A stretch of DNA of 64,000 nucleotides from Nostocoides sp. Soil756. GTDB lineage: Bacteria; Actinomycetota; Actinomycetes; Actinomycetales; Dermatophilaceae. This document shows positions 1 to 64,000 of this stretch, in pieces. The stretch is from the NCBI RefSeq assembly GCF_001428065.1, contig NZ_LMSE01000006.1, positions 62,437 through 126,436 on the forward strand, given 5' to 3'. Position numbers and translations under genes: made by a program. Position 1 is the stretch's first letter, and every line of letters starts with the position of its first letter. The notes under the pieces are model-generated. The model searched no databases. It saw nothing but the letters and a program-made list of their open reading frames with translations, and was not told where the DNA came from.

Positions 1-1456
1 CGGCGCCGACCTCGTGCACGGTGCGCGGCATCACGAACGAGGCGAGCAGCATCGTCACCGACACGACCGCGGCGACGAGGAAGACCGCCTGCAGGGCGGG
101 CCCGAGCACGCCGGACGGCAGCGACTCCAGGTTGTCGGGGGTGCGGCCGAGGCGGTCGTGCACCACAGTGTTGGCCACCGCGCCGAAGGCCGCGACACCC
201 ACGGCGCTGCCGACCGAGCGGGCGAAGATCGAGGCCCCGGTGGCCACCCCACGCTCGTTCCAGGCGACGGCGGACTGTGCCGCGACGAGGGACGGGCTGG
301 CCACGAAGCCGAACCCGAGGCCGAGCACCAGGCAGGCGCCCGCCAGCAGCCAGACCGAGCTGGAGGGGCGGACCAGCAGCAGGATGCCCGAGCCGATCAC
401 CGCGAGGACCGAGCCGATGAGCATGGTGCTGCGGAAGCCCAGCCGCAGGTAGAGGCGCCCCGAGGCCGAGGCCGAGATGGGCCAGCCGATGGTCATCGCG
501 GCCAGCGCGAACCCGGCCACGATGGCGCCCGTGCCCAGCACCCCCTGGGCGTAGAGCGGCACGTAGGAGGTCAGGCCCAGCAGCATGACGCCGACCACGA
601 GCGAGACCAGCATCGCGCCGCCCACGACCCGGTGCCGGAAGACCCACAGCGGCAGGACGGGCTCGGCCGCCCGCCGCTCCACGACGACGAAGGCCACGAG
701 CAGGACGACGGAGCCCACGAACAGCCCGATGCTGACGGGGGAGGCCCAGCCCCAGAGGACCCCGCCCTCGAGGAGCGCCACCAGCAGCGCGACCGTGCCG
801 AGCAGCAGCAGCACGGTGCCCGCGTAGTCGATCCGGGGCCGCGCGGCGGCGGGTCGTGGCGTCTCGCTGAAGCGGCGCCACAGCATCCAGGCCGCGGCCA
901 GCCCGAGGGGCAGGTTGACGAAGAAGATCCAGCGCCAGGTCAGGGCTTCGGAGAAGACGCCGCCGAGGGTCGGGCCGACCAGCGACGCCACCGCCCACAC
1001 CGAGGCGATGTAGCCCTGCACCGTGGCGCGCTCGGCCACCGAGTAGATGTCGCCGACGATGGTCATCCCGATCGGCTGGATGGCACCGGCCCCCAGGCCC
1101 TGCAGGGCGCGGAACGCGATGAGCGAGCCCATCGACCACGCCGCGCCGCACAGCAGCGACCCCACGACGAACAGGCCGATGCCGACGAGCATCACCGTCT
1201 TGCGTCCGTAGAGGTCGGCGATCTTGCCGTAGACCGGTACCGAGACCGCCTGCGCCAGAACGTAGATCGAGAACAACCAGGGGAACTGGGTGAGCCCCCC
1301 GAGGTCACGGACCACGGCCGGCACGGCGGTGGCGAGGATGGTGGCGTCGATGGCCACGAGGCCGGTGCTCAGCATCACGGCGAGCAGCACGGGGCCGCGC
1401 GCGCTGCGCAGGCCGACGTCGGCTCGGGCCACGCGGGCCGCGGTGGAGGTCGTCAC
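1..1456 (-). CDS. MFS drug exporter, DHA2 (EmrB/QacA-like) family, 3' end beyond window
   Basis: Multidrug efflux permease of the 14-helix DHA2 branch of the major facilitator superfamily, acting in the cytoplasmic membrane by proton antiport (family knowledge). The reverse-strand frame opens at a GTG reading MTTSTAARVARADVGL and stays open to the window edge (485 codons). Visible hallmarks are the first helix with an acidic residue (LVAIDATILATAVP), the segment FPWLFSIYVLAQA, and MFS motif A (GKIADLYGRKTVM). These are followed by repeated hydrophobic helices. The ATG 32 nt further upstream is in another frame and runs into a stop, so GTG is the best start. The C-terminus is cut off by the window. 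The acyltransferase gene lies 52 nt upstream on the same strand. The substrate cannot be told from sequence. Confidence 0.85.
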   Translation of the reverse strand, partial: MTTSTAARVARADVGLRSARGPVLLAVMLSTGLVAIDATILATAVPAVVRDLGGLTQFPWLFSIYVLAQAVSVPVYGKIADLYGRKTVMLVGIGLFVVGSLLCGAAWSMGSLIAFRALQGLGAGAIQPIGMTIVGDIYSVAERATVQGYIASVWAVASLVGPTLGGVFSEALTWRWIFFVNLPLGLAAAWMLWRRFSETPRPAAARPRIDYAGTVLLLLGTVALLVALLEGGVLWGWASPVSIGLFVGSVVLLVAFVVVERRAAEPVLPLWVFRHRVVGGAMLVSLVVGVMLLGLTSYVPLYAQGVLGTGAIVAGFALAAMTIGWPISASASGRLYLRLGFRSTMLIGSVLAVIGSGILLLVRPSSSVWLLAGACLVLGLGFGFVASPSLVAAQSAVAWNERGVATGASIFARSVGSAVGVAAFGAVANTVVHDRLGRTPDNLESLPSGVLGPALQAVFLVAAVVSVTMLLASFVMPRTVHEVGA

Positions 1457-1508
1457 CGCAGAGCCAACCGCGGCGCCCGGCGCCGCATTCCGAGCTTCTA
1501 CGCCGTCG

Positions 1509-2693
1509 TCACACCACCCGGCGCAGCAGGGGCAGGCGGACCAGGACCGCCGCGACCCCGAAGGAGGTCACGATCACCAGGAGGTTCTGTCCGAGCACCC
1601 CTGCGGTCGTCCTGGCACCGGTCAGACCCGGGTGGCCGAGCAGGCGCGAGAACGCGTAGGTGACCAGCAGGTGGCAGCAGAAGACCCCGAAGGTGAGGTT
1701 TCCGAGGGTCCGGGCGCGGGCCGCCCACGAGCGGCCGGCAGCTCGCGAGCCGGGAGCCACGAGGGAGTGGACCAGGAGGAACACCGACACGGCCGACAGG
1801 GCCAGCAGGGGGCCCTGGTAGGACAGCGGAGCGAAGGTGTTCAGGGTGCGCGACAGCGCGGGGCTCAGCTCGGCGGCGTACAGCACCTGGAAGGTCATCT
1901 CCAGCGCCAGGGCCACGGTGACCACGGTGAGGGCTGCGCGGGCCCACCCCTTCACCACGACGTCCTTGAGGGCGTAGCCGAGAAGGTAGAACCCCACGTA
2001 GGGAAGGAACTGGGTCACCAGGGTCGGATCGGCCACGGCGATGTCAGACCCGAGCCTGGCCGCCACTCGACGCGCGACGAGGTCGGCCACGGGAAGTGCC
2101 GTGAGCGCGGCCGCCGTGACGATCAGGCCGCGCCGGGACAGCGCATCGACCACCGGCCACAGCAGTGGCGTGACGAGGTAGAGGCCGAGGATCAGCCAGA
2201 AGAAGTACAGGGCGGTGAAGGACTCCCCCAGGACGAACCGCGCCGCGATGCGCCGCCACGCCGGGTCGTCCACCAGCGCCACGGAGAACAGCCCGATGTA
2301 CACGACGTGCCAGAAGAGCAACGGGATGCCGATGCGCGAGAGCCGGCGGCCGTAGAAGTGGCGGGGCGAGCGGTTTGCGGGGGGCCTGAGCAGAAGGACC
2401 CCGCTGACCATGACGAAGACCGGGACGGCCCACTTCGTGCTGAACGTCAGGTGCGCGGCGACGGTCCAGGCCAGGTTCTCGTCGTCGATCTGCTGGTAGC
2501 TGAGGCCGGCCACGTGGATGAGGACGACCGCGACGATGGCGATGATGCGCAGGTGGCTCGTGTAGGCCAGATCCGGCCGTGGCGGGGGGGCGTGGGCGGC
2601 TCCGGCCGCATCGACAGGAGAGACCGGCTCGGTCGGAGGGGTCAGCCCGCTCGGAAGGGCGGGCTCGCTGGGGCTGGTGGCTGCGGAGGACAT
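1509..2693 (-). CDS. acyltransferase 3 family membrane protein
   Basis: Integral membrane O-acyltransferase of the acyltransferase_3 (OafA/WecH) family, 394 aa, expected to move acetyl or other acyl groups onto a cell-surface glycan or lipid. After a Pro/Ala-rich cytosolic N-terminus of about 45 residues, the first helix reads LRIIAIVAVVLIHVAG, with the His typical of the family active site. Next come a WAVPVFVMVSGVLLL segment and an arginine pair in FYGRRLSRIGIPLLFW, then eight or so further hydrophobic helices. It probably precedes the MFS gene in one transcript (52 nt gap). It is divergent from the M20 hydrolase gene. The acceptor is unknown. Confidence 0.8.
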   Translation of the reverse strand: MSSAATSPSEPALPSGLTPPTEPVSPVDAAGAAHAPPPRPDLAYTSHLRIIAIVAVVLIHVAGLSYQQIDDENLAWTVAAHLTFSTKWAVPVFVMVSGVLLLRPPANRSPRHFYGRRLSRIGIPLLFWHVVYIGLFSVALVDDPAWRRIAARFVLGESFTALYFFWLILGLYLVTPLLWPVVDALSRRGLIVTAAALTALPVADLVARRVAARLGSDIAVADPTLVTQFLPYVGFYLLGYALKDVVVKGWARAALTVVTVALALEMTFQVLYAAELSPALSRTLNTFAPLSYQGPLLALSAVSVFLLVHSLVAPGSRAAGRSWAARARTLGNLTFGVFCCHLLVTYAFSRLLGHPGLTGARTTAGVLGQNLLVIVTSFGVAAVLVRLPLLRRVV

Positions 2694-2776
2694 CGTGGCT
2701 CATCATCCTCGATGACGATGCCCGGTGGGCGCGGCGTGGCGGCGCGCCTCTCACCCGTCGACGGCGCGGCCGGCGG

Positions 2777-2782
2777 TAGCGT
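2777..2782 (+). promoter_or_regulatory. candidate leaderless -10 (TAGCGT) of the M20 hydrolase gene
   Basis: TAGCGT lies 6 nt before the GTG at 2789, with no Shine-Dalgarno between them. It fits the actinobacterial TANNNT -10 driving a leaderless mRNA that starts at or next to the GTG. Confidence 0.5.
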
Positions 2783-2788
2783 GCCGCC

Positions 2789-4057
2789 GTGACCGCCCCG
2801 ATGACCCCCGCGGAACGGGCCGTCGTCGAGGCGCTCGACCCCGACCGACTCGTCGCGACCCTGGCCGAGCTGGTGCGGATCCCCAGCATCACCGGCACCG
2901 CCGCCGAGGCCGAGGCCCTGCACCTGCTCGCGGACCGGTACCGCGCGGCCGGCCTCGAGGTCGACCTGTGGTGCGAGGACGTCGACGAGCTGCGGGCGAC
3001 GACGGGCTTCCCGGGCTCCGAGGCGCCTCGCGAGGAGGCCTGGGGCCTGGTCGGCACCACTCCGGGCGACGGGCTGCCGGCGCTGGTCCTGCAGGGGCAC
3101 GTCGACGTCGTCCCGGTGGGGGACCCCACGGCGTGGACCCACGACCCGTTCGGTGGGGTCGTCGAGGGCGGGCGCCTCCACGGCCGCGGCGCCTGCGACA
3201 TGAAGGCCGGGGTGGCCGCCGCGCTGGCGGTGGCGGAGGCTCTGCACGCCACCGGGCTCCCGGCCCGGCGCCGGCTGGCGCTGCACGCGGTGGTCAGCGA
3301 GGAGGATGGCGGCCTCGGGGCGTTCGCCACCCTGCGCCGTGGGCACACCGGGGAGGTCGCCGTCATCAACGAGCCCACCGGTGGGCGGCTCCTGGTCGCG
3401 AACGCCGGGGCGCTCACCTTCCGGCTCGAGGTGCCCGGGCGGGCGGCGCACGGCAGCACCCGCCTCGAGGGCGTGTCGGCCCTCGACGGGTTCGCCCTCG
3501 TCCACGCCGCGCTGCGCGAGCTCGAGGCATCCCGCAACCGCGATCTCGACCCGCTGTTCGCCGGGGACCGCCTGCCCTACGCGCTCTCGGTCGGCACCGT
3601 GCACGCGGGCGACTGGGCCAGCACCGTGCCCGACCTGCTGGTGGCCGAGGGGCGGCTCGGGGTCGCGCTGGGCGAGGACCCGGCCGAGGCCCGCGTGGCC
3701 TTCGCCGACGCGGTCCGCCGCGCCGCCGAGACCGACCCGTGGCTGCGCGAGCATCCGCCCGTGATCACCTGGCCCGGCGGGCAGTTCGCCTCCGGTCGGC
3801 TCGCGCCTGGGCATCCGCTGGCGGACGAGGTCGCCGAGGCCGCCGAGGTCGCGGGGTTGGCGCGGCCGCCCGTGGCGGGCGCCCCCTACGGCTCCGACCT
3901 GCGGCTGTACGCGGCCGCCGGCATCCCGACCCTGCAGTTCGGCCCCGGCGACGTGCGGCTGGCCCACTCCGCCCACGAGTCGGTGGCGCTCGACGAGATG
4001 GTGGCGGTGGCCCAGGCACTCGCCGTCCTGGCCGTCCGCCGCCTCGGGGTGGGCTGA
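2789..4057 (+). CDS. M20 family zinc metallohydrolase (ArgE/DapE-like deacylase)
   Basis: Cytosolic binuclear zinc amidohydrolase of peptidase family M20 (ArgE/DapE/ACY1 group), 422 aa, full length for the family. Metal-site motifs are all present: GHVDVVP (H104, catalytic D106), GRGACDMKAG (bridging D137), SEEDGG (E171 general base, E172 ligand), a mid-protein HGSTR dimerisation-domain segment and a C-terminal HSAHESV histidine ligand. The substrate is not determined; an N-acyl amino acid or peptide is likely. The start is a GTG supported by a -10-like hexamer 6 nt upstream. A GNAT gene follows after 35 nt, so the two may be co-transcribed. Confidence 0.85.
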   Translation: MTAPMTPAERAVVEALDPDRLVATLAELVRIPSITGTAAEAEALHLLADRYRAAGLEVDLWCEDVDELRATTGFPGSEAPREEAWGLVGTTPGDGLPALVLQGHVDVVPVGDPTAWTHDPFGGVVEGGRLHGRGACDMKAGVAAALAVAEALHATGLPARRRLALHAVVSEEDGGLGAFATLRRGHTGEVAVINEPTGGRLLVANAGALTFRLEVPGRAAHGSTRLEGVSALDGFALVHAALRELEASRNRDLDPLFAGDRLPYALSVGTVHAGDWASTVPDLLVAEGRLGVALGEDPAEARVAFADAVRRAAETDPWLREHPPVITWPGGQFASGRLAPGHPLADEVAEAAEVAGLARPPVAGAPYGSDLRLYAAAGIPTLQFGPGDVRLAHSAHESVALDEMVAVAQALAVLAVRRLGVG

Positions 4058-4092
4058 GGCAGGCGCCTCGGGACGGATGGGAGAGTGGGGTC

Positions 4093-5118
4093 ATGAGCCA
4101 GGCCGACGTGACCATCGACGGGCTCCCGGCCCGCTACGCCACCCGCCGGCCGGGGGCGGCCGACGCCCCCGCGGTGACGGCCCTCCTGGCCGCCCACCAG
4201 CTCGCGGCCAAGGGCTCGTCGGGGGTCCACGAGGAGGCCGTGCTGGTGCAGCTGGCCGGTACCGGTTCCTGGACCCGCCGACAGGTGCTGGTCGAGACCG
4301 GCGGGAAGCTCGTGGCGTGGCTGTCGGTGCACGACCGCGCCGCCGGGCGCACGCTGGTCGAGCTCACGGTGAGCCCCGACCTCCCCGCCTCCGACGCGGC
4401 CGAGCTGGCGGCGTGCCTGTTCGCCGCCGGGGAGCGGCACGCGCGCGACATCGCCACCGTGCGCGGGCTGCGCACGACCCTGCTCGACACCGGCGCCTAC
4501 GCCGACGACCCCCGCCAGCGCGGCTGGCTCGAGGCGGCCGGCTACCGCTGCACCCGCACCTGGTTGCAGATGAGCCGCCCGGTGACGCCCGAGGAGGCGA
4601 CCGGGATGCCGGGTCCGCGCGAGGGCGTCGTCGTCCGGCCGGTCGACCGCCACGACGACGGCCTGCCGCTGGCCCAGGACCTCCAGGCCGTGCACCGGGT
4701 GCTCGAGGAGTCCTTCCAGGACCACTTCAGCTCCTACCGGGAGTCGTTCCCGGAGTTCGTGATGCGGCTGCGCGAGGACCCCGGACACCGCTGGGACCAC
4801 TGGTGGCTGGCCACGGTCGACACCGACGAGGGGGCCGTGCCCGCCGGCGCCGTGGTGTCGTCGGTGCTGACCCCCGACGCCACCGGCGCCGAGGGCAGCT
4901 ACGTCGACTACATCGGGGTGCACCGCCGGGCCCGGGGGCGTGGGGTGGCCAAGGCGCTCCTGCACGAGGTCATCGCCGACACGGCTCGCCGCGGGCGCAA
5001 CCGGGTCGGGCTCGAGGTCGACGCCGACAGCCCGACCGGAGCCGACGGGCTCTACACCTCGATGGGCTGGGTCACGGCGTACCGCACCGAGTCCTGGCAC
5101 CGCGACCTCGACGTGTGA
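4093..5118 (+). CDS. tandem GNAT-fold N-acetyltransferase
   Basis: 341-aa protein with two GNAT folds. The N-terminal half (about 1-170) keeps only weak GNAT features and is probably a degenerate lobe. The C-terminal half (about 180-341) has a clear acetyl-CoA motif A, VDYIGVHRRARGRGVAKALL, followed by the usual C-terminal YTSMGW segment (Tyr as general acid). The start is the ATG after a GGGAGAGTGGGG purine-rich stretch. The frame stays open far upstream, but that part overlaps the M20 gene and is not coding. The tandem layout resembles the mycothiol synthase/Eis-like architecture, yet no specific substrate can be assigned. Confidence 0.75.
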   Translation: MSQADVTIDGLPARYATRRPGAADAPAVTALLAAHQLAAKGSSGVHEEAVLVQLAGTGSWTRRQVLVETGGKLVAWLSVHDRAAGRTLVELTVSPDLPASDAAELAACLFAAGERHARDIATVRGLRTTLLDTGAYADDPRQRGWLEAAGYRCTRTWLQMSRPVTPEEATGMPGPREGVVVRPVDRHDDGLPLAQDLQAVHRVLEESFQDHFSSYRESFPEFVMRLREDPGHRWDHWWLATVDTDEGAVPAGAVVSSVLTPDATGAEGSYVDYIGVHRRARGRGVAKALLHEVIADTARRGRNRVGLEVDADSPTGADGLYTSMGWVTAYRTESWHRDLDV

Positions 5119-5143
5119 CGTGGCACCCGGCGCGGGCCGGGGG

Positions 5144-5833
5144 TCAGCGGGCGATGTCGACGACCAGCCGGCTGGGGTCGGTCATGGTGGTGACCTTGAA
5201 GGGGCGGCGGTCGCCGGTGAGCCCGATGAACTGCTGGCCCACGCCCTCGAAGCCGCCCCACAGAGCGGGGGCCGCCGCGATGCCGGTGCCCTTCAGCGAC
5301 GACGGCAACGGGTCCTCGGGCGTCGGCGCCGACTCCCCGGGCATCCCGAGGGACGTCACGAGGACCTCGAGCCAGACGTCGCCCGGCACGTCCCTGACGT
5401 CGCCCGATCCGTCCTCCACGGGCTGGTCCACGTAGTGGACCCGGTAGTCGGGAGCGGCCGAGCCGGTGAACTCGTAGACGACGCGGACGTAGCCGGGGTG
5501 CATCCCGACCCGCGCCTCGCGACCGATGCCGAGGTCGGCCGCGAGCTGCGGCCAGCCCGGGGAATGCCGGTCGTCGAGCGAGAACCCCGCCAGCGACGGT
5601 GTCGGGGTGGGCGTCGAGGTGGCGGAGGAGCTCGACGAGGCGGACCCCGAGGCGCCGGCGCTCGCCGACGGGCTGATGCTCACCGTCGGGTCGGTGCCCG
5701 GGCCGGGTTCCTCCGTGCCGCTCGAGGTGCACCCGGCGGCCAGGCCCGCGACGAGGGCGAGGGCGACGGCACCGGTCAGGGGGCGGCGGAGCGACGGCGG
5801 CGGGATGTGGTTCACCCCTCCATGGTCGAGCAC
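5144..5833 (-). CDS. secreted lipoprotein with AMIN-like domain
   Basis: 229-aa exported lipoprotein. A signal peptide (RRPLTGAVALALVAGLAAGC) ends in a lipobox, so Cys is lipidated and anchors the protein outside the membrane. A Ser/Thr/Pro-rich linker (SASAGASGSASSSSSATSTPTPTPS) follows. The folded part carries the pattern RVGMHPGYVRVVYEFTG and a C-terminal DPSRLVVDIAR, which match the AMIN-like domain of actinobacterial lipoproteins (cell-wall associated, function unproven). Start is ambiguous between GTG 5833 and an in-frame GTG at 5815. It is divergent from the kinase gene. Confidence 0.7.
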   Translation of the reverse strand: MLDHGGVNHIPPPSLRRPLTGAVALALVAGLAAGCTSSGTEEPGPGTDPTVSISPSASAGASGSASSSSSATSTPTPTPSLAGFSLDDRHSPGWPQLAADLGIGREARVGMHPGYVRVVYEFTGSAAPDYRVHYVDQPVEDGSGDVRDVPGDVWLEVLVTSLGMPGESAPTPEDPLPSSLKGTGIAAAPALWGGFEGVGQQFIGLTGDRRPFKVTTMTDPSRLVVDIAR

Positions 5834-5868
5834 GGCCGGGTCCCGGTGTGGGACCTACGTCCCCGCCG

Positions 5869-5874
5869 TACGCT
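5869..5874 (+). promoter_or_regulatory. candidate leaderless -10 (TACGCT) of the kinase gene
   Basis: TACGCT lies 6 nt upstream of ATG 5881 with no ribosome-binding site between. This supports 5881 over the in-frame upstream codon at 5848. Confidence 0.5.
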
Positions 5875-5880
5875 GCGGGC

Positions 5881-6570
5881 ATGAACGAGAGCGGTCCGTC
5901 GGCATCCATCCCCTCGGGTCTGGCCCCGCTGGCCGACCTCGCCGAGGGCCTCGTCCCGTCCGGTGGGGGACGGGCTCTCCTCGGTGTCTGCGGGGTCCCG
6001 GGCGCGGGCAAGTCGACCCTGGCGGAGGCCCTGGTCGCCGAGCTGGCGCGCCGGCACGGACCGGGTTTCGTGGCCCACGTCCCGATGGACGGGTACCACC
6101 TCGCCGACGTGCAGCTCGAGCGGCTCGGCCTGCGCGACCGCAAGGGCGCCCCCGAGACCTTCGACGCGCTGGGCTACGCCGCCCTGCTGCGCCGGCTGCG
6201 CGAGGACGTCGAGCGCGACGTCTACGCCCCCGACTTCGAGCGCACGCTGGAGCAGCCGATCGCGGGGGCGATGGTGGTCGCCGGGGGTGCGCGCCTCGTC
6301 GTCACCGAGGGCAACTACCTCCTGCTCGACGACCCGGTATGGCGGGAGGCGCGCGCCGCGCTCGACGCCGTGTGGTTCGTCGACGGCGACGACGAGGTGC
6401 GCCGCTCGCGGCTGGTCGCCCGGCACGTGGCGTTCGGCAAGACCCCGGAGGAGGCGGCGGCCTGGGTGAGCGCGGTGGACGAGCCCAACGCCGCGATGGT
6501 GCGGGCCGGCCGGGGGGGCGCCGACCGCGTCGTCCTCGTGGCCGACGACGGCTGGCGGCTCCCCGACTGA
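5881..6570 (+). CDS. nucleoside/nucleotide kinase family protein (uridine kinase/PanK-like P-loop)
   Basis: 229-aa P-loop kinase of the group that includes uridine kinase, type I pantothenate kinase and E. coli YggC. Walker A is GVPGAGKST (residues 38-46). The segment VPMDGYHLAD corresponds to the catalytic Asp/Tyr-His region of these small-molecule kinases, YAPDFERTLEQP is typical of the YggC-like subgroup, and VVTEGNYLLLDDP is the Walker-B-like strand. The substrate is unknown; a sugar, nucleoside or pantetheine-like molecule is plausible. It is convergent with the aminotransferase gene and has no operon partner. Confidence 0.75.
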   Translation: MNESGPSASIPSGLAPLADLAEGLVPSGGGRALLGVCGVPGAGKSTLAEALVAELARRHGPGFVAHVPMDGYHLADVQLERLGLRDRKGAPETFDALGYAALLRRLREDVERDVYAPDFERTLEQPIAGAMVVAGGARLVVTEGNYLLLDDPVWREARAALDAVWFVDGDDEVRRSRLVARHVAFGKTPEEAAAWVSAVDEPNAAMVRAGRGGADRVVLVADDGWRLPD

Positions 6571-6588
6571 GGCTCGACCCGCGAGGGC

Positions 6589-7992
6589 TCAGGCGCGCAG
6601 GGCCTGCGCCAGCTCGCGGTAGTGCGTGACGAGGCCGTCCATGTCGTCCTGGGTGTGGGCGAGCGAGACCAGCCACTGCTCGTCGAGCCCGGGCGGGGTG
6701 AGGATCTGGCGGTTGACGCCCCAGAGCCACGACAGCTCGGCGACCGCGAAGTCGGTGGCCTTGTAGTCGCGGTAGTTGCGCACCGGCGCGGTGGCCCACG
6801 TGACGCAGCCCTTGACCCCGAGCGAGACGGTGTGGGCGGGCAGCTCGAACTCGTCGATGACGGCGTCGAGCGCCTCGAGCGCACCGACGTTGATGTCCTC
6901 GGCGCCTTGGAGGGCCTCGCGGGTGCAGACCTCGTCGACCGCCTTGGCGGCCGCCATCACCAGCGGGTTGCCGTTGTAGGTGCCGAAGTGCGCCATCCGG
7001 CCGTCGACGACGACCTCCATGACCTCGCTGGTGCCGCCGAAGGCCGCCAGCGGCAGGCCGCCGCCGATCGACTTGGCGAGGGTGATGAGGTCGGGCTTGA
7101 CGCCGAGGCGCTGCGAGGCGCCCGCGTAGCCGGCGGTCAGGCCGGTCTTGACCTCGTCGAGGATGAGCAGCACGCCGTGGGCGTCGCAGGCCTTGCGGAC
7201 ACCGGACAGGTAGCCCTCGTCGGGCAGCACGATGGCGAGGTTCTCGATGACCGGCTCCATGACCACGGCGGCGATCTCGCGGCCGTGCTCGGTGAGCATC
7301 CGCTCGAGGTAGGGCAGGTCGTTGTAGGGGACGACGTGCACGGTGCCGGCCTCGACGTCGAAGGGCACCTCGGGGATGGGGGCCTCGGCCGGGCCGATGT
7401 CCTCGAGCGCCGGCTTGACCGACACCTGGAGGGCGTCGTAGCCGCCGTGGTAGCCGCCCTCGATCTTCACGATGGCCTTGCGGCCGGTGTAGGCGCGGGC
7501 GGCGCGGACGGCGTACATCAGCGACTCGGTGCCCGACTGGGTGAAGCGCAGCATGTCGAGACCGAAGCGCTCCTGGTAGAGCTCGGCGACCTCGGTGGAG
7601 ACCGGCGACGGCGTGACGAACAGGGTGCCGACCTCGCGCAGGGCGTGCTCGACGTGCTCGACGACGGTGGGGTTGAGGTGGCCGACGAGCATGGCGCCGA
7701 AGCCCATCGACAGGTCGAGCAGCTTGCGGCCGTCGACGTCGGTGAGCCACGCGCCGCGGGCCGAGGCGATCGAGATCGGGTAGGGGTCCCAGTGCTGGAA
7801 GGAGCTGGTGACGCCCAGGGGCAGGACCTTGCTGGCGCGCTGGTACTCGTCGTGCGAGGCGCCGGTGCTGGCGGTGAAGCGGTCCCACTCCTGCTGCAGG
7901 AGCTGCTGCACGCGCGCCTGGTCGAGCGGGGTCGACGAGGCGGGGATGCGGCGCCGGGTGGCAGGGTCGGGCGCGGGCCACGCGTCGGTCAT
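6589..7992 (-). CDS. class III PLP-dependent aminotransferase (HemL-like)
   Basis: 467-aa fold-type I aminotransferase of subgroup III (glutamate-1-semialdehyde aminomutase/omega-aminotransferase-like). Visible elements: LDLSMGFGAMLVGHLNP near the N-terminus, the phosphate-binding TQSGTES (151-157), YHGGYD (181-186), the cofactor aspartate in LILDEVKTG (D279), and the Schiff-base lysine in LAKSIGGGLP (K307). The ATG is preceded by AAGGAG. It is probably an omega-amino-acid or amino-alcohol aminotransferase rather than true HemL; the substrate is unassigned. A 289-nt upstream gap contains a perfect inverted repeat that could be its operator. Confidence 0.8.
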   Translation of the reverse strand: MTDAWPAPDPATRRRIPASSTPLDQARVQQLLQQEWDRFTASTGASHDEYQRASKVLPLGVTSSFQHWDPYPISIASARGAWLTDVDGRKLLDLSMGFGAMLVGHLNPTVVEHVEHALREVGTLFVTPSPVSTEVAELYQERFGLDMLRFTQSGTESLMYAVRAARAYTGRKAIVKIEGGYHGGYDALQVSVKPALEDIGPAEAPIPEVPFDVEAGTVHVVPYNDLPYLERMLTEHGREIAAVVMEPVIENLAIVLPDEGYLSGVRKACDAHGVLLILDEVKTGLTAGYAGASQRLGVKPDLITLAKSIGGGLPLAAFGGTSEVMEVVVDGRMAHFGTYNGNPLVMAAAKAVDEVCTREALQGAEDINVGALEALDAVIDEFELPAHTVSLGVKGCVTWATAPVRNYRDYKATDFAVAELSWLWGVNRQILTPPGLDEQWLVSLAHTQDDMDGLVTHYRELAQALRA

Positions 7993-8075
7993 GGGACTCC
8001 TTCAGGGGGATGCGAGAGCAGGGCAGATGTCCAGCATCATGCCAATTCCGTCGCTGATCCGCCAGTTGACGTACG

Positions 8076-8092
8076 GTTCAGTGCCCCTGAAC
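8076..8092. promoter_or_regulatory. inverted repeat GTTCAG-N5-CTGAAC, candidate operator
   Basis: A perfect 6-bp dyad with a 5-nt spacer lies about 85 nt upstream of the aminotransferase start, in the promoter region. Size and symmetry fit a dimeric repressor site; the regulator is not identifiable. Confidence 0.35.
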
Positions 8093-8269
8093 GGCTCCAA
8101 ACCACGGATTCCGACGCACAGTCCTGCTGGGCGGGGAGGGGGCGGCGCGTTCGGCGTGACCCCTGCGCCCTCCTGTGCCCCAGCCACCGCGAGTCGGCAC
8201 GTGCGGGGTTGTTGCTGTCTGCTGGCTGGGGCGAACGACTGCTTCGGATGGGCTGTCGGTGGTCGCGTC

Positions 8270-8275
8270 TAGGTT
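8270..8275 (+). promoter_or_regulatory. candidate leaderless -10 (TAGGTT) of the DUF222/HNH gene
   Basis: TAGGTT lies 6 nt before ATG 8282 without a Shine-Dalgarno. Confidence 0.5.
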
Positions 8276-8281
8276 TGGACC

Positions 8282-9637
8282 ATGGAGGGGATCAGCACCG
8301 CACTCGTCGACCGGCCGCCGGCCGGCGGCTCCGTGCGCGTGGCGGTCGCCGATCTTCGAGAGTCGTTGGCACACAGTGACATGACCACGATGAGCGACCA
8401 GGAGCGCGTGGCCCTGATCGCCGAGCTCGAGCGGTTGAAGGGAAGTGCCAGCGCGTGCCAGATGCGTGCTGTCGACGCCGTGCGGGTGTCGCGCCTGGAG
8501 TCGCGGCCGCAGGACGCCACCAGGTCGGTCGGGTCCGAGGTCGCGCTTGCGCGGCGGGAGTCGCCGAGTCTGGGGGACCGGTTCGTGGGGGTGTCGCGGG
8601 CGCTGGTGGAGGAGATGCCCGAGACGTTGGCGGCGCTGGGGAGGGGCGAGATCGTGGAGCGGCACGCGGTGGAGCTGGTGCGGGAGACTGCGGCGCTCTC
8701 CCGGGAGGACCGGGCCGAGGTCGACCGCCGGCTCGCGGGGGTGCTGCCACGCCTGGGGTGGCGGGCCGCCGGGCGGGCTGCTCGCCGGGTGGCCGCCGAG
8801 CTCGACGCCGCGAGTGTCGTCCGGCGGATGGAGGCGGCCGTGCGCTCGCGCCGGGTGTCGGTCCGGCCGGCGCCGGACGGGATGGCGTACTTGACGGTGT
8901 TGGGCCCGCTGCGGGAGGTGGTCGGGGCGTACGCCGCCCTTCAGGCGCGGGCTCGGGCCGTCGTCGGAGGGCAGTGCGACGACGAGGGCGCCGACGGCCG
9001 TGGTGTGGGCTCGGTGGCCGCCGACACCGCACTGCGGGTGATGGCGGGTCTTGCGCCGGGGCAGGTACAGCCCGTCGAGGTCCAGCTCGTCATCACCGAC
9101 CGCGCCCTGTTGGGCGTCGGCGACGCCGGCCGCTCGACGGCGGAGCCGGCGCGCGTCCCGGGCCACGGCAGCGTCCCTGCGCCGGTGGCACGGTCATGGG
9201 TGCGCGGCCCCGGGCCCGCGTCGGTCTGGCTGCGGCGCCTGTACACCTCGCCCGACGGCCGGGACCTGGTGGCGCTGGACTCGCGGCGGCGCATCTTCAG
9301 TGGCTTGCTGCGGCGGATGCTGGTCCTGCGCGACGACGTGTGCAGCACCCCGTGGTGCGACGCGCCGATCGTCCACGCCGACCATGCCCACCCCGCACGG
9401 CTCGGTGGCGCGACCTCGTTCGTCAACGGCTCGGGCCGGTGCGCCCGGTGCAACCAGGTCAAGGAGGCGCCGGGCTGGCGCGTGGGGGTCGTGCGCGGCT
9501 CGCCGCACGAACTCCTGATCCGAACGCCCTCCGGTGCGGTTCACCACTCTCTCGCGCCACCCCTCCTCGGATGGGGCACGGACCCGCCGGCCCCTTCGCC
9601 GCTCGAACGACACCTCGAGGCGCTGCTCGGCGCCTGA
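8282..9637 (+). CDS. DUF222 domain / HNH endonuclease signature protein (13E12-repeat family)
   Basis: 451-aa member of the DUF222-HNH family, which is abundant and often multicopy in Actinobacteria (the REP13E12 proteins of mycobacteria). Residues about 30-290 form the helical DUF222 region with the typical LERLKGSASACQMRAVDA start and a central VRPAPDGMAYLTVLGPL strand. The C-terminus carries a HNH zinc module: CSTPWCDAPIVHADH, a later N in SFVNGSGRC, then ARCNQVKE (two Cys pairs around the His-Asn core). Nuclease activity is inferred, not proven for the family. The protein may belong to a selfish or phage-resistance type of element; no flanking repeats are seen. Confidence 0.8.
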   Translation: MEGISTALVDRPPAGGSVRVAVADLRESLAHSDMTTMSDQERVALIAELERLKGSASACQMRAVDAVRVSRLESRPQDATRSVGSEVALARRESPSLGDRFVGVSRALVEEMPETLAALGRGEIVERHAVELVRETAALSREDRAEVDRRLAGVLPRLGWRAAGRAARRVAAELDAASVVRRMEAAVRSRRVSVRPAPDGMAYLTVLGPLREVVGAYAALQARARAVVGGQCDDEGADGRGVGSVAADTALRVMAGLAPGQVQPVEVQLVITDRALLGVGDAGRSTAEPARVPGHGSVPAPVARSWVRGPGPASVWLRRLYTSPDGRDLVALDSRRRIFSGLLRRMLVLRDDVCSTPWCDAPIVHADHAHPARLGGATSFVNGSGRCARCNQVKEAPGWRVGVVRGSPHELLIRTPSGAVHHSLAPPLLGWGTDPPAPSPLERHLEALLGA

Positions 9638-9685
9638 CCCACAACACCCCTTACCCGACCCGTCGCGTGGAGCAGGGGTCCGGGA

Positions 9686-9691
9686 TAGCGT
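9686..9691 (+). promoter_or_regulatory. candidate leaderless -10 (TAGCGT) of the CYTH gene
   Basis: TAGCGT lies 6 nt before ATG 9698, with no Shine-Dalgarno. Confidence 0.5.
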
Positions 9692-9697
9692 GCCCGG

Positions 9698-10162
9698 ATG
9701 GCCCACTCCCTCAAGTACGCCGTCGTCGAAAGGGAGCGGCGCTACCTGGTGGCGCGCATTCCCTACGGGGTCGTCGCGACCCGAGAGATCGAGGACCGGT
9801 ACGCCGTCGGCACCCGCCTCCGGCTGCGCGAGGTGCGTGAGGAGGACGGCAGCGTCACTCGCAAGCTGGGCCAGAAGGTGCGCTTCCGCGACGACGCCTC
9901 CGAGGTCGCCTGCACCAACGTCTACCTCGACCCGGCCGAGTGGGCGGCGCTGGCCGACTTGCCGGCCCGCGTCCTGCGCAAGCGGCGGCACCTCGTCCGG
10001 CGCGACGGGTGGCTGGTCGCGGTCGACGAGCACGCCGACGGCACCCTGGTGGCCGAGATCGACGACGGCGAGGAGCCGTCGACCGCCGTCCCGCCGTGGC
10101 TCGAGGTGCTGCGCGACGTGACCCGCGACGAGTCCTGGACCGGGGCCGCCCTGGCCCGCTGA
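9698..10162 (+). CDS. CYTH-like (triphosphate tunnel metalloenzyme) domain protein
   Basis: 154-aa protein resembling a minimal CYTH domain. The N-terminal VVERERRYLV matches the ExExK-type signature (E-R-E-R-R, as in EIERKFLV of bacterial CYTH proteins). Alternating basic strands follow (RLRLREVREEDG, RKLGQKVRF, LRKRRHLV) with late acidic strands (VAVDEHADGTLVAEIDD), as in a beta-tunnel binding polyphosphate. It lacks the CHAD domain often fused in actinobacteria. Activity could be on tripolyphosphate, ATP or an RNA-type triphosphate. The lysine of the motif is replaced by arginine, so catalysis is uncertain. Confidence 0.6.
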   Translation: MAHSLKYAVVERERRYLVARIPYGVVATREIEDRYAVGTRLRLREVREEDGSVTRKLGQKVRFRDDASEVACTNVYLDPAEWAALADLPARVLRKRRHLVRRDGWLVAVDEHADGTLVAEIDDGEEPSTAVPPWLEVLRDVTRDESWTGAALAR

Positions 10163-10315
10163 CCAGATGCAGAAAAGGTGCTGGCAGGGAAGGCGGCGGG
10201 GCTGCGACGACCCTCGGTGCCCGGGCTTCGAACAACCGCGTGGCGCGCCGCCCCGGGGCCGGAAACCGGAAGAGGACGCCGCCGCGGCAACGGGAACAGA
10301 TTTGCCGAACCGAGA

Positions 10316-10336
10316 GTTGAGTCGGGTGAGATCAAG
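10316..10336. promoter_or_regulatory. HAIR-like HspR operator upstream of dnaK
   Basis: GTTGAGT-N7-GATCAAG, compared with the HAIR consensus CTTGAGT-N7-ACTCAAG: 6/7 and 5/7 matches with the exact 7-nt spacing. HspR is encoded as the last gene of the operon, so this fits the known DnaK-HspR feedback circuit. Confidence 0.75.
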
Positions 10337-10351
10337 TTTGGTCCGGACGAT

Positions 10352-10381
10352 TTGCTCAACCCGAACCGTCGGACCTAACGT
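10352..10381 (+). promoter_or_regulatory. candidate sigma-A-type dnaK promoter
   Basis: TTGCTC (10352-10357) and TAACGT (10376-10381) form a plausible -35/-10 pair with an 18-nt spacer, just downstream of the HAIR element. Transcription would then start about 40 nt before the dnaK ATG. Confidence 0.4.
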
Positions 10382-10428
10382 GAGCGAGAAGCACTCAACC
10401 CGAGTCAGTAGAACCAAGGAGCATCCCC

Positions 10429-12329
<1,901 letters not shown>

Positions 12330-12333
<4 letters not shown>

Positions 12334-12950
12334 CCGACCAGTCGCCCGACGACTCGGTGAACACCGAGGCGGTCAACGACGAGCCGGTACGCGGCGAGGA
12401 GGTGGCCCCGGAGCAGTCCGGGGCCGCCCCTGCCGCGGGGGACGTCCCCCCCGGGGAGCCCGCGGAGGCGCCGTCCGACGGTGAGGCCGCCGCGGCCGGG
12501 AGCACCGCCGACGCCGTGCTGGCGGCCGAGCGGCTCGGCGACCTGCAGCGGCTCCAGGCTGAGTACGTCAACTACAAGCGGCGCGTCGACCGCGACCGCG
12601 CGGTGGTGCAGGAGCGCGTCGTCCGCGACGTCCTCGAGTCGCTGCTGCCGACGCTCGACGACATCCACGCCGCGCGCGAGCACGGCGACCTCACGGGGCC
12701 GTTCGCCGCGATCGCCGACAAGCTCGAGGGGGCGCTGGGCCGCTACGGCCTCAGCCGCTTCGGGGCCAAGGGCGAGGCGTTCGACCCGCAGCAGCACGAG
12801 GCGCTGATGCACGCCCCGTGGCCCGCCGACGACGCGGAGCTGCCCACCGGCGCCACGGCCACGACCGTCGTCACCGTGCTCCAGCCCGGCTACCGTGCCG
12901 GGGAGCAGGTCCTGCGCCCCGCCCGGGTCGCCGTGGCCGACCCCGAGTGA
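12330..12950 (+). CDS. grpE: nucleotide exchange factor GrpE
   Basis: 206-aa cochaperone that releases ADP from DnaK. A long acidic, Ala/Pro-rich disordered N-terminus (about 1-60) precedes the coiled-coil ([21 protein letters not shown]) and the beta-wing domain with [23 protein letters not shown] and [10 protein letters not shown], the standard GrpE C-terminal pattern. The start is a GTG whose last two bases are the first two of the dnaK stop (GTGA overlap), implying translational coupling. Confidence 0.95.
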
Positions 12951-13006
12951 CCGGGCACCCGTGACCCACCCCGACCCGTCCACCGAAAGTGCGTGAGGAG
13001 GCGACT

Positions 13007-14056
13007 ATGGCCAGCCAGGACTGGTTCGAGAAGGACTTCTACGCGATCCTCGGCGTCGCCAAGGACGCCGACGACGCCGCGATCAAGAAGGCCTACCGCA
13101 AGCTCGCCCGCAAGCATCACCCCGACCAGAACTCCGGGGATGCCGCGGCCGAGCAGCGCTTCAAGGACATCGGTGAGGCCAACGCCGTGCTCTCCGACCC
13201 CAAGCAGCGCCAGGAGTACGACGCGATCCGCTCGATGGCCGGCGGCGGCGCGCGCTTCCGGGCCGGCGGTCCGGGCGGCGGTGACGGTGGGTTCGAGGAC
13301 ATCTTCAGCGCCTTCGGCGGCGGGGGTGGTGCCGGGTCGCGGGTGCGGTTCCAGCAGGGCGGCCCGGGTGGCTACGGCGGCGCCGGCGAGCCCGACATCA
13401 ACGACCTCCTCGCGCAGATGTTCGGCGGCGCCGCGGCCGGCGGCCGGGGCGGAGACCCCTTCGGCGGCACGGGGTTCCGCGGGGGACGTAGCACGGCGGG
13501 TCCCCGCCCCGGCGCCGACGTCCAGGCCCGCACCACCCTTCCGTTCCGCGATGCCGTCGAAGGCTCGACGGTCACGCTGAGCACCGGTGACGGCGGCCGC
13601 ATCACGGCCAAGATCCCCCCCGGCGTGCGCGACGGCCAGAAGATCCGGCTGCGCGGCAAGGGCGGCGAGGGCGACCCCGGCGCGCCCCGCGGCGACCTCA
13701 TCCTCACCGTCGGGGTCGAGAAGCACCCCGTCTTCGCCCGCGCCGGTGACGACCTCACCGTCGACCTTCCGGTGACGTTCGCCGAGGCCGCCCTCGGGGC
13801 CACCGTCCAGGTACCGACGCTCGACGGCTCACGGGTCCGCGTCAAGGTCGCGCCGGGCACGCCCAGCGGCCGGGTCCTGCGCGTCAAGGGGCGCGGGGTG
13901 GCCGGCAAGAAGGGCACCGGCGACCTCCTGGCCAAGGTCGTGGTCGTTGTGCCCCAGCGGCTCAGCGACGAGGCCCGTCGGGCCGTCGAGACGCTGCGTG
14001 ACGCCGAGGGCGGCGCCGACCCGCGCGCGGCCCTGTTCGAACAGGCCGCGACCTGA
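13007..14056 (+). CDS. dnaJ: DnaJ-type cochaperone lacking the zinc finger
   Basis: 349-aa Hsp40 that stimulates DnaK ATPase. The J domain (about 8-75) has the HPD motif in KHHPDQN. A Gly/Phe-rich linker (80-165) follows, then two C-terminal beta domains (TLPFRDAVEG, ITAKIPPGVRDGQKIRLRGKG, DDLTVDLPVTFAEAALGATVQVPTLDG). There is no cysteine-rich CxxCxGxG zinc domain anywhere; the protein appears to contain no cysteine at all, so it is a class II (CbpA-like) J protein in the operon position usually held by a class I DnaJ. The ATG follows GAGGAG; an in-frame codon 18 nt upstream is less likely. Confidence 0.93.
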   Translation: MASQDWFEKDFYAILGVAKDADDAAIKKAYRKLARKHHPDQNSGDAAAEQRFKDIGEANAVLSDPKQRQEYDAIRSMAGGGARFRAGGPGGGDGGFEDIFSAFGGGGGAGSRVRFQQGGPGGYGGAGEPDINDLLAQMFGGAAAGGRGGDPFGGTGFRGGRSTAGPRPGADVQARTTLPFRDAVEGSTVTLSTGDGGRITAKIPPGVRDGQKIRLRGKGGEGDPGAPRGDLILTVGVEKHPVFARAGDDLTVDLPVTFAEAALGATVQVPTLDGSRVRVKVAPGTPSGRVLRVKGRGVAGKKGTGDLLAKVVVVVPQRLSDEARRAVETLRDAEGGADPRAALFEQAAT

Positions 14057-14070
14057 CGGGAGGTCCCACC

Positions 14071-14526
14071 GTGGCACGCATCGACATCAGCGCGTTCGCT
14101 CCCGACGACGACACCCCCGTGTTCGTCATCTCGGTCGCCGCCGAGCTGGCCGGAATGCACGCGCAGACCCTGCGCCAGTACGACCGGCTCGGCCTGGTCA
14201 CGCCCTCGCGGACCAAGGGCGGCGGCCGCCGGTACTCCCAGCGCGACGTCGGGCTGCTCCGTGAGATCCAGCGCCTCAGCCAGGACGAGGGGGTCTCGCT
14301 CGCCGGGATCGCGCGCATCCTCGAGCTCGAGAACCAGGTCACGGCGCTGCGGGCGCGGGTCGCCGAGCTCACCGAGCAGGTTGATGCGCTCGAGGCCGGC
14401 GCCGGTCGGCTGACCCGGGTGTTCTCGGTCAGCCCCACCGGGGACGTCTACGCGACCCGCCTGGGCCGCCGCCCGCGCACCGACCGCAGCCAGGCTCTCG
14501 TGGTGTGGAGCCCGCCCCGCCGCTGA
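14071..14526 (+). CDS. hspR: heat-shock repressor HspR (MerR family)
   Basis: 151-aa MerR-type repressor of the dnaK operon and clpB. The winged-helix region reads FVISVAAELAGMHAQTLRQYDRLGLVTPSR then RRYSQRDVGLLREIQRLSQDEGVSLAGI, followed by a coiled coil (LELENQVTALRARVAELTEQ). A basic tail (RLGRRPRTDR) ends the protein. Family knowledge: HspR binds HAIR sites with DnaK as co-repressor. Two HAIR-like sites are visible here, before dnaK and before clpB. The GTG start is preceded by GGGAGG. It is the last gene of the operon. Confidence 0.95.
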   Translation: MARIDISAFAPDDDTPVFVISVAAELAGMHAQTLRQYDRLGLVTPSRTKGGGRRYSQRDVGLLREIQRLSQDEGVSLAGIARILELENQVTALRARVAELTEQVDALEAGAGRLTRVFSVSPTGDVYATRLGRRPRTDRSQALVVWSPPRR

Positions 14527-14533
14527 CGGGGCG

Positions 14534-14557
14534 AGCCCGCTCCGTCACTGACGGGCT
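14534..14557. terminator. possible bidirectional terminator between hspR and TspO-like gene
   Basis: AGCCCG (14534-14539) pairs with CGGGCT (14552-14557), with a nested CCGTC/GACGG dyad inside. It lies just after hspR and overlaps the end of the convergent gene. There is no U-tract. Confidence 0.3.
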
Positions 14558-15345
14558 GCTCTGGCCCGCGGTACGGCCGCGAGCACCGCGCCCGCGGCCA
14601 CGAGGGCCGCGATGCCAACCACGACCGACGACGGCTGGTCGGTGAGCCGGCCGACCGCGATCCACGCCAGACCCCACGCCATGGCGGCCGCCACCGCCCA
14701 GCGGGCGCCGAGCCGGACGGCGAAGAGCACCCCGAGCCCGGCGGCCACCGCGAGCACGACGACGGCCAGGACCTCGGCGGACGCGCCCTGCGGGTCGACG
14801 CCACTTTCGATGAGCGTGGTGGTGACGTTCGCGACCGAGGCGACGGTGACCCATCCCAGGTACAGGCCGAAGGTGCCGTCGACCAGCACGGTCTCGGCGT
14901 GCCCGTAGGTGGGGTACTGCTCGAGCCGCCGCACCAGGAGCCCCAGGAACCCGGCCAGGGCCAGGATGACGACCACACTCGCCCACAGCCAGCCCTGCTG
15001 CGTGACCAGCAGCCAGCCCGCGTTGAGCACCATCGAGGCCGCCACGAGCCAGCCGATGGCGCGGTGCCGGGGCTCGGCGGCCTGCTGCGGCAACCACTGC
15101 CAGACGGTGTAGCCGAGCAGACCCAGGTAGATCGGCGTCCAGATCGAGAAGGCCGGCCCCGCGGGCGCCACGAGAGTGGCGTCGGCGGCCAGCGCTCCGC
15201 CGGAGGACTCCTCGACGCGGGTGCCGATGACGCCGACCCCGACGAGGGTGCCGACGACGCAGAAGACCTCGGCCAGGGTGACGCCGACCTGGCGCACCCG
15301 GTCCGCGGAGGTCGGGGCGGTGGAGGTGGTCGTCGCGACGCTCAT
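14545..15345 (-). CDS. TspO/MBR-like tryptophan-rich membrane protein
   Basis: 266-aa polytopic membrane protein with about seven hydrophobic helices. The segment GPAFSIWTPIYLGLLGYTVWQWLP and the following Trp-rich helices match the actinobacterial 'tryptophan-rich sensory protein' group, a longer relative of TspO/MBR, which binds porphyrins or other hydrophobic ligands. Function here is inferred from family only. The start ATG is fixed by a TAGCGT hexamer 6 nt upstream. It is convergent with hspR. Confidence 0.6.
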   Translation of the reverse strand: MSVATTTSTAPTSADRVRQVGVTLAEVFCVVGTLVGVGVIGTRVEESSGGALAADATLVAPAGPAFSIWTPIYLGLLGYTVWQWLPQQAAEPRHRAIGWLVAASMVLNAGWLLVTQQGWLWASVVVILALAGFLGLLVRRLEQYPTYGHAETVLVDGTFGLYLGWVTVASVANVTTTLIESGVDPQGASAEVLAVVVLAVAAGLGVLFAVRLGARWAVAAAMAWGLAWIAVGRLTDQPSSVVVGIAALVAAGAVLAAVPRARAARQ

Positions 15346-15351
15346 GCGCCG

Positions 15352-15357
15352 ACGCTA
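15352..15357 (-). promoter_or_regulatory. candidate leaderless -10 (TAGCGT) of the TspO-like gene
   Basis: Reverse-strand TAGCGT is separated by 6 nt from ATG 15345, with no Shine-Dalgarno. Confidence 0.5.
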
Positions 15358-15423
15358 CCGGTCAGCCCAGGAGGTCCGGCCCGGTGACGGGCCGGTGTCG
15401 CTGTACGCGTCCATACTTCGAGG

Positions 15424-15690
15424 ATGACCGAGCACCTCCTCGTCTTCCCTGACCGCGAGACCGCCGACGAGGTGGCTGCCGGGCTCGGCGACGAGGGCTT
15501 CACCGAGGTCCGGGTGGTGCGCGAGGCGCTGGCGGGCGAGGACGACGCCGAGGCCCACGAGTGGGCGGTGCTGGTGCGCGAGGAGATGGTGGTCGACGAG
15601 TCGCGCCCGGTCGAGCAGGGGCTGCGCGAGCGCTTCGCGGCCCTGGCGGAGGAGCGCGGCGGCTGGTACGACCCTCACCCGGGCGGCTGA
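15424..15690 (+). CDS. small RraB-like (ribonuclease E inhibitor) domain protein, tentative
   Basis: 88-aa soluble acidic protein: MTEHLLVFPDRETADEVAAG, then GFTEVRVVREAL, HEWAVLVREEMVVDE and a C-terminal helix ending ERGGWYDPHPGG. The alternation (strand, helix over an A.. xxL face, strand, strand with W, helix) resembles the small RraB-type domain that binds RNase E, but similarity is by pattern only. An alternative is an uncharacterised ACT-like/ferredoxin-like fold. It lies alone between divergent TspO-like and clpB. Confidence 0.45.
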   Translation: MTEHLLVFPDRETADEVAAGLGDEGFTEVRVVREALAGEDDAEAHEWAVLVREEMVVDESRPVEQGLRERFAALAEERGGWYDPHPGG

Positions 15691-15733
15691 CCGAGGCCCT
15701 GGCCTGGTGCTGGCACCGGCTCGACGGGGCGCC

Positions 15734-15754
15734 CTTGAGTGGAATACACTCAAC
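15734..15754. promoter_or_regulatory. HAIR element (HspR operator) upstream of clpB
   Basis: CTTGAGT-N7-ACTCAAC matches the HAIR consensus CTTGAGT-N7-ACTCAAG at 13 of 14 positions. It lies 60 nt before the clpB start, and its TTGAGT half can double as a -35 element, so HspR binding would occlude RNA polymerase. Confidence 0.85.
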
Positions 15755-15813
15755 TTTGGTGAGCGTTGGCTCTGAGGACAGCGCGACCATCGGACCACAG
15801 GAGACCCGCACGG

Positions 15814-18387
15814 ATGGAGCTCAAGCCCACGACGAAGGTGGCGGAGGCCCTCGCCCTCGCCCAGCGCGCCGCGCAGACCGCCGGCCACGCCGAGATCACT
15901 CCCGACCACCTCACCAGCGAGGTGCTCCGGCTCGACACCGCCCTCGCCGACACGCTGCTCGCGGCGGCCGGTACCGGCGCGGCGCAGGTGCTGGCCCACG
16001 CCGACGCCCGGCTCCGGGCGCTGCCCACCACCAGCGGCTCGACCGCGCCCCCCGCCTTCGGCCGTGACGCGCTCGCGGTGCTGCAGCAGGCCGACACCCT
16101 GATGCGCGCCAAGGGCGACTCCTACCTGGCGCTCGACCTGCTCCTCCTGGCGCTGGCCGAGACCCGGCATCTGGCCGCCGTCGAGCAGCGCGGCGCCACC
16201 GACATGGAGGCCCGCATCACCGAGCTGCGGGGTGGCCGTCCCGTCACGTCGGAGACCCCGGCCGAGGGCGGCGAGGCGCTCGAGCAGTACGGCACCGACC
16301 TCACCCAGGCCGCTCGCGACGGCCGTCTCGACCCCGTCATCGGTCGCGACGCCGAGATCCGCCGGGTCGTCCAGGTGCTCTCGCGCCGGACCAAGAACAA
16401 CCCGGTGCTCATCGGCGACCCCGGCGTCGGCAAGACCGCGGTCGTCGAGGGCCTGGCCCAGCGGATCGTCGACGGCGACGTGCCGGAGTCGCTGCGCGGC
16501 AAGCGTCTCATCGCTCTCGACCTCGGCGCCATGGTCGCCGGGGCCAAGTACCGCGGCGAGTTCGAGGAGCGGCTCAAGGCCGTCCTGGCCGAGATCACCG
16601 GCAGCGACGGGCAGGTCATCACCTTCATCGACGAGCTGCACACCGTCGTGGGCGCCGGCGCGACCGGGGAGTCGGCGATGGACGCGAGCAACATGCTCAA
16701 GCCCATGCTCGCCCGCGGCGAGCTGCGCCTGGTCGGTGCGACCACCCTGGACGAGTACCGCGAGCACGTCGAGAAGGACCCCGCGCTCGAGCGCCGCTTC
16801 CAGCAGGTGTTCGTGGGCGAGCCCTCGGTGGAGGACACCATCGCCATCCTGCGCGGCCTCAAGGAGCGCTACGAGGCGCACCACAAGGTCGAGATCGAGG
16901 ACAGCGCCCTGGTCGCTGCGGCCTCCCTCTCGGACCGCTACATCTCCGGCCGGCAGCTGCCCGACAAGGCCATCGACCTGGTCGACGAGGCCGCTTCGAG
17001 GCTGCGGATGGAGATCGACTCCAGCCCGGTCGAGATCGACGCCCTGCGCCGAGCCGTCGACCGGCTGCGGATGGAGGAGCTGCACCTGGTGAAGGAGACC
17101 GACGAGGCCTCCGTCGACCGGCTGCAGCGGCTGCGGGCCGACCTGGCCGAGCGCACCGAGGAGCTCTCCACCCTCACCGCCCGCTGGGAGGCCGAGAAGG
17201 AGGGCCTGAACCGGGTCGGCGACCTCAAGGCTCGCCTCGACGACCTGCGCACCCAGGCCGACCGGCTCCAGCGCGAGGGCGACTACGAGGGGGCCTCGCG
17301 CCTGCTGTACGGCGAGATCCCGGCCCTCGAGAAGGACGTGGAGGCCGCCCAGGCGGCCGAGTCGGCCGGAGCCGCGGCCGGTGCCGACCTGATGGTCAAG
17401 GAGCGGGTGGGCGCCGACGACATCGCCGAGGTCATCTCGGCCTGGACCGGCATCCCGGCCGGGCGGCTGCTCCAGGGCGAGAGCGAGAAGCTGCTCTCGA
17501 TGGAGTCGATCATCGGCTCGCGCCTCATCGGGCAGGCCGACGCCGTGCGGGCCGTGTCGGATGCCGTGCGCCGCTCGCGCGCGGGCATCGCCGACCCCGA
17601 CCGGCCCACCGGCTCGTTCCTCTTCCTCGGCCCCACCGGCGTCGGCAAGACCGAGCTCGCCAAGTCGCTGGCCGACTTCCTCTTCGACGACGAGCGCGCG
17701 ATGGTGCGTCTCGACATGTCGGAGTACTCCGAGCGGCACGCGGTCGCCCGCCTCATCGGAGCCCCGCCCGGCTACGTGGGCTACGAGGAGGGCGGCCAGC
17801 TCACCGAGGCCGTCCGCCGCCGGCCGTACTCGGTGGTGCTGCTCGACGAGGTCGAGAAGGCCCACCCCGAGACCTTCGACATCCTGCTGCAGGTGCTCGA
17901 CGACGGCCGCCTCACCGACGGGCAGGGCCGCACCGTCGACTTCCGCAACGTCATCCTCGTGATGACGAGCAACCTCGGCTCGCAGTACCTCGTCGACCCG
18001 TTGATGGATCCCGGCGCCCGCCACGAGGCGGTGATGGCCGCGGTGCGGGCCGCGTTCAAGCCCGAGTTCCTCAACCGGCTCGACGAGGTCGTCGTCTTCG
18101 ACCCGCTCTCGCGCGAGGAGCTGGCGCGCATCGTCGACCTCCAGGTGCGCGCGCTCGCCACCCGGCTGCACGACCGCCGGATCACCCTCGAGGTCGACGA
18201 GCCCGCCAAGGAGTGGCTGGCCGAGCGCGGGTACGACCCCGCCTTCGGGGCCCGACCGCTGCGCCGGCTGGTGCAGCGCGAGATCGGCGACCGGCTGGCG
18301 ACGGCGCTGCTCGCCGGGCGGGTACGCGACGGCGACACCGTGGCGGTGGGCCTCGACGCCGACGGCGGAGCCCTGACCCTGGGTTGA
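15814..18387 (+). CDS. clpB: ATP-dependent disaggregase ClpB (Hsp100)
   Basis: 857-aa Hsp100 hexameric disaggregase that extracts polypeptides from aggregates together with DnaK. The N-domain starts [23 protein letters not shown]1 has Walker A GDPGVGKT (201-208) and FIDELHT. The middle coiled-coil domain (about 400-520) includes [23 protein letters not shown]2 has GPTGVGKT (606-613), the pore loop GYVGYEEGG and [12 protein letters not shown]. Length is exactly that of standard ClpB. The ATG at 15814 fits the family N-terminus; an in-frame TTG further upstream would add 16 unlikely residues. It is transcribed alone under a HAIR operator. Confidence 0.97.
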
Positions 18388-18400
18388 GCTCAGTCGCGGG

Positions 18401-18406
18401 TAGCGT
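18401..18406 (+). promoter_or_regulatory. candidate leaderless -10 (TAGCGT) of the DinB-like gene
   Basis: TAGCGT lies 7 nt before ATG 18414, no Shine-Dalgarno. It gives the gene its own promoter 14 nt after the clpB stop. Confidence 0.5.
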
Positions 18407-18413
18407 CATCGGT

Positions 18414-18923
18414 ATGGCAGACGTCAGCGACCTCCTCACCGACGCGCTCGACCGGGTCCGGGAGACCGTGCACGGCCTCCTCGACGACCTGCCCGAGGAG
18501 CGCCTGGCCACCCCGCCCGTCGAGGGCGCCAACACCGTCGCCTGGCTGGTGTGGCACCTGACCCGCGTCCTCGACGAGCACGTGGCCGACGCGTTCGACC
18601 TCGACGTGATCTGGACCTCCGGCGGCTGGTACGAACGCTTCGGGCTCCCCTTCCCGGCCAGCGCCCACGGCTACGGCCAGTCCTACGCCGACGTGCTCAA
18701 GGTCCGGGCGTCCGCGGCCGACCTGCGCGGCTACTTCGACGACACCTACGACCTCGTGGCGGGGGCCCTGCGCGGCCTGGGCCACGACGACCTCGACCGG
18801 GTCGTCGACGAGGACTGGGACCCGCCGGTGACGCTCGCGGTCCGGTTGGTCAGCGCCCTCAACGACGCGACCCAGCACGTCGGGCAGGCCTCGTACGCCG
18901 CCGGCATCCTGACCCGCGGCTGA
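18414..18923 (+). CDS. DinB/DUF664 family protein, probable mycothiol-dependent transferase
   Basis: 169-aa four-helix DinB-fold protein of the DUF664 group. The N-terminal LLTDALDRVRETVHGLLDDLPEERL and NTVAWLVWHLTRVLDEH supply the first metal His pair, and SALNDATQHVGQASYAAG supplies the second His, as in mycothiol/bacillithiol S-transferases. Such enzymes conjugate mycothiol to electrophiles. The frame extends upstream into clpB, but the ATG with its own -10 sets the start. The Fpg-type gene begins 6 nt downstream, so they are probably co-transcribed. Confidence 0.7.
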   Translation: MADVSDLLTDALDRVRETVHGLLDDLPEERLATPPVEGANTVAWLVWHLTRVLDEHVADAFDLDVIWTSGGWYERFGLPFPASAHGYGQSYADVLKVRASAADLRGYFDDTYDLVAGALRGLGHDDLDRVVDEDWDPPVTLAVRLVSALNDATQHVGQASYAAGILTRG

Positions 18924-18929
18924 CCGCCG

Positions 18930-19742
18930 GTGCCCGAGCTGCCGGAGGTCGAGTCGGCCCGCGCCGCCATCGAGCGCTCCGGCCTGCACCGCACCATCAC
19001 CGACGTCGACGACACCGACACCTACGAATGCCGCCCGCACCCGCCGGGCGAGATCCGCGACGCCCTCGTCGGGCACCAGCTGGTGGCCGCGCACCGGCGC
19101 GGCAAGTCCATCTGGTGCGAGGTCGGCGGCGCAGGCTCACCCACCCTGGGCATCCACCTCGGGATGAGCGGGCGCATCGTCATCGCCGGCCCCGAGGGGG
19201 AGGACGAGGGCGGTGACTACCAGGGCTCGGGGCGCCGCGCCGACCCGCGGCGGCGCAAGGAGGAGTGGTTCCGCTTCACGCTGACCTTCGACGGTGGCGC
19301 CCGGCTGCGGCTGCTCGACCCCCGACGGCTCGGGCGCATCCGGCTCGACCCCGACATCGACGCCCTCGGCCCCGACGCCGAGCAGGTGGGGCGCGAGGAG
19401 TTCCGCAGCCGCATCGGCTGGGGGACCGCGCCGGTCAAGGCGCGCCTGCTGGACCAGGCCAGCATCGCCGGGGTGGGCAACCTGCTGGCCGACGAGGTGC
19501 TGTGGCAGGCACGCATCGACCCGCGCCGCCCCGCCGGCGGCCTGAGCACCGACGAGCTCGACGAGCTGCGGCGTCGCCTGCGCCGGGCCATCCGCGACGC
19601 GCACCGCGACGGCGGCGTGCACACCCTCGAGATCGTGGAGCACCGGGGGCGCGGCGGCCACTGCCCCCGCTGCGGCGCCGAGCTCGCGCGCGCCACCGTG
19701 GGGACCCGGACGACCTGGTGGTGCCCGCGCGAGCAGGTGTGA
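18930..19742 (+). CDS. Fpg/Nei family DNA glycosylase
   Basis: 270-aa base-excision repair glycosylase/AP lyase. It begins with a GTG followed by PELPEVE, so Pro2 (nucleophile) and Glu3 are intact. The central LDQASIAGVGNLLADEVLW is the helix-two-turn-helix. The C-terminal zinc finger HCPRCG...WWCPREQV has only three cysteines; the fourth ligand position is Glu (CxxC-N16-CxxE), so zinc binding may be altered. Also notable is a charged insertion around residues 87-112 (GEDEGGDYQGSGRRADPRRR-like). It belongs to the broad MutM/Nei group; oxidised purine versus pyrimidine preference cannot be told. Confidence 0.85.
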   Translation: MPELPEVESARAAIERSGLHRTITDVDDTDTYECRPHPPGEIRDALVGHQLVAAHRRGKSIWCEVGGAGSPTLGIHLGMSGRIVIAGPEGEDEGGDYQGSGRRADPRRRKEEWFRFTLTFDGGARLRLLDPRRLGRIRLDPDIDALGPDAEQVGREEFRSRIGWGTAPVKARLLDQASIAGVGNLLADEVLWQARIDPRRPAGGLSTDELDELRRRLRRAIRDAHRDGGVHTLEIVEHRGRGGHCPRCGAELARATVGTRTTWWCPREQV

Positions 19743-19769
19743 CGCTTCAGCCCTGGATGCCCACGGCGC

Positions 19770-20153
19770 TCACCCGTCCAGACCCACCGGGACCGGCAGC
19801 GGGCGTACTCCGCCGAGGCACTTGCGGTAGCGGACGTGGGTGGCGTAGTGCTCGAGCGCCTGCCACAGGGTGCGGTGCGCGGCCCACGGCAGCGGGTCGT
19901 CGCCGTGGCGCCACGAGGCGCCGAACGAGACCCACACCGGCACCCAGTGCTCGGCGTCGTCCCAGGCGCCGCGCTTGGCGACCAGGGTTCGGCGGCGGTA
20001 CTGCACCGCCTGGCGCGGGCCGTCGACGCAGATGGGCGCCGTCGCCATCGGCCAGACCCGCAGGTCGTGGTGCATGAGGGCGACCTCGAGCTCGGCGAGC
20101 ACCGCGGGGTCGACGAGGACCGTCGCGACGTTCTCGTGAGGTGGCCGGGTCAC
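19770..20153 (-). CDS. hypothetical protein, unrecognised
   Basis: 127-aa soluble protein I do not recognise. It reads VTRPPHENVATVLVDPAVLA at the N-terminus, with a middle Trp-rich part (DDAEHWVPVWVSFGASWRHGDDPLPW) and a basic end (HVRYRKCLGGVRPLPVPVG). No membrane helix or signal peptide. The start GTG 20153 is chosen because TACCGT lies 7 nt upstream; an earlier GTG at 20177 is the alternative. Gene layout (between fpg-like and exoIII, same strand as exoIII) suggests it could ride on the exoIII transcript. Confidence 0.5.
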   Translation of the reverse strand: MTRPPHENVATVLVDPAVLAELEVALMHHDLRVWPMATAPICVDGPRQAVQYRRRTLVAKRGAWDDAEHWVPVWVSFGASWRHGDDPLPWAAHRTLWQALEHYATHVRYRKCLGGVRPLPVPVGLDG

Positions 20154-20160
20154 GCTCAGC

Positions 20161-20166
20161 ACGGTA
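20161..20166 (-). promoter_or_regulatory. candidate leaderless -10 (TACCGT) of the hypothetical gene
   Basis: Reverse-strand TACCGT with 7 nt to GTG 20153. Confidence 0.4.
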
Positions 20167-20210
20167 ATACGAGGCACCGACGCGCGTCAGCCCCCGACCG
20201 GGGCGCGGGC

Positions 20211-20996
20211 TCAGGCGTCGAGCTGCGCCACGACGGGCGCGTGGTCGCTGGCGCCGGTGCCCTTGCGCTCCTCGCGGTCGATGGCGGCGCCGGCCACCCG
20301 CTCGGCCAACGCCGGCGAGCCCAGCACGAAGTCGATGCGCATCCCGCGCTTCTTCGGGAAGGCGAGGCGCTGGTAGTCCCAGTAGGTGTAGGTGCCCGGC
20401 CCGGGCGCGTGCGGGCGGACGACGTCGACGAAGCCGCCGTCGAGGAAGGACTGGAACGCCGCGCGCTCCGGCGGGCTGACGTGCGTCTTGTCGGCGAAGT
20501 ACTCCATCGACCAGACGTCCTCGTCGCGCGGGGCGATGTTCCAGTCGCCGCACAGCGCCACCGGGGTGCCGTCCTCGGCCCACTCGACCGCCCGCTCGCG
20601 CAGCCGTTCGAGCCAGGCCAGCTTGTAGGCCATGTGCGGGTCGTCGAGGGCGCGGCCGTTGGGGACGTAGAGCGACCACATCCGCACCCCGCCACAGGTG
20701 GCCCCGATGGAGCGGGCCTCGGCGGCCAGCGGCTCGCCCCAGCCGGGGTCGCCGTCGAAGCCGACCTGGACGTCGTCGAGGCCGACGCGGGAGAGGATCG
20801 CCACGCCGTTCCACTGGTTCACGCCGTGGTGGGCCACCTCGTAGCCGAGCGCGCGGAAGCGGTCGTAGGGGAACTGCTCGTCCTTGGCCTTGGTCTCCTG
20901 CATCGCCAGCACGTCGACGTCCGAGCGCTGCAGCCAGGCCTCGACCCGGTCGATGCGGGAGCGGATGGAGTTGACGTTCCAGGTCGCGATGCGCAC
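20211..20996 (-). CDS. xthA: exodeoxyribonuclease III (AP endonuclease, XthA type)
   Basis: 261-aa EEP-superfamily nuclease that cleaves 5' of abasic sites and degrades one DNA strand 3' to 5'. Motifs: RIATWNVNSIRSR start, LAMQETKAKD (metal Glu), SLYVPNGRAL (Tyr and Asn), CGDWNIAPRDEDVW (Asp/Asn), and GASDHAPVVAQLDA (catalytic Asp-His). The GTG at 20996 is preferred over GTG 21005. It gives the family-typical N-terminus and leaves TAGGGT exactly 7 nt upstream. It is divergent from the MDMPI-like gene. Confidence 0.93.
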   Translation of the reverse strand: MRIATWNVNSIRSRIDRVEAWLQRSDVDVLAMQETKAKDEQFPYDRFRALGYEVAHHGVNQWNGVAILSRVGLDDVQVGFDGDPGWGEPLAAEARSIGATCGGVRMWSLYVPNGRALDDPHMAYKLAWLERLRERAVEWAEDGTPVALCGDWNIAPRDEDVWSMEYFADKTHVSPPERAAFQSFLDGGFVDVVRPHAPGPGTYTYWDYQRLAFPKKRGMRIDFVLGSPALAERVAGAAIDREERKGTGASDHAPVVAQLDA

Positions 20997-21003
20997 GGAT
21001 TCC

Positions 21004-21009
21004 ACCCTA
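21004..21009 (-). promoter_or_regulatory. candidate leaderless -10 (TAGGGT) of exoIII
   Basis: Reverse-strand TAGGGT with 7 nt to GTG 20996; the alternative GTG at 21005 would overlap this hexamer, which argues against it. Confidence 0.5.
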
Positions 21010-21053
21010 GCCGCGGGCGCCGACGAGCCGCGCCGGCGTGCTTCACTGGCGAC

Positions 21054-21683
21054 GTGGACGCCCGCACCTCACCCCGCGCCTGGTACGCCGCCGTCTCGGA
21101 CGCCGCCGTCGACGTCGTGGCCCTCGTGCCCGACGACGCGTGGAGCAGCCCCGGCCTCGGGGAGTGGACGATCCGCGAGCTCGTGGCGCACCTCTCGCGA
21201 GCGTGGAGCACGATCGGGGACTACCTGGCCGAACCCGAGCCGGCCGAGGGGACGCCGGTGCTGACGGCGGCCCGCTACCTCACCGTCGGCCTCACCCTGC
21301 CGGGCGTGCACGAGGGGGTCGCGCAGCGCGCCCGGGCCGACGTCGCCGCACTGGGTGACGCTCCCGCCGCCGTCCTCCGTGACCTCGCGCGGAGCGCGAC
21401 CGGGCTCGTGGCGGTGACCGCGGACGACCGGCTCGTCGACACCCGCTTCGGCGCGCTCCGGTTCGACGAGTACCTGCGCACCCGAGCCTTCGAGCTGACC
21501 GTCCACGGCCTCGACCTCACCCGCGCGCTCGGGCTGGCGACCCCGCAGGCCCTCGCCGACGCCGCCGTACCCACGCTGGCGCTCCTGGCCGAGACGGCGG
21601 CCGAACGGAGTTCGTCGGTCGTCCTCCTCGAGTCCCTCGCCGGGCGCCGCGCGCTCCCCGACGGGTACACCCTGCTGTCATGA
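21054..21683 (+). CDS. maleylpyruvate isomerase N-terminal (mycothiol-dependent DinB-like) family protein
   Basis: 209-aa protein of the actinobacterial TIGR03083/MDMPI-N family (DinB fold). The N-terminal AWYAAVSDAAVDVVALVPDDAW, PGLGEWTIRELVAHLSRAWSTIGDYL (helix with the first metal His) and RTRAFELTVHGLDLTRALGL (second His) follow the mycothiol-dependent isomerase scaffold. Catalytic identity is unknown. The GTG start has only a degenerate TTCACT hexamer at the leaderless position. Its stop overlaps the start of the hydrolase gene (ATGA), so the two, with the SDR gene, form an operon. Confidence 0.65.
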   Translation: MDARTSPRAWYAAVSDAAVDVVALVPDDAWSSPGLGEWTIRELVAHLSRAWSTIGDYLAEPEPAEGTPVLTAARYLTVGLTLPGVHEGVAQRARADVAALGDAPAAVLRDLARSATGLVAVTADDRLVDTRFGALRFDEYLRTRAFELTVHGLDLTRALGLATPQALADAAVPTLALLAETAAERSSSVVLLESLAGRRALPDGYTLLS

Positions 21684-22573
21684 CCGGAGCCGACGAGACC
21701 ACCGACCTCGATGTCGACGGCGTCCGGATCCGGGTCCGCCGACGCGGCTCGGGGTCGCCGCTGCTGCTCCTGCACGGCTACCCGCAGACCCACCGGATGT
21801 GGGACGGGGTGGCCACGGTGCTGGCCGAGCGGCACGAGGTCATCACGCCGGACCTGCGCGGCTACGGCGACAGCAGCGCCCCCGACGGCGGCCCCGACCA
21901 CGCCGGCTACGCCAAGCGCGCGATGGCCGCGGACGTCGTCGCCGTGATGGCCGCGCTCGGGCACGAGCGCTTCGCCGTGGCCGGGCACGACCGCGGCGGC
22001 CGGGTCGCCCACCGGCTCGCCCTCGACCATCCGCAGGCCGTGACGCGGCTGGCGGTGCTCGACATCGCCCCGACCTTGCACATGGTCGAGAACACCGACC
22101 GGCAACTGGCGTACGGCTACTACCACTGGTTCTTCCTGGCCCAGCCCGACGGCCTGCCCGAGCGGCTCATCGGCGCCGACCCCGGGTGGTTCCTCCGCGA
22201 GAAGCTGCGGCGCTGGTCGGCGCCGGGCACGGTGTTCGACGAGGAGCGGGTGGCCGAGTACGTGCGCTGCTTCTCGCGCCCCGAGGTCGTGCACGCCTCC
22301 TGCGAGGACTACCGCGCGGCGCTCGGGGTCGACCTCGACCACGACCGGGCCAGCCGCGAGGCGGGCCAGCGGGTGGGATGCCCGCTGCTGGTGCTGTGGG
22401 GCGAGGCCGGGTTCGTGGCGCGCAGCTACGACGTCCTCGACGTGTGGCGGCGCTACGCCGACGACGTGCGGGGCCGAGCGGTGCCCGGTGGCCACTTCTG
22501 CCCCGAGGAGTCCCCCGCCGAGGTGGCCGCCGCGCTGGTGGAGTTCTTCGCGGTCGACGGGGCCGCCGGATGA
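21680..22573 (+). CDS. alpha/beta hydrolase, fluoroacetate dehalogenase/epoxide hydrolase-like
   Basis: 297-aa alpha/beta-hydrolase with an Asp nucleophile: oxyanion HGYPQTHRMW (32-41), DLRGYGDSSAP (58-68), nucleophile elbow GHDRGGR with D104, the cap segment YYHWFFLAQPDGLPE, and the C-terminal His in PGGHFCPEESP. HGYPQTH and the D-R-G-G elbow are characteristic of the fluoroacetate dehalogenase (DehH1/FAc-DEX) group, so ester, epoxide or C-halogen cleavage is possible. It overlaps both neighbours by 4 nt (ATGA junctions), indicating tight translational coupling. Confidence 0.8.
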   Translation: MTGADETTDLDVDGVRIRVRRRGSGSPLLLLHGYPQTHRMWDGVATVLAERHEVITPDLRGYGDSSAPDGGPDHAGYAKRAMAADVVAVMAALGHERFAVAGHDRGGRVAHRLALDHPQAVTRLAVLDIAPTLHMVENTDRQLAYGYYHWFFLAQPDGLPERLIGADPGWFLREKLRRWSAPGTVFDEERVAEYVRCFSRPEVVHASCEDYRAALGVDLDHDRASREAGQRVGCPLLVLWGEAGFVARSYDVLDVWRRYADDVRGRAVPGGHFCPEESPAEVAAALVEFFAVDGAAG

Positions 22574-23346
22574 GCACCGCCCTGGTCACCGGCGCGTCCG
22601 CCGGCATCGGTCGTGCGTTCGCGCTGCGGCTGGCCCGGGAGGGGAGCGACCTCGTGCTGGTGGCCCGCGACCGCGCCCGCCTCGAGCGGATGGCCGCCGA
22701 GCTGCGCGCCCAGCACGGGGTGCAGGTCGAGGTGCTGGTGGCCGACCTGTCGGACCGCCCGCAGACCGAGGAGGTGTGCCGCCGGCTGGCCGACCCCGAG
22801 CGTCCGGTCGACCTGCTCGTCAACAACGCGGGCTTCGGCCTGCGACGGTCCTTCCTCGACAACGACCTGCGCGAGGAGGAGACCGGCCTCGACGTGATGG
22901 TGCGCGCCGTGCTGCTGACCTCGCACGCGGCCGGGCGGGCCATGCGCGAACGCGGGCGGGGCGCGATCCTCAACGTCTCGTCGGTGGCGTCGTTCATCGC
23001 GAACGGCACCTACTCGGCCGAGAAGGCCTTCGTGACGGTGTTCTCCGAAGGGCTCGCGAGCGAGCTCGCGGGCACCGGCGTCACGGTGACCGCCGTGTGC
23101 CCGGGCTTCACCCGCACCGAGTTCCACGACCGGGCCCGGATGCGCATCTCGGCGCTGCCCGAGGCGCTGTGGCTCGACGCGGACGTGGTGGTGGCCCAGG
23201 CGCTGGCCGACGTGGCGGCAGGCCGGGTGCTGTCGGTGCCCGGGGTGCAGTGGAAGGTCGTGACGGCGCTGGTGCGCGCGGCCCCGCGGCCCCTCGTGCG
23301 CGGTGGTGCGATGCGCGCCCTCGACCGTTTCCGCCGCCGGAGCTGA
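22570..23346 (+). CDS. short-chain dehydrogenase/reductase
   Basis: 258-aa classical SDR. The cofactor motif is TGASAGIGRA (8-17), the NNAG motif appears in LLVNNAGFGLRRSF, and the catalytic Ser is in ILNVSSVASF with the Tyr-x3-Lys in TYSAEKAF. PGFTRTEFHDRA follows, typical of the DltE/YdfG-like subgroup acting on acyl or sterol-like substrates. The ATG overlaps the hydrolase stop (ATGA). The cofactor is probably NADP(H), judged by ARDRARLER after the second strand. Third gene of the 21054-23346 operon. Confidence 0.85.
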   Translation: MSTALVTGASAGIGRAFALRLAREGSDLVLVARDRARLERMAAELRAQHGVQVEVLVADLSDRPQTEEVCRRLADPERPVDLLVNNAGFGLRRSFLDNDLREEETGLDVMVRAVLLTSHAAGRAMRERGRGAILNVSSVASFIANGTYSAEKAFVTVFSEGLASELAGTGVTVTAVCPGFTRTEFHDRARMRISALPEALWLDADVVVAQALADVAAGRVLSVPGVQWKVVTALVRAAPRPLVRGGAMRALDRFRRRS

Positions 23347-23381
23347 CCACGGCCACCCGCGCGGCCGCGGTGCGCGAGCGA

Positions 23382-23591
23382 TCAGTCGACGTCGAAGATC
23401 GAGTGCGCGTCGTAGAAGTGCAGGACGTAGCGGCAGTGGGAGCACACCATCAGGGTCATCCGGTGCGACGTGAACCCCCACCGTGACTCCTGGCGCGACT
23501 CCTCGCGCTGGAACACCGTGTTGGCGCAGAGGGGGCAGCGCAGCTGCGGCTTGCCCCCCTCGCTGGTCGGGGCCGGTCCGTACTCGCTCAT
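23382..23591 (-). CDS. small zinc-ribbon protein
   Basis: 69-aa protein with two CxxC knuckles, CPLC and CSHC, 34 residues apart, around an aromatic basic region (REESRQESRWGFTSHRM). It ends HFYDAHSIFDVD. This pattern matches a one-domain zinc ribbon, as seen in small actinobacterial proteins of unknown role; nucleic-acid or protein binding is likely. The start ATG follows GGGAGGACACC (SD-like). The frame stays open a further 41 codons upstream, but that part is arginine-rich noise. Convergent with the SDR gene, divergent from pyrE. Confidence 0.65.
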   Translation of the reverse strand: MSEYGPAPTSEGGKPQLRCPLCANTVFQREESRQESRWGFTSHRMTLMVCSHCRYVLHFYDAHSIFDVD

Positions 23592-23713
23592 GGTGTCCTC
23601 CCGGAGGTCGCGGGCCGGACGCCCGCTGGTCTGACGTGGGACGCGACGGCCGGTGGTGCCGTTCCCGCGGGGCTCGCGGCGAACCGCGGCCACGCCCCCC
23701 GGCCGCGACGCCA

Positions 23714-23719
23714 TACCGT
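23714..23719 (+). promoter_or_regulatory. candidate leaderless -10 (TACCGT) of pyrE
   Basis: TACCGT lies 6 nt before GTG 23726 without a Shine-Dalgarno. It fixes the start inside a much longer open frame. Confidence 0.5.
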
Positions 23720-23725
23720 AGAGGC

Positions 23726-24280
23726 GTGACCGACATCGCCGCCGACCGTACCCGCCTCCTCGAGATCGTCCGTGCCAAGGCCGTCGTCCACGGCCGGGTC
23801 ACCCTCTCGTCCGGGAAGGAGGCCGACTACTACGTCGACCTGCGCCGCATCACCCTCGACGGCGAGGCCAGCCCGCTCGTCGGTCGGGTCATGCGTGACC
23901 TCGTGGCCGACCTGGAGTTCGACGCCGTGGGCGGTCTGACCCTGGGCGCCGACCCGGTGGCGACGGCGATGCTGCACGCCGCCGCGGCCGCGGGCGAGCG
24001 GCTCGACGCCTTCGTGGTGCGCAAGGCCGGCAAGGCGCACGGCCTCCAGCAGCGCATCGAGGGTCCCTCCATCGAGGGCCGGCGGGTGCTCGTGGTCGAG
24101 GACACCTCGACCACCGGCGCCTCCCCCCTCGAGGCCGCCCGCGCCGCGCAGGAGGCCGGCGCCACCGTCGTGGCCGTCGCCACCATCGCCGACCGGGCCA
24201 CCGGTGCGGCCGCGGTGTTCGCCGACGCCGGCCTCGAGTACCGGCACGTCTACGGCCTCGAGGACCTCGGGCTGGCCTGA
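23726..24280 (+). CDS. pyrE: orotate phosphoribosyltransferase
   Basis: 184-aa enzyme of de novo UMP synthesis: orotate plus PRPP gives OMP. Signature elements: RVTLSSGKEADYYVDLRR (substrate loop), GLTLGADPVATAM, FVVRKAGKAHGLQQRIEG (catalytic flexible loop with Lys), and the PRPP motif VLVVEDTSTTGASPL. Length is normal for the actinobacterial enzyme. The long frame upstream overlaps the zinc-ribbon gene and is not coding. Not clustered with other pyr genes. Confidence 0.95.
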   Translation: MTDIAADRTRLLEIVRAKAVVHGRVTLSSGKEADYYVDLRRITLDGEASPLVGRVMRDLVADLEFDAVGGLTLGADPVATAMLHAAAAAGERLDAFVVRKAGKAHGLQQRIEGPSIEGRRVLVVEDTSTTGASPLEAARAAQEAGATVVAVATIADRATGAAAVFADAGLEYRHVYGLEDLGLA

Positions 24281-24334
24281 CCGGCCCACTACGCTCGCAC
24301 CACCAGGCCCGCGCGGCCCGACCGAGGAGTTGCC

Positions 24335-24961
24335 ATGACCATCGCGATCATCGTCGTCGTCGTCCTGCTGGTGGTCGTCGTCGGCTGGGCCGTCGCCACC
24401 TACAACGGGCTGGTCCGGCTGCGCAACCTGGTGCAGGAGGCCTGGCGCCAGATCGACGTCGAGCTGACCCGCCGGCACGACCTCATCGGCAACCTCGTCG
24501 AGACCGTCAAGGGCTACGCGGCGCACGAGCGCGGCACCCTCGAGGACGTCGTCACCGCACGCTCGGCGGCGATGGCGCCCGGCCAGTCGCCGGCGCAGCA
24601 GGCCGAGAGCGAGAACATGCTCAGCCAGGCGCTCGGGCGACTGCTGGCGATCGCCGAGGCCTACCCCGACCTCAAGGCCAACCAGAACTTCCTCGCGCTG
24701 CAGACCGAGCTGACCTCCACGGAGGACCGCATCGCCTCGGCGCGGCGCTACTACAACGCCACCGTGCGCGACCTGAACACCAAGGTCGAGACGGTGCCCT
24801 CGAACATCATCGCGGGGATGTTCCACGTCGGCCGGGCCGAGTACTTCGAGGCCGTCGGGGAGCAGCGCGAGGCCCCGCGGGTCGACTTCGGCCAGCACGA
24901 CGCCGTCATCCCGCCGCCCAGCGGCTACGCGGGCGGCACCACCCCGCCGCCGCCCGCCTGA
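24335..24961 (+). CDS. LemA family membrane protein
   Basis: 208-aa LemA protein: one N-terminal transmembrane helix (about 3-24, IAIIVVVVLLVVVVGWAVATYN) followed by a helical exterior domain with the family block YNGLVRLRNLVQEAWRQIDVEL and RRHDLIGNLVETVKGYAAHE, plus ARRYYNATVRDLNTKVETVPSNIIAGMF. The C-terminal tail is Pro/Gly-rich. The role is unclear in bacteria; LemA is linked to envelope stress. A leadered promoter TACGCT at 24290-24295 and GAGGAG before the ATG are visible. Confidence 0.9.
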   Translation: MTIAIIVVVVLLVVVVGWAVATYNGLVRLRNLVQEAWRQIDVELTRRHDLIGNLVETVKGYAAHERGTLEDVVTARSAAMAPGQSPAQQAESENMLSQALGRLLAIAEAYPDLKANQNFLALQTELTSTEDRIASARRYYNATVRDLNTKVETVPSNIIAGMFHVGRAEYFEAVGEQREAPRVDFGQHDAVIPPPSGYAGGTTPPPPA

Positions 24962-24970
24962 CGGAGGCGG

Positions 24971-25402
24971 TCAGCGGACGGCCGTGTGCAGGAGGTCGCG
25001 CAGTGGACCGTCCATGGGCACCGGCCGCCGGGTGTGCGGGTCGACGTAGACGTGGACCCAGTGCCCGACGGCCGCGACGGTGCGCGGCTCGGCGGCCGGC
25101 GCCAGGGCGAGCTCGTACGTGACGCTGCTGGTGCCCAGCCGGGTCACCCGCAGCCCCACGGCGAGGTCGTCGGGGTAGTGCAGCTCGTCGAGGAAGCGGC
25201 AGCCGGACTCGGCCACCACACCGAGAGGCGCGTCCGGGCCGGGCGCCGGCAGGCTCCGCAGCAGCCAGGTGTTGATGGCCGAGTCGAACAGCTGGTAGTA
25301 GACCGCGTTGTTGAGGTGCCCGTACACGTCGTTGTCGGACCACCGGCTCGTGACCACCTGCACGACGGGGAAGTCGGCCAGGAGCGGGCGTTCGTCGCTC
25401 AT
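24971..25402 (-). CDS. acyl-CoA thioesterase, hotdog fold (4HBT family)
   Basis: 143-aa thioesterase of the 4-hydroxybenzoyl-CoA/YbgC-like group. The motif WSDNDVYGHLNNAVYYQLFD contains the catalytic Asp (D25) and the GHxNN loop. CRFLDELHYPDDLAVGLRV and AVGHWVHVYVDPHTRRPVPM are the following strands. It hydrolyses acyl-CoA; the acyl chain is unknown. The start ATG overlaps the stop of the upstream alcohol dehydrogenase (4 nt), so it is translationally coupled to it. Convergent with lemA. Confidence 0.85.
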   Translation of the reverse strand: MSDERPLLADFPVVQVVTSRWSDNDVYGHLNNAVYYQLFDSAINTWLLRSLPAPGPDAPLGVVAESGCRFLDELHYPDDLAVGLRVTRLGTSSVTYELALAPAAEPRTVAAVGHWVHVYVDPHTRRPVPMDGPLRDLLHTAVR

Positions 25403-26517
25403 CGGCCCACCCCGTCGAACGTGACGACCTGGCGCACGGCCCGCCCGGACGCGAGCTCGTCCATCGCGGCGTTGACCTCGTGCAGCCCGATGCGGGAGGT
25501 GACCAGCTGCTCGACCGGCAGCCGGCCCGCCCGCCAGCGCTCGACGAACAGGGGGATGTCGCGCCGCGGCACCGCCGAGCCGAGGTAGCTGCCGATGATC
25601 GAGCGGCCCTGCGCCACGAGGGCCAGGGGCGAGACGGCCGCCAGGGCGTCGGGGGCGGGCAGCCCCACGGTCACCATCCGGCCGCCGGGGCCGGTGAGCG
25701 CCACCCCGGCCTCGAACGCTCGGACGTTGCCGGCGGCCTCGACGACGACGTCGGCGGCCACGCCGTCGGCCAGCGCCTCCTGGGGGGTCAGGGCCCGGTG
25801 GGCGCCGAGCTGGCGGGCCTGGGCCAGCTTGGCCTCGAGGGTGTCGACGGCGACCACCGTGACGTCGGGCTCCCCGAGTGCGGTGAGCAGTGCGGCCATC
25901 CCGACGCCGCCCAGCCCCACCACGGCCACCGTCTGCCCCGGCTGCGGGCGACCGGCGTTGACGACGGCCCCGCCGCCGGTGAGCACGGCGCAGCCCATCA
26001 GGGCGGCGACCTCCGGCGGCACGTCGTCCTCGACGGGCACGACCGAGCGGGTGTCGACGACGGCGTGGGTGGCGAAGCCGGAGACGCCCAGGTGGTGATG
26101 GACCGGGATGCCGTCACGGGTCAGGCGGCGGGCGCCGTCCATCAGCGTGCCCGCGGTGTTGGCCGCGCTGCCGGGGGCGCAGGGGACCAGGCCGCCCGAG
26201 CGGCAGCCGGCGCACTCCCCGCAGCGGGGGAGGAAGGTCATGATGACGCGCGAGCCGACCGCCACGTCGGTGACGTCGGCCCCCACGGCCTCGACGACGC
26301 CCGCGGCCTCGTGGCCCAGCAGCATCGGCACCGGGCGCGGGCGGTTGCCGTCGACGACCGAGAGATCGGAGTGGCACAGCCCCGCAGCCTCGATCCGGAC
26401 CAGCAGCTCGTGCGGCCCGGGCCCGTCGAGGTCGAGCTCGCCGACGGTGATGGGGCGGCTGTCGCGGTACGGGCCGGCGCGGCCGACCTCCTCGAGCACG
26501 GCTCCGGTGATCTTCAC
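25399..26517 (-). CDS. zinc-dependent alcohol dehydrogenase (MDR family)
   Basis: 372-aa medium-chain dehydrogenase. Catalytic zinc ligands are C48 in AAGLCHSD, H69/E70 in LLGHEAAG and a Cys in AALMGCAVLTGGG; structural zinc is C99, C102, C105, C113 (CGECAGCRSGGLVPC). The NAD-binding VVGLGGVGMAALL follows. The class III/mycothiol-type arrangement (GCAVLTG, IVGSYLGS-like end) suggests oxidation of a primary alcohol or formaldehyde adduct. It forms an operon with the thioesterase, implying a shared acyl/aldehyde substrate route. The GTG start is placed by a TAGGGT 6 nt upstream. Confidence 0.88.
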   Translation of the reverse strand: MKITGAVLEEVGRAGPYRDSRPITVGELDLDGPGPHELLVRIEAAGLCHSDLSVVDGNRPRPVPMLLGHEAAGVVEAVGADVTDVAVGSRVIMTFLPRCGECAGCRSGGLVPCAPGSAANTAGTLMDGARRLTRDGIPVHHHLGVSGFATHAVVDTRSVVPVEDDVPPEVAALMGCAVLTGGGAVVNAGRPQPGQTVAVVGLGGVGMAALLTALGEPDVTVVAVDTLEAKLAQARQLGAHRALTPQEALADGVAADVVVEAAGNVRAFEAGVALTGPGGRMVTVGLPAPDALAAVSPLALVAQGRSIIGSYLGSAVPRRDIPLFVERWRAGRLPVEQLVTSRIGLHEVNAAMDELASGRAVRQVVTFDGVGR

Positions 26518-26523
26518 GTCGCC

Positions 26524-26529
26524 ACCCTA
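26524..26529 (-). promoter_or_regulatory. candidate leaderless -10 (TAGGGT) of the alcohol dehydrogenase operon
   Basis: Reverse-strand TAGGGT with 6 nt to GTG 26517. Confidence 0.5.
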
Positions 26530-26668
26530 GGGGCGCCCGGGGCCCGGTGGGCGGCTCTGGCACCGCCGGCCGTGGTCGTCGGCCGGCCGTGGTCGTCCAC
26601 CGGTCGGTGGACCACGGGTCCACCGCCCGGGCCTCGCGCGCGGCGGCGGGCACCAGCACCCTGGAGGT

Positions 26669-27538
26669 ATGACACCAGCCATCCGCATCCGCGGCCTCCA
26701 CAAGAGCTACGGCGCCCACCGGGCGGTCGACGGACTCGACCTCGACGTGGCGTCGGGAGAGGTCTTTGCCCTGCTCGGCCCCAACGGTGCCGGCAAGACC
26801 ACCACGGTCGAGATCCTCGAGGGTTTCCGCGACCGTGACACGGGCGAGGTCGTGGTCCTCGGCACCGACCCGCACCACGCGCCCCGCTCCTGGCGCGACC
26901 GCATCGGCATCGTGCTGCAGTCCTCCGGGGGGCTCGACCTGCTGACCCCGCGGGAGGCGCTGCGCAGCACCGCCCGGTGCTACCGCGAGCCCCGCGACCT
27001 CGACGAGGTCATCGCCGTCACCGGGCTGGCCGAGAAGGCCGACGCCCGCATCGCCGGGCTCTCGGGCGGCCAGCGCCGCCGCCTCGACGTCGCGCTCGGC
27101 ATCGTCGGCCGCCCCGAGCTGCTCTTCCTCGACGAGCCCACGACCGGCTTCGACCCGCAGGCGCGCCGCGACTTCTGGAGCCTCATCCGCGACCTCGCCG
27201 GCGACGGCACCACCATCCTGCTGACGACGCACTACCTCGACGAGGCCGAGCACCTGGCCGACCGGGTGGGGGTCATCGCGGCCGGCCGGCTGCTCGCGCT
27301 CGACACGCCCGCCGCTCTGGGTGGCCGCCAGTCGCAGGAGGCCACCGTCTCGTGGGAGGAGGACGGCGTTCGGCGCAGCGTCCGCACCGCCGAGCCCACG
27401 GCCGAGGTGGCCCGGGTGGCCGCGCGCTTCCCCGGCGAGGTCCCCGAGCTCACCGTCACCAGACCGTCCCTGGAGGACACCTACCTGAGCCTCATCGCCC
27501 CCCACGAGCACACCGCCACCACGGAGGTCCCCGCATGA
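26669..27538 (+). CDS. ABC-2 type exporter ATP-binding protein
   Basis: 289-aa ATPase subunit of a DrrA/NodI-like ABC-2 exporter. Walker A is LLGPNGAGKTT (about 36-45), the Q-loop is VLQSSGGLDLLTP, the signature is LSGGQRRRLDVALGI and Walker B is LLFLDEPTTGFDP. The C-terminal regulatory extension (about 215-289) ends SLEDTYLSLI. SD GGAGG precedes the ATG. It overlaps the permease gene by 4 nt. A two-component system directly downstream suggests regulated export of an antibiotic or lipid. Confidence 0.9.
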   Translation: MTPAIRIRGLHKSYGAHRAVDGLDLDVASGEVFALLGPNGAGKTTTVEILEGFRDRDTGEVVVLGTDPHHAPRSWRDRIGIVLQSSGGLDLLTPREALRSTARCYREPRDLDEVIAVTGLAEKADARIAGLSGGQRRRLDVALGIVGRPELLFLDEPTTGFDPQARRDFWSLIRDLAGDGTTILLTTHYLDEAEHLADRVGVIAAGRLLALDTPAALGGRQSQEATVSWEEDGVRRSVRTAEPTAEVARVAARFPGEVPELTVTRPSLEDTYLSLIAPHEHTATTEVPA

Positions 27539-28332
27539 ACACCCTGGCCCTCGGTCTCGACCGCACCAAGATCGAGCTGACGATGTACTCGCGCGAGAAG
27601 GAGGCGGTGTTCTTCAGCTTCCTCTTCCCCATCCTGCTGCTGACCCTCTTCTCGGTGATCTTCTCGAGCCAGTTCGAGGGCGCCGGCGGCGGGATGACGG
27701 CCGCTCGCTTCTTCCTGCCGGGGATGGTGGCGGCCGGCGTGCTCTTGACCAGCTTCCAGACGATGGCCCTCTCGGTCGCGAGCGAGCGCGACGACGGCTC
27801 GCTGAAACGCCTGCGCGCCACCCCGATGCCGCCGGCCGCGTACTTCCTCGGCAAGGTCGGCCTGGTCGCCGTCACCTCGGTGGTGCAGCTCGCGGTCCTG
27901 CTGCTGGTCGCCCGGTTCGCCTTCGACGTCGAGCTGCCCTCGAGCGCGGACCGGTGGGCGCTGCTCGCCGGCGTCTTCACGCTGGGGCTCTTCGGCGGCA
28001 CCGTGCTCGGCATCGCGTACTCCTCGCTCTCGAGCGCGCGCTCCATCGGCGCCGTGGTCATCGGCCCCCAGCTGGTGCTGCAGTTCATCTCCGGCGTCTA
28101 CATCGCCTTCGGCGACGTCCCGTCGTGGCTCCAGCACGTGGCGGCGATCTTCCCGCTGAAGTGGATCGCCCAGGGGATGCGGGCCGTCTTCCTGCCCGAC
28201 GCGCTCGCGCAGGCCGAGATGGCCGGCTCGTGGGAGCAGGGCCGCACCCTGCTCGTGCTCGCGGCCTGGGCGGCGGTGGGTCTGGTCCTGTGCGTCACGA
28301 CCTTCCGCTGGTTCAAGCGCGGCACGGTCTGA
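27535..28332 (+). CDS. ABC-2 type exporter permease
   Basis: 265-aa membrane subunit with six predicted helices. N-terminal SREKEAVFFSFLFPILLLTLFSVIF is the first helix, ASERDDGSLKRLRATPMPPAAYFLGK is the conserved cytoplasmic ABC-2 segment, and FISGVYIAFGDVPSWLQHVAAIFPLKWIAQGMRAVFLP is the signature loop (residues about 185-222). ATGA overlap with the ATPase gene. It is expected to form a dimeric exporter with the 26669 product. Confidence 0.9.
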   Translation: MNTLALGLDRTKIELTMYSREKEAVFFSFLFPILLLTLFSVIFSSQFEGAGGGMTAARFFLPGMVAAGVLLTSFQTMALSVASERDDGSLKRLRATPMPPAAYFLGKVGLVAVTSVVQLAVLLLVARFAFDVELPSSADRWALLAGVFTLGLFGGTVLGIAYSSLSSARSIGAVVIGPQLVLQFISGVYIAFGDVPSWLQHVAAIFPLKWIAQGMRAVFLPDALAQAEMAGSWEQGRTLLVLAAWAAVGLVLCVTTFRWFKRGTV

Positions 28333-28385
28333 GGGTGGGGCGCCGTGGCGGGACCGACGGGCGGCCGGTCGAGGATGATGAGCTC

Positions 28386-29630
28386 ATGAGTGCATCCGGC
28401 CCCGCCGGCACCCCCGGAGCGGCCGAGACGCCCTCGACCTTCCGTTCCTCGAGCGACGAGCTCGCCGTGATGTGGCGCCGCCAGGAGCCGGTCTGGCACG
28501 CGGTGGCCGGCGTGGTCTGGCTGGCGGCCGTGGTCGTCACCTGCCTCGAGGTTCCCGGACCGCACGGCCGCGGTCCCACCCTGGCGCTGCTCGCGGTGAT
28601 GGCGGTGGCCTACGTGACCGTCGGGGTGCGCGGGCTGCGGCACCTGGACGCCCGGTCCGGGGTCCTGTACCACCTGGCCGTCTGGGTGGCCCTGCTCGCG
28701 ATCCAGGGCGTCGACCCCGGCACCGAGACCTGGCTGCTGTACTTCGCGCTCTTCCCCCAGCTGTGGGCGATGCTCTCGGCCCGCCGGGCCGTGGTCGGCA
28801 CGGTGCTGGTGGTCGTGGCCTTCGCGGCCCTGCGCTGGGCCCAGGCGGAGTTCTCGGTGAAGGGCTTGGTCGAGGTCGTCGTGAGCAGCCTGATCTCGCT
28901 GGGCATCTCGCTCTCGCTGGGGCTGTTCATCAACCGCCTGCTGCTCGAGGCCGACCGGCGGGCCGAGACCATCGACGAGCTGCGCGCGACCCAGGCGCGC
29001 CTGGCCGTCGTCGAGCGTGACCGCGGCGTGCAGGACGAGCGGGAACGCATCTCGCGCGAGATCCACGACACCCTCGCGCAGGGCTTCACCTCGGTGGTCA
29101 CCCTGACCCGGGCCGCTCAGGCCGCCCTCGGCCGCGGCGACGTCGAGACCGCCCGCGAGCGGCTCGCCCTGGTCGAGGCCACCGCGGTCGACAACCTGAG
29201 CGAGGCGCGCCTCATCGTGGCCGAGCTGACGCCCGGCCACCTCCAGTCGCGCACCCTGGTCGAGGCGCTCCAGCGCCTGGGAACAGCGGTCAGCAGCGAG
29301 ACCGGGCTCCAGGCCCGCGTCACCGTCGAGGGGGAGCCGACCCCGCTCGGCGGGACCGCCGAGGTGGTGCTGCTGCGCACCGCCCAGGAGGCGCTGTCGA
29401 ACGTTCGGCGGCACGCCGGCGCCGCCCGGGTCGGCGTGGCGCTCGCCTACCGGCCCGACCGGGTCGTCCTCACCGTCACCGACGACGGGCGCGGGTTCGA
29501 CCTCGCCGCTGACCGGGCGGGCTTCGGCCTCGACGGCGTGCGGGCTCGAGCGGCCGAGGTGGGCGGCGAGGTGGCGCTGGTCAGCGCCCCCGGGGCCGGG
29601 ACCACCCTGCAGCTGGACGTCCCCCGATGA
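28386..29630 (+). CDS. sensor histidine kinase, NarL/LiaS (HPK7) type
   Basis: 414-aa kinase with an N-terminal membrane domain of about six helices (residues 30-190), no large extracellular sensor, then a HisKA_3 dimerisation domain: RERISREIHDTLAQGFTSVV with phospho-acceptor His227. ATPase boxes are N (AQEALSNVRRHA), G1 (VTDDGRGFD) and G2 (GFGLDGVRARA). Intramembrane-sensing architecture fits kinases that monitor envelope stress or the state of an adjacent transporter. It overlaps the response regulator gene by ATGA and lies 53 nt after the exporter permease, so exporter and TCS probably form one unit. Confidence 0.88.
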   Translation: MSASGPAGTPGAAETPSTFRSSSDELAVMWRRQEPVWHAVAGVVWLAAVVVTCLEVPGPHGRGPTLALLAVMAVAYVTVGVRGLRHLDARSGVLYHLAVWVALLAIQGVDPGTETWLLYFALFPQLWAMLSARRAVVGTVLVVVAFAALRWAQAEFSVKGLVEVVVSSLISLGISLSLGLFINRLLLEADRRAETIDELRATQARLAVVERDRGVQDERERISREIHDTLAQGFTSVVTLTRAAQAALGRGDVETARERLALVEATAVDNLSEARLIVAELTPGHLQSRTLVEALQRLGTAVSSETGLQARVTVEGEPTPLGGTAEVVLLRTAQEALSNVRRHAGAARVGVALAYRPDRVVLTVTDDGRGFDLAADRAGFGLDGVRARAAEVGGEVALVSAPGAGTTLQLDVPR

Positions 29631-30256
29631 TCCGGCTGCTGGTGGTCGACGACCACCCCGTCGTGCGGGCCGGCATGGTGGCGGTGCTGGGTGAGGAGCC
29701 CGACCTCGAGGTGGTCGGTGAGGCGGGGCACGGCGCCGAGGCCCTGGCCCTGGTGCCGCGGTTGCGCCCCGACGTGGTGCTGATGGACCTGCGGATGCCG
29801 GTGATGGACGGCGCCGAGGCCACCGCCCGGCTGCGCTCCCTGCCGGACGCGCCGCAGGTGCTGGTCCTGACCACCTACGACACCGACGCCGACATCGTGC
29901 GGGCGGTCGAGGCCGGGGCCCGCGGCTACCTGCTCAAGGACGCCCCCACGGCGGTGCTCACCGACGCCATCCGCCGGGCCGCTGCGGGCGAGACCGTGCT
30001 GGCCCCGATGGTGGCCGCGCGCCTGGCCGACCGGTTGCGCACCCGTGCCCTGCCCGAGCTCACGGCCCGCGAGGTCGAGGTGGTGGCGCTGGTGGCGCAG
30101 GGGTGCTCGAACGCCGAGGTCGGGCGGCGGCTGTTCATCGGGGAGGCCACCGTCAAGACGCACCTGCTGCGGGCGTTCGCCAAGCTCGGGGTGTCCGACC
30201 GCACGGCCGCGGTGGCCGCGGCGCACCGGCGGGGGCTCATCGACCTCGACGGCTGA
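29627..30256 (+). CDS. NarL/LuxR-type response regulator
   Basis: 209-aa regulator. The receiver domain (1-120) has the acidic pair VVDDHP, phospho-acceptor D54 in VLMDLRMPVMDG, the T of LTTYDTDADI and the K of YLLKDA. The LuxR-type HTH (about 143-205) reads LTAREVEVVALVAQGCSNAEVG, RLFIGEATVKTHLLRAFAKLGVSDR. It forms a cognate pair with the overlapping kinase and probably controls the upstream ABC-2 exporter. Convergent with dedA. Confidence 0.92.
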   Translation: MIRLLVVDDHPVVRAGMVAVLGEEPDLEVVGEAGHGAEALALVPRLRPDVVLMDLRMPVMDGAEATARLRSLPDAPQVLVLTTYDTDADIVRAVEAGARGYLLKDAPTAVLTDAIRRAAAGETVLAPMVAARLADRLRTRALPELTAREVEVVALVAQGCSNAEVGRRLFIGEATVKTHLLRAFAKLGVSDRTAAVAAAHRRGLIDLDG

Positions 30257-30286
30257 TGCGGCCGCGGGGCCGGTGACGTCCGGGCC

Positions 30287-30973
30287 TCAGGGACGGTGCT
30301 CGAGGTCGTCGACGACCTCGTCGGCCCCACGGGCCGCTTCGGGCCGCGACATCCCCCGGTCCTTGCGATGGCGCAGGTACTCGACGGCCATGGGGATCAC
30401 CGACAGCACGACGATGAGCAGGATGACCAGCTCGAGGTGGTTCTTCACGAAGGACACGTTGCCGAGGAAGTAACCGGCGAGCGTGACGACGGCGACCCAG
30501 AGAGCGGCACCGACGGCCGACCACGTGAAGAAGTGGCGGCGCTCCATCCGGCCGATGCCCGCGACGACCGTGATGTACGTGCGCACGACGGGCACGAAAC
30601 GGCCGAGGACGAGGGCGCGGGCGCCGTACTTGTCGAAGAACTCCTCGGTCTGGTCGAAGTACGCGCGTTTGATGATCCGCCCGTCGTGGTGGCGCAGCGG
30701 TGCCCCCACGCCGCGGCCGATCTCGTACCCGACGACGTTGCCGGCGAAGGCCGCCACGAAGAGCCCGACGAGCGCGACGGCCAGGTTGTCGTGCAGCTGG
30801 CCGCTGGAGATGAAGATGCCGACCGAGAAGAGGAGGGTGTCGCCCGGGAGGATCGGGAAGAACAGCCCGCACTCGATGAACACGATCACCAGGGCGATCC
30901 AGAAGAACGCCGTGCCGTAGGTGTCGAGGAGGTACTGGGGGTCCATCCACTGCGGCCCGAGTGCGTGCATCAC
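30287..30973 (-). CDS. DedA family membrane protein
   Basis: 228-aa DedA/VTT-domain protein with about five helices. Family motifs: FIECGLFFPILPGDTLLFSVG, GNVVGYEIGRGVG, FFDKYGARALVLGRFVPVVRTYITVVAGIGRM, and RHFFTWSAVGAALWV. DedA proteins are implicated in lipid scrambling or proton-dependent transport and in membrane homeostasis. The start may be GTG 30973 or ATG 30970 (adjacent codons). Monocistronic, divergent from the amino-acid ABC operon. Confidence 0.88.
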   Translation of the reverse strand: MMHALGPQWMDPQYLLDTYGTAFFWIALVIVFIECGLFFPILPGDTLLFSVGIFISSGQLHDNLAVALVGLFVAAFAGNVVGYEIGRGVGAPLRHHDGRIIKRAYFDQTEEFFDKYGARALVLGRFVPVVRTYITVVAGIGRMERRHFFTWSAVGAALWVAVVTLAGYFLGNVSFVKNHLELVILLIVVLSVIPMAVEYLRHRKDRGMSRPEAARGADEVVDDLEHRP

Positions 30974-31139
30974 GGTCCCCAGGCTACGGGGGCGAGCGCG
31001 GACGGGAGGCCACTGCGCGCTGTGGGAACCCTGTGGTTCGTGCGGATGCCGGACGCCCGGGAGGCGCCGCGCGGCCCGCGGCTAGATTTGACGCCACGTC
31101 CGGCGCCGCCCCGCGGCCACCCCCGAAGGAACCGAATCG

Positions 31140-32024
31140 ATGACCGCTCGCCACCACCGCCTCCTCGTCCCGCTCGCCGCGCTCGTGCTCGCCGCCGGCC
31201 TGGCCGCCTGCGGGGCCCCCGTCGACGAGACCGCCGCCTCGTCGACCCCGTCGGCCACCTCCACCGACCCGCTGGCCGGCTGCACCCCCGACGCGCTGAA
31301 GACCCTCACCCCGGGCACTCTCACCATCGGCACCGACAAGCCCGCGTATGCGCCCTGGTTCTCCGACGACGACCCGAGCAACGGCAAGGGCTACGAGTCG
31401 GCCGTCGCCTACGCCGTGGCCGAGAAGCTGGGCTACGGCAAGGACAAGGTGACCTGGGCCGTGGTGCCGTTCAACACCGCCATCGCCCCGGGGCCGAAGA
31501 CCTTCGACCTGGACTTCAGCCAGGTGTCGATCAGCGAGGACCGCAGGAAGGCCGTCGACTTCTCGTCGGGCTACTACGACGTGCGCCAGAGCGTCATCAC
31601 CTACAAGGGCAGCCCCATCGACGGCAAGACCACGGTCGCCGACCTCAAGGGCGCCAAGCTCGGCGCCCAGGTGGGCACGACCTCGTACACCGCCGCCAAG
31701 GAGCAGATCGCCCCGACCCAGCAGGTGGCCGTCTTCGACACCAACGACCTCGCCGTGCAGGCCCTGAAGAACAAGCAGATCGACGGCATCGTGGTCGACC
31801 TGCCCACCGGGTTCTACATGACGGCCGCCCAGCTCGACGACGGCGTCATCGTCGGCCAGCTGCCCGCGCAGGGCAGCGCCGAGCAGTTCGGCGCGGTCCT
31901 CGACAAGGGCAGCTCGCTCACCCCGTGCGTCACGGCCGCCGTCGACGCGCTGCGCGCCGACGGCACGCTCGACAAGCTCGTCGGCGAGTGGCTCTCGACG
32001 CAGGGCGCGCCCGAGCTGTCGTGA
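31140..32024 (+). CDS. amino-acid ABC transporter substrate-binding lipoprotein
   Basis: 294-aa exported solute-binding protein of the SBP_bac_3 family. Signal peptide with lipobox LAAGLAACG, a Ser/Thr linker, then LTIGTDKPAYAPWFSDDDPSNGKGYESAV (ligand-cradle strand), DLDFSQVSISEDRRKAVDFSSGYYD and DLKGAKLGAQVGTTSY. Family fold is a two-lobed periplasmic-type receptor for polar or branched amino acids. First gene of a three-gene operon with permease and ATPase; GTGA overlap with the permease. Confidence 0.92.
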   Translation: MTARHHRLLVPLAALVLAAGLAACGAPVDETAASSTPSATSTDPLAGCTPDALKTLTPGTLTIGTDKPAYAPWFSDDDPSNGKGYESAVAYAVAEKLGYGKDKVTWAVVPFNTAIAPGPKTFDLDFSQVSISEDRRKAVDFSSGYYDVRQSVITYKGSPIDGKTTVADLKGAKLGAQVGTTSYTAAKEQIAPTQQVAVFDTNDLAVQALKNKQIDGIVVDLPTGFYMTAAQLDDGVIVGQLPAQGSAEQFGAVLDKGSSLTPCVTAAVDALRADGTLDKLVGEWLSTQGAPELS

Positions 32025-32878
32025 CGGCGGCCCCCTCCTGGCAGCCGTCGGCCCTCGAGGTCGAGCGTCGACGCTACCGGCGCTCCCGGGCGGTGCGCTC
32101 GGCGGCGGTGTCGGGGGCCTCGACGGTGCTGGTCGTCGGCGTCGTCCTGACCCTGCTCGTCACCTCGCCGGGATGGCCGCGCGTGCGCGAGACCTTCCTC
32201 AGCTGGGACAAGGCGGTGGCCGCCTTCCCGGCGGTCGTCGAGGGCCTGTGGCTCAACATCCGGGTCATGCTGGTCTGCGGGGTCCTCATCGCGCTCCTCG
32301 GGCTCACGCTGGCCGTGATGCGCACCGTGCGCGGCCCGGTGGCGTTCCCGCTGCGGCTCTTCGCGACGGTCTACGTCGACCTCTTCCGCGGGTTGCCGCT
32401 GCTGCTGGTCATCTTCGTCCTCGGTTTCGGCGCCCCCGCGCTGCGGCTGTCGGGGCTGCCGTCGTCGGCCCTGTTCTGGGGCGCGTGCGCGCTGGTGCTG
32501 TCGTACTCGGCCTACGTGGCCGAGGTGTTCCGGGCCGGCATCGAGTCGGTGCATCCGAGCCAGCGTGCCGCCGCCCGCTCGCTGGGGCTGTCGTACGGGC
32601 AGACCATGCGGCACGTGGTGCTGCCGCAGGCGGTGCGCCGGGTCGTCCCCCCGCTGATGAACGACCTCGTCTCGCTGCAGAAGGATTCGGGCCTCATCGC
32701 GGTGCTGGGCGTCATCGACGCCATCCGGGCCGCCCAGATCGAGACCGCCACCGACTTCAACTTCACGCCCTACGTGGTGGCGGGCGCGCTGTTCGTGTGC
32801 CTGACGATCCCCATGGCCCGCCTCACCGACCACGTCGCCCGCAAGCAGGGCTTCCACGGGGCCGGGGGGGTCCTGTGA
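32021..32878 (+). CDS. amino-acid ABC transporter permease
   Basis: 285-aa HisM/GlnP-type permease with a basic N-terminus and about five helices. The His/Glu/Gln permease motif is LWLNIRVMLVCGVLIALLGL then VDLFRGLPLLLVIFVLGFG, with the EAA loop AAARSLGLSYGQTMRHVVLPQAVRR. GTG start overlaps the SBP stop (GTGA), and its stop overlaps the ATPase start (GTGA). As only one permease gene is present, it presumably functions as a homodimer. Confidence 0.92.
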   Translation: MTAAPSWQPSALEVERRRYRRSRAVRSAAVSGASTVLVVGVVLTLLVTSPGWPRVRETFLSWDKAVAAFPAVVEGLWLNIRVMLVCGVLIALLGLTLAVMRTVRGPVAFPLRLFATVYVDLFRGLPLLLVIFVLGFGAPALRLSGLPSSALFWGACALVLSYSAYVAEVFRAGIESVHPSQRAAARSLGLSYGQTMRHVVLPQAVRRVVPPLMNDLVSLQKDSGLIAVLGVIDAIRAAQIETATDFNFTPYVVAGALFVCLTIPMARLTDHVARKQGFHGAGGVL

Positions 32879-33621
32879 GCGGGGCCGGGGACCCGGTGCT
32901 GGTGCTCGAGGAGGTCCGCAAGTCCTTCGGCGCCACCGAGGTGCTGCGCGGTGTCGACCTCACCGTGCACGAGGGCCAGGTGGTTGTGCTCATCGGCGCC
33001 AGCGGCTCGGGCAAGTCCACCCTGCTGCGCTGTGTCGACCTGCTCGAGGTCGTCGACGACGGGCGGATCCGCCTCGACGGTGAGGACGTCACCGACCCGC
33101 GGGTCGACGCCGACGCCGTGCGGGCCCGGATGGGGGTGGTCTTCCAGGCCTACAACCTCTTCCCGCACCTCAGCGTCCTCGACAACGTCACCCTGGCGCC
33201 GGTGCGGGTGCACGGCGTGGCGGCCGGCGACGCGAAGGAGCGCGCGATGGCGATGCTCGAGCGGGTCGGCCTGCCCGAGAAGGCATCCGCCCGCCCCGAC
33301 GACCTCTCGGGCGGCCAGCAGCAGCGGGTCGCCATCGCCCGGGCGCTGGTCAACCAGCCGCGGCTGATGCTCCTCGACGAGGTCACCTCGGCCCTCGACC
33401 CCGAGCTCGTCGGCGAGGTCCTCGACCTGCTGCGTGAGCTGAAGGACGAGGGCATGACCATGGTGCTCAACACCCACGAGATGGGGTTCGCCCGGCAGGT
33501 CGCCGACACCGTCTGTTTCCTGCACGGTGGCGTGGTGCACGAGCAGGGCCCGCCCGGGCAGGTGCTCGGCGACCCGCGGCAGGAGCGCACCCGGCAGTTC
33601 CTCTCGCGGGTGCACGCCTAG
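32875..33621 (+). CDS. amino-acid ABC transporter ATP-binding protein
   Basis: 248-aa GlnQ/HisP-type ATPase: LIGASGSGKSTLLRC (Walker A), VVFQAYNLFPHLSVLDNV (Q-loop, typical of amino-acid importers), LSGGQQQRVAIARAL (signature), LMLLDEVTSALDPELV (Walker B), and THEMGFARQVADTVCFLHGG (H-loop). Third gene of the importer operon. The downstream TrmH gene starts 9 nt after its stop but has its own candidate leaderless promoter overlapping this stop codon. Confidence 0.95.
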   Translation: MSGAGDPVLVLEEVRKSFGATEVLRGVDLTVHEGQVVVLIGASGSGKSTLLRCVDLLEVVDDGRIRLDGEDVTDPRVDADAVRARMGVVFQAYNLFPHLSVLDNVTLAPVRVHGVAAGDAKERAMAMLERVGLPEKASARPDDLSGGQQQRVAIARALVNQPRLMLLDEVTSALDPELVGEVLDLLRELKDEGMTMVLNTHEMGFARQVADTVCFLHGGVVHEQGPPGQVLGDPRQERTRQFLSRVHA

Positions 33622-33624
33622 CCT
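33619..33624 (+). promoter_or_regulatory. candidate leaderless -10 (TAGCCT) of the TrmH-type gene
   Basis: TAGCCT includes the stop TAG of the ABC ATPase gene and lies 6 nt before GTG 33631. Confidence 0.35.
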
Positions 33625-33630
33625 GTCCGC

Positions 33631-34290
33631 GTGGAGGAGCGCGAGGTCGGGGTCGGGCCCTGGGAGGGACCGTGGCCCGCGGGCGAGCAGTGGGACCCCG
33701 CGCTGCTGCGCGACGGCGACCGCCGCAACGTCGTCGACCGGTACCGCTACTGGCGGATGGAGGCCGTGGTCGCCGACCTCGACACCCGGCGGCACCCGTT
33801 CCACGTGGCCATCGAGAACTGGGGCCACGACTTCAACATCGGCTCGGTCGTGCGCACGGCCAACGCCATGAACGCCGCCGCCTTCCACATCGTCGGCCGG
33901 CGTCGCTGGAACCGCCGCGGTGCCATGGTCACCGACCGTTACCAGCACGAGCACCACCACGCCACGGCCGCCGACCTCGCCGCCTGGGCCCGCACCGCCG
34001 GCCCCGGGGGCGCCCGGCTGCCGCTCGTCGGCATCGACAACGTGCCCGGCTCGGTGCCGCTCGAGACCCACGACCTGCCCCGGGCGTGCGTCCTGGTGCT
34101 GGGGCAGGAGGGACCGGGCCTCACCCCCGAGATGGTGGCGGTGTGCGACGTGGTGCTGCACATCGGGCAGTTCGGCTCGACCCGCTCGGTCAACGCCGGG
34201 GCGGCCGCCGCCGTGGCGATGCACGCGTGGGTGCGACGGCACGTCTTCGGCCAGCCTCCGGAACGGCCCGGTCGGGAGGGGCCGGAATAG
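33631..34290 (+). CDS. TrmH/SpoU family RNA 2'-O-methyltransferase
   Basis: 219-aa SPOUT methyltransferase. Motif 1: NIGSVVRTANAMNAAAFHIVG (Asn and Arg of the active site). Motif 2: VLVLGQEGPGLTPEMV. Motif 3: GSTRSVNAGAAAAVAMHAWV forms the knot that binds SAM. The N-terminal 60 residues (GPWEGPWPAGEQWDPALLRD...) are a family-specific extension. Target RNA unknown (tRNA or 23S rRNA). GTG start with a leaderless-type -10. Confidence 0.88.
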   Translation: MEEREVGVGPWEGPWPAGEQWDPALLRDGDRRNVVDRYRYWRMEAVVADLDTRRHPFHVAIENWGHDFNIGSVVRTANAMNAAAFHIVGRRRWNRRGAMVTDRYQHEHHHATAADLAAWARTAGPGGARLPLVGIDNVPGSVPLETHDLPRACVLVLGQEGPGLTPEMVAVCDVVLHIGQFGSTRSVNAGAAAAVAMHAWVRRHVFGQPPERPGREGPE

Positions 34291-34318
34291 CGTCGCGGCC
34301 CACGCCGCTGGACCTCGG

Positions 34319-35368
34319 GTGACCACGCCCGCGCTCTCCGTCCTCGACCTCGCACCCGTCCGCTCCGACCAGACGACGGCCGACGCGCTCGCGGCGACCC
34401 GCGCGCTGGCCCGGGTCGCCGACGAGCAGGGGTACCGCCGCTACTGGCTGGCCGAGCACCACAACATGCCCGCCGTCGCGGCGACGAACCCGCCGGTGCT
34501 CGCCGCGATGGTCGCCGCCGCCACCGAGCGCATCCGGGTCGGCTCGGGCGGGGTGATGCTGCCCAACCACGCGCCGCTCGTCGTCGCCGAGCAGTTCGCG
34601 CTCCTCGAGGCGGCCTTCCCCGGCCGGGTCGACCTCGGCCTCGGCCGCGCACCCGGCACCGACCCGGTCACCGCCTGGGCGTTGCGCAGCGGGGGCGGTG
34701 GCGTCGAGGCGGATGCCGCGGAGCGCTTCCCCGACCACGTCGACGCCGTGCTCGCGATGATGTCGCCGGAGGGCGTGGGCCTGCGCCTCGCCACCGGCGA
34801 GCACGTCCTGAAGGCCACGCCCCGGGCCGCCTCGGTGCCCACGGTCTGGCTGCTCGGCTCCTCCGACTTCTCGGCCCGGCTCGCCGCCTCGCGCGGGCTG
34901 CCGTACGTCTTCGCGCACCACTTCTCCGGCCGGGGCACCGCCGAGGCGCTGGCCCTCTACCGCTCGCAGTACCAGCCGTCCGAGGCGCACCCCGAGCCGC
35001 GCACGCTCCTCACCGTCAACGCCGTCGTCGCGCCGACCACCCATCATGCGCGGCGGCTCGCGCTCCCCAACGTCCGCTCGATGGTCGCCCTGCGCACCGG
35101 GCAGCCGCTGGCCGCCCAGCTGCTCGTCGAGGAGGCCGAGGCGGTGCCGGTGCCCACTGCGCACGAGGAGCTGGGGTCCGAGATGCTCCGGCGCTGGGTC
35201 GTCGGCACCCCGGAGGAGGCCGCCGGGCAGGTGCGCGAGCTCGCCGCGACCTTCGACGTCGACGAGGTGATGGTCCACCCCGTCGCCGGCGCCACCACCG
35301 GCACGCCGGCCGACCGGGCGCCGGCCCGCGAGGAGACCCTGCGCCTCCTCGCCACCGCGCTGGCCTGA
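34319..35368 (+). CDS. LLM class flavin-dependent oxidoreductase (MsnO8-like)
   Basis: 349-aa luciferase-like TIM-barrel monooxygenase. N-terminal LSVLDLAPVRSDQTTADALAAT and RYWLAEHHNMPAVAATNPPV, plus RIRVGSGGVMLPNHAPLVVAEQFALLEAAFPGRVDLGLGRAPGTD, are diagnostic of the MsnO8 subfamily, which uses reduced FMN or F420. A TAGCGT -10 at 34288-34293 is too far upstream for a leaderless start, so the mRNA has a short leader. The product has no obvious metabolic partner in the window. Confidence 0.85.
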   Translation: MTTPALSVLDLAPVRSDQTTADALAATRALARVADEQGYRRYWLAEHHNMPAVAATNPPVLAAMVAAATERIRVGSGGVMLPNHAPLVVAEQFALLEAAFPGRVDLGLGRAPGTDPVTAWALRSGGGGVEADAAERFPDHVDAVLAMMSPEGVGLRLATGEHVLKATPRAASVPTVWLLGSSDFSARLAASRGLPYVFAHHFSGRGTAEALALYRSQYQPSEAHPEPRTLLTVNAVVAPTTHHARRLALPNVRSMVALRTGQPLAAQLLVEEAEAVPVPTAHEELGSEMLRRWVVGTPEEAAGQVRELAATFDVDEVMVHPVAGATTGTPADRAPAREETLRLLATALA

Positions 35369-35409
35369 GGCCGGACCTCTCGGCATCCGGGGAGAAAGTT
35401 CGGTAGACC

Positions 35410-35436
35410 TGTCGAATGCCGCCGGGCCCGTTCGTC
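35410..35436 (+). promoter_or_regulatory. ECF42-type promoter of the DGPF/sigma operon
   Basis: TGTCGA (35410-35415) and CGTC (35433-35436), 17-nt spacer, lie 49 nt before the first YciI start. They match the described ECF42 consensus (TGTCGA at -35, CGA/TC at -10). The ECF42 sigma factor is the last gene of the operon, so autoregulation is expected. Confidence 0.65.
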
Positions 35437-35484
35437 ACCGGGGTGAGGTCGCCACCGGGGCGGCCGTGAGCGAAGGAGCAGGCC

Positions 35485-35847
35485 ATGACCGAGTACGTCG
35501 TCCTCATCGTCGGTGACGCCGACCGCTGGTGGACCACGATGGACCCCGAGCAGCGGGCCGCCGGCTACGCCGAGTACACCCGCTTCTCCGAGGAGCTGGC
35601 CCGCCGCGGCCACCGCATCACCGGCGGCGCCGAGCTGCACGCGACGAGCGAGGGCAAGCGCATCCCCGGCGGCGGCGGCGACGTCACCGACGGCCCGTTC
35701 ACCGAGACCGCGGAGCAGGTGGGCGGCTTCTACCAGGTGGAGTCCGACGACCTCGACGACCTGGTCGACTGCTGCCGCATCATCGCCGCGCTGGGGGACA
35801 CCGTCGAGGTGCGGCGCACGGTCACGCCCGAGGACCGGACCGCGTGA
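35485..35847 (+). CDS. YciI/DGPF-domain protein 1
   Basis: 120-aa YCII-related (DGPF) protein with a ferredoxin-like fold. It carries the family motif VTDGPFTETAEQVGGFYQVE (residues 68-86) and an N-terminal MTEYVVLIVGDADRWWTTM. DGPF proteins accompany ECF42 sigma factors across Actinobacteria (established association); biochemical role unproven, possibly small-molecule lyase/hydrolase-like or a regulator. GAAGGAG precedes the ATG. Its stop overlaps the next start (GTGA). Confidence 0.85.
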   Translation: MTEYVVLIVGDADRWWTTMDPEQRAAGYAEYTRFSEELARRGHRITGGAELHATSEGKRIPGGGGDVTDGPFTETAEQVGGFYQVESDDLDDLVDCCRIIAALGDTVEVRRTVTPEDRTA

Positions 35848-36230
35848 GCCGCCACCTGGTCCTCCTGCCCGCCCCCGAGGCCGAGTGGGCGCAGCTGCCG
35901 CCCGAGGAGCACGAGAAGGGGATGCGCAGCCACCAGCAGTTCCACCGTGACCTCGCGGACGGCGGCCACCGCATCGTCGTCGCGGGCCCGCTCACGCCGT
36001 CGGTCGAGGCGACCTCGATGCGCCCCGACGGGGAGGGCGGTGCGCTCGTCACGGACGGCCCGTTCACCGAGTCGGTCGAGCAGGTGGTCGGCTTCTACCT
36101 CCTCGACACCGAGGACCGGGCCGACCTCGTGCGCATCTGCACCGAGTTCGCCGCGCGCGGCGAGCTCATCGAGCTCCGCGACATGGTGGCCGGCACCGGT
36201 CAGCAGGACGACGGGCCGGTGACGTCGTGA
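35844..36230 (+). CDS. YciI/DGPF-domain protein 2
   Basis: 128-aa paralogue of the neighbouring proteins: MSRHLVLLPAPEAEWAQLPP, HRIVVAGPLTPSVEATSM and VTDGPFTESVEQVVGFYLLD. GTG start coupled to gene 1 by a 4-nt overlap; the stop overlaps gene 3 in the same way. The three sequences differ clearly outside the DGPF motif, so they are diverged duplicates rather than a recent triplication. Confidence 0.85.
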   Translation: MSRHLVLLPAPEAEWAQLPPEEHEKGMRSHQQFHRDLADGGHRIVVAGPLTPSVEATSMRPDGEGGALVTDGPFTESVEQVVGFYLLDTEDRADLVRICTEFAARGELIELRDMVAGTGQQDDGPVTS

Positions 36231-36592
36231 AGCGGTACGTCGTCCTCGTCGCCTACGAGCCGGCCGCCTGGGCCGACGCCACGCCCGAGGTGCGCCGGGG
36301 GTACTCCGACGCGCACCACGCGTTCGAGCGCTACGTCGAAGAGCACGGTCGGCGCCTCTCCGGGGCCCCGCTCGCGGATGCCGAGACCGCCACGACCCTG
36401 GGTCCCGGCACGGGCGCGGACCGCGTCGTCACCGACGGGCCGTTCGTCGAGCTGGCCGAGCAGGTCGGCGGCTACTACGACGTCGAGCTGCCCGACCTCG
36501 ATGCCGCCATCGCGGCGGCCCGCCTCCTACCGAGCGCCTACACGGTCGAGATCCGTCCGGTCGTCGAGATCCCCGACCACACACCGCTGTGA
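36227..36592 (+). CDS. YciI/DGPF-domain protein 3
   Basis: 121-aa third paralogue: MKRYVVLVAYEPAAWADATP, VTDGPFVELAEQVGGYYDVELPDLDAAI and YTVEIRPVVEIPDHTPL. It starts at GTG and its stop overlaps the ECF42 sigma gene start (GTGA), completing a run of three coupled junctions. Confidence 0.85.
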   Translation: MKRYVVLVAYEPAAWADATPEVRRGYSDAHHAFERYVEEHGRRLSGAPLADAETATTLGPGTGADRVVTDGPFVELAEQVGGYYDVELPDLDAAIAAARLLPSAYTVEIRPVVEIPDHTPL

Positions 36593-37839
36593 CGGCGGAC
36601 GAGGTCCTCGCGGCGGCGGTCCGTGACGAGTGGGGGCGGCTGGTCGCCCTCCTCCTCGGGCAGTTCCGGCGCCTCGACCTCGTCGAGGACGCGCTCGGGG
36701 ACGCCGTCGAGGCAGCGGCCCGGCGCTGGTCGCGGGACGGCGTCCCCGACCGGCCGACGGCCTGGCTGCTCACCGCCGCCCGACGCCGGGTGCTCGACCG
36801 GCTGCGGGCCGAGGCGATGGCGGCCCGCAAGGCACCGCTGCTCGTCGTCGACGCGGAACGACCCGGAGGAGGGGCGATGGCCGACCCCGGTGACCTCGTC
36901 GAGGACGACCAGCTGCGGCTGGTCCTCCTGTGCTGCCACCCCGCGCTCGCCCCCGAGGTGGCCAGCGCCCTGGCCCTGCGCCTCGTCGTCGGCGTGACCA
37001 CCGCCGACATCGCCCGGCTCTTCCTCGTCCCGGAGGCGACGATGGCGGCCCGGATCACCCGCGGCAAGAAGAAGATCGTCGCGGCCGGGATCCCGTACGG
37101 GGTGCCGGGCGCCGACGAGCTGCCCGGCCGACTGAGGACCGTCGCCCAGGTCGGCTACCTGGCCTTCACCGCCGGCTACGCGCCTGGGTCGGGGCCCGAC
37201 CTGCTGCGGGCCGACCTCGCGGGGGCGGCGGTCGGGCTGGTCCGGGTGACCCTGGGGATGCGGCCGGGCGAGCCCGTCCTGCGCGCCCTCCTGGCCCTGA
37301 TGCTGCTCCAGCACGCGCGCCGGGACGCCCGCGTGGGTGCCGACGGGTCCCTGGTCCTGCTGCCCGACCAGGACCGCTCGCTGTGGCGCGCCGACGAGGT
37401 GGCCGAGGGTCTGACCCTGCTCTCGGAGCTCGCACCCGGCCCGGACCCGCTCGTCGAGTCCTACCGGCTCCAGGCCGTGGTGGCCGCCGCGCACGTCACC
37501 GCCCCGACCGCGGACGCGACCCGCTGGGACCTGGTGTGCGACGCCTACGCGGCGCTCGAGCGCGTCAACCCCTCGCCCGCGGTTCGGCTGGCCGCGGCCG
37601 TTGCGGTCGCCGAGCGTGACGGCCCGGCCGGCGGCCTGGCGGCCCTCCAGGGGCTCGACGAGGCACTGCCCGGCAGCCACCGGGTGCCGGCGGTGCGCGG
37701 CGAGCTGCTGGCGAGGCTGGGCCGGGATGCCGAAGCCGCCGAAGCCCTCGACCTCGCCGTGGCCCGCTGTGGCAACGAGGTCGAGCGCGCCCACCTCGAG
37801 GCGCGCCGGGCGGGGCTCAGCGCGGCCGGCGGGCGCTGA
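36589..37839 (+). CDS. ECF sigma factor, ECF42 group (with C-terminal extension)
   Basis: 416-aa sigma factor. Sigma2 (about 1-90) starts WGRLVALLLGQFRRLDLVEDALGDAV with AWLLTAARRRVLDRLRAE. Sigma4 (about 105-165) is VEDDQLRLVLLCCHPALAPEVASALALRLVVGVTTADIARLF followed by ITRGKKKIVAAGIPY. A long C-terminal region (about 175-416) of helical repeats (GYLAFTAGYAPGSGPDLLRADLAGAAVGLVRV...) is diagnostic of ECF42 and replaces a classical anti-sigma. No anti-sigma gene is nearby. The last 23 nt overlap the convergent acyltransferase gene. Confidence 0.9.
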   Translation: MTADEVLAAAVRDEWGRLVALLLGQFRRLDLVEDALGDAVEAAARRWSRDGVPDRPTAWLLTAARRRVLDRLRAEAMAARKAPLLVVDAERPGGGAMADPGDLVEDDQLRLVLLCCHPALAPEVASALALRLVVGVTTADIARLFLVPEATMAARITRGKKKIVAAGIPYGVPGADELPGRLRTVAQVGYLAFTAGYAPGSGPDLLRADLAGAAVGLVRVTLGMRPGEPVLRALLALMLLQHARRDARVGADGSLVLLPDQDRSLWRADEVAEGLTLLSELAPGPDPLVESYRLQAVVAAAHVTAPTADATRWDLVCDAYAALERVNPSPAVRLAAAVAVAERDGPAGGLAALQGLDEALPGSHRVPAVRGELLARLGRDAEAAEALDLAVARCGNEVERAHLEARRAGLSAAGGR

Positions 37840-39100
37840 CCAGGACGACGGCGGCCACCGGGAGCAGCGACCACCACCAGTGCAGCCCGGCGGGGTCGAC
37901 GAGCCCCCCGGCCGCCATCACCCCGAGGCCGCCGCAGCCGAGCACGGTCGCGAGCAGGGGGCGCCAGGCCGCGACGGCACCCGACCGGCGGGGCACCTGC
38001 TCGAAGCGCCCCACGAGCCGGACGACCAGGGCCGTGACGGCCGCGAGCCCCAGCCACCACAGCGGGCGGGTGGCCCACCACACGCCTGACAGCGGCTCCG
38101 GCCCCAGCCCCACGCCGCCCGCGAGCAGCGAGAGCCCGATGACGAGCACCATCACGGCGAGGTGCCAGAGGTAGACGCTCATCAGCCGCCGGCCGAGCAG
38201 CACGGTGACGGCCCACGGGCGCTCCCGCGCCATCCAGCGCCGCAGCAGGGGCTCGAGCGCCAGCACGACGCCCGCCTGCAGCAGCCCGAGGAACCCGAGG
38301 GTCACGCGCGTCGGGTAGGAGTTGTTCACCGTGGCGTCGTCGAGCCCGATCATCGACACCGGGTACGGGCCGAGGCTCACGAGCGCCACCAGCCCCGCGG
38401 CGCCCACCGCCGCGAGGGCCACGCGCCGCCCGACGCCGGCGAGCCGATCGTCGAGCCAGGCGTACCCGAGCTGGTGCACCGCGCCCCAGACCAGCACGTA
38501 GTTCGCGAACCCCACCCACCACGGCCCCACCGTCAGGCTCACGAGGTCGACCCCGCCGGCGAGCACCAGCGGCGCCACGACGCCGGCCCAGCCCCACCGC
38601 TCCCAGGCCCGCAGCGTCAGCGGGGCCAGGGCGCACACCACCACGTACGCGGCGAGGAACCAGGTGGGCACCAGCGCGACCTGGGACGCCGTGCGCAGCG
38701 ATGCCCGGTCGACGCCGGCGGCGTCGGCCACCACGAGGAGGACGAGCCAGGACACCAGCAGGGGGGCCACCGGGGTCAGCAGGCGCCGTAGCCGGGCCAG
38801 CAGCCACTCGGGCCACCGCGTGCCGCGCTCGCGCGCCGCCCGCCACGACACCGCGTTGGCGTACCCGCCGACCAGGAAGAACACCGGCATCACCTGGAAG
38901 ACCCAGGTCAGCGGATGCGTCCACGCCGCGCGGTCGAGCACGGCGCCGGTCTCGAGGACGCCGCCGCGCACGGTCACGGCGGCGATCAGCCAGTGGCCGA
39001 GGACGACCACGGTGAGGGCGGCGACCCGCAGCAGGTCGACGACGCGGTTGCGGCTGGAGGGCGTGGCGGCGGCGATCCGCGCCGGGGTGAGCGTCAGCAT
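37817..39100 (-). CDS. acyltransferase 3 family membrane protein
   Basis: 427-aa integral membrane acyltransferase with at least ten helices. The N-terminal SRNRVVDLLRVAALTVVVLGHW (with the family His), FQVMPVFFLVGGYANAVSWRA, and RRLMSVYLWHLAVMVLVIG (second conserved His) fit the acyltransferase_3 fold. The start is the ATG at 39100; a CACGCT hexamer sits 6 nt upstream, one base off the leaderless TANNNT pattern. Tail-to-tail overlap of 23 nt with the ECF42 gene. Acceptor unknown. Confidence 0.8.
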   Translation of the reverse strand: MLTLTPARIAAATPSSRNRVVDLLRVAALTVVVLGHWLIAAVTVRGGVLETGAVLDRAAWTHPLTWVFQVMPVFFLVGGYANAVSWRAARERGTRWPEWLLARLRRLLTPVAPLLVSWLVLLVVADAAGVDRASLRTASQVALVPTWFLAAYVVVCALAPLTLRAWERWGWAGVVAPLVLAGGVDLVSLTVGPWWVGFANYVLVWGAVHQLGYAWLDDRLAGVGRRVALAAVGAAGLVALVSLGPYPVSMIGLDDATVNNSYPTRVTLGFLGLLQAGVVLALEPLLRRWMARERPWAVTVLLGRRLMSVYLWHLAVMVLVIGLSLLAGGVGLGPEPLSGVWWATRPLWWLGLAAVTALVVRLVGRFEQVPRRSGAVAAWRPLLATVLGCGGLGVMAAGGLVDPAGLHWWWSLLPVAAVVLVSARRPR

Positions 39101-39534
39101 GCGGTCAGCGTGGGGCCAGGCCCGGCCGGCGCGCCTGAGCACAAGTACCCGGACCGGAGGGCAGGCAGTGTACGACCGCACCACCGGCCTCACCCACCCC
39201 ACCAGAACCACGCGCCGCACGGTCGTCGGGACTACATCCGTGTGTTTCGGCGCGGGGTCTGGCGCGGCGAGTCCCGCCCCGACATACTCCTCTGATTCCA
39301 CGCGTGGCTCATCGGAGGGGCGCGTCGGAGGTGCGTGACGCTTCGTACACGGACACGCAGGACCGAGGCCCCGACTCGCAGGGGGTCAGCGCCTCGTCCG
39401 CGGGGTGGCCCCTTCATCGGGTGCCACCCCGCTGCCGTGTCCGGCCCATCGGTCGATGGACGAGCGGGCTCGCCCGCGGCGATCAGTGCAAGGATCGGTG
39501 ACGTACGGCACATTCACGTCCCGAGGAGATCACC
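39101..39534. other. 434-nt intergenic region, no gene supported
   Basis: The region between the acyltransferase gene and fba shows no coding frame with good start context; open frames on both strands are low-complexity noise. It holds a hairpin (39402-39409 with 39423-39430, GGGGTGGC/GCCACCCC) and the fba ribosome-binding site GAGGAG just before 39535. A convincing -10/-35 was not found. Confidence 0.5.
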
Positions 39535-40566
39535 GTGCCCATCGCAACGCCCGAGGTCTACGCCGACATGCTCGACCGGGCCAAGAACGGCTCGTTCGCC
39601 TACCCGGCCATCAACATCACGTCGAGCCAGTCGGTGACCGCCGCCATCCGCGGCTTCGCCGAGGCCGGCTCCGACGGCATCATCCAGGTCTCCACCGGCG
39701 GTGGCGAGTACGCCTCCGGCTCGACGATCAAGGACATGGTCACCGGGGCGAAGGCGCTGGCCGCCTACGCCGAGGAGGTCGCGAAGAACTACCCCGTCAA
39801 CATCGCGCTCCACACCGACCACTGCCCCAAGGACAAGCTCGACTCGTTCGTGCGCCCGCTGCTCGCGGCCTCCGCCGAGCGGGTCAAGGCCGGCGGCCTC
39901 CCGATCTTCCAGTCGCACATGTGGGACGGCTCGGCCGTGCCGCTCGACGAGAACCTCCGGATCGCCGAGGAGCTCCTCGCGCAGTGCAAGGCCGCCCACG
40001 TCATCCTCGAGATCGAGGTCGGCGTCGTCGGTGGCGAGGAGGACGGTGTCGAGAACGCCATCAACGAGAAGCTGTACTCGACCCCCGAGGACGCCGTCGC
40101 CACCGTGCGCGCGCTCGGCTCGGGCGAGCAGGGGCGGTACCTGACCGCTCTGACCTTCGGCAACGTGCACGGCGTCTACAAGCCGGGCAACGTCAAGCTG
40201 CGCCCCGAGGTGCTCCAGGCCGCCCAGCAGGCCGCCGCCGCCGAGCTCGGCCTGGACGCCGACGCCAAGCCCTTCGCCCTCGTCTTCCACGGCGGCTCCG
40301 GCTCGCTGCCCGAGGAGATCTCGGCCGCGGTCGACTACGGCGTCGTGAAGATGAACGTCGACACCGACACCCAGTACGCCTTCACCCGCCCCGTCGCCGA
40401 CTGGATGCTGAAGAACTACAGCGGCGTCCTGAAGATCGACGGCGAGGTCGGCAACAAGAAGCAGTACGACCCGCGCGCCTGGGGCAAGGAGGCCGAGGCC
40501 GGCATGGCCCAGCGCGTCGTCGAGGCCTGCCAGAACCTGCGCTCGGCCGGCACCCACCAGGGCTGA
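39535..40566 (+). CDS. fba: class II fructose-bisphosphate aldolase
   Basis: 343-aa zinc aldolase of glycolysis/gluconeogenesis (FBP to DHAP plus GAP). Motifs: YPAINITSSQSVTAAIRGFAEAGSDGIIQVS, HTDHCPKD (Asp acid/base, zinc His), QSHMWDGSAVPLDENLRIAE, ILEIEVGVVGGEEDG, FGNVHGVYKPG (zinc His) and LVFHGGSGSLPEE. GTG start with CCGAGGAGATCACC upstream. The gene stands alone, with a strong hairpin terminator after it. Confidence 0.96.
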   Translation: MPIATPEVYADMLDRAKNGSFAYPAINITSSQSVTAAIRGFAEAGSDGIIQVSTGGGEYASGSTIKDMVTGAKALAAYAEEVAKNYPVNIALHTDHCPKDKLDSFVRPLLAASAERVKAGGLPIFQSHMWDGSAVPLDENLRIAEELLAQCKAAHVILEIEVGVVGGEEDGVENAINEKLYSTPEDAVATVRALGSGEQGRYLTALTFGNVHGVYKPGNVKLRPEVLQAAQQAAAAELGLDADAKPFALVFHGGSGSLPEEISAAVDYGVVKMNVDTDTQYAFTRPVADWMLKNYSGVLKIDGEVGNKKQYDPRAWGKEAEAGMAQRVVEACQNLRSAGTHQG

Positions 40567-40606
40567 GACCTCCCCCGTGCGGTGACCTCGCGTCGCCGTC
40601 CGGCGT

Positions 40607-40644
40607 GAACGCGCCGTGCGCCCTCCCGGGTGCACGGCGCGTTC
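40607..40644 (+). terminator. strong hairpin terminator after fba
   Basis: GAACGCGCCGTGC (40607-40619) pairs perfectly with GCACGGCGCGTTC (40632-40644), 13 bp, loop 12 nt. It lies 41 nt after the fba stop and is followed by TCT rather than a U-run. It also abuts the -10 of the downstream DUF3151 gene. Confidence 0.7.
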
Positions 40645-40646
40645 TC

Positions 40647-40652
40647 TACGCT
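40647..40652 (+). promoter_or_regulatory. candidate leaderless -10 (TACGCT) of the DUF3151 gene
   Basis: TACGCT lies 6 nt before ATG 40659, no Shine-Dalgarno. Confidence 0.5.
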
Positions 40653-40658
40653 CGACCC

Positions 40659-41063
40659 ATGACCAACGACCTGCTCGGCATCCCGCCCACCCACCTGCCC
40701 GAGGACCCGGCCGCGGCCGCCCTCGACCGCGGGGTGGCCGCCGACCAGGTGGCCGCCGCGCAGCCGACCTCGTCGCTGGCCTGGGCGGTGCTGGCCGAGG
40801 ACGCCCTGGCCGACGACCGCGTGGTCGAGGCCTACGCCTACGCCCGCACCGGCTACCACCGGGGGCTGGACGCCCTGCGACGCAGCGGCTGGCGCGGTCA
40901 GGGTCCGGTGCCGTGGGAGCACGAGCCGAACCGCGGCTTCCTGCGCGCGCTGGCGGCGCTCTCGCGCGCGGCGGGGCTCATCGGCGAGGAGGAGGAGCGG
41001 CACCGCTGTGCCGAGTTCCTGCGGGCCTCGAGCGCGACCGGAGCCCGCGAGCTGGGGCTCTGA
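40659..41063 (+). CDS. DUF3151 family protein
   Basis: 134-aa soluble, mainly helical protein of a conserved actinobacterial family (DUF3151) often found near fba. MTNDLLGIPPTHLPEDPAAAAL, then WAVLAEDALADDRVVEAYAYARTGYHRGLDALRRSGWRGQGPVPWEHEPNRGFLRAL are the family blocks; TPR-like helices are suggested by spacing. Function unknown. The open frame extends far upstream through fba, so the ATG is chosen by its -10 and by family N-terminus. Confidence 0.85.
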   Translation: MTNDLLGIPPTHLPEDPAAAALDRGVAADQVAAAQPTSSLAWAVLAEDALADDRVVEAYAYARTGYHRGLDALRRSGWRGQGPVPWEHEPNRGFLRALAALSRAAGLIGEEEERHRCAEFLRASSATGARELGL

Positions 41064-41070
41064 CGACCGC

Positions 41071-41096
41071 GCCGGCGCGCCTCGGTGCGCGCCGGC
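41071..41096 (+). terminator. hairpin after DUF3151 gene
   Basis: GCCGGCGCGC (41071-41080) pairs perfectly with GCGCGCCGGC (41087-41096), 6-nt loop, 8 nt after the stop codon. No U-run. Confidence 0.55.
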
Positions 41097-41127
41097 CGGA
41101 GGGGGCGGCCCCCGGTGCAGGTGTGTC

Positions 41128-41147
41128 CCCGCCCCCCATGGGGCGGG
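41128..41147. terminator. second hairpin downstream of DUF3151 gene
   Basis: CCCGCCCC (41128-41135) pairs with GGGGCGGG (41140-41147), 4-nt loop CCAT. A bidirectional candidate. Confidence 0.4.
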
Positions 41148-41362
41148 AGACCCGGATGGATGTCCACCCGGGCCTCCCTACAGCCAAGGCAGACCACCGA
41201 GATGGTGGCATTTCCCTCTCGCCAAGAAACGCACACCCGATGGTCCCCTGCAACCTCGGCGTGCGTCGACCATCGTGCAACGAACGCCCGGGACCGTGCG
41301 ACACTCGTGGGCCAGTGGCAACAAATGGCCACAACGCCGGGTCTCAGGGAGGGATCGAGCAC

Positions 41363-42145
41363 GTGCCGCCACGCACCGTCGAGACCGACGACGGGGCGTT
41401 CCTCGCCCTCGAGGAGCACCTCCGCAACGAGCAGGCCCGTCTCGAGGAACGCCGCCGCGAGCTCGAGCGCACCCGCGAGCTCGTTGCCCGTGTCACCAGC
41501 CGGTCACTGGGCGCCCGGGACGCCACCGCCGACGTGGTGCCCCAGGTGGTCGCGCCCTCGGTGGTAAACCAGCTCCTGACCGAGAGCACCGGGATGGTGC
41601 GCAACTACGTCCTCACCGTCGACGCCGGGCCGGCGCTCGACGAGGCCACCGTCAGCGCCAACCGGGCCCGCATCGAGCGCGGGGACGAGCAGCGGGCGGT
41701 CTACCCGGCCGACGTCCTCACGACGACCCGCGGCCTGCAGTGGCTGAGCATCTGGTCGGAGGTCGGGGAGGACCAGCGCATCCTGCCCTCGACCAGCACC
41801 GAGTTCGCCGTGTTCGGTGACACCGCCGTGGTGGCTCTGGCCGGCTGGGACGACCTCGAGTCGGGCTACGTCGTGCTGCGCGACCCGCTGGTGGTGCACC
41901 TCTACACGGCCTACTTCGACCTGGCGTGGAAGCACGGCGTGCCGGCCCCCACCGGCGAGCGTGGCGGGTCGGGGGACCCCCGGCTGGTCGAGCTGCTCGA
42001 GCTCGGGCTCAAGGACGAGGCCATCGCGCGCCACCTGGGGGTCAGCCTGCGCACGGTGCGCCGACGGGTGGCCCGGCTGATGGCCGTCAACGGCGTCGAC
42101 ACCCGCTTCCAGCTCGGCTGGGTGCTGGCGAGCCGCGGCGGCTGA
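41363..42145 (+). CDS. HTH transcriptional regulator (TrmB-like N-terminus, LuxR-type HTH)
   Basis: 260-aa regulator. An N-terminal coiled-coil (FLALEEHLRNEQARLEERRRELERTRELVARV), a middle effector-like domain with TTRGLQWLSIWSEVGEDQRILPSTSTEFAVFGDTAVVALAGWDD, and a C-terminal HTH: LVELLELGLKDEAIARHLGVSLRTVRRRVARLMAVNGVDTRFQLGWVLASR. The effector pocket resembles TrmB/LuxR solo proteins of actinobacteria. Target unknown; a TGGC-rich dyad 30 nt upstream could be its own operator. GTG start chosen for GGGAGG 15 nt before; the frame is open further upstream. Confidence 0.7.
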   Translation: MPPRTVETDDGAFLALEEHLRNEQARLEERRRELERTRELVARVTSRSLGARDATADVVPQVVAPSVVNQLLTESTGMVRNYVLTVDAGPALDEATVSANRARIERGDEQRAVYPADVLTTTRGLQWLSIWSEVGEDQRILPSTSTEFAVFGDTAVVALAGWDDLESGYVVLRDPLVVHLYTAYFDLAWKHGVPAPTGERGGSGDPRLVELLELGLKDEAIARHLGVSLRTVRRRVARLMAVNGVDTRFQLGWVLASRGG

Positions 42146-42276
42146 CGGGCGACCTGCTCGCCGGGCGTCCGGGCGCGATAGAGTGAGGTGGAAGAGGCTC
42201 CGGCGCGTTCCGCGGTGGGGCCTTCTCCGCGCCGGGGCACGGCCGTCCGGGCGCGTACGCGAGGGAAGGAGCCGGG

Positions 42277-43578
42277 ATGCCGGCGATCGTGCTGATCGGA
42301 GCCCAGTGGGGCGACGAGGGCAAGGGCAAGGCCACCGACCTCATGGGCACCGACGTCGACTACGTCGTGAAGTTCAACGGGGGCAACAACGCGGGGCACA
42401 CCGTCGTCATCGAGGGCGAGGACGGCACGCGCGAGAAGTACGCGCTGCACCTGCTGCCCTCGGGCATCCTCACGCCCACCGTGACCCCGGTCATCGGCAA
42501 CGGCGTGGTCATCGACCTCGAGGTGCTCTTCCAGGAGCTCGACGGGCTGCAGGCGCGGGGGGTCGACACCTCCAAGCTCGTGGTCTCGGCCAACGCGCAC
42601 ATCATCGCGCCGTACAACCGCACCCTCGACAAGGTCACCGAGCGCTTCCTGGGCAAGCGGCGCATCGGCACCACCGGCCGCGGCATCGGCCCGACGTACG
42701 CCGACAAGATGAACCGCATCGGCATCCGGGTCCAGGACCTGTTCGACGAGGGCATCCTGCGCCAGAAGGTCGAGGCGGCCCTGGGCTTCAAGAACCAGGT
42801 GCTGGTGAAGATCTACAACACCCGCGCCGTCGACGTCGACCTCGTCGTCGAGGAGCTGCTGGGCTACGCCGAGCGGCTGCGCCCGATGGTCGCCGACACC
42901 TCGCTGGTGCTCGAGCGGGCGCTCGACGCCGGCGAGAACGTGCTGCTCGAGGCCGGCCAGGCCACGCTGCTCGACGTCGACCACGGCACCTACCCGTTCG
43001 TCACCTCGTCGTCGGCGACGGCCGGCGGGGCGTGCACCGGCTCGGGCATCCCCCCGACGCGGGTGTCGCGGGTCATCGCCATCCTCAAGGCGTACACGAC
43101 CCGGGTCGGCGAGGGGCCGTTCCCCACCGAGCTGTTCGACGACGACGGCGAGACGCTGCGCAAGGTGGGCGCCGAGTACGGCACCACCACCGGGCGCCCG
43201 CGGCGCTGCGGCTGGGTCGACACCGTCATCGGCCGCTACGCGACGCGGGTCAACGGGGTGACCGACTTCGTCATCACCAAGCTCGACGTCCTCACCGGGT
43301 TCGAGAAGGTGCCGGTGTGCGTCGCGTACGAGGTCGACGGCGTGCGGCACGACGAGATGCCCGTGAGCCAGAGCGACTTCCACCACGCGAAGCCCGTCTA
43401 CGAGGTGCTCGACGGCTGGTGGGAGGACATCTCGGGGTGCCGCACCTTCGAGGAGCTCCCGGCGGCCGCGCAGGCGTACGTGCTGCGGGTCGAGGAGCTC
43501 ATCGGCGCCCGGGTCTCGGCCATCGGCGTGGGCCCCGGGCGGCACGAGATCATCCAGCGCCACGCCCTGCTGGACTGA
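42277..43578 (+). CDS. purA: adenylosuccinate synthase
   Basis: 433-aa GTP-dependent ligase that joins IMP and aspartate (first step to AMP). [14 protein letters not shown] (catalytic Asp, GTP loop), [12 protein letters not shown] (His), [17 protein letters not shown] (IMP site), [19 protein letters not shown] and [13 protein letters not shown] are present. ATG preceded by GAAGGAG. It is followed by a 107-nt inverted-repeat element and the convergent helD gene. Confidence 0.96.
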
Positions 43579-43580
43579 CC

Positions 43581-43687
43581 GGCCCCTGCAACTTTTTCGC
43601 CCGGTGCGGGAACCTTCACGTGCGCACCGGAACGGTTCCGGTGCCATGGTGAAGCTTCCGGCATGGGGCGAAAAAGTTGGCCGGGCC
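43581..43687. repeat. 107-nt imperfect inverted repeat between purA and helD
   Basis: Two arms of about 53 nt (43581-43633 and 43634-43687) are nearly reverse-complementary: shared blocks GGCCC, CAACTTTTTCGCCC, GGA, CTTCAC and GCACCGGAAC pair with their complements in the other arm, separated by short mismatched patches (about 42 of 53 positions pair). The centre is ACCGGAACGGTTCCGGT. It sits in a convergent junction and could be a bidirectional terminator or a mobile-element remnant. No gene inside. Confidence 0.75.
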
Positions 43688-43704
43688 GGTGTCGGGGGTC
43701 GGGC

Positions 43705-45918
43705 TCAGGCCGGGCGCAGGACGTGCATCCGGTGGGCCGCGCGGGTCAGCACGACGTAGAGGACCCGCACGCCGCCGGGTGACTCCTGCGCGATGGCGTC
43801 CGGGTCCACCACGACCGTGGCGTCCCACTCCAGGCCCTTGGTCGAGAGCGGGTCGATGAGGCGCACCCGCCCGTCGCCGGCGCCGTCGAGGGAGGCCAGC
43901 CGGTCGGCCCACCGCCGCGGGGTGATGACCGCGACCGAGCCGTCGACCTCGCCGAGCACCTGCTCGAGCGCCTCCGACACCTCGTGCACCAGCGGCCCGG
44001 TGACCACGCGGTCGACCGGGTCGACCCCGGTCTCGCGCACCGCGGCCGGGATGTCGGCGTCCGGCACCAGCGGCAGCACGACGTCGCGCGCGTAGTCGAA
44101 GATCTCGCGCGCGTTGCGGTAGTTGGTGTCCATGTGGAAGGCCCGGCGCTCGAGCCCGGCGAAGGCCTCCTCGCGGGCCTGGGACGCCTCGGCCAGGTCG
44201 GGCCACGACGCCTGCGCCGCGTCGCCCACGACCGTCCAGGATGCCGACCGCCCGCGCCGCGCGACCATCCGCCACTGCATGGGGGAGAGGTCCTGGGCCT
44301 CGTCGACGAGTACGTGCGCGTAACCCGAGGCGCGGTCGAGCCGCCCCGCCAGCAGCCGCTCGCGCGCGTCGGCCGAGGCGAACACGGCCCGGGTCGAGCC
44401 CTGGCGCCCCGAGCGCGCCACCCCCGCGCGCACGTCGGTGACCCCGAAGGCCGAGAGGTCGTCGAGCTCCTCGATGTCGTAGAAGCCGGCCTCCTCGCGC
44501 TCGGCCTCCTGCACGGGCCCCAGCCGCGCGAGCAGGTCGTCGGCCAGGGCGACGTCGGCCACCGACCACTCGCCGGTCTCGACCGCCTCGCGGTAGGAGT
44601 GCGCCAGCGCGGCGCCCTCCTCCTGGTCCAGGACGCCGCGCGCGAGGGCGTAGACGTGGTCGGTGTCGGTGAGGGTCAGCAGCAGCTCGCGCGGGTCGAG
44701 CTGGCGCCACCAGGCGGCCATGAAGTCGTCGACGTCGCGGGAGGCGTCGAAGGCGTCGAGGAACTCGCTGCGCTCGCCCTGGCGCACCGAGCGCCACGCG
44801 GCCTCGGCCAGCGCGGAGCGGGCGGTATCCATCCCGAGGTTGTGCTGGTGCCCGCGCAGCACCTCGGCCCGCACCCGCCGCAGCACGTCGGTGTCGAGGC
44901 GCACGGCGTTCCCGGCGATGAAGGCGCGCAGGGCCGGCGGGGCGCCGACCGGGGGCCGGGCCGCGACCCGTGACAGCAGCCGCCGGATGCGCAGGCTGCC
45001 CTTGACGGCCGCGACCTCCGGGGTGTCCGAACGCGTGGCCGTCATCCCGTCGACGACGTCGCCGAGCGCCCGCAGCGCCACCGACTCCTCGCCGAGGCTG
45101 GGCAGGACGCGCTCGATGTAGGCCGTGTACGCGGCCGACGGCCCGATGACCAGGATGCCGCCGTGCTCGAACCGGCGGCGCTCGGCGTACAGCAGGTACG
45201 CGGCGCGGTGCAGGGCCACCACGGTCTTGCCGGTGCCCGGGCCGCCGGTGATCTCGGTGACGCCGCGCGACGGGGCGCGGATGGCCTCGTCCTGGTGGGC
45301 CTGGATGGTGGCCACGATGTCGCGCATCTGCCGGCCGCGGCTGCGGGTGAGGGCCGCCATCAGGGCCCCGTCGCCGACCACCACGATGTCGTCGGGCGCC
45401 TGGGCCACCATCAGGTCGTCCTCGACGCCGACGACGCGCGAGCCGGTGCAGCGCAGGACGCGCCGGCGCACCACGCCCATCGGGTCGACGGGGGTGGCGC
45501 GGTAGAAGGCGGCGGCGGCGGGGGCGCGCCAGTCGACGACCAGCGGCTCGTACTCGTCGTCGCGCACGCCGAGCCGGCCGATGTGGCGGACCTCGCGCTC
45601 GGCGGCGGTGGAGTCCTCCTCGCCGAGGTCCAGCCGGCCGAAGACGAGGCCCTCGTACTGGGTGTCGATCATGGCGCGGCGCCGGGTGGCGGCGAAGACC
45701 AGCGCGTCGCGCTCGAACAGGCCGGTGAGCTCCTCGTCGCGCACGTCGCCGGTGCGGCTGGTGCGGCCGCGGGCCATCCCGTCGGCCTCCACGTCGCGGG
45801 CGCGGGCGCCGGCCTTCTCGAGCTCGGCGTAGACCCGGTCGACGTGGGCCTGCTCGAGGGCCACCTCGCCGGCGACGTCGGAGGACGTGTCGGGCTGGCC
45901 CGGGTGATGCGTGGTCAC
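43705..45918 (-). CDS. helD: HelD-like UvrD-family helicase (RNA polymerase recycling)
   Basis: 737-aa ATPase of the HelD group, which binds RNA polymerase and removes stalled enzyme or rifamycin. N-terminal coiled coil, then IGRLGVRDDEYEPLVVDWRAP (family hallmark), Walker A GGPGTGKT (225-232), HVLVDEAQDLSPMQW (Walker B), GDAAQASWPD and DTNYRNAREIFDYARD helicase motifs. Size matches mycobacterial HelD. Start is GTG 45918 (or GTG 45930), with GAGGAG 11 nt before. Divergent from purD. No RAE element seen upstream. Confidence 0.88.
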   Translation of the reverse strand: MTTHHPGQPDTSSDVAGEVALEQAHVDRVYAELEKAGARARDVEADGMARGRTSRTGDVRDEELTGLFERDALVFAATRRRAMIDTQYEGLVFGRLDLGEEDSTAAEREVRHIGRLGVRDDEYEPLVVDWRAPAAAAFYRATPVDPMGVVRRRVLRCTGSRVVGVEDDLMVAQAPDDIVVVGDGALMAALTRSRGRQMRDIVATIQAHQDEAIRAPSRGVTEITGGPGTGKTVVALHRAAYLLYAERRRFEHGGILVIGPSAAYTAYIERVLPSLGEESVALRALGDVVDGMTATRSDTPEVAAVKGSLRIRRLLSRVAARPPVGAPPALRAFIAGNAVRLDTDVLRRVRAEVLRGHQHNLGMDTARSALAEAAWRSVRQGERSEFLDAFDASRDVDDFMAAWWRQLDPRELLLTLTDTDHVYALARGVLDQEEGAALAHSYREAVETGEWSVADVALADDLLARLGPVQEAEREEAGFYDIEELDDLSAFGVTDVRAGVARSGRQGSTRAVFASADARERLLAGRLDRASGYAHVLVDEAQDLSPMQWRMVARRGRSASWTVVGDAAQASWPDLAEASQAREEAFAGLERRAFHMDTNYRNAREIFDYARDVVLPLVPDADIPAAVRETGVDPVDRVVTGPLVHEVSEALEQVLGEVDGSVAVITPRRWADRLASLDGAGDGRVRLIDPLSTKGLEWDATVVVDPDAIAQESPGGVRVLYVVLTRAAHRMHVLRPA

Positions 45919-45989
45919 GGAGGTGCGCACTCCTCGGTCGTCGGCGCAGGTCACGGAACGCACCAGTCTAGACGTCGCGCGCTGCGCCC

Positions 45990-45995
45990 TAGGCT
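45990..45995 (+). promoter_or_regulatory. candidate leaderless -10 (TAGGCT) of purD
   Basis: TAGGCT lies 7 nt before GTG 46003, no Shine-Dalgarno. It sits in an 84-nt divergent space with helD. Confidence 0.5.
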
Positions 45996-46002
45996 GGGCG
46001 CC

Positions 46003-47304
46003 GTGAAGGTCCTCGTCATCGGGTCCGGTGCTCGCGAGCACGCCATCGTCCGGGCGCTCACGCTCGACCCCACGGTCGACGCGGTGGTCGCGGCCCCGGG
46101 CAATCCCGGCATCGCCGCGCTGGTGCCGTGCGAGGCTCTGGAGGGCGGGATGGCCGACGCCGACGCGGTGCTCGAGGTGGCGCGGCGGTACGAGGTGGAC
46201 CTCGTGGTGGTCGGGCCGGAGGCGCCGCTCGTGGCCGGGCTGGCCGACGCCGTGCGGGCGGCAGGGCTGGCGTGCTTCGGGCCGTCGTCGGCGGCGGCGG
46301 TGCTCGAGGGCAGCAAGGCCTTCGCCAAGGAGGTCATGTCGTCCGCCGACGTGCCGACCGGCCGGGCGCTGGTGTGCACCACCGTCGACGAGGTGGACGA
46401 CGCCCTGGGGGCGCTGGGGGCGCCGCACGTGGTCAAGGACGACGGGCTGGCGGCCGGCAAGGGCGTCGTGGTGACCGACGACCGCGACGAGGCGCTGGCG
46501 CACGGCCGGGCGTGCCTCGACAAGCCCGGCGGCCGGGTGGTGGTCGAGGAGTACCTCGACGGCCCCGAGGTCTCGCTCTTCTGCATCTGCGACGGTCAGC
46601 ACGTCGTGCCGCTCGCGCCCGCGCAGGACTTCAAGCGGGTCGGAGAGGGCGACACCGGCCCGAATACCGGCGGGATGGGCGCTTACAGCCCCCTGGACTG
46701 GGCTCCGGCCGGGCTGGTCGACGACGTCGTGGCGCGGATCGCCCAGCCGGTGGTCGACGAGATGCACCGGCGCGGCACGCCCTTCGTCGGGGTCCTCTAC
46801 GTCGGGCTGGCCTTGACCGTGCGGGGGCCCCGGGTCATCGAGTTCAACGTGCGCTTCGGCGACCCCGAGACCCAGGTCGTGCTCGACCGTCTGCGCACGC
46901 CACTGGGCCGGCTGCTGATGGCGGCCGCCACCGGCCGGCTCGACGAGCTCGAGCCGCTGCGCTGGGCCGACGAGCACGCGGTGACGGTGGTCGTGGCGGC
47001 GGCCGGGTACCCCGCCAGCCCGCGTACCGGCGACGTCGTGACCGGCGCCGACGCGGCGGAGGCGGCGGCGGCGGAGGCCGGCGCCTACGTGCTACACGCC
47101 GGGACCGTGCGCAGCGCCGACGGCTCGCTGGTCAGCGCGGGCGGCCGGGTGCTGTCGGTGGTCGGGCGCGGAGCCACGCTGGCGCAGGCCCGTGAGCGGG
47201 CGTACGCGGCGGTCGACGGCATCGGGCTCGACGGTTCGCACCACCGGCGCGACATCGCCGAGAAGGCCGAGCGCGGCGAGGTCGCGGTCCCCGTCGCGGG
47301 CTGA
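46003..47304 (+). CDS. purD: phosphoribosylamine-glycine ligase (GAR synthetase)
   Basis: 433-aa ATP-grasp ligase making GAR from PRA and glycine in purine synthesis. KVLVIGSGAREHAIVRAL (N-terminal Rossmann), VVKDDGLAAGKGVVVT, VVVEEYLDGPEVSLFCIC (ATP-grasp), QDFKRVGEGDTGPNTGGMGAYSP and EFNVRFGDPETQVVLDRL (metal binding). GTG start set by the -10. Convergent with the LLM gene. Not in tandem with the other pur genes here. Confidence 0.96.
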   Translation: MKVLVIGSGAREHAIVRALTLDPTVDAVVAAPGNPGIAALVPCEALEGGMADADAVLEVARRYEVDLVVVGPEAPLVAGLADAVRAAGLACFGPSSAAAVLEGSKAFAKEVMSSADVPTGRALVCTTVDEVDDALGALGAPHVVKDDGLAAGKGVVVTDDRDEALAHGRACLDKPGGRVVVEEYLDGPEVSLFCICDGQHVVPLAPAQDFKRVGEGDTGPNTGGMGAYSPLDWAPAGLVDDVVARIAQPVVDEMHRRGTPFVGVLYVGLALTVRGPRVIEFNVRFGDPETQVVLDRLRTPLGRLLMAAATGRLDELEPLRWADEHAVTVVVAAAGYPASPRTGDVVTGADAAEAAAAEAGAYVLHAGTVRSADGSLVSAGGRVLSVVGRGATLAQARERAYAAVDGIGLDGSHHRRDIAEKAERGEVAVPVAG

Positions 47305-47326
47305 CGCGCGGCCCGCGCGGCGCCCG

Positions 47327-48247
47327 TCAGGCCAGGGCGGCGTGGATGTCGGCGAGGTGGTCGAGGTCCGCCAGGTCGAGCACCTGCAGGTAGACCCGGG
47401 CCGCCCCCGCCTCCGCCAGCCGGCCGAGCCGCTCGCGGGCCTCCTCCGGGGTGCCGGCGATGCCGTGGGCGCGCAGCTCGGCGGCGTCGCGGCCGATGGC
47501 GGCCGCCCGGCGCGCGACGGCCGCGTCGTCCCTGCCGATGCACACGACCTGGGCGGCCGAGTGCACCATCGAGAGCGGGTCGCGGCCGTGCTCCTCACAC
47601 ACCTCGTCGACCCGCGCGAACATCCGGGCGGTGTCGTCGGCCGACGAGAAGGGGGCGTTGAACTCGGCGGCGTAGCGGGCCGCCAGCGACGGGGTGCGCT
47701 GCTTCCCCCCGCCCCCGACGATGATCGGCACCCCACCCTCCTGGACGGGTCTGGCCAGGGCCGGGCTGTCACTGACCGGGTAGTGCGAGCCGTCGTGCTC
47801 GTAGGGCCGCCCGGCCGGGGCCGACCAGAGGCCGGTGATGACGGCCAGCTGCTCCTCGAGCCGGTCGAAGCGCTCGCGCAGCGGCGGGAAGGGGATGCCG
47901 TAGGCCGCGTGCTCGGCCTCGAACCAGCCGGCACCGAGGCCCAGCTCGACCCTCCCGCCGCTCATCTGGTCGACCCCGGCCACCGCCACGGCCAGCGGCC
48001 CGGGCAGCCGGAAGGTGGCCGAGCTGACCAGGGTGCCGAGCCGGATGCGGGAGGTGTCACGGGCCAGGCCGGCCAGCGTGGTCCAGGCGTCGGTGGGCCC
48101 GGGGAGGCCGTCGCCGTCGCCCATGTGCAGGTAGTGGTCGGAGCGGAAGAAGGCGTCGAAGCCCAGGTCCTCGGCCGCCCGGGCCACCGCCAGGAGGTCG
48201 TCGTAGGTGGCGCCCTGCTGGGGCTCGGTGAAGATCCGGAGGTCCAT
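47327..48247 (-). CDS. LLM class F420-dependent oxidoreductase
   Basis: 306-aa luciferase-like oxidoreductase, F420-type: MDLRIFTEPQQGATYDDLLAVARAAEDLGFDAFFRSDHYLHMG (typical N-terminus), RIRLGTLVSSATFRLPGPLAVAVAGVDQMSGGRVELGLGAGWFEAEHAAYGIPF, and VPIIVGGGGKQRTPSLAARYAAEFN. F420 is the usual cofactor (established for this subfamily). ATG 48247 is set by TAGGTT 7 nt upstream. Convergent with purD. Upstream is the unknown operon, on the same strand, but a palindrome separates them. Confidence 0.88.
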   Translation of the reverse strand: MDLRIFTEPQQGATYDDLLAVARAAEDLGFDAFFRSDHYLHMGDGDGLPGPTDAWTTLAGLARDTSRIRLGTLVSSATFRLPGPLAVAVAGVDQMSGGRVELGLGAGWFEAEHAAYGIPFPPLRERFDRLEEQLAVITGLWSAPAGRPYEHDGSHYPVSDSPALARPVQEGGVPIIVGGGGKQRTPSLAARYAAEFNAPFSSADDTARMFARVDEVCEEHGRDPLSMVHSAAQVVCIGRDDAAVARRAAAIGRDAAELRAHGIAGTPEEARERLGRLAEAGAARVYLQVLDLADLDHLADIHAALA

Positions 48248-48254
48248 GCGCCCC

Positions 48255-48260
48255 AACCTA
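48255..48260 (-). promoter_or_regulatory. candidate leaderless -10 (TAGGTT) of the F420-oxidoreductase gene
   Basis: Reverse-strand TAGGTT with 7 nt to ATG 48247, no Shine-Dalgarno. Confidence 0.5.
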
Positions 48261-48300
48261 CGCAGCGGCGGCCGCCGCGTCGCCCCGCGCCCGCCCCCGC

Positions 48301-48334
48301 GCTGACGTCAGCTTTTCGGGGTCACCCCGAAAAG
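48301..48334. terminator. double palindrome at the end of the unknown operon
   Basis: GCTGACGTCAGC (48301-48312) is a perfect 12-nt palindrome. Directly next, CTTTTCGGGGT (48312-48322) pairs with ACCCCGAAAAG (48324-48334) around one base. It lies 79 nt after the stop of the last unknown gene. Strong stem-loop, no U-run; acts as terminator or binding site. Confidence 0.65.
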
Positions 48335-48412
48335 TGCACCGGACAAGGGTTGCGAGGCGGGGCCTCGTGCAGGAGCTCGTGTGTCGGGGCCCGGATGCCG
48401 CGGGCCGTCGGC

Positions 48413-49027
48413 TCAGCGCCGCAGGTCGGCCACCGTCATCCCGGCCACGGCGCCCTCGTCGAGCGACCCGAGCAGCGTCACGCACACCGCCCACAGCGCC
48501 GCCCCCCGGATGCCGTCGGGGGCGGTACGGGCCACGTCGACCACTCGGCGGTCCCGGTCGGCGGCCTCCGGTGGGGGCAGCGCCACCGCGCAGGCCCGGG
48601 CCCGCGCCACCAGCCGCAGCACCTCGACCCCGAGCTCGTCGGCCCAGGCAGCCACGACGCCGGGCGCCGCCGCCGCCAGCTCGCCGACGGTCCGCACCCC
48701 CAGCCCGGCGAACCGCTCGGCCCATCCCTCCCCGACCCCCGCGACCGCCCGCACCGGCAGTGCCGCGACCGCCGCCGGCACCCGCGAAAGGACCTCCTCC
48801 GACGTCCCGGCGGGCGGGGGCCCCTGCGCCCCGCCCGCCCGGAAGTGCAGCTCGGCCTGCCAGGCGACCTCGTCCCAGGCCGGCTCGCCGCCGCCGGGTA
48901 CCGCCCCCACCCGCGCGACCACGTGGTCGAGGGTGATGACGCGCGCGGACTCGACGGCCGCCATCGCGCCCGCGACCCCCGCGTCGGCCTCGCGGGCCAG
49001 CAGGCCGGCCAGCTCGGCGGGCTCCAT
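48413..49027 (-). CDS. unrecognised protein with helix-hairpin-helix segment (unknown operon, gene 3)
   Basis: 204-aa soluble protein I do not recognise. Residues about 91-130 (LPVRAVAGVGEGWAERFAGLG, then VRTVGELAAAAPGVVAAW) form a helix-hairpin-helix pattern, as in DUF4332-like or Rad51-type HhH segments that bind DNA or protein. The N-terminal half is helical with a polar PG-rich loop (GGGEPAW, GGAQGPPPAG), ending with a strand-like AWQAELHFRAG. No signal peptide or membrane helix. It starts 2 nt after the stop of the neighbouring unknown gene, so the three genes form one operon. No function can be assigned. Confidence 0.7.
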   Translation of the reverse strand: MEPAELAGLLAREADAGVAGAMAAVESARVITLDHVVARVGAVPGGGEPAWDEVAWQAELHFRAGGAQGPPPAGTSEEVLSRVPAAVAALPVRAVAGVGEGWAERFAGLGVRTVGELAAAAPGVVAAWADELGVEVLRLVARARACAVALPPPEAADRDRRVVDVARTAPDGIRGAALWAVCVTLLGSLDEGAVAGMTVADLRR

Positions 49028-49029
49028 CC

Positions 49030-49764
49030 TCAGACCTCCGTGTGGAAGCGGATCTCGACCTCGCCGTACACGTCGGCCCGGGTGGTGCCGGGCGTGGCGG
49101 GGTCGTCGGCCGTCGGGGGGCGGACGGTGAGCCGCAGGTCGCGGATGGAGTCGAGCACGCTCGCGCTCAGCACCGGGCGCATCGTCACGAGCCGGTCCAG
49201 GGCACCGACGCGCACGGACGGCGTCACCGCCGGTGCCGGCGGCCGGGGCGCCGCCGCAGGGGTGGCCGTCGGGGTCGTCGCGCTGCGCACCGTCGAGAAC
49301 GTCAGCTTCGAGCGCAGCGTCCCGCCGTCGACGACCACCTTCGGCATCCCGCGCCGGGCGATCTCGCGGATGCTCTCGAGCTGGTCGTGGGCGATGGCGA
49401 GGCGCACCGCCTCGGTGACCCGGGCGACCCCGGCGGCGGTCAGCCGCCGCCCCTCGAGGTCACCGTCGGCCAGGGTGACCCCGAGGTCGGCCAGTACGTC
49501 CTTGCGCGGCACGGCGCCCCCGACGACGAGAGCGGTGCCGCCGTCCGTGCCGGGGAAGGTACGGCTGAGGGCGGCGGCCACGACGTCGTCGGGCACCGCC
49601 GTGGCCGCGAACTCCTCGGGGGTCATCGCGGCGGACTCCTCGACCGCCCGCCGGCGGTCCTCCTGGCTGGAGTGCGCCGCGACGATCGAGTCGAGCGTCT
49701 CCACCAGGAGGACCGCGACGAAGTCGGCGAAGCCGACGTCCGCGACCGCTGGGGTGTCGGGCAT
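49030..49764 (-). CDS. unrecognised protein, paralogue of neighbour (unknown operon, gene 2)
   Basis: 244-aa soluble protein of unknown family. N-terminal helices (FADFVAVLLVETLDSIVAA, 12-30), a middle helical block (LTAAGVARVTEAVRLAIAHD and REIARRGM, 108-140), then beta-like KVVVDGGTLRSKLTF (142-156), a Pro/Ala/Thr-rich linker (165-185) and a C-terminal strand EVEIRFHTEV. Residues 108-160 align without gaps to 131-183 of the neighbouring unknown protein (about 16 identities), and both end V.I.FHT, so they are paralogues. No catalytic motif seen. ATG start 14 nt after the preceding gene. Confidence 0.7.
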   Translation of the reverse strand: MPDTPAVADVGFADFVAVLLVETLDSIVAAHSSQEDRRRAVEESAAMTPEEFAATAVPDDVVAAALSRTFPGTDGGTALVVGGAVPRKDVLADLGVTLADGDLEGRRLTAAGVARVTEAVRLAIAHDQLESIREIARRGMPKVVVDGGTLRSKLTFSTVRSATTPTATPAAAPRPPAPAVTPSVRVGALDRLVTMRPVLSASVLDSIRDLRLTVRPPTADDPATPGTTRADVYGEVEIRFHTEV

Positions 49765-49778
49765 GGCCGCGGACCCGC

Positions 49779-50573
49779 TCAGGCCTGGTTGAGCGGCAGG
49801 TAGTCGGTGTGGAAGTTGATCTTCACGCCACCGGTGATCTGCACGTCGACCCCCGAGCTGTTGCCCGAGACGGTGTCGGTGGTGCTGACCCGCACCGTGC
49901 TGAAGGCGGTCGAGGCCGAGGCCTTCACCCACAGCGACACCAGGCCGCCGGACTTGGCGCTGGCCCGGAAGTCGAAGGCGCTGCGCGAGTAGTCGGTGCT
50001 GTGGGTGCTGAAGTAGTCGGAGCCGTAGGCCCGGAAGTTCAGGCCGGTCTCGATCGAGCCGTTGTCGACGACGAGGCGCAGCATCCCGAGCTTCACCATG
50101 TCGACCAGGAGGGTGTACTTGTTCGCCGCGATCCGGATGGCCGCGGCCTCCTTGATCTTGTCGACGTCAGCCTGGGTGAGCTTCTTGGCGGTGGCGACCT
50201 TGTTGTCGTCGGCCACCCCGCCGCCGGTGACCTCGAGGGCCTTGTTGACGGCGGTGGCGTCGGCGGCGGTCAGGGTCTGGTCGACCGCGATCTTCGACGG
50301 CTCGGAGGTGGCGGTGGCGTCGGCCGGGGGCGCCGCGGCCGAGAGGAGCTGCATGATCTCCTCGGGCCCGATGTCGTCCTTGGTGTCGTTGATGTAGGTC
50401 GTCAGCGTCTTCGCGGTCTCCTTGAGCAGCTCGATCTGCGCCTGCTGCTGGCGGATGTTGGACGCCACCAGCGCGTCGAAGACGTCGCTGACGAGCTTGC
50501 AGGTGAACTCCGGGAAGTTGATCTCGTCGAGCCGCGACGCGAACCCGATCGCGGCATCTCCTCCTGTGGCCAT
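49779..50573 (-). CDS. unrecognised protein, paralogue of neighbour (unknown operon, gene 1)
   Basis: 264-aa soluble protein, first gene of the unknown operon. N-terminal helices (FTCKLVSDVFDALVASNIRQ, 23-42; QIELLKETAKTLTTYIND, 46-63), an Ala/Thr-rich linker (75-130), a helical block (LTQADVDKIKEAAAIRIAAN, 132-151), and a long beta-rich C-terminus (LRLVVDNGSIETGLNFRAYG and GGVKINFHTDYLPLNQA) with many Ser/Thr. A distant resemblance to DUF2589-type proteins (helical N-part, Ser/Thr-rich beta C-part) is possible but untested. Its codon use and GC look like the surroundings. The ATG has no strong SD; GGGAG lies 12 nt before. Confidence 0.7.
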   Translation of the reverse strand: MATGGDAAIGFASRLDEINFPEFTCKLVSDVFDALVASNIRQQQAQIELLKETAKTLTTYINDTKDDIGPEEIMQLLSAAAPPADATATSEPSKIAVDQTLTAADATAVNKALEVTGGGVADDNKVATAKKLTQADVDKIKEAAAIRIAANKYTLLVDMVKLGMLRLVVDNGSIETGLNFRAYGSDYFSTHSTDYSRSAFDFRASAKSGGLVSLWVKASASTAFSTVRVSTTDTVSGNSSGVDVQITGGVKINFHTDYLPLNQA

Positions 50574-50655
50574 GGTGCTACTCCCTGTGCGAGATGTGGC
50601 GCACGCCGGTCGTGCGTCCTGGGGAGAGGAGGGGGCGACGCGGGGCGGTGATACC

Positions 50656-51870
50656 TCAGGCGGTGCCGACGGTGACGGCCTCGGCCTCGATCTCGGAGTC
50701 GATGCGCTCGGCGCCGTGCTCGGGCTGCGCATCGATCGCCCGCACCAGCGAATGCCCCGTGCTCAGCACCGCGACCGCCAGCACGACCGCCCCGGCGCCC
50801 ACCCAGAACGGGATGTGCACCGACTGCTCGCCGAGCCGCCCCGCGAGCCAGGGCGCCACCGCCCCGCCGCTGAAGCGCACGAAGCTGTAGGCCGACGACG
50901 CCACGCTGCGCTCGACCGGCGCGACCTTCATGACCGTCTCGGTGATGAGGGTGTTGTTGATGCCGAGCAGGCCACCGGCCACGACCACGCCGACCACGAG
51001 GACGCGCTTGTCGTCGGTCCAGATCGCCATGACGGCCAGCACGGCCGCGAAGCCCAGCAGCGCGCCCACCATCCCGACGTAGGTCCCGACGTGGCGCTGC
51101 ACCCAAGGCGCGATGAGCACCGAGGAGATGGCGAGGAACAGGCCCCAGCCGAAGAACACCAGCCCGGTGCCGTGCGCCGACAGGTCGAGCGGGAACGGGG
51201 TGAAGGCCAGCAGGGTGAAGAAGCCGAAGTTGTAGAGGAGAGCGGTGACGCCGACGGTCAGCAGCCCGCGGTGGCGCAGCGCCTTGAAGGGGGCGCTGAG
51301 CGGGGTCGGGTGCGGCCGCTCGGTGGAGGCCGGGAGGGTGATCCACGTGGCGAGCAGGGCCACGAACATCAGGGCGCTCACCCCGAAGAACGGGTAGCGC
51401 CACGACATCCCGCCGAGTGCCCCGCCGACGAGCGGGCCGGCCGCGATACCGAGACCGAGGGCGGCCTCGTAGAGGATGATCGCCTGCGCGACCGAGCCGC
51501 GCGCGGCGCTGACGATGGTCGCGAGGGCGGTGGCGATGAACAGGGCGTTGCCCAGGCCCCACACGGCGCGGAACCCGACGATGCCGCCCACGGTGTCCTG
51601 CGTCCCGGCCAGCCCGGCACCGACGATGATGATGGCCAACCCGATGAGCAGGGTCCGCTTGGCCCCGATGCGGCTCGAGACCCAGCCGGTGATGAGCATC
51701 GCCACGCCCATGACGGCCATGTAGCTGGTGAACAGCAGCGAGACCTGCGACGGCGAGGCGCCGAGCGCGTCGGCGATGGGCTTGAGGATGGGGTCGACGA
51801 GGCCGATCCCCATGAAAGCGACGACGCAGGCGAACGCGACGCTCCAGACGGTCTTGGGTTGACGCCACAT
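50656..51870 (-). CDS. MFS transporter, DHA1-type (12 TM)
   Basis: 404-aa major facilitator with 12 helices. VDPILKPIADALGASPSQVSLLFTSYMAVMGVAML (helices 1-2), MFS motif A-like SSRIGAKRTLLIG, GLGNALFIATALATIVSAARGSVAQAIILYEAALGLGIAAGPLVGG (motif C region) and the second-half repeat SVASSAYSFVRFSGGAVAPWL. Drug or metabolite efflux is probable. It lies just downstream of the marR gene on the same strand (29-nt gap), so MarR likely controls it. ATG with GAGAGGA upstream. Confidence 0.85.
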   Translation of the reverse strand: MWRQPKTVWSVAFACVVAFMGIGLVDPILKPIADALGASPSQVSLLFTSYMAVMGVAMLITGWVSSRIGAKRTLLIGLAIIIVGAGLAGTQDTVGGIVGFRAVWGLGNALFIATALATIVSAARGSVAQAIILYEAALGLGIAAGPLVGGALGGMSWRYPFFGVSALMFVALLATWITLPASTERPHPTPLSAPFKALRHRGLLTVGVTALLYNFGFFTLLAFTPFPLDLSAHGTGLVFFGWGLFLAISSVLIAPWVQRHVGTYVGMVGALLGFAAVLAVMAIWTDDKRVLVVGVVVAGGLLGINNTLITETVMKVAPVERSVASSAYSFVRFSGGAVAPWLAGRLGEQSVHIPFWVGAGAVVLAVAVLSTGHSLVRAIDAQPEHGAERIDSEIEAEAVTVGTA

Positions 51871-51899
51871 GGGCTCGTGGTTCCTCTCGGTGGGGATGG

Positions 51900-52349
51900 T
51901 CAGGGGGTGCGGGGGAGGGCGGGCGAGGGGCTGCGGGTGGCCTCGACCAGCTCGGCCAGCAGCGCCACGGCGTCGCGCAGGCGGGCGGGGTCGGCGTCGA
52001 GCCCGGCCATCACCGGCTCGAGCGCCCTGGCGCGGGCGCGGCGGGCCTCACCGAGGGCCCGGGCGCCGGCCGCGGTGAGGGAGACCAGCCCGGCCCGCCC
52101 GTCGTCGGGGTCGGGGACGCGGCTGACGTAGCCCTCGGCCTCGAGCCGCTGCACCTGGGCCGTCATCGTCGGCTGGCTGCTGTCGTCGGCGGCGGCCAGG
52201 GCGGTGACCCGGGCCGGGCCGAGCTCGTCGACGAGCGAGAGCACCCGGGTCTGGGCCCACGGCAGCTCGAGGGCGGCGTGCCGGCTGGCCCAGCGCGAGA
52301 TGCGCGCGGCCGACCGGAGCAGGTCGTCGGCGAGGTCGGCGGTGGTCAC
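51900..52349 (-). CDS. MarR family transcriptional regulator
   Basis: 149-aa winged-helix repressor. [89 protein letters not shown] has the MarR recognition helix (SQPTMTAQVQRL) and wing (DPDDGRAG). GTG start right behind a TATAGT -10 that lies inside its palindromic operator. Divergent from purC. It is expected to regulate itself and the MFS gene in response to a small phenolic or similar ligand. Confidence 0.9.
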   Translation of the reverse strand: MTTADLADDLLRSAARISRWASRHAALELPWAQTRVLSLVDELGPARVTALAAADDSSQPTMTAQVQRLEAEGYVSRVPDPDDGRAGLVSLTAAGARALGEARRARARALEPVMAGLDADPARLRDAVALLAELVEATRSPSPALPRTP

Positions 52350-52355
52350 CGCTCC

Positions 52356-52361
52356 ACTATA
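52356..52361 (-). promoter_or_regulatory. leaderless -10 (TATAGT) of marR
   Basis: Reverse-strand TATAGT with 6 nt to GTG 52349. It touches the first base of the palindrome, so repressor binding would block transcription. Confidence 0.6.
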
Positions 52362-52381
52362 GATAGATAGCCTATCTATCT
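52361..52381. promoter_or_regulatory. MarR operator palindrome
   Basis: AGATAGATAG-C-CTATCTATCT: a perfect 10-bp dyad around one base, unusually A/T-rich for this genome, covering the marR promoter between marR and purC. Confidence 0.8.
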
Positions 52382-52433
52382 CAACGGGGACGAGGGCGCG
52401 ACGGCGCCCCTGCGGGCTGGAAGGATGGCGCCC

Positions 52434-53366
52434 ATGGCCGACGCCCCCGTGCCCGCTGTCCCCGCCCCGCTCGAGCTCGCCGGGTACGCGCCCGTCTACT
52501 CGGGCAAGGTGCGCGACCTCTACGCCCCGCTCGACCCGGCCACCGGGGCCCCCCGCGACGACCTCCTGCTGCTGGTGGCCTCCGACCGCATCTCGGCCTT
52601 CGACTTCGTCCTCGACCGCCCGGTGCCCGACAAGGGCGAGGTCCTCACCCGGATGTCGCTGTGGTGGTTCGAGCAGCTGGCCGACCTGGTGCCCAACCAC
52701 GTGGTCTCCACCGACGTCCCCGACGCCGTGGCCGGGCGCGCCGTCCTGGTGCGCCGCCTCGAGATGCTGCCGGTCGAGTGCGTCGCCCGGGCCTACCTGA
52801 CCGGCGGCGGGCTGCGCGAGTACCGCACCGACGGGCACGTCAGCGGCCTCCGGCTGCCCGCGGGGCTCACCGACGGCTCGCGCCTGCCCGAGCCCCTCTT
52901 CACCCCCTCGACCAAGGCGCCCCAGGGCGAGCACGACGAGCCCATGTCGTACGCCGCCGTCGAGGCCGCCCTCGGCCCGGAGCTGGCTGCCCGGGCTCGC
53001 GACCTGACCACCCGGATCCTGGCCCGCGGCAACGAGATCGCGGCTGAGCGCGGCATCCTCATCGCCGACACCAAGGTCGAGTTCGGGCTCGAGGGCGGCG
53101 AGCTCGTGCTGGCCGACGAGGTGCTGACGCCCGACTCCTCGCGGTTCTGGCCGGCCGACCAGTGGGAGCCCGGCCACCCGCAGCCCAGCTTCGACAAGGA
53201 GTTCGTCCGCGAGTGGCTCCTGTCGCCGGCCAGCGGGTGGGACAAGGCCTCCGGCGAGGCGCCCCCGCCGCTGCCCGACGACGTCCTCGAGCGCACCCGG
53301 GCCAAGTACGTCGAGGCCTACGAGCGGCTCACCGGGCGGCCCTTCGCCGCCGGGCCGGTAGCCTGA
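52434..53366 (+). CDS. purC: SAICAR synthase
   Basis: 310-aa ATP-grasp-like ligase adding aspartate to CAIR in purine synthesis. [10 protein letters not shown] start, [71 protein letters not shown] and [30 protein letters not shown] are diagnostic. ATG 52434 is chosen for GGAAGG 9 nt before; 52425 is an alternative. purL starts 47 nt downstream, likely one transcript. Confidence 0.95.
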
Positions 53367-53413
53367 GACCGGCACCCCGCCCCGCCGCCGCACCCTCGGG
53401 AGACACCCCCGCC

Positions 53414-56400
53414 ATGGCCTCGTCGCACGCCCCCGTGCTGACCACCCTCCCCGGGGGCGCCGCCCTCTCGAGCTTCCGCGCCGCGGGCCTGCTGGCCCGG
53501 CTGCGCACGGTCGCCGACCAGGTCACCGGGGTCGGTGCACGCCACGTGCACTGGGTCGTCAGCGACACCGCGCTCGACGACGACACCGCCGCCACGGTCA
53601 CCCGACTGCTGAGCTACGGCGACCCGTGGGCCGACCCGCCGGTGGGGGAGCACGAGACCCTGGTCGTCGTCGCCCCCCGCCTCGGCACGCTCTCGCCGTG
53701 GGCGAGCAAGGCCACCGACATCGCGCACAGCTGCGGCGTCGACGTCCGCCGGGTCGAGCGGGTCACCGAGTACCGCATCGCGTCGTCGGCGCCGCTCACC
53801 GAGCAGCAGTGGGCCGCGTGCGCCGACGTGCTGCACGACCGGATGACCGAGTCGGCGCTGCCCAGCCGCGAGGGCGCCGCCGCGCTCTTCGACGAGCGCG
53901 AGGCCGAGCCGATGGTGCACGTCGACGTGCTGGGCGGCGGTCGCGAGGCGCTGGTCGAGGCCGACCGGACCTTCGGCCTGGCGCTCTCGGACGACGAGGT
54001 CGACTACCTGGTCGAGGCGTTCACCGGGCTGCGCCGCAACCCCACCGACGTCGAGCTGATGATGTTCGCGCAGGCCAACTCCGAGCACTGCCGCCACAAG
54101 ATCTTCAACGCCGACTTCGTCATCGACGGTGAGCCCCAGGCTCGTTCGCTGTTCGGGATGATCCGGCACACCGAGGAGGTCGCGGGCGCCGGCACCGTCG
54201 TGGCGTACAAGGACAACGCCTCGGTGATGGAGGGCAGCCGCCGGGTGCGTTGGCTGCCCGAGCGCGCCGACGGGCCCAGCCCCTACCGCGGCCGGGAGGA
54301 CGACGTGCACGTCCTCATGAAGGTCGAGACGCACAACCACCCCACCGCCATCAGCCCCTTCCCCGGCGCGGCCACCGGCGCCGGCGGCGAGATCCGCGAC
54401 GAGGGCGCCACCGGCCGAGGGAGCCAGCCCAAGGCGGGACTCACCGGCTTCGCGGTCTCGAACCTGCACCTGCCCGGTACCGACGAGCCCTGGGAGGGCG
54501 AGGAGTACGGCGCTCCGGTGCACATCGCCAGCCCGCTCGACATCATGGTTGAAGGCCCCATCGGCGCCGCGGCCTTCAACAACGAGTTCGGACGGCCGGG
54601 CCTGGGCGGCTTCTTCCGCGTCTACGAGCAGACCGTCGACGGCGTCCGGCGCGGCTTCCACAAGCCGATCATGAGCGCGGGCGGCCTCGGCACCATCAGC
54701 GCCGACCTCACCGAGAAGGTGCTCTTCCCGGCCGGCACGCTGCTGGTGCAGATCGGGGGGCCGGGGATGCGCATCGGGATGGGCGGCGGGGCGGCGTCGT
54801 CGATGGCGGCCGGCGCCAACGCGGCCGAGCTCGACTTCGACTCGGTGCAGCGCGGCAACCCCGAGATCGAGCGCCGGGCCCAGGAGGTCGTCAACCACTG
54901 CTGGAGCCTCGGCGCCGACGGCAACCCCATCCTCGCCATCCACGACGTGGGGGCCGGCGGCCTGTCCAACGCCTTCCCCGAGCTCGTCGACGGCGCCGGT
55001 CTCGGCGCCCGCTTCGACCTCGGCTCGGTGCCGCTCGAGGAGAGCGGCTTGGCCCCGAAGGAGGTGTGGTGCAACGAGTCCCAGGAGCGGTACGTCGTCG
55101 CCATCGCGCCCGAGTCGCTGCCGTTCTTCGCCGCGCTGTGCGAGCGCGAGCGCTGCCCGCACGCCGTCGTGGGGGTCGCGCGTGACGACGGCCAGCTGGT
55201 CCTGGCCGACGGCCTCGACGACCGCGAGGGCGAGGACCGCGCGATCGACATGCCGATGGAGACCCTGCTCGGCAAACCGCCGCGGATGACCCGCGACGTC
55301 GCCCGGGTCGAGCGGCACGGCGACGACCTCGACGTCGACGGGCTCGACCTGCGCGCGGCCGCCTACGCGGTGCTGCGGCATCCCACCGTGGCCTCGAAAC
55401 GCTTCCTGGTCACCATCGCCGACCGCACCGTCGGCGGCCTGACCCACCGCGACCAGATGGTCGGGCCGTGGCAGGTGCCGGTGGCCGACGTCGCCGTCAC
55501 CCTGGCCGACCACGTGGGCTTCGCCGGCGAGGCCATGGCCAGCGGCGAGCGGATGCCGCTGGCCGCCCTCGACGCCCCGGCCTCCGGCCGGATGGCCGTG
55601 GGCGAGGCGCTCACCAACCTGCTGGCCGCGCCCGTCGCCGCGCTCTCGGGCGTGAAGCTCTCGTGCAACTGGATGGCCGCGTGCGGTGAGGACGGCGAGG
55701 ACGCCGCGCTCTACGACACCGTGCACGCCGTGGGGATGGAGCTGTGCCCGGCCCTGGGCATCTCGGTGCCCGTGGGCAAGGACTCCCTCTCGATGCGCAC
55801 CCGCTGGGCCGACCCGGTCACGGGCGACGCGAAGCAGGTCACCTCGCCGGTGTCGCTGGTCGTCACCGCCTTCGCCGCCCTGCCCGACGTGCGCGGCACC
55901 TGGACCCCGCAGCTGCGCGGCGACTCGGTGCTGCTGCTGCTCGACCTCGGCGCGGGGCGTGACCGGCTCGGCGGCTCGATCCTGGGCCAGGTCTCGGGCG
56001 CCTTCGGCCGCGAGGTCCCCGACCTCGACGACCCGGCGCGCGTGACGGCCCTGGCCGCCGCCCTCGCCGCCCTGCGCGAGCGGGACCTCGTGACGGCGTA
56101 CCACGACCGCTCCGACGGCGGCCTCTGGGCGGCCCTGTGCGAGATGGTCTTCGCCGGCGGGATGGGGGTCGACGTCGACGTCGCCTCGGTGGAGGCCCTG
56201 TTCTCCGAGGAGCTCGGCGCCGTCCTCGAGATCCCGGCCGACCGGTCCTCCGAGGCGCAGGAGGTCCTGGCCGACCACGGACTGCTACCGCTGGCGCGCC
56301 CGGTCGGCGCCCCGAACGGCGACCGGCGCGTCCGGGTGCGGGTCGGCGGCGAGCCCGTCCTCGACGAGACCGTGCGCGACCTGGCCCAGGCCTGGGACGA

Positions 56401-57316
56401 GGTGTCGTGGCGCATCTCGGTGCTGCGTGACAACCCCGGCTCGGCCGACGAGGAGCACTCGGCCGTCGGTGCCGACGACGACCCGGGCCTCGTGGTCGCG
56501 CCCAGCTTCGACCCCGCCGACGACGTGGCCCTGCCGTACCTCTCGACCGGGGTGCGCCCCAAGGTCGCGGTGCTGCGCGAGCAGGGCGTCAACAGCCACG
56601 TCGAGACCGCGTTCATGCTCGACCGCGCGGGTTTCGACGCCTACGACGTGCACATGACCGACCTCCAGGCGGGGCGCTTCGACCTCGCCGACGTGCAGGG
56701 CCTGGTCGCCGCCGGCGGCTTCTCCTACGGCGACACCCTGGGCGCCGGCGAGGGCTGGGCCCGGTCGGTGCTGTTCAACCCCCGCCTCACCGAGGCCTTC
56801 CGGGGCTTCTTCCACCGCGACGACACCTTCGGTCTCGGGATCTGCAACGGGTGTCAGATGTTCGCCGCGCTGGCCGACCTCGTCCCGGGCGCCGAGGCGT
56901 GGCCGCGCTTCACCCGCAACCGGTCCGAGCAGTACGAGGCGCGGCTCACCCAGGTCGAGGTCCTCGACTCACCGTCGGTGCTGACCGCCGGGATGGCCGG
57001 GAGCCGCATCCCGATCGCGGTCGCGCACGGCGAGGGCTTCGCGAACTTCTCGGCCCGGGGTGACGCCGCCGCCGTGCAGCGCGTGGCCCGCTTCGTCGAC
57101 CACCACGGCGAGCCGGCCACGACGCATCCGTACAACCCCAACGGCTCGCCCGGCGGCCTCACCGCGGTCACCACCACCGACGGCCGGTTCACGGCGATGA
57201 TGCCCCACCCCGAGCGGGTCTCCCGGAACGTCCAGCTGTCCTGGACCAGCGGCGACGTGGACGACGAGAGCCCCTGGCTGCGGATGTTCCGCAACGCCCG
57301 CGTCTTCGTGGGCTGA
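53414..57316 (+). CDS. purL: phosphoribosylformylglycinamidine synthase, single-chain
   Basis: 1300-aa full-length FGAM synthase: N-terminal PurS-like domain, two ATP-binding PurM-like halves ([73 protein letters not shown] and [12 protein letters not shown] regions), and a C-terminal glutaminase with GICNGCQMF (Cys1144), HGEGFANF and MPHPERV (His1265, Glu1267). This is the fused large-PurL form, whereas many Actinobacteria use split purS/purQ/purL. ATG start. Follows purC in the same orientation. Confidence 0.95.
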
Positions 57317-57534
57317 CGAGGGGGAGCCCGGTGCTGACGCCCGAGGACGTGCGCTGATGGACCGCGTGGCCGCGGCGCTGGACGACCTCGAGCACCGAGG
57401 GGGCGCCGCGCCGGCCGTGAGCACCGGCGCCGCCCAGGCCACCTCCCCGGCGGCGGACGTCGGCCGGTTGGGCTCGCCCTGGCCGGGGTAGGACTCCGGA
57501 GAGAGCGACCACCAGGACGACCCCAGGAGACACC
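57317..57534. other. intergenic region with two tiny coupled ORFs, doubtful
   Basis: 218 nt. GTG 57331 opens an 8-codon frame whose TGA overlaps an ATG (57357) opening a 44-codon frame to 57491 (MDRVAAALDDLEHRGGAAP...). Low-complexity Ala/Gly content; probably a remnant or chance. An AGGAGA precedes the next gene. Confidence 0.25.
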
Positions 57535-58014
57535 ATGACCCACGGCATCGGCATCGGCATCGGCGCCGGCCTCGTCCGCGGAGCGCTCGCGGGGGCCGCG
57601 GGCACGACCGCCCTCAACGTCGCGACGTACCTCGACATGGCCGTCCGCGGCCGCGGAGCCAGCAGCGCCCCCGAGGACACCGTCGAGGCGATCGCCGACT
57701 CCCTGGGCGTCGAGATCCCGGGCGACGGCGACACCGAGGCCCACCGCGCCTCCGGGCTCGGCGCGCTGATGGGGCTCGCCACCGGCGTCGCCGTCGGCGC
57801 GGCCGTCGGTGCCACCACCGCGGGCCGCCGCCCCGCCCTGCCGGTCGTCGCCCTGGCGGCCACGCTCGGCGCGATGGCGGGCAGCATCCTGCCGATGGCC
57901 GCCCTCGGCGTCAGCGACCCGCGCGAGTGGGCCGTGGGTGACTGGGTGTCGGACGCGCTGCCGCACGCCGCGTACGGCCTCGTCACGGCCTGGGCCCTCG
58001 ACGTCATGGGCTGA
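57535..58014 (+). CDS. Gly/Ala-rich membrane protein, uncharacterised
   Basis: 159-aa protein with three hydrophobic segments: GIGIGIGAGLVRGALAGAAGTTALNVATYLDMA (1-35), GLGALMGLATGVAVGAAVGATTAG (73-96) and LPVVALAATLGAMAGSILPMAAL (102-124). VSDALPHAAYGLVTAWALDVMG ends it. A conserved pattern of actinobacterial membrane proteins of unknown function. AGGAGACACC precedes the ATG. Confidence 0.6.
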   Translation: MTHGIGIGIGAGLVRGALAGAAGTTALNVATYLDMAVRGRGASSAPEDTVEAIADSLGVEIPGDGDTEAHRASGLGALMGLATGVAVGAAVGATTAGRRPALPVVALAATLGAMAGSILPMAALGVSDPREWAVGDWVSDALPHAAYGLVTAWALDVMG

Positions 58015-58028
58015 GCCCGCGATCGCGG

Positions 58029-58982
58029 TCAGTCGTCCATCGCCTCGATGCCGAGCTCGCGCAGCTCGGCCGTGCGTTCGCGCATCCGCCGGACCAGCTC
58101 GGCCGGCGGCTCCGGCCATCCCGTCAGCTCCTCGACGACCCGGACGGGTGCCGTGGTGCGGTACGACCGGGTGGGGTTCCCGGGGAAGCGCTTGTCGGTG
58201 ACGTTGGGGTCGTCCTCGAGCGTCCCGAGGGGCTCGACCCGGTCGACGCGCGGCGGGCCCTCGCCGAGGGCGAAAGCCGCGGCCAGCGGCGCCCCCTCGG
58301 ACGAGGCGGTGACGTAGACGTGCCGCGAGACCCGTCCGGACCCGTAGTTCGTGCGGTGGCCCGGCTCGAGCAGGTCCCCCGGGCGCAGGTCGGCCCGGGT
58401 GCCGTGGAAGAACGGGCCCGGGTCGTCGACCACCCGGGGCGGCGGGGCGGGCTCGCGCAGCATGCCGTCGAGGCGCCGCATCAGGACCGCGACCCGCGAC
58501 GGCCCCGCGGGCGCCCGCGGGTAGCGCCGCAGCACGTCGACGAACGCCGGGCCGGCCCGGCGGGCACAGGCGGTGACGACGTACTCGGCGACCACGGGGT
58601 CGCCGCCCCGGGCCAGCTCGGCCGCGCGCGCGGCGTGGGCGCCGGCGCCGAGGAGGTGGCGCACCTGGGTGGCGGCCGCGAGCGGGTGCAGGTAGGCGGA
58701 GGCAGCGGCGTCACCCGCGGCCAGAGCGGCGTGCCGGGCGGCCTCGCCGGCGGCTTCCCGGCCCGCGCGATGCGCGGCGGCGGCGGCGGTGCGCTGCCAC
58801 CGCGACCGGGGAGCCCCGGCGGTGAAGGCGCGCGCCGCCTCGAGGGCATCGGCCGGGCGGGGGTCGTCGGGATGGTCGCGGGCGAAGACGACCAGGGCGG
58901 GCTCGGCACAGGCCAGGGCGTACCCCGCGACGACCCGAAGGTCGTCGGTCGTCAGCTCGATCGGGCCGGGCCGTGCCTGCAT
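58029..58982 (-). CDS. fusion: Imm5-like domain + rifampin ADP-ribosyltransferase (Arr)
   Basis: 317-aa two-domain protein. Residues 1-175 are an Imm5-like 'putative immunity protein' helical domain (DLRVVAGYALACAEPALVVF, DDPRPADALEAARAF, AYLHPLAAATQVRHLLG, VDVLRRYPRAPAGPSRVAVLMRRLDGML). Residues 189-290 are an Arr domain: GPFFHGTRADLRPGDLLEPGH, VYVTASSEGAPL, VEPLGTLEDDPNVTDKRFPGNP and TRSYRTTAPVRVVEELTGW. By analogy to Arr enzymes, H193, Y223 and D263 are the catalytic His, Tyr and Asp. Arr uses NAD+ to modify rifamycins. Arr alone is about 140 aa, so the fusion is unusual. Convergent with the 57535 gene. Confidence 0.85.
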   Translation of the reverse strand: MQARPGPIELTTDDLRVVAGYALACAEPALVVFARDHPDDPRPADALEAARAFTAGAPRSRWQRTAAAAAHRAGREAAGEAARHAALAAGDAAASAYLHPLAAATQVRHLLGAGAHAARAAELARGGDPVVAEYVVTACARRAGPAFVDVLRRYPRAPAGPSRVAVLMRRLDGMLREPAPPPRVVDDPGPFFHGTRADLRPGDLLEPGHRTNYGSGRVSRHVYVTASSEGAPLAAAFALGEGPPRVDRVEPLGTLEDDPNVTDKRFPGNPTRSYRTTAPVRVVEELTGWPEPPAELVRRMRERTAELRELGIEAMDD

Positions 58983-59016
58983 CCTCCGCAGTCTGGCACG
59001 GGCCGCGGGGGGCCGG

Positions 59017-59817
59017 TCAGCGGCGGCGCCAGCCGTCGCGCGCGGGCGGCTCGGGCGACGGTTGCGCGTCGTCGACGCCGAAGGGCCGCGCCCCGGGCAC
59101 CTTGCGGGCGACGTCGGCCCAGGGCAGCACCCCGGTGGGCAGCGCGGCGGAGGCCGTGGCCCGGCGCAGCGAGTAGAGGTCGAGCGGCCCGCGGGTCGCC
59201 ACCAGCACGAGGTTGCCGAACCGGCGACCCTTGAGCACCTCGTGCAGAGCCACGAACGCCGTCGGTCCCACCGCCTCGACCGCCCCGGCGGCCACCCGCG
59301 CGGCGTAGCGCATCCCGGGCTCGTCGGGGACGTTCGCCAGGAAGAGCCCGCCGGGGACCAGCACCCGCGCCACCTCCCCCAGCCACTGCCGGTGCGTCAG
59401 CCCCGCGGGCACCCGGCCGCCGTCGAAGGCGTCGAGGACGAGGAGGTCGGCGCTGGCGTCGGCCAGGGCGGCGACGCCCTCCTCACCGGTGACCGGCCGC
59501 ACCCGGATGCGGTGCCCGCGCGGTAGCGGCAGCTCGCGCCGCACGGCCTCGGTCAGGGCCGCGGCCGGCTCGAGGACGATCTGGGGCGAGCCCGGGCGGG
59601 TGTGCTCCAGCCAGCGGGCGAGCGTCAGACCGCCCCCACCGACGTGCGTGGTACGCAGCCGACCAGCCGGGGCCAGCGCCTCGACCGCCAGCGCCAGGTG
59701 CTGCACGTACTCGAAGGCCAGCACGGTGGGGTCGTCGGGGTCGACGGCCGACTGCGGGAGCTCGTCGAGGACGGTGGTGACGAGGCGGCCCTCGCGCTCG
59801 AACCGGGGTTCCTGCAC
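59017..59817 (-). CDS. spermidine synthase-like methyltransferase-fold protein
   Basis: 266-aa Rossmann-fold protein of the spermidine synthase-like group common in Actinobacteria. QHLALAVEALAPAGRLRTTHVGGGGLTLARWLEHTRP (decarboxy-AdoMet-type GGG motif), PQIVLEPAAAL and ADLLVLDAFDGGRVP (Asp-containing strand), then LVPGGLFLANVPD. The polyamine-specific acid residues cannot be checked with certainty, so aminopropyl transfer versus methylation is open. GTG start with TAGGCT 6 nt upstream. Divergent from the SCP2-like gene. Confidence 0.75.
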   Translation of the reverse strand: MQEPRFEREGRLVTTVLDELPQSAVDPDDPTVLAFEYVQHLALAVEALAPAGRLRTTHVGGGGLTLARWLEHTRPGSPQIVLEPAAALTEAVRRELPLPRGHRIRVRPVTGEEGVAALADASADLLVLDAFDGGRVPAGLTHRQWLGEVARVLVPGGLFLANVPDEPGMRYAARVAAGAVEAVGPTAFVALHEVLKGRRFGNLVLVATRGPLDLYSLRRATASAALPTGVLPWADVARKVPGARPFGVDDAQPSPEPPARDGWRRR

Positions 59818-59823
59818 GCCGGA

Positions 59824-59829
59824 AGCCTA
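59824..59829 (-). promoter_or_regulatory. candidate leaderless -10 (TAGGCT) of the spermidine synthase-like gene
   Basis: Reverse-strand TAGGCT with 6 nt to GTG 59817. Confidence 0.5.
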
Positions 59830-59862
59830 CGGCGGCCCCGGCCGGCCGTCGGCCCCCGCCGG

Positions 59863-59868
59863 TAGCGT
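59863..59868 (+). promoter_or_regulatory. candidate leaderless -10 (TAGCGT) of the SCP2-like gene
   Basis: TAGCGT lies 7 nt before ATG 59876. Confidence 0.5.
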
Positions 59869-59875
59869 GGGCACC

Positions 59876-60250
59876 ATGCCTCCTCGCCGCCGTACCGACC
59901 CCGGCGCCGGCCGGGCCGCCCTGCGGAGCTGGCACGCCGACCCCGTGGGCGCCGACCGGGCCATCCGGGCCACCGCCGTGCGGCACACCCTCGAGGAGCT
60001 CGCCGCTCGCGCCCCCGGGAACAGCGTCGAGGTGCGGGTCCCCCCCTTCGGCGTCGTCCAGTGCGTCGAGGGACCGCGACACACCCGCGGCACCCCGCCC
60101 AACGTCGTCGAGACCGATGCCGAGACCTGGCTGCGCCTGGCCACCGGCGACCTCGGGTGGGCCCAGGCGCTGCGTGAGGGCATCCTGCGGGTCAGTGGCA
60201 CTCGCGCCGACCTCTCGGGGCTGCTGCCGCTGACGGGAGAGCCCGCGTGA
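59876..60250 (+). CDS. sterol carrier (SCP2-like) family protein
   Basis: 124-aa protein of the actinobacterial sterol-carrier-like family: RAIRATAVRHTLEELAARAPGNSVEVRVPPFGVVQCVEG, then PPNVVETDAETWLRLATGDLGWAQALREGILRVSGTRADLSGLLPL. The DAETWLRLATG segment is the SCP2 signature. Probably binds a lipid or small molecule rather than acting as an enzyme. GTGA overlap with the downstream LLM gene, so coupled. Confidence 0.75.
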   Translation: MPPRRRTDPGAGRAALRSWHADPVGADRAIRATAVRHTLEELAARAPGNSVEVRVPPFGVVQCVEGPRHTRGTPPNVVETDAETWLRLATGDLGWAQALREGILRVSGTRADLSGLLPLTGEPA

Positions 60251-61110
60251 GCGGGACCCTGCGGCACGGCGTCGTCCTGCTCACCGACGAGCCCTGGCGC
60301 GAGAGCGCCCCGCGCTGGCGCGCGGTCGAGGAGCTCGGCTTCGACCACGCCTGGACCTACGACCACCTGGTGTGGGGAGGGCTGCCGGACAGCCCGTGGC
60401 GGAGCGCGATGCCCACCCTGGCGGCCGCCGCGGGCGTGACCGAGCGGATCGGCGTCGGCACTTTCGTGTCGTCACCCAACCAGAACCACCCCTACACCTA
60501 CGCGCGCGACGTCATCACCCTCGACGACCTCACCGGCGGCCGGTTCCTGTGTGGCGTCGGCACCGGCGGCGACCTCGACGCGCGGCTGCTCGGCCAGGAC
60601 CTGACGCTGCGCCGACGGGTCGACCGCTTCCACGAGTTCGTCCCGCTGCTCGACCGGCTGCTGCGCGAGGACCACGTCTGGCACGACGGCGAGTGGTACC
60701 GGACCGACGGCGCCCGGACCCTCCCCGGCCCGGTACGCCACCGCGTCCCGCTGCTGATCGCCGCCAACGGGCCGCGCTCGCTGGCGCTGGCGGCCACCGT
60801 CGGTGATGGTTGGGTCACCTACGGCGGGCGCGGAGAGACCCTCGACGCCTGGTTCGAACACGTGGCCGCCCTGGTCGAGCGCTTCGACGGCCTGGTCGCC
60901 GAGCAGGGTCGCACCGGCGTGTCCCGCTACCTGTCGCTCGACTCCTCCCCGCGGTTCTCGCTCGAGTCGGCCGGCCTCTACGCCGAGATGACGGGGCGGG
61001 CGGCCGAGCTCGGCTTCACCGACGTCGTCTGCCACTGGCCGCGCGCCGAGGGCCCGTACGCGGGCGACCCCGCCGTCCTCGAACAGGTGGCGGGTTCGCT
61101 CGGGCGCTGA
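60247..61110 (+). CDS. LLM class flavin-dependent oxidoreductase
   Basis: 287-aa luciferase-like oxidoreductase: RAVEELGFDHAWTYDHLVWGGLPDSPWRSAMPTLAAAAGVTERIGVGTFVSSPNQNHPYTYARDVITLDDLTGGRFLCGVGTGGDLDARLL is typical of F420-type LLM enzymes. Third LLM-family gene of the window and not closely similar to the others. GTG start overlaps the SCP2-like stop (GTGA). Convergent with rskA. Confidence 0.88.
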   Translation: MSGTLRHGVVLLTDEPWRESAPRWRAVEELGFDHAWTYDHLVWGGLPDSPWRSAMPTLAAAAGVTERIGVGTFVSSPNQNHPYTYARDVITLDDLTGGRFLCGVGTGGDLDARLLGQDLTLRRRVDRFHEFVPLLDRLLREDHVWHDGEWYRTDGARTLPGPVRHRVPLLIAANGPRSLALAATVGDGWVTYGGRGETLDAWFEHVAALVERFDGLVAEQGRTGVSRYLSLDSSPRFSLESAGLYAEMTGRAAELGFTDVVCHWPRAEGPYAGDPAVLEQVAGSLGR

Positions 61111-61130
61111 GCCCGGCTGCGGTGCGTCGG

Positions 61131-61925
61131 TCAGGCGACGGCCATGACCATGATCGGCTGCCCGGTCGGTGCGGCCGAGCCCCCGGTGGGCTCGACGGTG
61201 ACTCCGACCGCGGCAGCGCCGGTGAGCCCGCCCGCGAGGACCGCCTCGGCCCGTCCGTCCGGGGACGGGGTGAGGAAGCCGGCCGAGCGCGCGACCTCGT
61301 CGGACCCCATGTACCAGAGCTGGTAGGTGTGGCCGTCCGGGGCCGGCGGCATCCCGGTCACGGTGAGGGCCGAGCGGTTCAGCTCGCGGCTGTAGGCCAG
61401 GGTGGCGGTGACGGCGCCCTTGTGGCTGGTGACGGTGGCGGCGTCCGGGGCCTGGATGACCCGCTGCAACGCCGAGAGGGTCGGCTGGTCCGCGGACCAG
61501 GGACTCCACGCCGCGCCCCCGACGGCCAGCACCGCGGCGGCGGCGGCCGCTGCGATCCAGGTCGTGGTGCGGCGGAACAGCGGGATGACGGTGGCACCGG
61601 CGCGGGCGACCCCGGCCTCGCCGCCCATCGGCGTGGTGGGCCCGACGATGGTGGGCTCGTCGTCAGCGTCCTCGGCGGCGTCGTCGGCCGTGAGCGGGGG
61701 CAACGGACGGACCTGCGAGATGCCGGCCAGGACCGCGGTGCGCAGGGAGGCGGGCGGACCGGCCTCGGCCAGGACCGCCAGGCTGTGGGCGGTCGCCGAC
61801 AGCTCGGTGACCTCGGACCGGCAGGCCTCGCACTCGGCCAGGTGTGACTCGAACGCCGAACGCTCGTCGCGGTCGAGGGCGTCGACCGAGTACGCACCGC
61901 TGAGATGGTGCAGATCGGGGCTCAT
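61131..61925 (-). CDS. rskA: anti-sigma-K factor RskA
   Basis: 264-aa membrane anti-sigma factor. The cytoplasmic zinc-type ASD starts LHHLSGAYSVDALDRDERSAFESHLAECEACRSEV (H28, C32, C35, HxxxCxxC). One transmembrane helix is TTTWIAAAAAAAVLAVGGAAW. The extracytoplasmic RskA domain ends with LNRSALTVTGMPPAPDGHTYQLWYMG and GVTVEPTGGSAAPTGQPIMVMAVA. It releases SigK after regulated proteolysis (family knowledge). Start overlaps the sigK stop (4 nt), on the same strand. Confidence 0.92.
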   Translation of the reverse strand: MSPDLHHLSGAYSVDALDRDERSAFESHLAECEACRSEVTELSATAHSLAVLAEAGPPASLRTAVLAGISQVRPLPPLTADDAAEDADDEPTIVGPTTPMGGEAGVARAGATVIPLFRRTTTWIAAAAAAAVLAVGGAAWSPWSADQPTLSALQRVIQAPDAATVTSHKGAVTATLAYSRELNRSALTVTGMPPAPDGHTYQLWYMGSDEVARSAGFLTPSPDGRAEAVLAGGLTGAAAVGVTVEPTGGSAAPTGQPIMVMAVA

Positions 61926-62536
61926 GCCGGTACTCCCAACGTGTCCCGGAGACGGATGAGACCGTCCCGGATTCTGGTTTTCGCTGTTCCGAGGGGCAGA
62001 CCGAGGAGCTTGGCGACCTCGGTGTGCGTGTAGCCACCGAGATAGGCGAGCTCGACGGCGCTGCGTTGCGCCTCGGTGAGGGTGCTCAGGGCCTTGCGGA
62101 CCCGTTGCGCCTCGAGTGAGGCCTCGGCCGCCTCCGCGGTCTCGTCGAAGGCGACCGCCTGCGCCGAGGTGGCGTGGGCGTCGTCCCGACGACGCGAGGA
62201 CTCGCTCGACCTGACCCGGTCGACGGCCGCCCGGTGGGCGATCGTCATCAGCCACGACAGTGCGCTGCCCTTCTGGGCGTCGAACCGGGCGCTGGTCCGC
62301 CACACGTCGAGGTACACCTCCTGGGTGACCTCTTCCGACATGGCGTGGTCGCGCACGACCCTCAGCACCAGCCCGAAGACCCGGCGTGAGGTGGCGTCGT
62401 ACAGGCGGGCGAACGACTCCTCGTCGCCCCGGGCCGACCGGCGGAGCAGCTCCGCCAGGTCGGGTGAGGAGGCAGCCGCCCCCCCGGAGTCCGAGGTGGT
62501 CGGTACCGGGGAGGCGGCTGTCATGAGGTACATCAT
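61922..62536 (-). CDS. sigK: ECF sigma factor SigK
   Basis: 204-aa ECF sigma. Sigma2: LLRRSARGDEESFARLYDATSRRVFGLVLRVVRDHAMSEEVTQEVYLDVWRTSARFDAQKGSALSWLMTIAHRAAVDRVRSSES. Sigma4: ALSTLTEAQRSAVELAYLGGYTHTEVAKLLGLPLGTAKTRIRDGLIRLRDTLG. The start is one of three clustered ATG codons (62536, 62533, 62524); none has a good SD. It lies 9 nt after the fasciclin lipoprotein stop and overlaps rskA, so it is transcribed with the lipoprotein gene. Confidence 0.92.
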   Translation of the reverse strand: MMYLMTAASPVPTTSDSGGAAASSPDLAELLRRSARGDEESFARLYDATSRRVFGLVLRVVRDHAMSEEVTQEVYLDVWRTSARFDAQKGSALSWLMTIAHRAAVDRVRSSESSRRRDDAHATSAQAVAFDETAEAAEASLEAQRVRKALSTLTEAQRSAVELAYLGGYTHTEVAKLLGLPLGTAKTRIRDGLIRLRDTLGVPA

Positions 62537-62545
62537 CGCTGATGG

Positions 62546-63187
62546 TCAGCTCGCGGGGACGAGAACCTTGTCGATGATGTAGACCGTGGCGTTCGCGGTC
62601 TGCACGTTGCCGCAGACGATCTTCGCGTCACCGGGGGTGACGGTGAAGTCCTCGCCCGAGCCGGTGACGGTGATGGTCTTGCCCGCCAGCGTCTTGTGGT
62701 CGCCGGCGAGCTCGTCGGGGCTGATGCGACCCTCGACGACGTGGTTCGTCAGAACCGTCGTGAGGAGGCCCTTGGGGTCAGCCAGGGCCGCGTCGAGGGT
62801 GGCCTTCGGGAGCGCCGCGAAGGCGTCGTTGGTCGGCGCGAAGACGGTGATGTCCTTGGCGGAGTTCAGCGTGTCGGCCAGGCCGGCCTTGGTGACCGCG
62901 GTGACCAGGGTGGACAGGACCGGGTTGTTGCTGGCGGCGGTGGCCACCGGGTCCTTGGCCATGCCGTCGAACGAGCCGGCGCCGTCGGCGGGAACCGCGG
63001 CGCAGCCAGCGCCGAACGGCATGTCGGTGGTGGCGGCGCTCATGGTCTCCGACGGGGTCGCGGCCGGCGAGCTGGAGGTGGCGGTGGACGAGCTGGTACC
63101 GGTGCTGCCTTCGTCCGAACCGCACGCAGCGAGGGTCAGGGGAAGGGCGAGCGCCAGGGCGGCGACCGTGAGTCGGGTGGTACGCAT
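62546..63187 (-). CDS. secreted fasciclin-domain lipoprotein (MPT83/MPT70-like)
   Basis: 213-aa exported lipoprotein: signal ALALPLTLAACG with lipidated Cys, a Ser/Thr linker, then a single FAS1 domain: DPVATAASNNPVLSTLVTAVTKAGLADTLNSAKDITVFAPTNDAFAALP (H1 motif) and VVEGRISPDELAGDHKTLAGKTITVTG, ending ATVYIIDKVLVPAS (H2). FAS1 lipoproteins MPT83/MPT70 are the prime SigK targets in mycobacteria, and this gene sits directly before sigK. A candidate SigK promoter is seen 47 nt upstream. Start ATG has AAGGAG. Confidence 0.92.
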   Translation of the reverse strand: MRTTRLTVAALALALPLTLAACGSDEGSTGTSSSTATSSSPAATPSETMSAATTDMPFGAGCAAVPADGAGSFDGMAKDPVATAASNNPVLSTLVTAVTKAGLADTLNSAKDITVFAPTNDAFAALPKATLDAALADPKGLLTTVLTNHVVEGRISPDELAGDHKTLAGKTITVTGSGEDFTVTPGDAKIVCGNVQTANATVYIIDKVLVPAS

Positions 63188-63233
63188 CGGAGGTGCTCCT
63201 TGCGGATCGGGTGGCTTGCTTCGTACGGATGTA

Positions 63234-63261
63234 GTTCGGAGCCCCGGGTGGCGCGGATTGG
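63234..63261 (-). promoter_or_regulatory. candidate SigK promoter of the fasciclin-sigK-rskA operon
   Basis: On the reverse strand CCAATC (63261-63256), 16 nt, CCGAAC (63239-63234). The mycobacterial SigK consensus is CCATCC-N16/17-CCGAAT, so both boxes are close and the spacing exact. The -10 lies 47 nt before ATG 63187. Confidence 0.55.
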
Positions 63262-63322
63262 CTGGACCGGAACTTTTTCCGGCGCCGTTCGGGGATGGGT
63301 CGCGGTGGCACCGTCCCCGCGC

Positions 63323-63365
63323 GACGACGACGGCCGGCCCCTCGCGGGTGCCGGCCGTCGTCGTC
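63323..63365 (-). terminator. strong hairpin terminator after the molybdopterin oxidoreductase gene
   Basis: GACGACGACGGCCGGC (63323-63338) pairs perfectly over 16 bp with 63350-63365, 11-nt loop. It starts 15 nt after the stop of the reverse-strand oxidoreductase gene; no U-run. A smaller dyad CCGGAA/TTCCGG lies at 63268-63281. Confidence 0.7.
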
Positions 63366-63380
63366 CTCAGGGAGGGGTGC

Positions 63381-64000
63381 TCACTCGACGGTCATGATGA
63401 CCGTGTGCCAGCCGGTGGCGCCCTTCGGGAACGGGGTCTGCCGCTGGTGGGTCTGGGTCTTCCCGGTCGCGTCGGTCGCTCGCACCACCAGGGTGTGGCG
63501 GCCGGGCAGGGCGTCCCACGGCAGGTACCACTGGCGCCAGTAGTCGATGCCGGCCTCCGGGCCGAGCTTGGCCTCGGTCCAGGTGCCGCCGTCGACCTGC
63601 ACCTCGACCTTGCGGATGCCGCGCTCCTGGGCCCAGGCCACGCCGCCGATCACGGTCCGGCCACTCGAGATGGTGCTCAGCGGGCGCGGGGTGTCGATAC
63701 GGGACTCGGTGTAGATGGGTGCGTCGGTGGCCCAGCCGCGCTCGGTCCAGTACGCGACGTCCTTGGCGTAGGTGGTGGCCGTGAGCTTCGTCAGCCACTT
63801 CGTGGACCCGACGAACCCGTAGAGGCCAGGGGTGACGAGGCGGACGGGGAAGCCGTGCTCGACGGGGAGCGGCTTGCCGTTCATCCCCACCGCGACGAGG
63901 GCGTCGCGGTCGTCGGTCATCGCCTGGAGCGGGGTGGAGATCGTCATCCCGTCGGTCGAGGTGCTGAGGATCTGGTCGACCCCGCTCTGCACCCCGGCCC
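63381..64000 (-). CDS. molybdopterin-dependent oxidoreductase, sulfite oxidase-like, 5' part beyond window
   Basis: C-terminal 206 codons of a larger enzyme; the frame is open at the window edge so the true start lies outside. SGVDQILSTSTDGMTISTPLQAMTDDRDALVAVGMNGKPLPVEHGFPVRLVTPGLYGFVGSTKWLTKLT is the end of the oxidoreductase molybdopterin-binding domain. GVAWAQERGIRKVEVQVDGGTWTEAKLGPEAGIDYWRQWYLPWDALPGRHTLVVRATDATG is the Mo-co dimerisation domain of sulfite oxidase/YedY-type enzymes. It lies upstream of the fasciclin-sigK operon, a recurring arrangement for SigK loci. Confidence 0.88.
   Translation of the reverse strand, partial: AGVQSGVDQILSTSTDGMTISTPLQAMTDDRDALVAVGMNGKPLPVEHGFPVRLVTPGLYGFVGSTKWLTKLTATTYAKDVAYWTERGWATDAPIYTESRIDTPRPLSTISSGRTVIGGVAWAQERGIRKVEVQVDGGTWTEAKLGPEAGIDYWRQWYLPWDALPGRHTLVVRATDATGKTQTHQRQTPFPKGATGWHTVIMTVE

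Follow-up and report, generated by a model that had tools for sequence, protein, structure and literature searches.

A conserved accessory operon encoding two paralogous proteins and a helix-hairpin-helix protein in Actinomycetota and Bacteroidota, and its distant relatives in peptidase-rich gene clusters

Among described systems, the closest parallels to the locus reported here are found among the conflict systems that Kaur et al. 2020 (PMC7159879) described, in which Trypco2 (PF19631) is a trypsin-co-occurring domain, and of which System 3 (peptidase and NucA systems) brings together an S8 peptidase with papain-like and lysozyme effectors in one cluster. A further parallel is provided by genuine DUF2589 (PF11655) genes, which occur as tandem paralogous pairs (L083 5383-6876, L084 5101-6738, and L085 5974-7988); the pair in Burkholderia stagnalis is followed by a GH24 lysozyme gene, and an N-acetylmuramidase gene is located near the pair on the Smac51 plasmid. 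Only DUF2589 matches confirmed by Pfam were used.

The locus lies within the window, a 64,000-nucleotide stretch of a Nostocoides sp. Soil756 contig, and consists of three genes, A, B and C (Table 1). These had been described in a first-pass annotation as closely packed minus-strand genes separated by gaps of 14 nt (A to B) and 2 nt (B to C), and the coordinates, strand and spacing are all correct. The GC3 of the cassette is 0.96-0.97, like that of the adjacent genes, and neither a sigma-70-type promoter nor a U-tract terminator was found for it. The dN/dS ratios between the window and G006 are 0.06 for A, 0.24 for B, and 0.32 for C, and within the genus g17 they range over 0.07-0.36, 0.14-0.24, and 0.18-0.34, respectively. 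All three are thus under purifying selection (dN/dS 0.06-0.36), which indicates that they are genuine genes.

Table 1. Coordinates of the cassette and associated features in the window.
Feature	Coordinates	Strand	Remarks
Gene A (P0001, 264 aa)	49779..50573	-	Most conserved cassette member
Gene B (P0002, 244 aa)	49030..49764	-	Full-length paralogue of A by sequence comparison, faster evolving
Gene C (P0003, 204 aa)	48413..49027	-	Short N-terminal alpha/beta region and helix-hairpin-helix
Core block of A, residues 130-183	50025..50186	-	R.AA.KY.LL..MV..GmLRLVV..G.IET.L.F; common to B
Core block of B, residues 107-160	49285..49446	-	GMPKVVVDGGTLRSKLTF; matches that of A
HHH region of C, residues 83-156	48560..48781	-	Resembles the DNA polymerase IV HHH
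Accessory insert	48275..50653	.	Missing from congener G007; DNA comparison
Perfect palindrome CTTTTCGGGGTCACCCCGAAAAG	48312..48334	.	3' of C; folds as a terminator-like hairpin

The position of the trio was examined by DNA comparison of the window locus with four congeners (L106-L109; genomes G007, G001, G003 and G011). In G007 the gene order is purD-LLM-MFS with no trio, and window segments 46912-48274 and 50654-52600 are only 20 bp apart, an empty site that bears out the earlier description of the unit as resembling an insertion. No 7-mer is held in common as a direct repeat within the insert edges tested, and there is no integrase or transposase in or adjoining the trio. The perfect palindrome said to close the unit is present but is not cassette-specific, being one of 36 genome-wide copies at two or fewer mismatches (compared to 0 in a reversed control); it was therefore rejected as a cassette or insertion boundary, and the family to which it belongs probably represents terminators or a palindromic repeat unit. 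We also note that the LLM-MFS interval is variable in the genus, with a second MFS gene, a MerR gene, and an acetamidase-like gene at or near this spot in G001, G003 and G011. If the trio were an accessory operon for metabolism or physiology that had been acquired by chance next to purD/LLM and MFS and had a role tied to the flanking transporter, the other transporter-type genes carried at the spot in these three congeners would be in keeping with it; however, the neighbours of the trio differ by genus and there is no enzyme signature, and we regard this explanation as improbable.

The A-B-C order is kept in G006, G076, G032, G027 and four further g17 species, in G171, and in two Bacteroidota MAGs (L002 and L003), so that the trio, treated as a unit in the first-pass annotation, recurs as a conserved cassette in scattered Actinomycetota and beyond. 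Carriers make up 9 of 188 genomes sampled from the window's family (among them G584, which is of the long type described below), 7 of 396 from its order (long types included), and 2 of 397 from its phylum, and there are two among 188 Bacteroidota genomes with the query genome counted in. Within g17 the trio occupies one conserved locus; from genus to genus its neighbours change, and the loci are unrelated. As the Bacteroidota trio carriers are MAGs, a binning error is possible, but the AT-rich flanking genes look like those of Bacteroidota. Identity between the window and the Bacteroidota proteins is 55% for A, 25-28% for B, and 14-16% for C, an inequality that fits occasional transfer together with strong constraint on A, which is 55-66% identical to its homologues from other families and phyla. 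Weak matches to A in G002 (E 1e-4) and G016 (9e-4) were not recovered by a broader profile and were taken as chance. A tblastn search of A and its relatives against 50,697 phage records gave no match and four viral-contig scans were also empty, and with no relatives in either a phage or prophage origin of the trio was rejected. As judged from these sequence comparisons, A-B-C is shown to be a conserved, selected accessory operon of an undescribed family that spreads horizontally.

The first-pass annotation could assign none of the three genes to a family, and this holds in the library searches. A and B match no family in Pfam, NCBIfam, PHROGs or PADLOC (B at chance level only, with E-values of 0.13 and 0.23) and nothing beyond chance among PDB sequences, C carries a helix-hairpin-helix (HHH), and none of the three matches a defence model in PADLOC-DB 2.0.0 at E up to 10. 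A literature search on the cluster returned nothing relevant. Within these libraries and papers, nothing already described corresponds to the family or the cluster, although the underlying biochemistry may prove familiar. Neither of the outcomes named in the first-pass annotation as refuting it, confident matches to known families or absence of the trio from other genomes, was obtained.

That A and B are paralogues sharing about 16 identities had also been proposed, and this stands, although the residue numbers given were off by one. When only the two window proteins are compared, the resemblance is modest and no more than suggestive: the best ungapped stretch of 53 residues has 16 identities, a number also reached in 21 of 2000 shuffles. 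Inclusion of relatives makes the case, with phmmer E-values of 2.5e-10 to 4e-6 between A-type and B-type proteins in both directions, and hhalign values of 98.8% and 99.3% over about 225 columns; on this evidence A and B are full-length paralogues. The alignment confirms the common motifs noted earlier, namely an N-terminal F..L helix, a GM/V-strand-VVVD.G block, and a C-terminal V.I.F.T motif (V.INF.TDYLPL at the end of A), and seven positions (F20, F23, L27, Q42, G172, V250 and F254 in A numbering) are invariant in 15 proteins of the A and B types. The N-terminal half of A is predicted to be a helical bundle, and the C-terminal half is modelled, at low confidence, as beta-rich; predicted helices span residues 20-54, 57-67, 70-80, 103-112, and 134-162. 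The AF2 models of A have pLDDT values of 55 and 65, and Foldseek searches of PDB and viral models with these weak models returned nothing below E 0.001. Both PDB fold searches showed a COMMD-like octamer (9q6a) at E 0.8-4.8, which was absent from the sequence searches and was rejected.

The DUF2589 pairs resemble A and B in being two small tandem paralogues that carry a helix at the N-terminus as well as a beta-rich Ser/Thr/Ala region, but differ in that there is no detectable sequence homology, the VPLLTIVPIPY motif is absent, and no HHH partner was seen. The DUF2589 Pfam profile does not match A or B at E up to 10, nor 11 A-family proteins at E up to 1, and hhalign against three confirmed DUF2589 proteins gives 1.9% for the A family and 0.1% for the B family. 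The distant relationship to DUF2589 raised in the first-pass annotation is thus unsupported and homology was rejected; the two would instead constitute a functional parallel without homology.

The HHH recognised earlier in gene C is evident from matches to DNA polymerase IV HHH-region profiles (E 1.1e-4), to PDB 7yll (E 7e-5), and, in members of the C family, to HHH_5 (E 0.0034), with DUF4332 also matched in relatives; it may bind either nucleic acid or protein. C is the least conserved member of the trio, with 14-41% identity, and in a Bacteroidota genome (G1051; L082 5265-9059) an A-B pair occurs without an adjoining C gene, both of which point to A-B as the core of the cassette. This pair is preceded, at a distance of 372 bp, by a predicted AAA-TOPRIM (OLD-like) nuclease gene. 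One explanation is a stress or defence module linked to DNA. The HHH of C would then bind DNA, A and B would form a signalling or effector platform, and wall hydrolases found near relatives would be incidental. The resemblance to the polymerase IV HHH, the accessory, rare and patchy distribution, and the OLD-like gene in G1051 are all consistent with such a module, but HHH domains bind proteins too, PADLOC gives no match, and it is C that is the least conserved and is not found beside the G1051 pair; we consider this module quite unlikely.

More distant relatives of A, reached through tblastn and profile searches, occur in considerably longer gene clusters. They belong to an extended A-like superfamily that we define by an FP.F...L helix, a G..R.VV..G.I...L.F block, and a V.i.F.(T/S)(D/E)Y.pL C-terminus, motifs that are found in two alignments (A4 and A11); BLAST and phmmer E-values against window A range from 6e-13 to 1e-8, and all-against-all BLAST connects the long-cluster components with each other and with window A. 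The long clusters share an S8 subtilase, one or more A-like proteins, and a large helical protein (L030 1-15711; L052 3500-14184; L066 1792-13969; L068 2624-12795), mostly with a Trypco2-like/HHH protein, and with a variable complement of C70 papain-like peptidase, amidase, lysozyme and peptidoglycan-binding genes. In Burkholderia pyrrocinia pBPJTT (L2Y90_RS32820-32875; L030), for example, there are four A-like proteins (E down to 6e-13) and a C-like protein with an HHH, together with an S8 subtilase, a helical protein of 602 aa, and a giant protein with Amidase_2, C92 and C70 domains. This undescribed cluster differs from the trio in its longer proteins and in these many extra genes. In actinobacterium G074, the genes found in pBPJTT are divided between contigs, with A-like genes together with S8, C70 and amidase genes. 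G584 encodes A-like and C-like proteins, S8, two papain-like (C70) proteins and the helical protein; G914 encodes an A-like protein, S8, the helical protein and a phage-lysozyme protein; and Tolypothrix plasmids encode an A-like protein, a C-like protein with IPT/TIG, S8, PG_binding_1 and the helical protein. A homologue of the large helical protein is also present in a different cluster in Paraburkholderia PGU19 (L075 4753-10873), beside a protein with EGEWE-type repeats and with no A-like gene found.

The long clusters resemble System 3 in their S8 peptidase, papain-like and lysozyme effectors, but the A and B proteins are absent from the description of that system, and no trypsin, NucA or EAD domain was found here; VMAP, MoxR and vWA genes were likewise not recognised in the neighbourhoods of the trio or the long clusters, the long-cluster proteins having been scanned against Pfam and the trio flanks mostly judged by eye. 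The relationship to Trypco2 is also slight. It is matched only by the Burkholderia long-cluster C-like protein, at E 0.0098 over the N-terminus and below the curated cut-off, this protein and Trypco2 having in common that N-terminal match and a location near peptidases. The Trypco2 profile does not match window C, and hhalign gives 4.3% and 1.6%, the latter for the C alignment; the trio C proteins are themselves only weakly linked to the long-cluster C-like proteins (hhalign 3.4%).

Among the short trios examined, the only wall-hydrolase neighbours are an endolysin gene directly downstream of the L002 trio (phrog_465, E 1e-39) and a divergent L,D-transpeptidase in L031, and most trio loci, including that in the window, have no adjoining peptidase or wall hydrolase. 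From gene neighbourhoods, the link to wall hydrolases thus appears well supported for the long clusters and thin for the trios. The first-pass annotation considered both a structural or assembly role and a DNA-linked defence or stress role possible; the neighbourhoods of the distant relatives favour an assembly that would be linked to peptidases and peptidoglycan hydrolases. No obvious signal peptides were seen by eye on the enzymes, which would suit an intracellular assembly.

An assembly need not imply conflict, and A and B could instead build a particle, filament or ring, either cytoplasmic or released, that serves as a storage body, compartment or surface structure, with the long-cluster enzymes acting in its maturation or release. 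A slow-evolving A alongside its paralogue is a combination typical of hetero-oligomers, the long clusters have as many as four A-like copies together with large helical proteins, and S8 peptidases can process assemblies. However, no capsid, tail or encapsulin fold was found for A by Foldseek against PDB and viral models, the models of A being weak, and we view a purely structural role as possible but rather doubtful.

The occurrence of A-like scaffolds with S8 and C70 peptidases and peptidoglycan hydrolases in the long clusters makes deployment of lytic enzymes the likeliest function, and we tentatively favour a scaffold of A and B with C as an adaptor, which would retain or activate lytic enzymes as part of a conflict response. 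We infer that A and B, diverged copies of one protein that is helical in its N-terminal half and beta-rich in its C-terminal half, come together in a cytoplasmic hetero-oligomer, the AF2 model of A having reached a pLDDT of only 65. The constrained subunit, in contact with itself, would be A, with B as its variable partner; the unequal identities across phyla are what would be anticipated if most contacts in the assembly were made by A. C, with its HHH and an N-terminal domain that is faintly Trypco2-like, may then connect the scaffold with either DNA or a partner, and the core could act by lysing the infected cell or by attacking other bacteria. The window carries the short form, which would either rely on enzymes from genes located elsewhere or function in their absence. 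Counting against this model are the lack of an adjoining peptidase or wall hydrolase at most trio loci, the lack of any defence-model match, the lack of phage or viral relatives, and the weak links of trio C to the C-like proteins and to Trypco2.

In a broader interpretation, which we think unlikely, the trio and the long A-like clusters would constitute one undescribed system spanning at least four phyla (Actinomycetota, Bacteroidota, Pseudomonadota and Cyanobacteriota). Its A/B scaffold would assemble itself and bring proteases and peptidoglycan hydrolases into action, making up a machine for lysis or bacterial antagonism that has no relationship to phage tails, injection systems or known defence systems, and the trio would be the smallest mobile version of it. 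The DUF2589 pairs suggest that a paralogous beta-rich pair accompanied by a wall hydrolase may be a general design, one that is in no paper found by the literature search. A family that has no Pfam or structural match, whose A proteins are 55% identical between Actinomycetota and Bacteroidota, and that is carried by at most a few percent of genomes makes a good candidate for a mobile system that has escaped notice, and the proteases and cell-wall hydrolases recurring beside its distant relatives provide a directly testable hypothesis of a role in lysis, defence or competition.

What the first reader, a model, noticed from the sequence alone, without database searches (positions are those of the whole stretch)
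61131..64000. SigK locus with fasciclin lipoprotein, molybdopterin oxidoreductase and a SigK-like promoter
The order oxidoreductase, FAS1 lipoprotein, sigK, rskA mirrors the mycobacterial SigK regulon (MPT70/MPT83). CCAATC-N16-CCGAAC before the lipoprotein gene resembles the SigK consensus CCATCC-N16/17-CCGAAT. This puts sigK in its own regulon and suggests an ancient redox-linked surface system beyond mycobacteria.
Basis: partly seen in the sequence, partly recalled or inferred. Interest (0 to 1): 0.5.

Follow-up and report, generated by a model that had tools for sequence, protein, structure and literature searches.

The report
SigK stress operon with wider regulon
A soil-type actinobacterium carries the gene switch (SigK/RskA) known from tuberculosis bacteria, and the promoter it seems to use recurs before a shared set of surface, lipid-modifying and peroxide-removing genes, which suggests that this switch, whose trigger is unknown, may answer to light or lipid-oxidation damage.

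Summary
On the minus strand lie the end of a molybdopterin oxidoreductase (MoOR), an MPT70-like FAS1 lipoprotein, sigK and rskA. The proposed promoter is real; its conserved register is CAATCC-N15-CCGAAC. In 80 related loci the motif has 45 hits in that register, against at most 3 at any other spacer; 43 of 45 lie within 250 bases upstream of MoOR, FAS1 or sigK. 44 of the 80 loci have no exact match.

In this genome the motif also precedes a UfaD-like/DUF1365/CMAS lipid operon, CMAS-DUF1295, a CHRD surface protein with its sortase, and a glutathione peroxidase. In tuberculosis bacteria the FAS1 genes lie away from sigK and the lipid cluster beside it; here linkage is swapped. The set resembles the singlet-oxygen regulon of Rhodobacter, so a photooxidative or lipid-peroxide signal is my leading, unproven guess. 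SigK here lacks the two cysteines of the known redox switch, so 'redox-linked' is not supported at that level. SigK dependence is inferred from sequence only; the central earlier paper (Veyrier 2008) could not be read.

The parts
63381..64000 (-). 3' part of a 526-aa molybdopterin oxidoreductase (MoOR, sulfite-oxidase type, hydrophobic N-terminal part); the gene goes on outside the window (L002:3381-4961 -, G000:C6:125817-127397) and has CCATCC-N16-CCGAAC 7 bases before its ATG
   Evidence: PF00174 71.2 bits for the part, 139.7 bits for the full protein; gene and promoter read in sequence
63323..63365 (-). hairpin between the MoOR stop and the FAS1 promoter (two 16-base arms, 63323-63338 and 63350-63365); probable transcription terminator, so the two genes are likely separate units (inference)
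   Evidence: 76-base fold -58.1 kcal/mol, z -6.04, 0 of 200 shuffles as good; arms; inverted repeat
63234..63260 (-). SigK-type promoter CAATCC-N15-CCGAAC of the FAS1-sigK-rskA operon
62546..63187 (-). FAS1 (fasciclin) lipoprotein, MPT70/MPT83 relative; lipobox Cys22 and two further cysteines (62, 192)
   Evidence: PF02469 103.9 bits; best solved structure MPT70 1nyo, E 1.2e-36; cysteines
61922..62536 (-). sigK, ECF sigma factor with no cysteine
   Evidence: NF007228 262.5 bits, cut-off 226; best solved structure SigK 4nqw, E 4.7e-49; no cysteine
61131..61925 (-). rskA, anti-sigma factor with an N-terminal HxxxCxxC motif
   Evidence: PF10099 89.9 bits, zf-HC2 24.5 bits; NF052375 172.7 bits; motif

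Best explanation
The window holds an actinobacterial SigK-RskA operon headed by an MPT70-type FAS1 lipoprotein. When RskA lets SigK go, SigK-RNA polymerase starts at promoters of the form C[A/C]ATCC-N15/16-CCGAA[C/T]. It thereby transcribes its own operon (positive feedback) and a small envelope and lipid-protection regulon: MoOR as a leaderless transcript, a furan/branched-lipid operon (UfaD-like flavoprotein, DUF1365, CMAS methyltransferase, NmrA-type protein), CMAS-DUF1295, a CHRD surface protein with a class F sortase, and a glutathione peroxidase. Shown from sequence: genes, families, motif, positions, recurrence across genera. Inferred: that SigK is the sigma factor using the motif, the release step, and the role in protecting envelope lipids and proteins from oxidation.
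For: Motif peak in one register only (repeated with C[AC]ATCC on 114 order-level loci: 45 at N15, 7 at N16, 4 in all at 17 other spacers; some of these loci overlap and share sites). 43 of 45 hits within 250 bases upstream of MoOR, FAS1 or sigK. Motif within 1 kb upstream of sigK, on its strand, in 16 of 30 SigK loci. Own genome: 9 exact hits against 0 in the reversed control, 2.6 expected by base composition; six stand 5-63 bases before a plausible start. CHRD: motif ending 24-84 bases before the aligned match in 8 of 15 loci, and CHRD genes found in 25 of 63 SigK-bearing genomes but 0 of 36 without. MoOR in 51 of 63 against 10 of 36. Unlinked places carry the same promoter. Mycobacteriales: motif before the UfaD-like gene in 4 of 30 loci, two of them with sigK-rskA beside it.
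Against: No expression data. 44 of 80 FAS1 loci, among them 14 of 29 with all four genes, show no exact motif. 12 of 30 SigK loci have none within the stretch held, and 2 have it inside sigK. The UfaD-like gene carries the motif in only 5 of 36 loci (order and class level) and 4 of 30 in Mycobacteriales, so that link is confined to some lineages. The glutathione peroxidase link is seen in 2 of 30 loci, both of the window's family. Genomes without a strong SigK hit still average 2.6 motifs above control, against 4.0 with SigK, so background is not zero. 3 of the 9 own-genome hits look unconvincing. A MoOR-linked motif in 15 of 27 SigK-bearing against 0 of 3 other genomes is too few to separate.
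Confidence: 0.8

Rival explanations
1. The motif is real but is read mainly by another ECF sigma factor of the genome; SigK is only a neighbour.
For: The genome has 12 hits to the SigK model, so other ECF-type factors are present. Some genomes without a strong SigK hit have many motif copies (for example G021 with 10 and no control hits).
Against: The motif stands before sigK or its operon in many loci. CHRD and MoOR genes co-occur with SigK.
Confidence: 0.1
2. Only the local MoOR and FAS1-sigK-rskA promoters are SigK targets; the distant lipid, CHRD and peroxidase sites are chance or lineage noise.
For: 2.6 matches are expected by chance in the genome. 31 of 36 and 26 of 30 UfaD-like loci lack the motif. 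Glutathione peroxidase in 2 of 30 loci.
Against: Same site before the same gene elsewhere: UfaD-like in four genomes of three genera of the order, CHRD in 8 of 15 loci, CHRD-sortase adjacent to FAS1-sigK-rskA-MoOR in two loci (L197, L198).
Confidence: 0.12
3. SigK here answers to cytoplasmic thiol redox, as described for M. tuberculosis.
For: RskA keeps an HxxxCxxC motif that could sense thiol or zinc state.
Against: The SigK cysteine pair is missing (A149, T199; no cysteine at all). 24 of 66 SigK proteins lack both.
Confidence: 0.12

Closest known systems
SigK-RskA regulon of the M. tuberculosis complex (mpt70, mpt83, dipZ; ufaA1-sigK-rskA locus)
   Different: FAS1 is linked to sigK and the lipid cluster is not; MoOR, CHRD-sortase and glutathione peroxidase carry the promoter; SigK has no cysteines; RskA has HxxxCxxC, whereas PMC7406223 (passages) says M. 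[quoted passage not shown]
Singlet-oxygen RpoE-ChrR (ECF11) regulon of Rhodobacter sphaeroides
   Same: Targets include a fasciclin protein (RSP_1409), CfaS/UfaM, UfaD-UfaO and a short-chain dehydrogenase; in R. capsulatus the rpoE locus has a glutathione peroxidase, and its RpoE is closer to SigK (34%) than to R. sphaeroides RpoE (24%) (PMC7074977, passages and Table 1; PMC7380195, passages)
   Different: Different sigma and anti-sigma family; no photolyase among the ten genes scanned (four around the lipid locus of this genome, six of a related genome); MoOR and CHRD-sortase do not appear in the passages seen for Rhodobacter
UfaM-UfaD-UfaO furan fatty acid pathway
   Same: One gene row with a flavin amine-oxidase-type protein, DUF1365 (the UfaO family) and a CMAS methyltransferase (PMC7380195, passages)
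   Different: Judged by family only, no direct comparison with the Rhodobacter proteins; product not tested; a second CMAS and DUF1295 are added
LitR/CarH-type light regulators beside ufaM clusters (Pseudomonas)
   Same: A MerR-B12 protein with Wx9EH lies between the two motif-bearing lipid operons and is divergent from the UfaD-like gene in two further genomes (PMC9758184, passages)
   Different: Scores 126 bits against a cut-off of 400 for CarH; no photolyase found beside it; one of the two further genomes (G015) has no strong SigK hit and no motif there

Membership tests
SigK (ECF18/19) sigma factor | Match to the curated SigK family model above its cut-off | tested here: met
   NF007228 262.5 bits, cut-off 226; best PDB sequence hit SigK 4nqw
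SigK (ECF18/19) sigma factor | Cysteine pair 133/183 (described as conserved in 94% of ECF18 and 56% of ECF19, PMC7509140; so typical, not obligatory) | tested here: not met
   Window residues A149 and T199; no cysteine in the protein
RskA anti-sigma factor | RskA C-terminal domain, encoded directly downstream of sigK | tested here: met
   PF10099 89.9 bits; overlap ATGA. Against PDB sequences the best hit is not an RskA entry (3hug_B, E 1e-4)
SigK regulon | SigK-type promoter before the operon that contains sigK | tested here: met
   CAATCC-N15-CCGAAC at 63260-63234
SigK regulon | MPT70/MPT83-type FAS1 target | tested here: met
   Best solved structure MPT70 1nyo, E 1.2e-36, with the promoter before it
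SigK regulon | dipZ between the FAS1 genes | not tested
   One FAS1 gene only in this genome at E <= 0.001; the genome was not searched for dipZ
SigK regulon | Transcription depends on SigK and is held back by RskA | not testable with these tools
   Needs expression data
Furan fatty acid (UfaM/UfaD/UfaO) pathway | SAM methyltransferase, NAD/FAD-binding desaturase-like protein and DUF1365 encoded together | tested here: met
   L094: PF01593, PF07103, PF02353 in one gene row
Furan fatty acid (UfaM/UfaD/UfaO) pathway | Makes furan fatty acids | not testable with these tools
   Needs fatty-acid analysis
Singlet-oxygen (ECF11 RpoE-ChrR) regulon | ECF11 sigma factor with a ChrR anti-sigma factor | tested here: not met
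   The sigma factor is SigK and the anti-sigma factor RskA; only the regulon content is alike

The most novel reading that the evidence does not exclude
Actinobacterial SigK-RskA is the counterpart of the proteobacterial singlet-oxygen switch: light-driven or lipid-peroxide damage in the envelope releases SigK, which makes furan/branched fatty acids, a peroxidase, a molybdenum repair enzyme and a FAS1 plus sortase-linked CHRD surface layer. The tuberculosis antigens MPT70/MPT83 would then be descendants of an environmental photooxidative-stress surface system, and the unknown signal of SigK would be oxidised lipid or singlet oxygen.
Probability: 0.4. Interest if true: 0.8.

Novelty: new variant of a known kind. 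Interest (0 to 1): 0.55.

Why it matters
The signal that activates SigK is described as still unknown (PMC7509140, passage). A regulon that recurs outside pathogens, with unlinked genes sharing one promoter, hints at what the switch was built for and offers harmless strains in which to find the signal. It predicts functions for genes of the tuberculosis sigK locus called unknown (flavoprotein and DUF1365 as a furan fatty acid pathway; that these are the genes there is partly recalled) and adds candidate members: a leaderless molybdenum enzyme and a CHRD-sortase pair.

Tried and rejected
Order identical to mycobacteria: rejected. Promoter register CCAATC-N16: corrected to CAATCC-N15 after aligning 45 sites. 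MoOR-FAS1 as one transcript in this genome: unlikely, because of a strong hairpin between them and a promoter after it. SigK-level thiol switch: rejected for this protein. Photolyase near the lipid locus: not found among ten selected genes (four from this genome, six from a related one; the stretch L325 fetched was not scanned). Motif count as a genome-wide marker of SigK: only a modest difference. Folds were not predicted, since the proteins are placed by sequence.

The first upstream survey kept 73 of 82 FAS1 frames (dropped: 2 with too little upstream DNA, 7 without a lipobox) and found 11 of 73 with the strict motif; it looked only before the FAS1 start that the script chose, and so missed promoters that lie before MoOR. 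One search replaced it with a scan of whole loci; its gene assignment of a few hits is rough (for example L007 and L015, in long open frames). One search printed no row for L185.

Papers were seen in passages, except for named sections of PMC7509140 (Introduction; one Results section). Veyrier 2008 (J Bacteriol 190:1891) was not held; the ECF classification papers that may already describe this context were not seen. So I make no claim of first description. Two searches looked for SigK with CHRD/sortase (2 papers listed) and SigK with singlet oxygen or light in actinobacteria (10 listed, 5 of them opened in passages); in what I saw, none states the proposal made here, though PMC7074977 notes the likeness of R. 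capsulatus RpoE to SigK and PMC9861118 reports light induction of FAS1 genes.
Full report
What is there. On the minus strand, in transcription order, the window end holds the 3' part of a molybdopterin oxidoreductase (MoOR), a FAS1 lipoprotein, sigK and rskA. The FAS1 protein's best solved relative is MPT70 (1nyo, E 1.2e-36); SigK's is the M. tuberculosis SigK chain 4nqw (E 4.7e-49). sigK and rskA overlap by ATGA. FAS1 and sigK are 9 bases apart (62537-62545), so FAS1-sigK-rskA is very probably one operon. The rest of MoOR lies just outside the window; the full protein has 526 aa, with one PF00174 domain at residues 254-400 and a hydrophobic N-terminal part (read by eye). A hairpin of two 16-base arms (63323-63338 and 63350-63365; 76-base fold -58.1 kcal/mol, z -6.04) lies between the MoOR stop and the FAS1 promoter.

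The promoter. Aligned on the -10 element, 45 sites of relatives read C-[A/C]-A-T-C-C, 15 bases, C-C-G-A-A-[C/T], with 1 or 2 exceptions at three of the positions. N16 also occurs, as before MoOR of this genome and in 7 of 56 counted matches at spacers 8-26 in order-level loci.

Is it chance? I fetched 80 loci with relatives of the FAS1 protein from named genomes (capped at 80 of 557 confirmed: Knoellia, Terrabacter, Actinoplanes, Streptomyces, Actinomadura, Nocardiopsis and others). Over 783 kb, CCA[AT][CT]C-Nx-CCGAA[CT] occurs 22 times at N15 and 23 times at N16 (CCAATC-N16 is the same register as CAATCC-N15), 0 to 3 times at each of 24 other spacers between 5 and 30, and 0 times at eight spacers of the reversed pattern. 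43 of these 45 lie within 250 bases upstream of MoOR (20), FAS1 (16) or sigK (7); the assignment of a few is rough because some open frames are long. 27 of 45 have ATG or GTG exactly 7 bases after the -10 element, mostly MoOR, so MoOR is probably leaderless; 21 of 45 show ATG or GTG at 5, often through GTGTG, and no other offset from 0 to 24 exceeds 4. Many of these loci are orthologous and from one genus, so they are not independent. Against: 36 of 80 loci have a hit and 44 have none; of the 29 loci with all four genes, 15 have one. The gene neighbourhood itself is wide: MoOR, FAS1, sigK and rskA all present in 29 of 80 loci, in several orders (7 loci with the window's order), MoOR and FAS1 alone in 23, FAS1 alone in 20; some loci are cut by contig ends.

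A wider regulon in the same genome. The exact pattern CMATCC-N15/16-CCGAAY has 9 hits in the 3.47-Mb genome and 0 in the reversed control; 2.6 are expected from base composition. Six stand before genes (bases to the first plausible start): MoOR (7); FAS1-sigK-rskA (46); a flavin amine-oxidase-type protein (60), followed on the same strand by DUF1365, CMAS, a Polyketide_cyc2 protein and an NmrA-type protein; a second CMAS (54, counted in the letters) with DUF1295; a CHRD-domain protein (63) with a class F sortase; and a glutathione peroxidase (5; 176.7 bits, below that model's cut-off of 270). The other three (upstream of folD, 171 bases before an ABC ATPase, and one in a long open frame) are not convincing. 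Between the two lipid operons lies a MerR-B12 protein with Wx9EH, nearest to CarH (126 bits, cut-off 400); that the motif marks light sensors is recalled, not from a call. A MerR-B12 gene is likewise divergent from the flavoprotein gene in two further genomes (L189, L193); the second of these, G015, has no strong SigK hit and no motif there.

Order-level tests, 99 genomes. Motif 264 against control 9 in 63 genomes with a strong SigK hit (E <= 1e-50); 122 against 28 in 36 without; mean excess 4.0 against 2.6, p 0.003. The cut at 1e-50 is mine; one of the 36 (G040) is incomplete and has a partial hit. By gene, in the loci that the searches laid out: within 1 kb upstream of sigK in 16 of 30 loci (2 more inside sigK, 12 none); before MoOR or within about 350 bases after it in 15 of 30; before CHRD in 8 of 15; before the flavoprotein in 4 of 9 (four genomes, three genera). 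In-frame starts follow 5-72 bases after the motif in 7 of the 8 CHRD loci (no row for L185) and 32-60 bases after it in the four flavoprotein loci. CHRD genes occur in 25 of 63 SigK genomes and 0 of 36 others (14 of 30 against 0 of 23 genera); MoOR in 51 of 63 against 10 of 36 (26 of 30 against 8 of 23 genera). Relatedness was not modelled beyond the genus count. In two loci (L197, L198) CHRD-sortase sits beside FAS1-sigK-rskA-MoOR with its own motif. Glutathione peroxidase: motif just before the gene in 2 of 30 loci, the window's genome and one other genus of its family.

The lipid cluster beyond the order. Motif near the start of the flavoprotein gene in 5 of 36 loci (order and class level) and in 4 of 30 loci from the order of Hoyosella (Mycobacteriales), always N15, 0 at 18 other spacers from 8 to 26; two of those four have sigK-rskA beside it. 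The Hoyosella genome itself has one 76 bases before the match. So SigK-type control of this cluster appears in some lineages and is not seen in most loci tested. The linkage is swapped relative to the tuberculosis bacteria, where the cluster is beside sigK and the FAS1 genes are elsewhere (PMC10540498, passages), and where sigK is autoregulated through the promoter of Rv0449c (PMC7509140, passage). That Rv0449c-Rv0446c are the flavoprotein, DUF1365, CMAS and DUF1295 genes is recalled, apart from UfaA1.

How it most likely works. Shown by sequence: genes, families, motif and recurrence. Inferred from known SigK-RskA systems: RskA in the membrane holds SigK; a signal outside or in the membrane frees it; SigK amplifies its own operon and turns on the set. 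PMC7509140 (Introduction read in full) describes regulated proteolysis of RskA and a SigK disulfide; the latter cannot operate here, as SigK has no cysteine. 42 of 66 SigK proteins have both cysteines and 24 neither; the window's RskA keeps HxxxCxxC.

What the signal may be. The target set resembles the singlet-oxygen regulon of R. sphaeroides: a fasciclin protein, CfaS/UfaM, UfaD and UfaO (DUF1365) and a dehydrogenase; R. capsulatus, whose RpoE is closer to SigK than to R. sphaeroides RpoE, has a glutathione peroxidase at that locus (PMC7074977, passages and Table 1; PMC7380195, passages; PMC6852236, passages). Light induces the FAS1 genes mpk83 and mpk70 in M. kansasii, 6- and 3-fold (PMC9861118, passages), though dipZ between them was not induced. 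UV lowered RskA abundance in a soil actinobacterium (PMC8965627, passage). LitR-type regulators and ufaM are light-induced in Pseudomonas (PMC9758184, passages). None of this tests SigK directly; I give the photooxidative or lipid-peroxide reading 0.4.

Novelty. SigK-RskA, its promoter and the MPT70 link are known. What I add from the calls is the spread of the promoter to MoOR (leaderless), CHRD-sortase, the flavoprotein/DUF1365/CMAS cluster outside mycobacteria and a peroxidase, the swapped linkage, and a testable proposal for the signal. I could not read Veyrier 2008 or the ECF group descriptions, so parts may be in print.

Noticed in passing
L094:6035-7174 (G000:C7): MerR-B12 protein with Wx9EH, CarH/LitR-like, between two operons with SigK-type promoters; divergent from the flavoprotein gene in two other genomes too.
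   Followed up: partly
L011:7105-7131: The same motif 7 bases before a start codon of a predicted Ser/Thr protein kinase (judged by eye) in Paractinoplanes ovalisporus, downstream of FAS1-MoOR.
   Followed up: no
L130 and L134, inside sigK: Motif within the sigK coding region of two related genomes (ending 186-204 bases into the match), perhaps an internal promoter for rskA.
   Followed up: no
   Followed up: no
window 59489-61110 (+): An SCP_3-domain protein and a luciferase-like monooxygenase run convergently towards rskA; no link to SigK seen.
   Followed up: no
G050:C6:125688-127183: MoOR in this related genome is matched in two pieces that overlap slightly, close to a sigK gene (C6:127932-128468), perhaps a frameshifted or decaying copy.
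   Followed up: no
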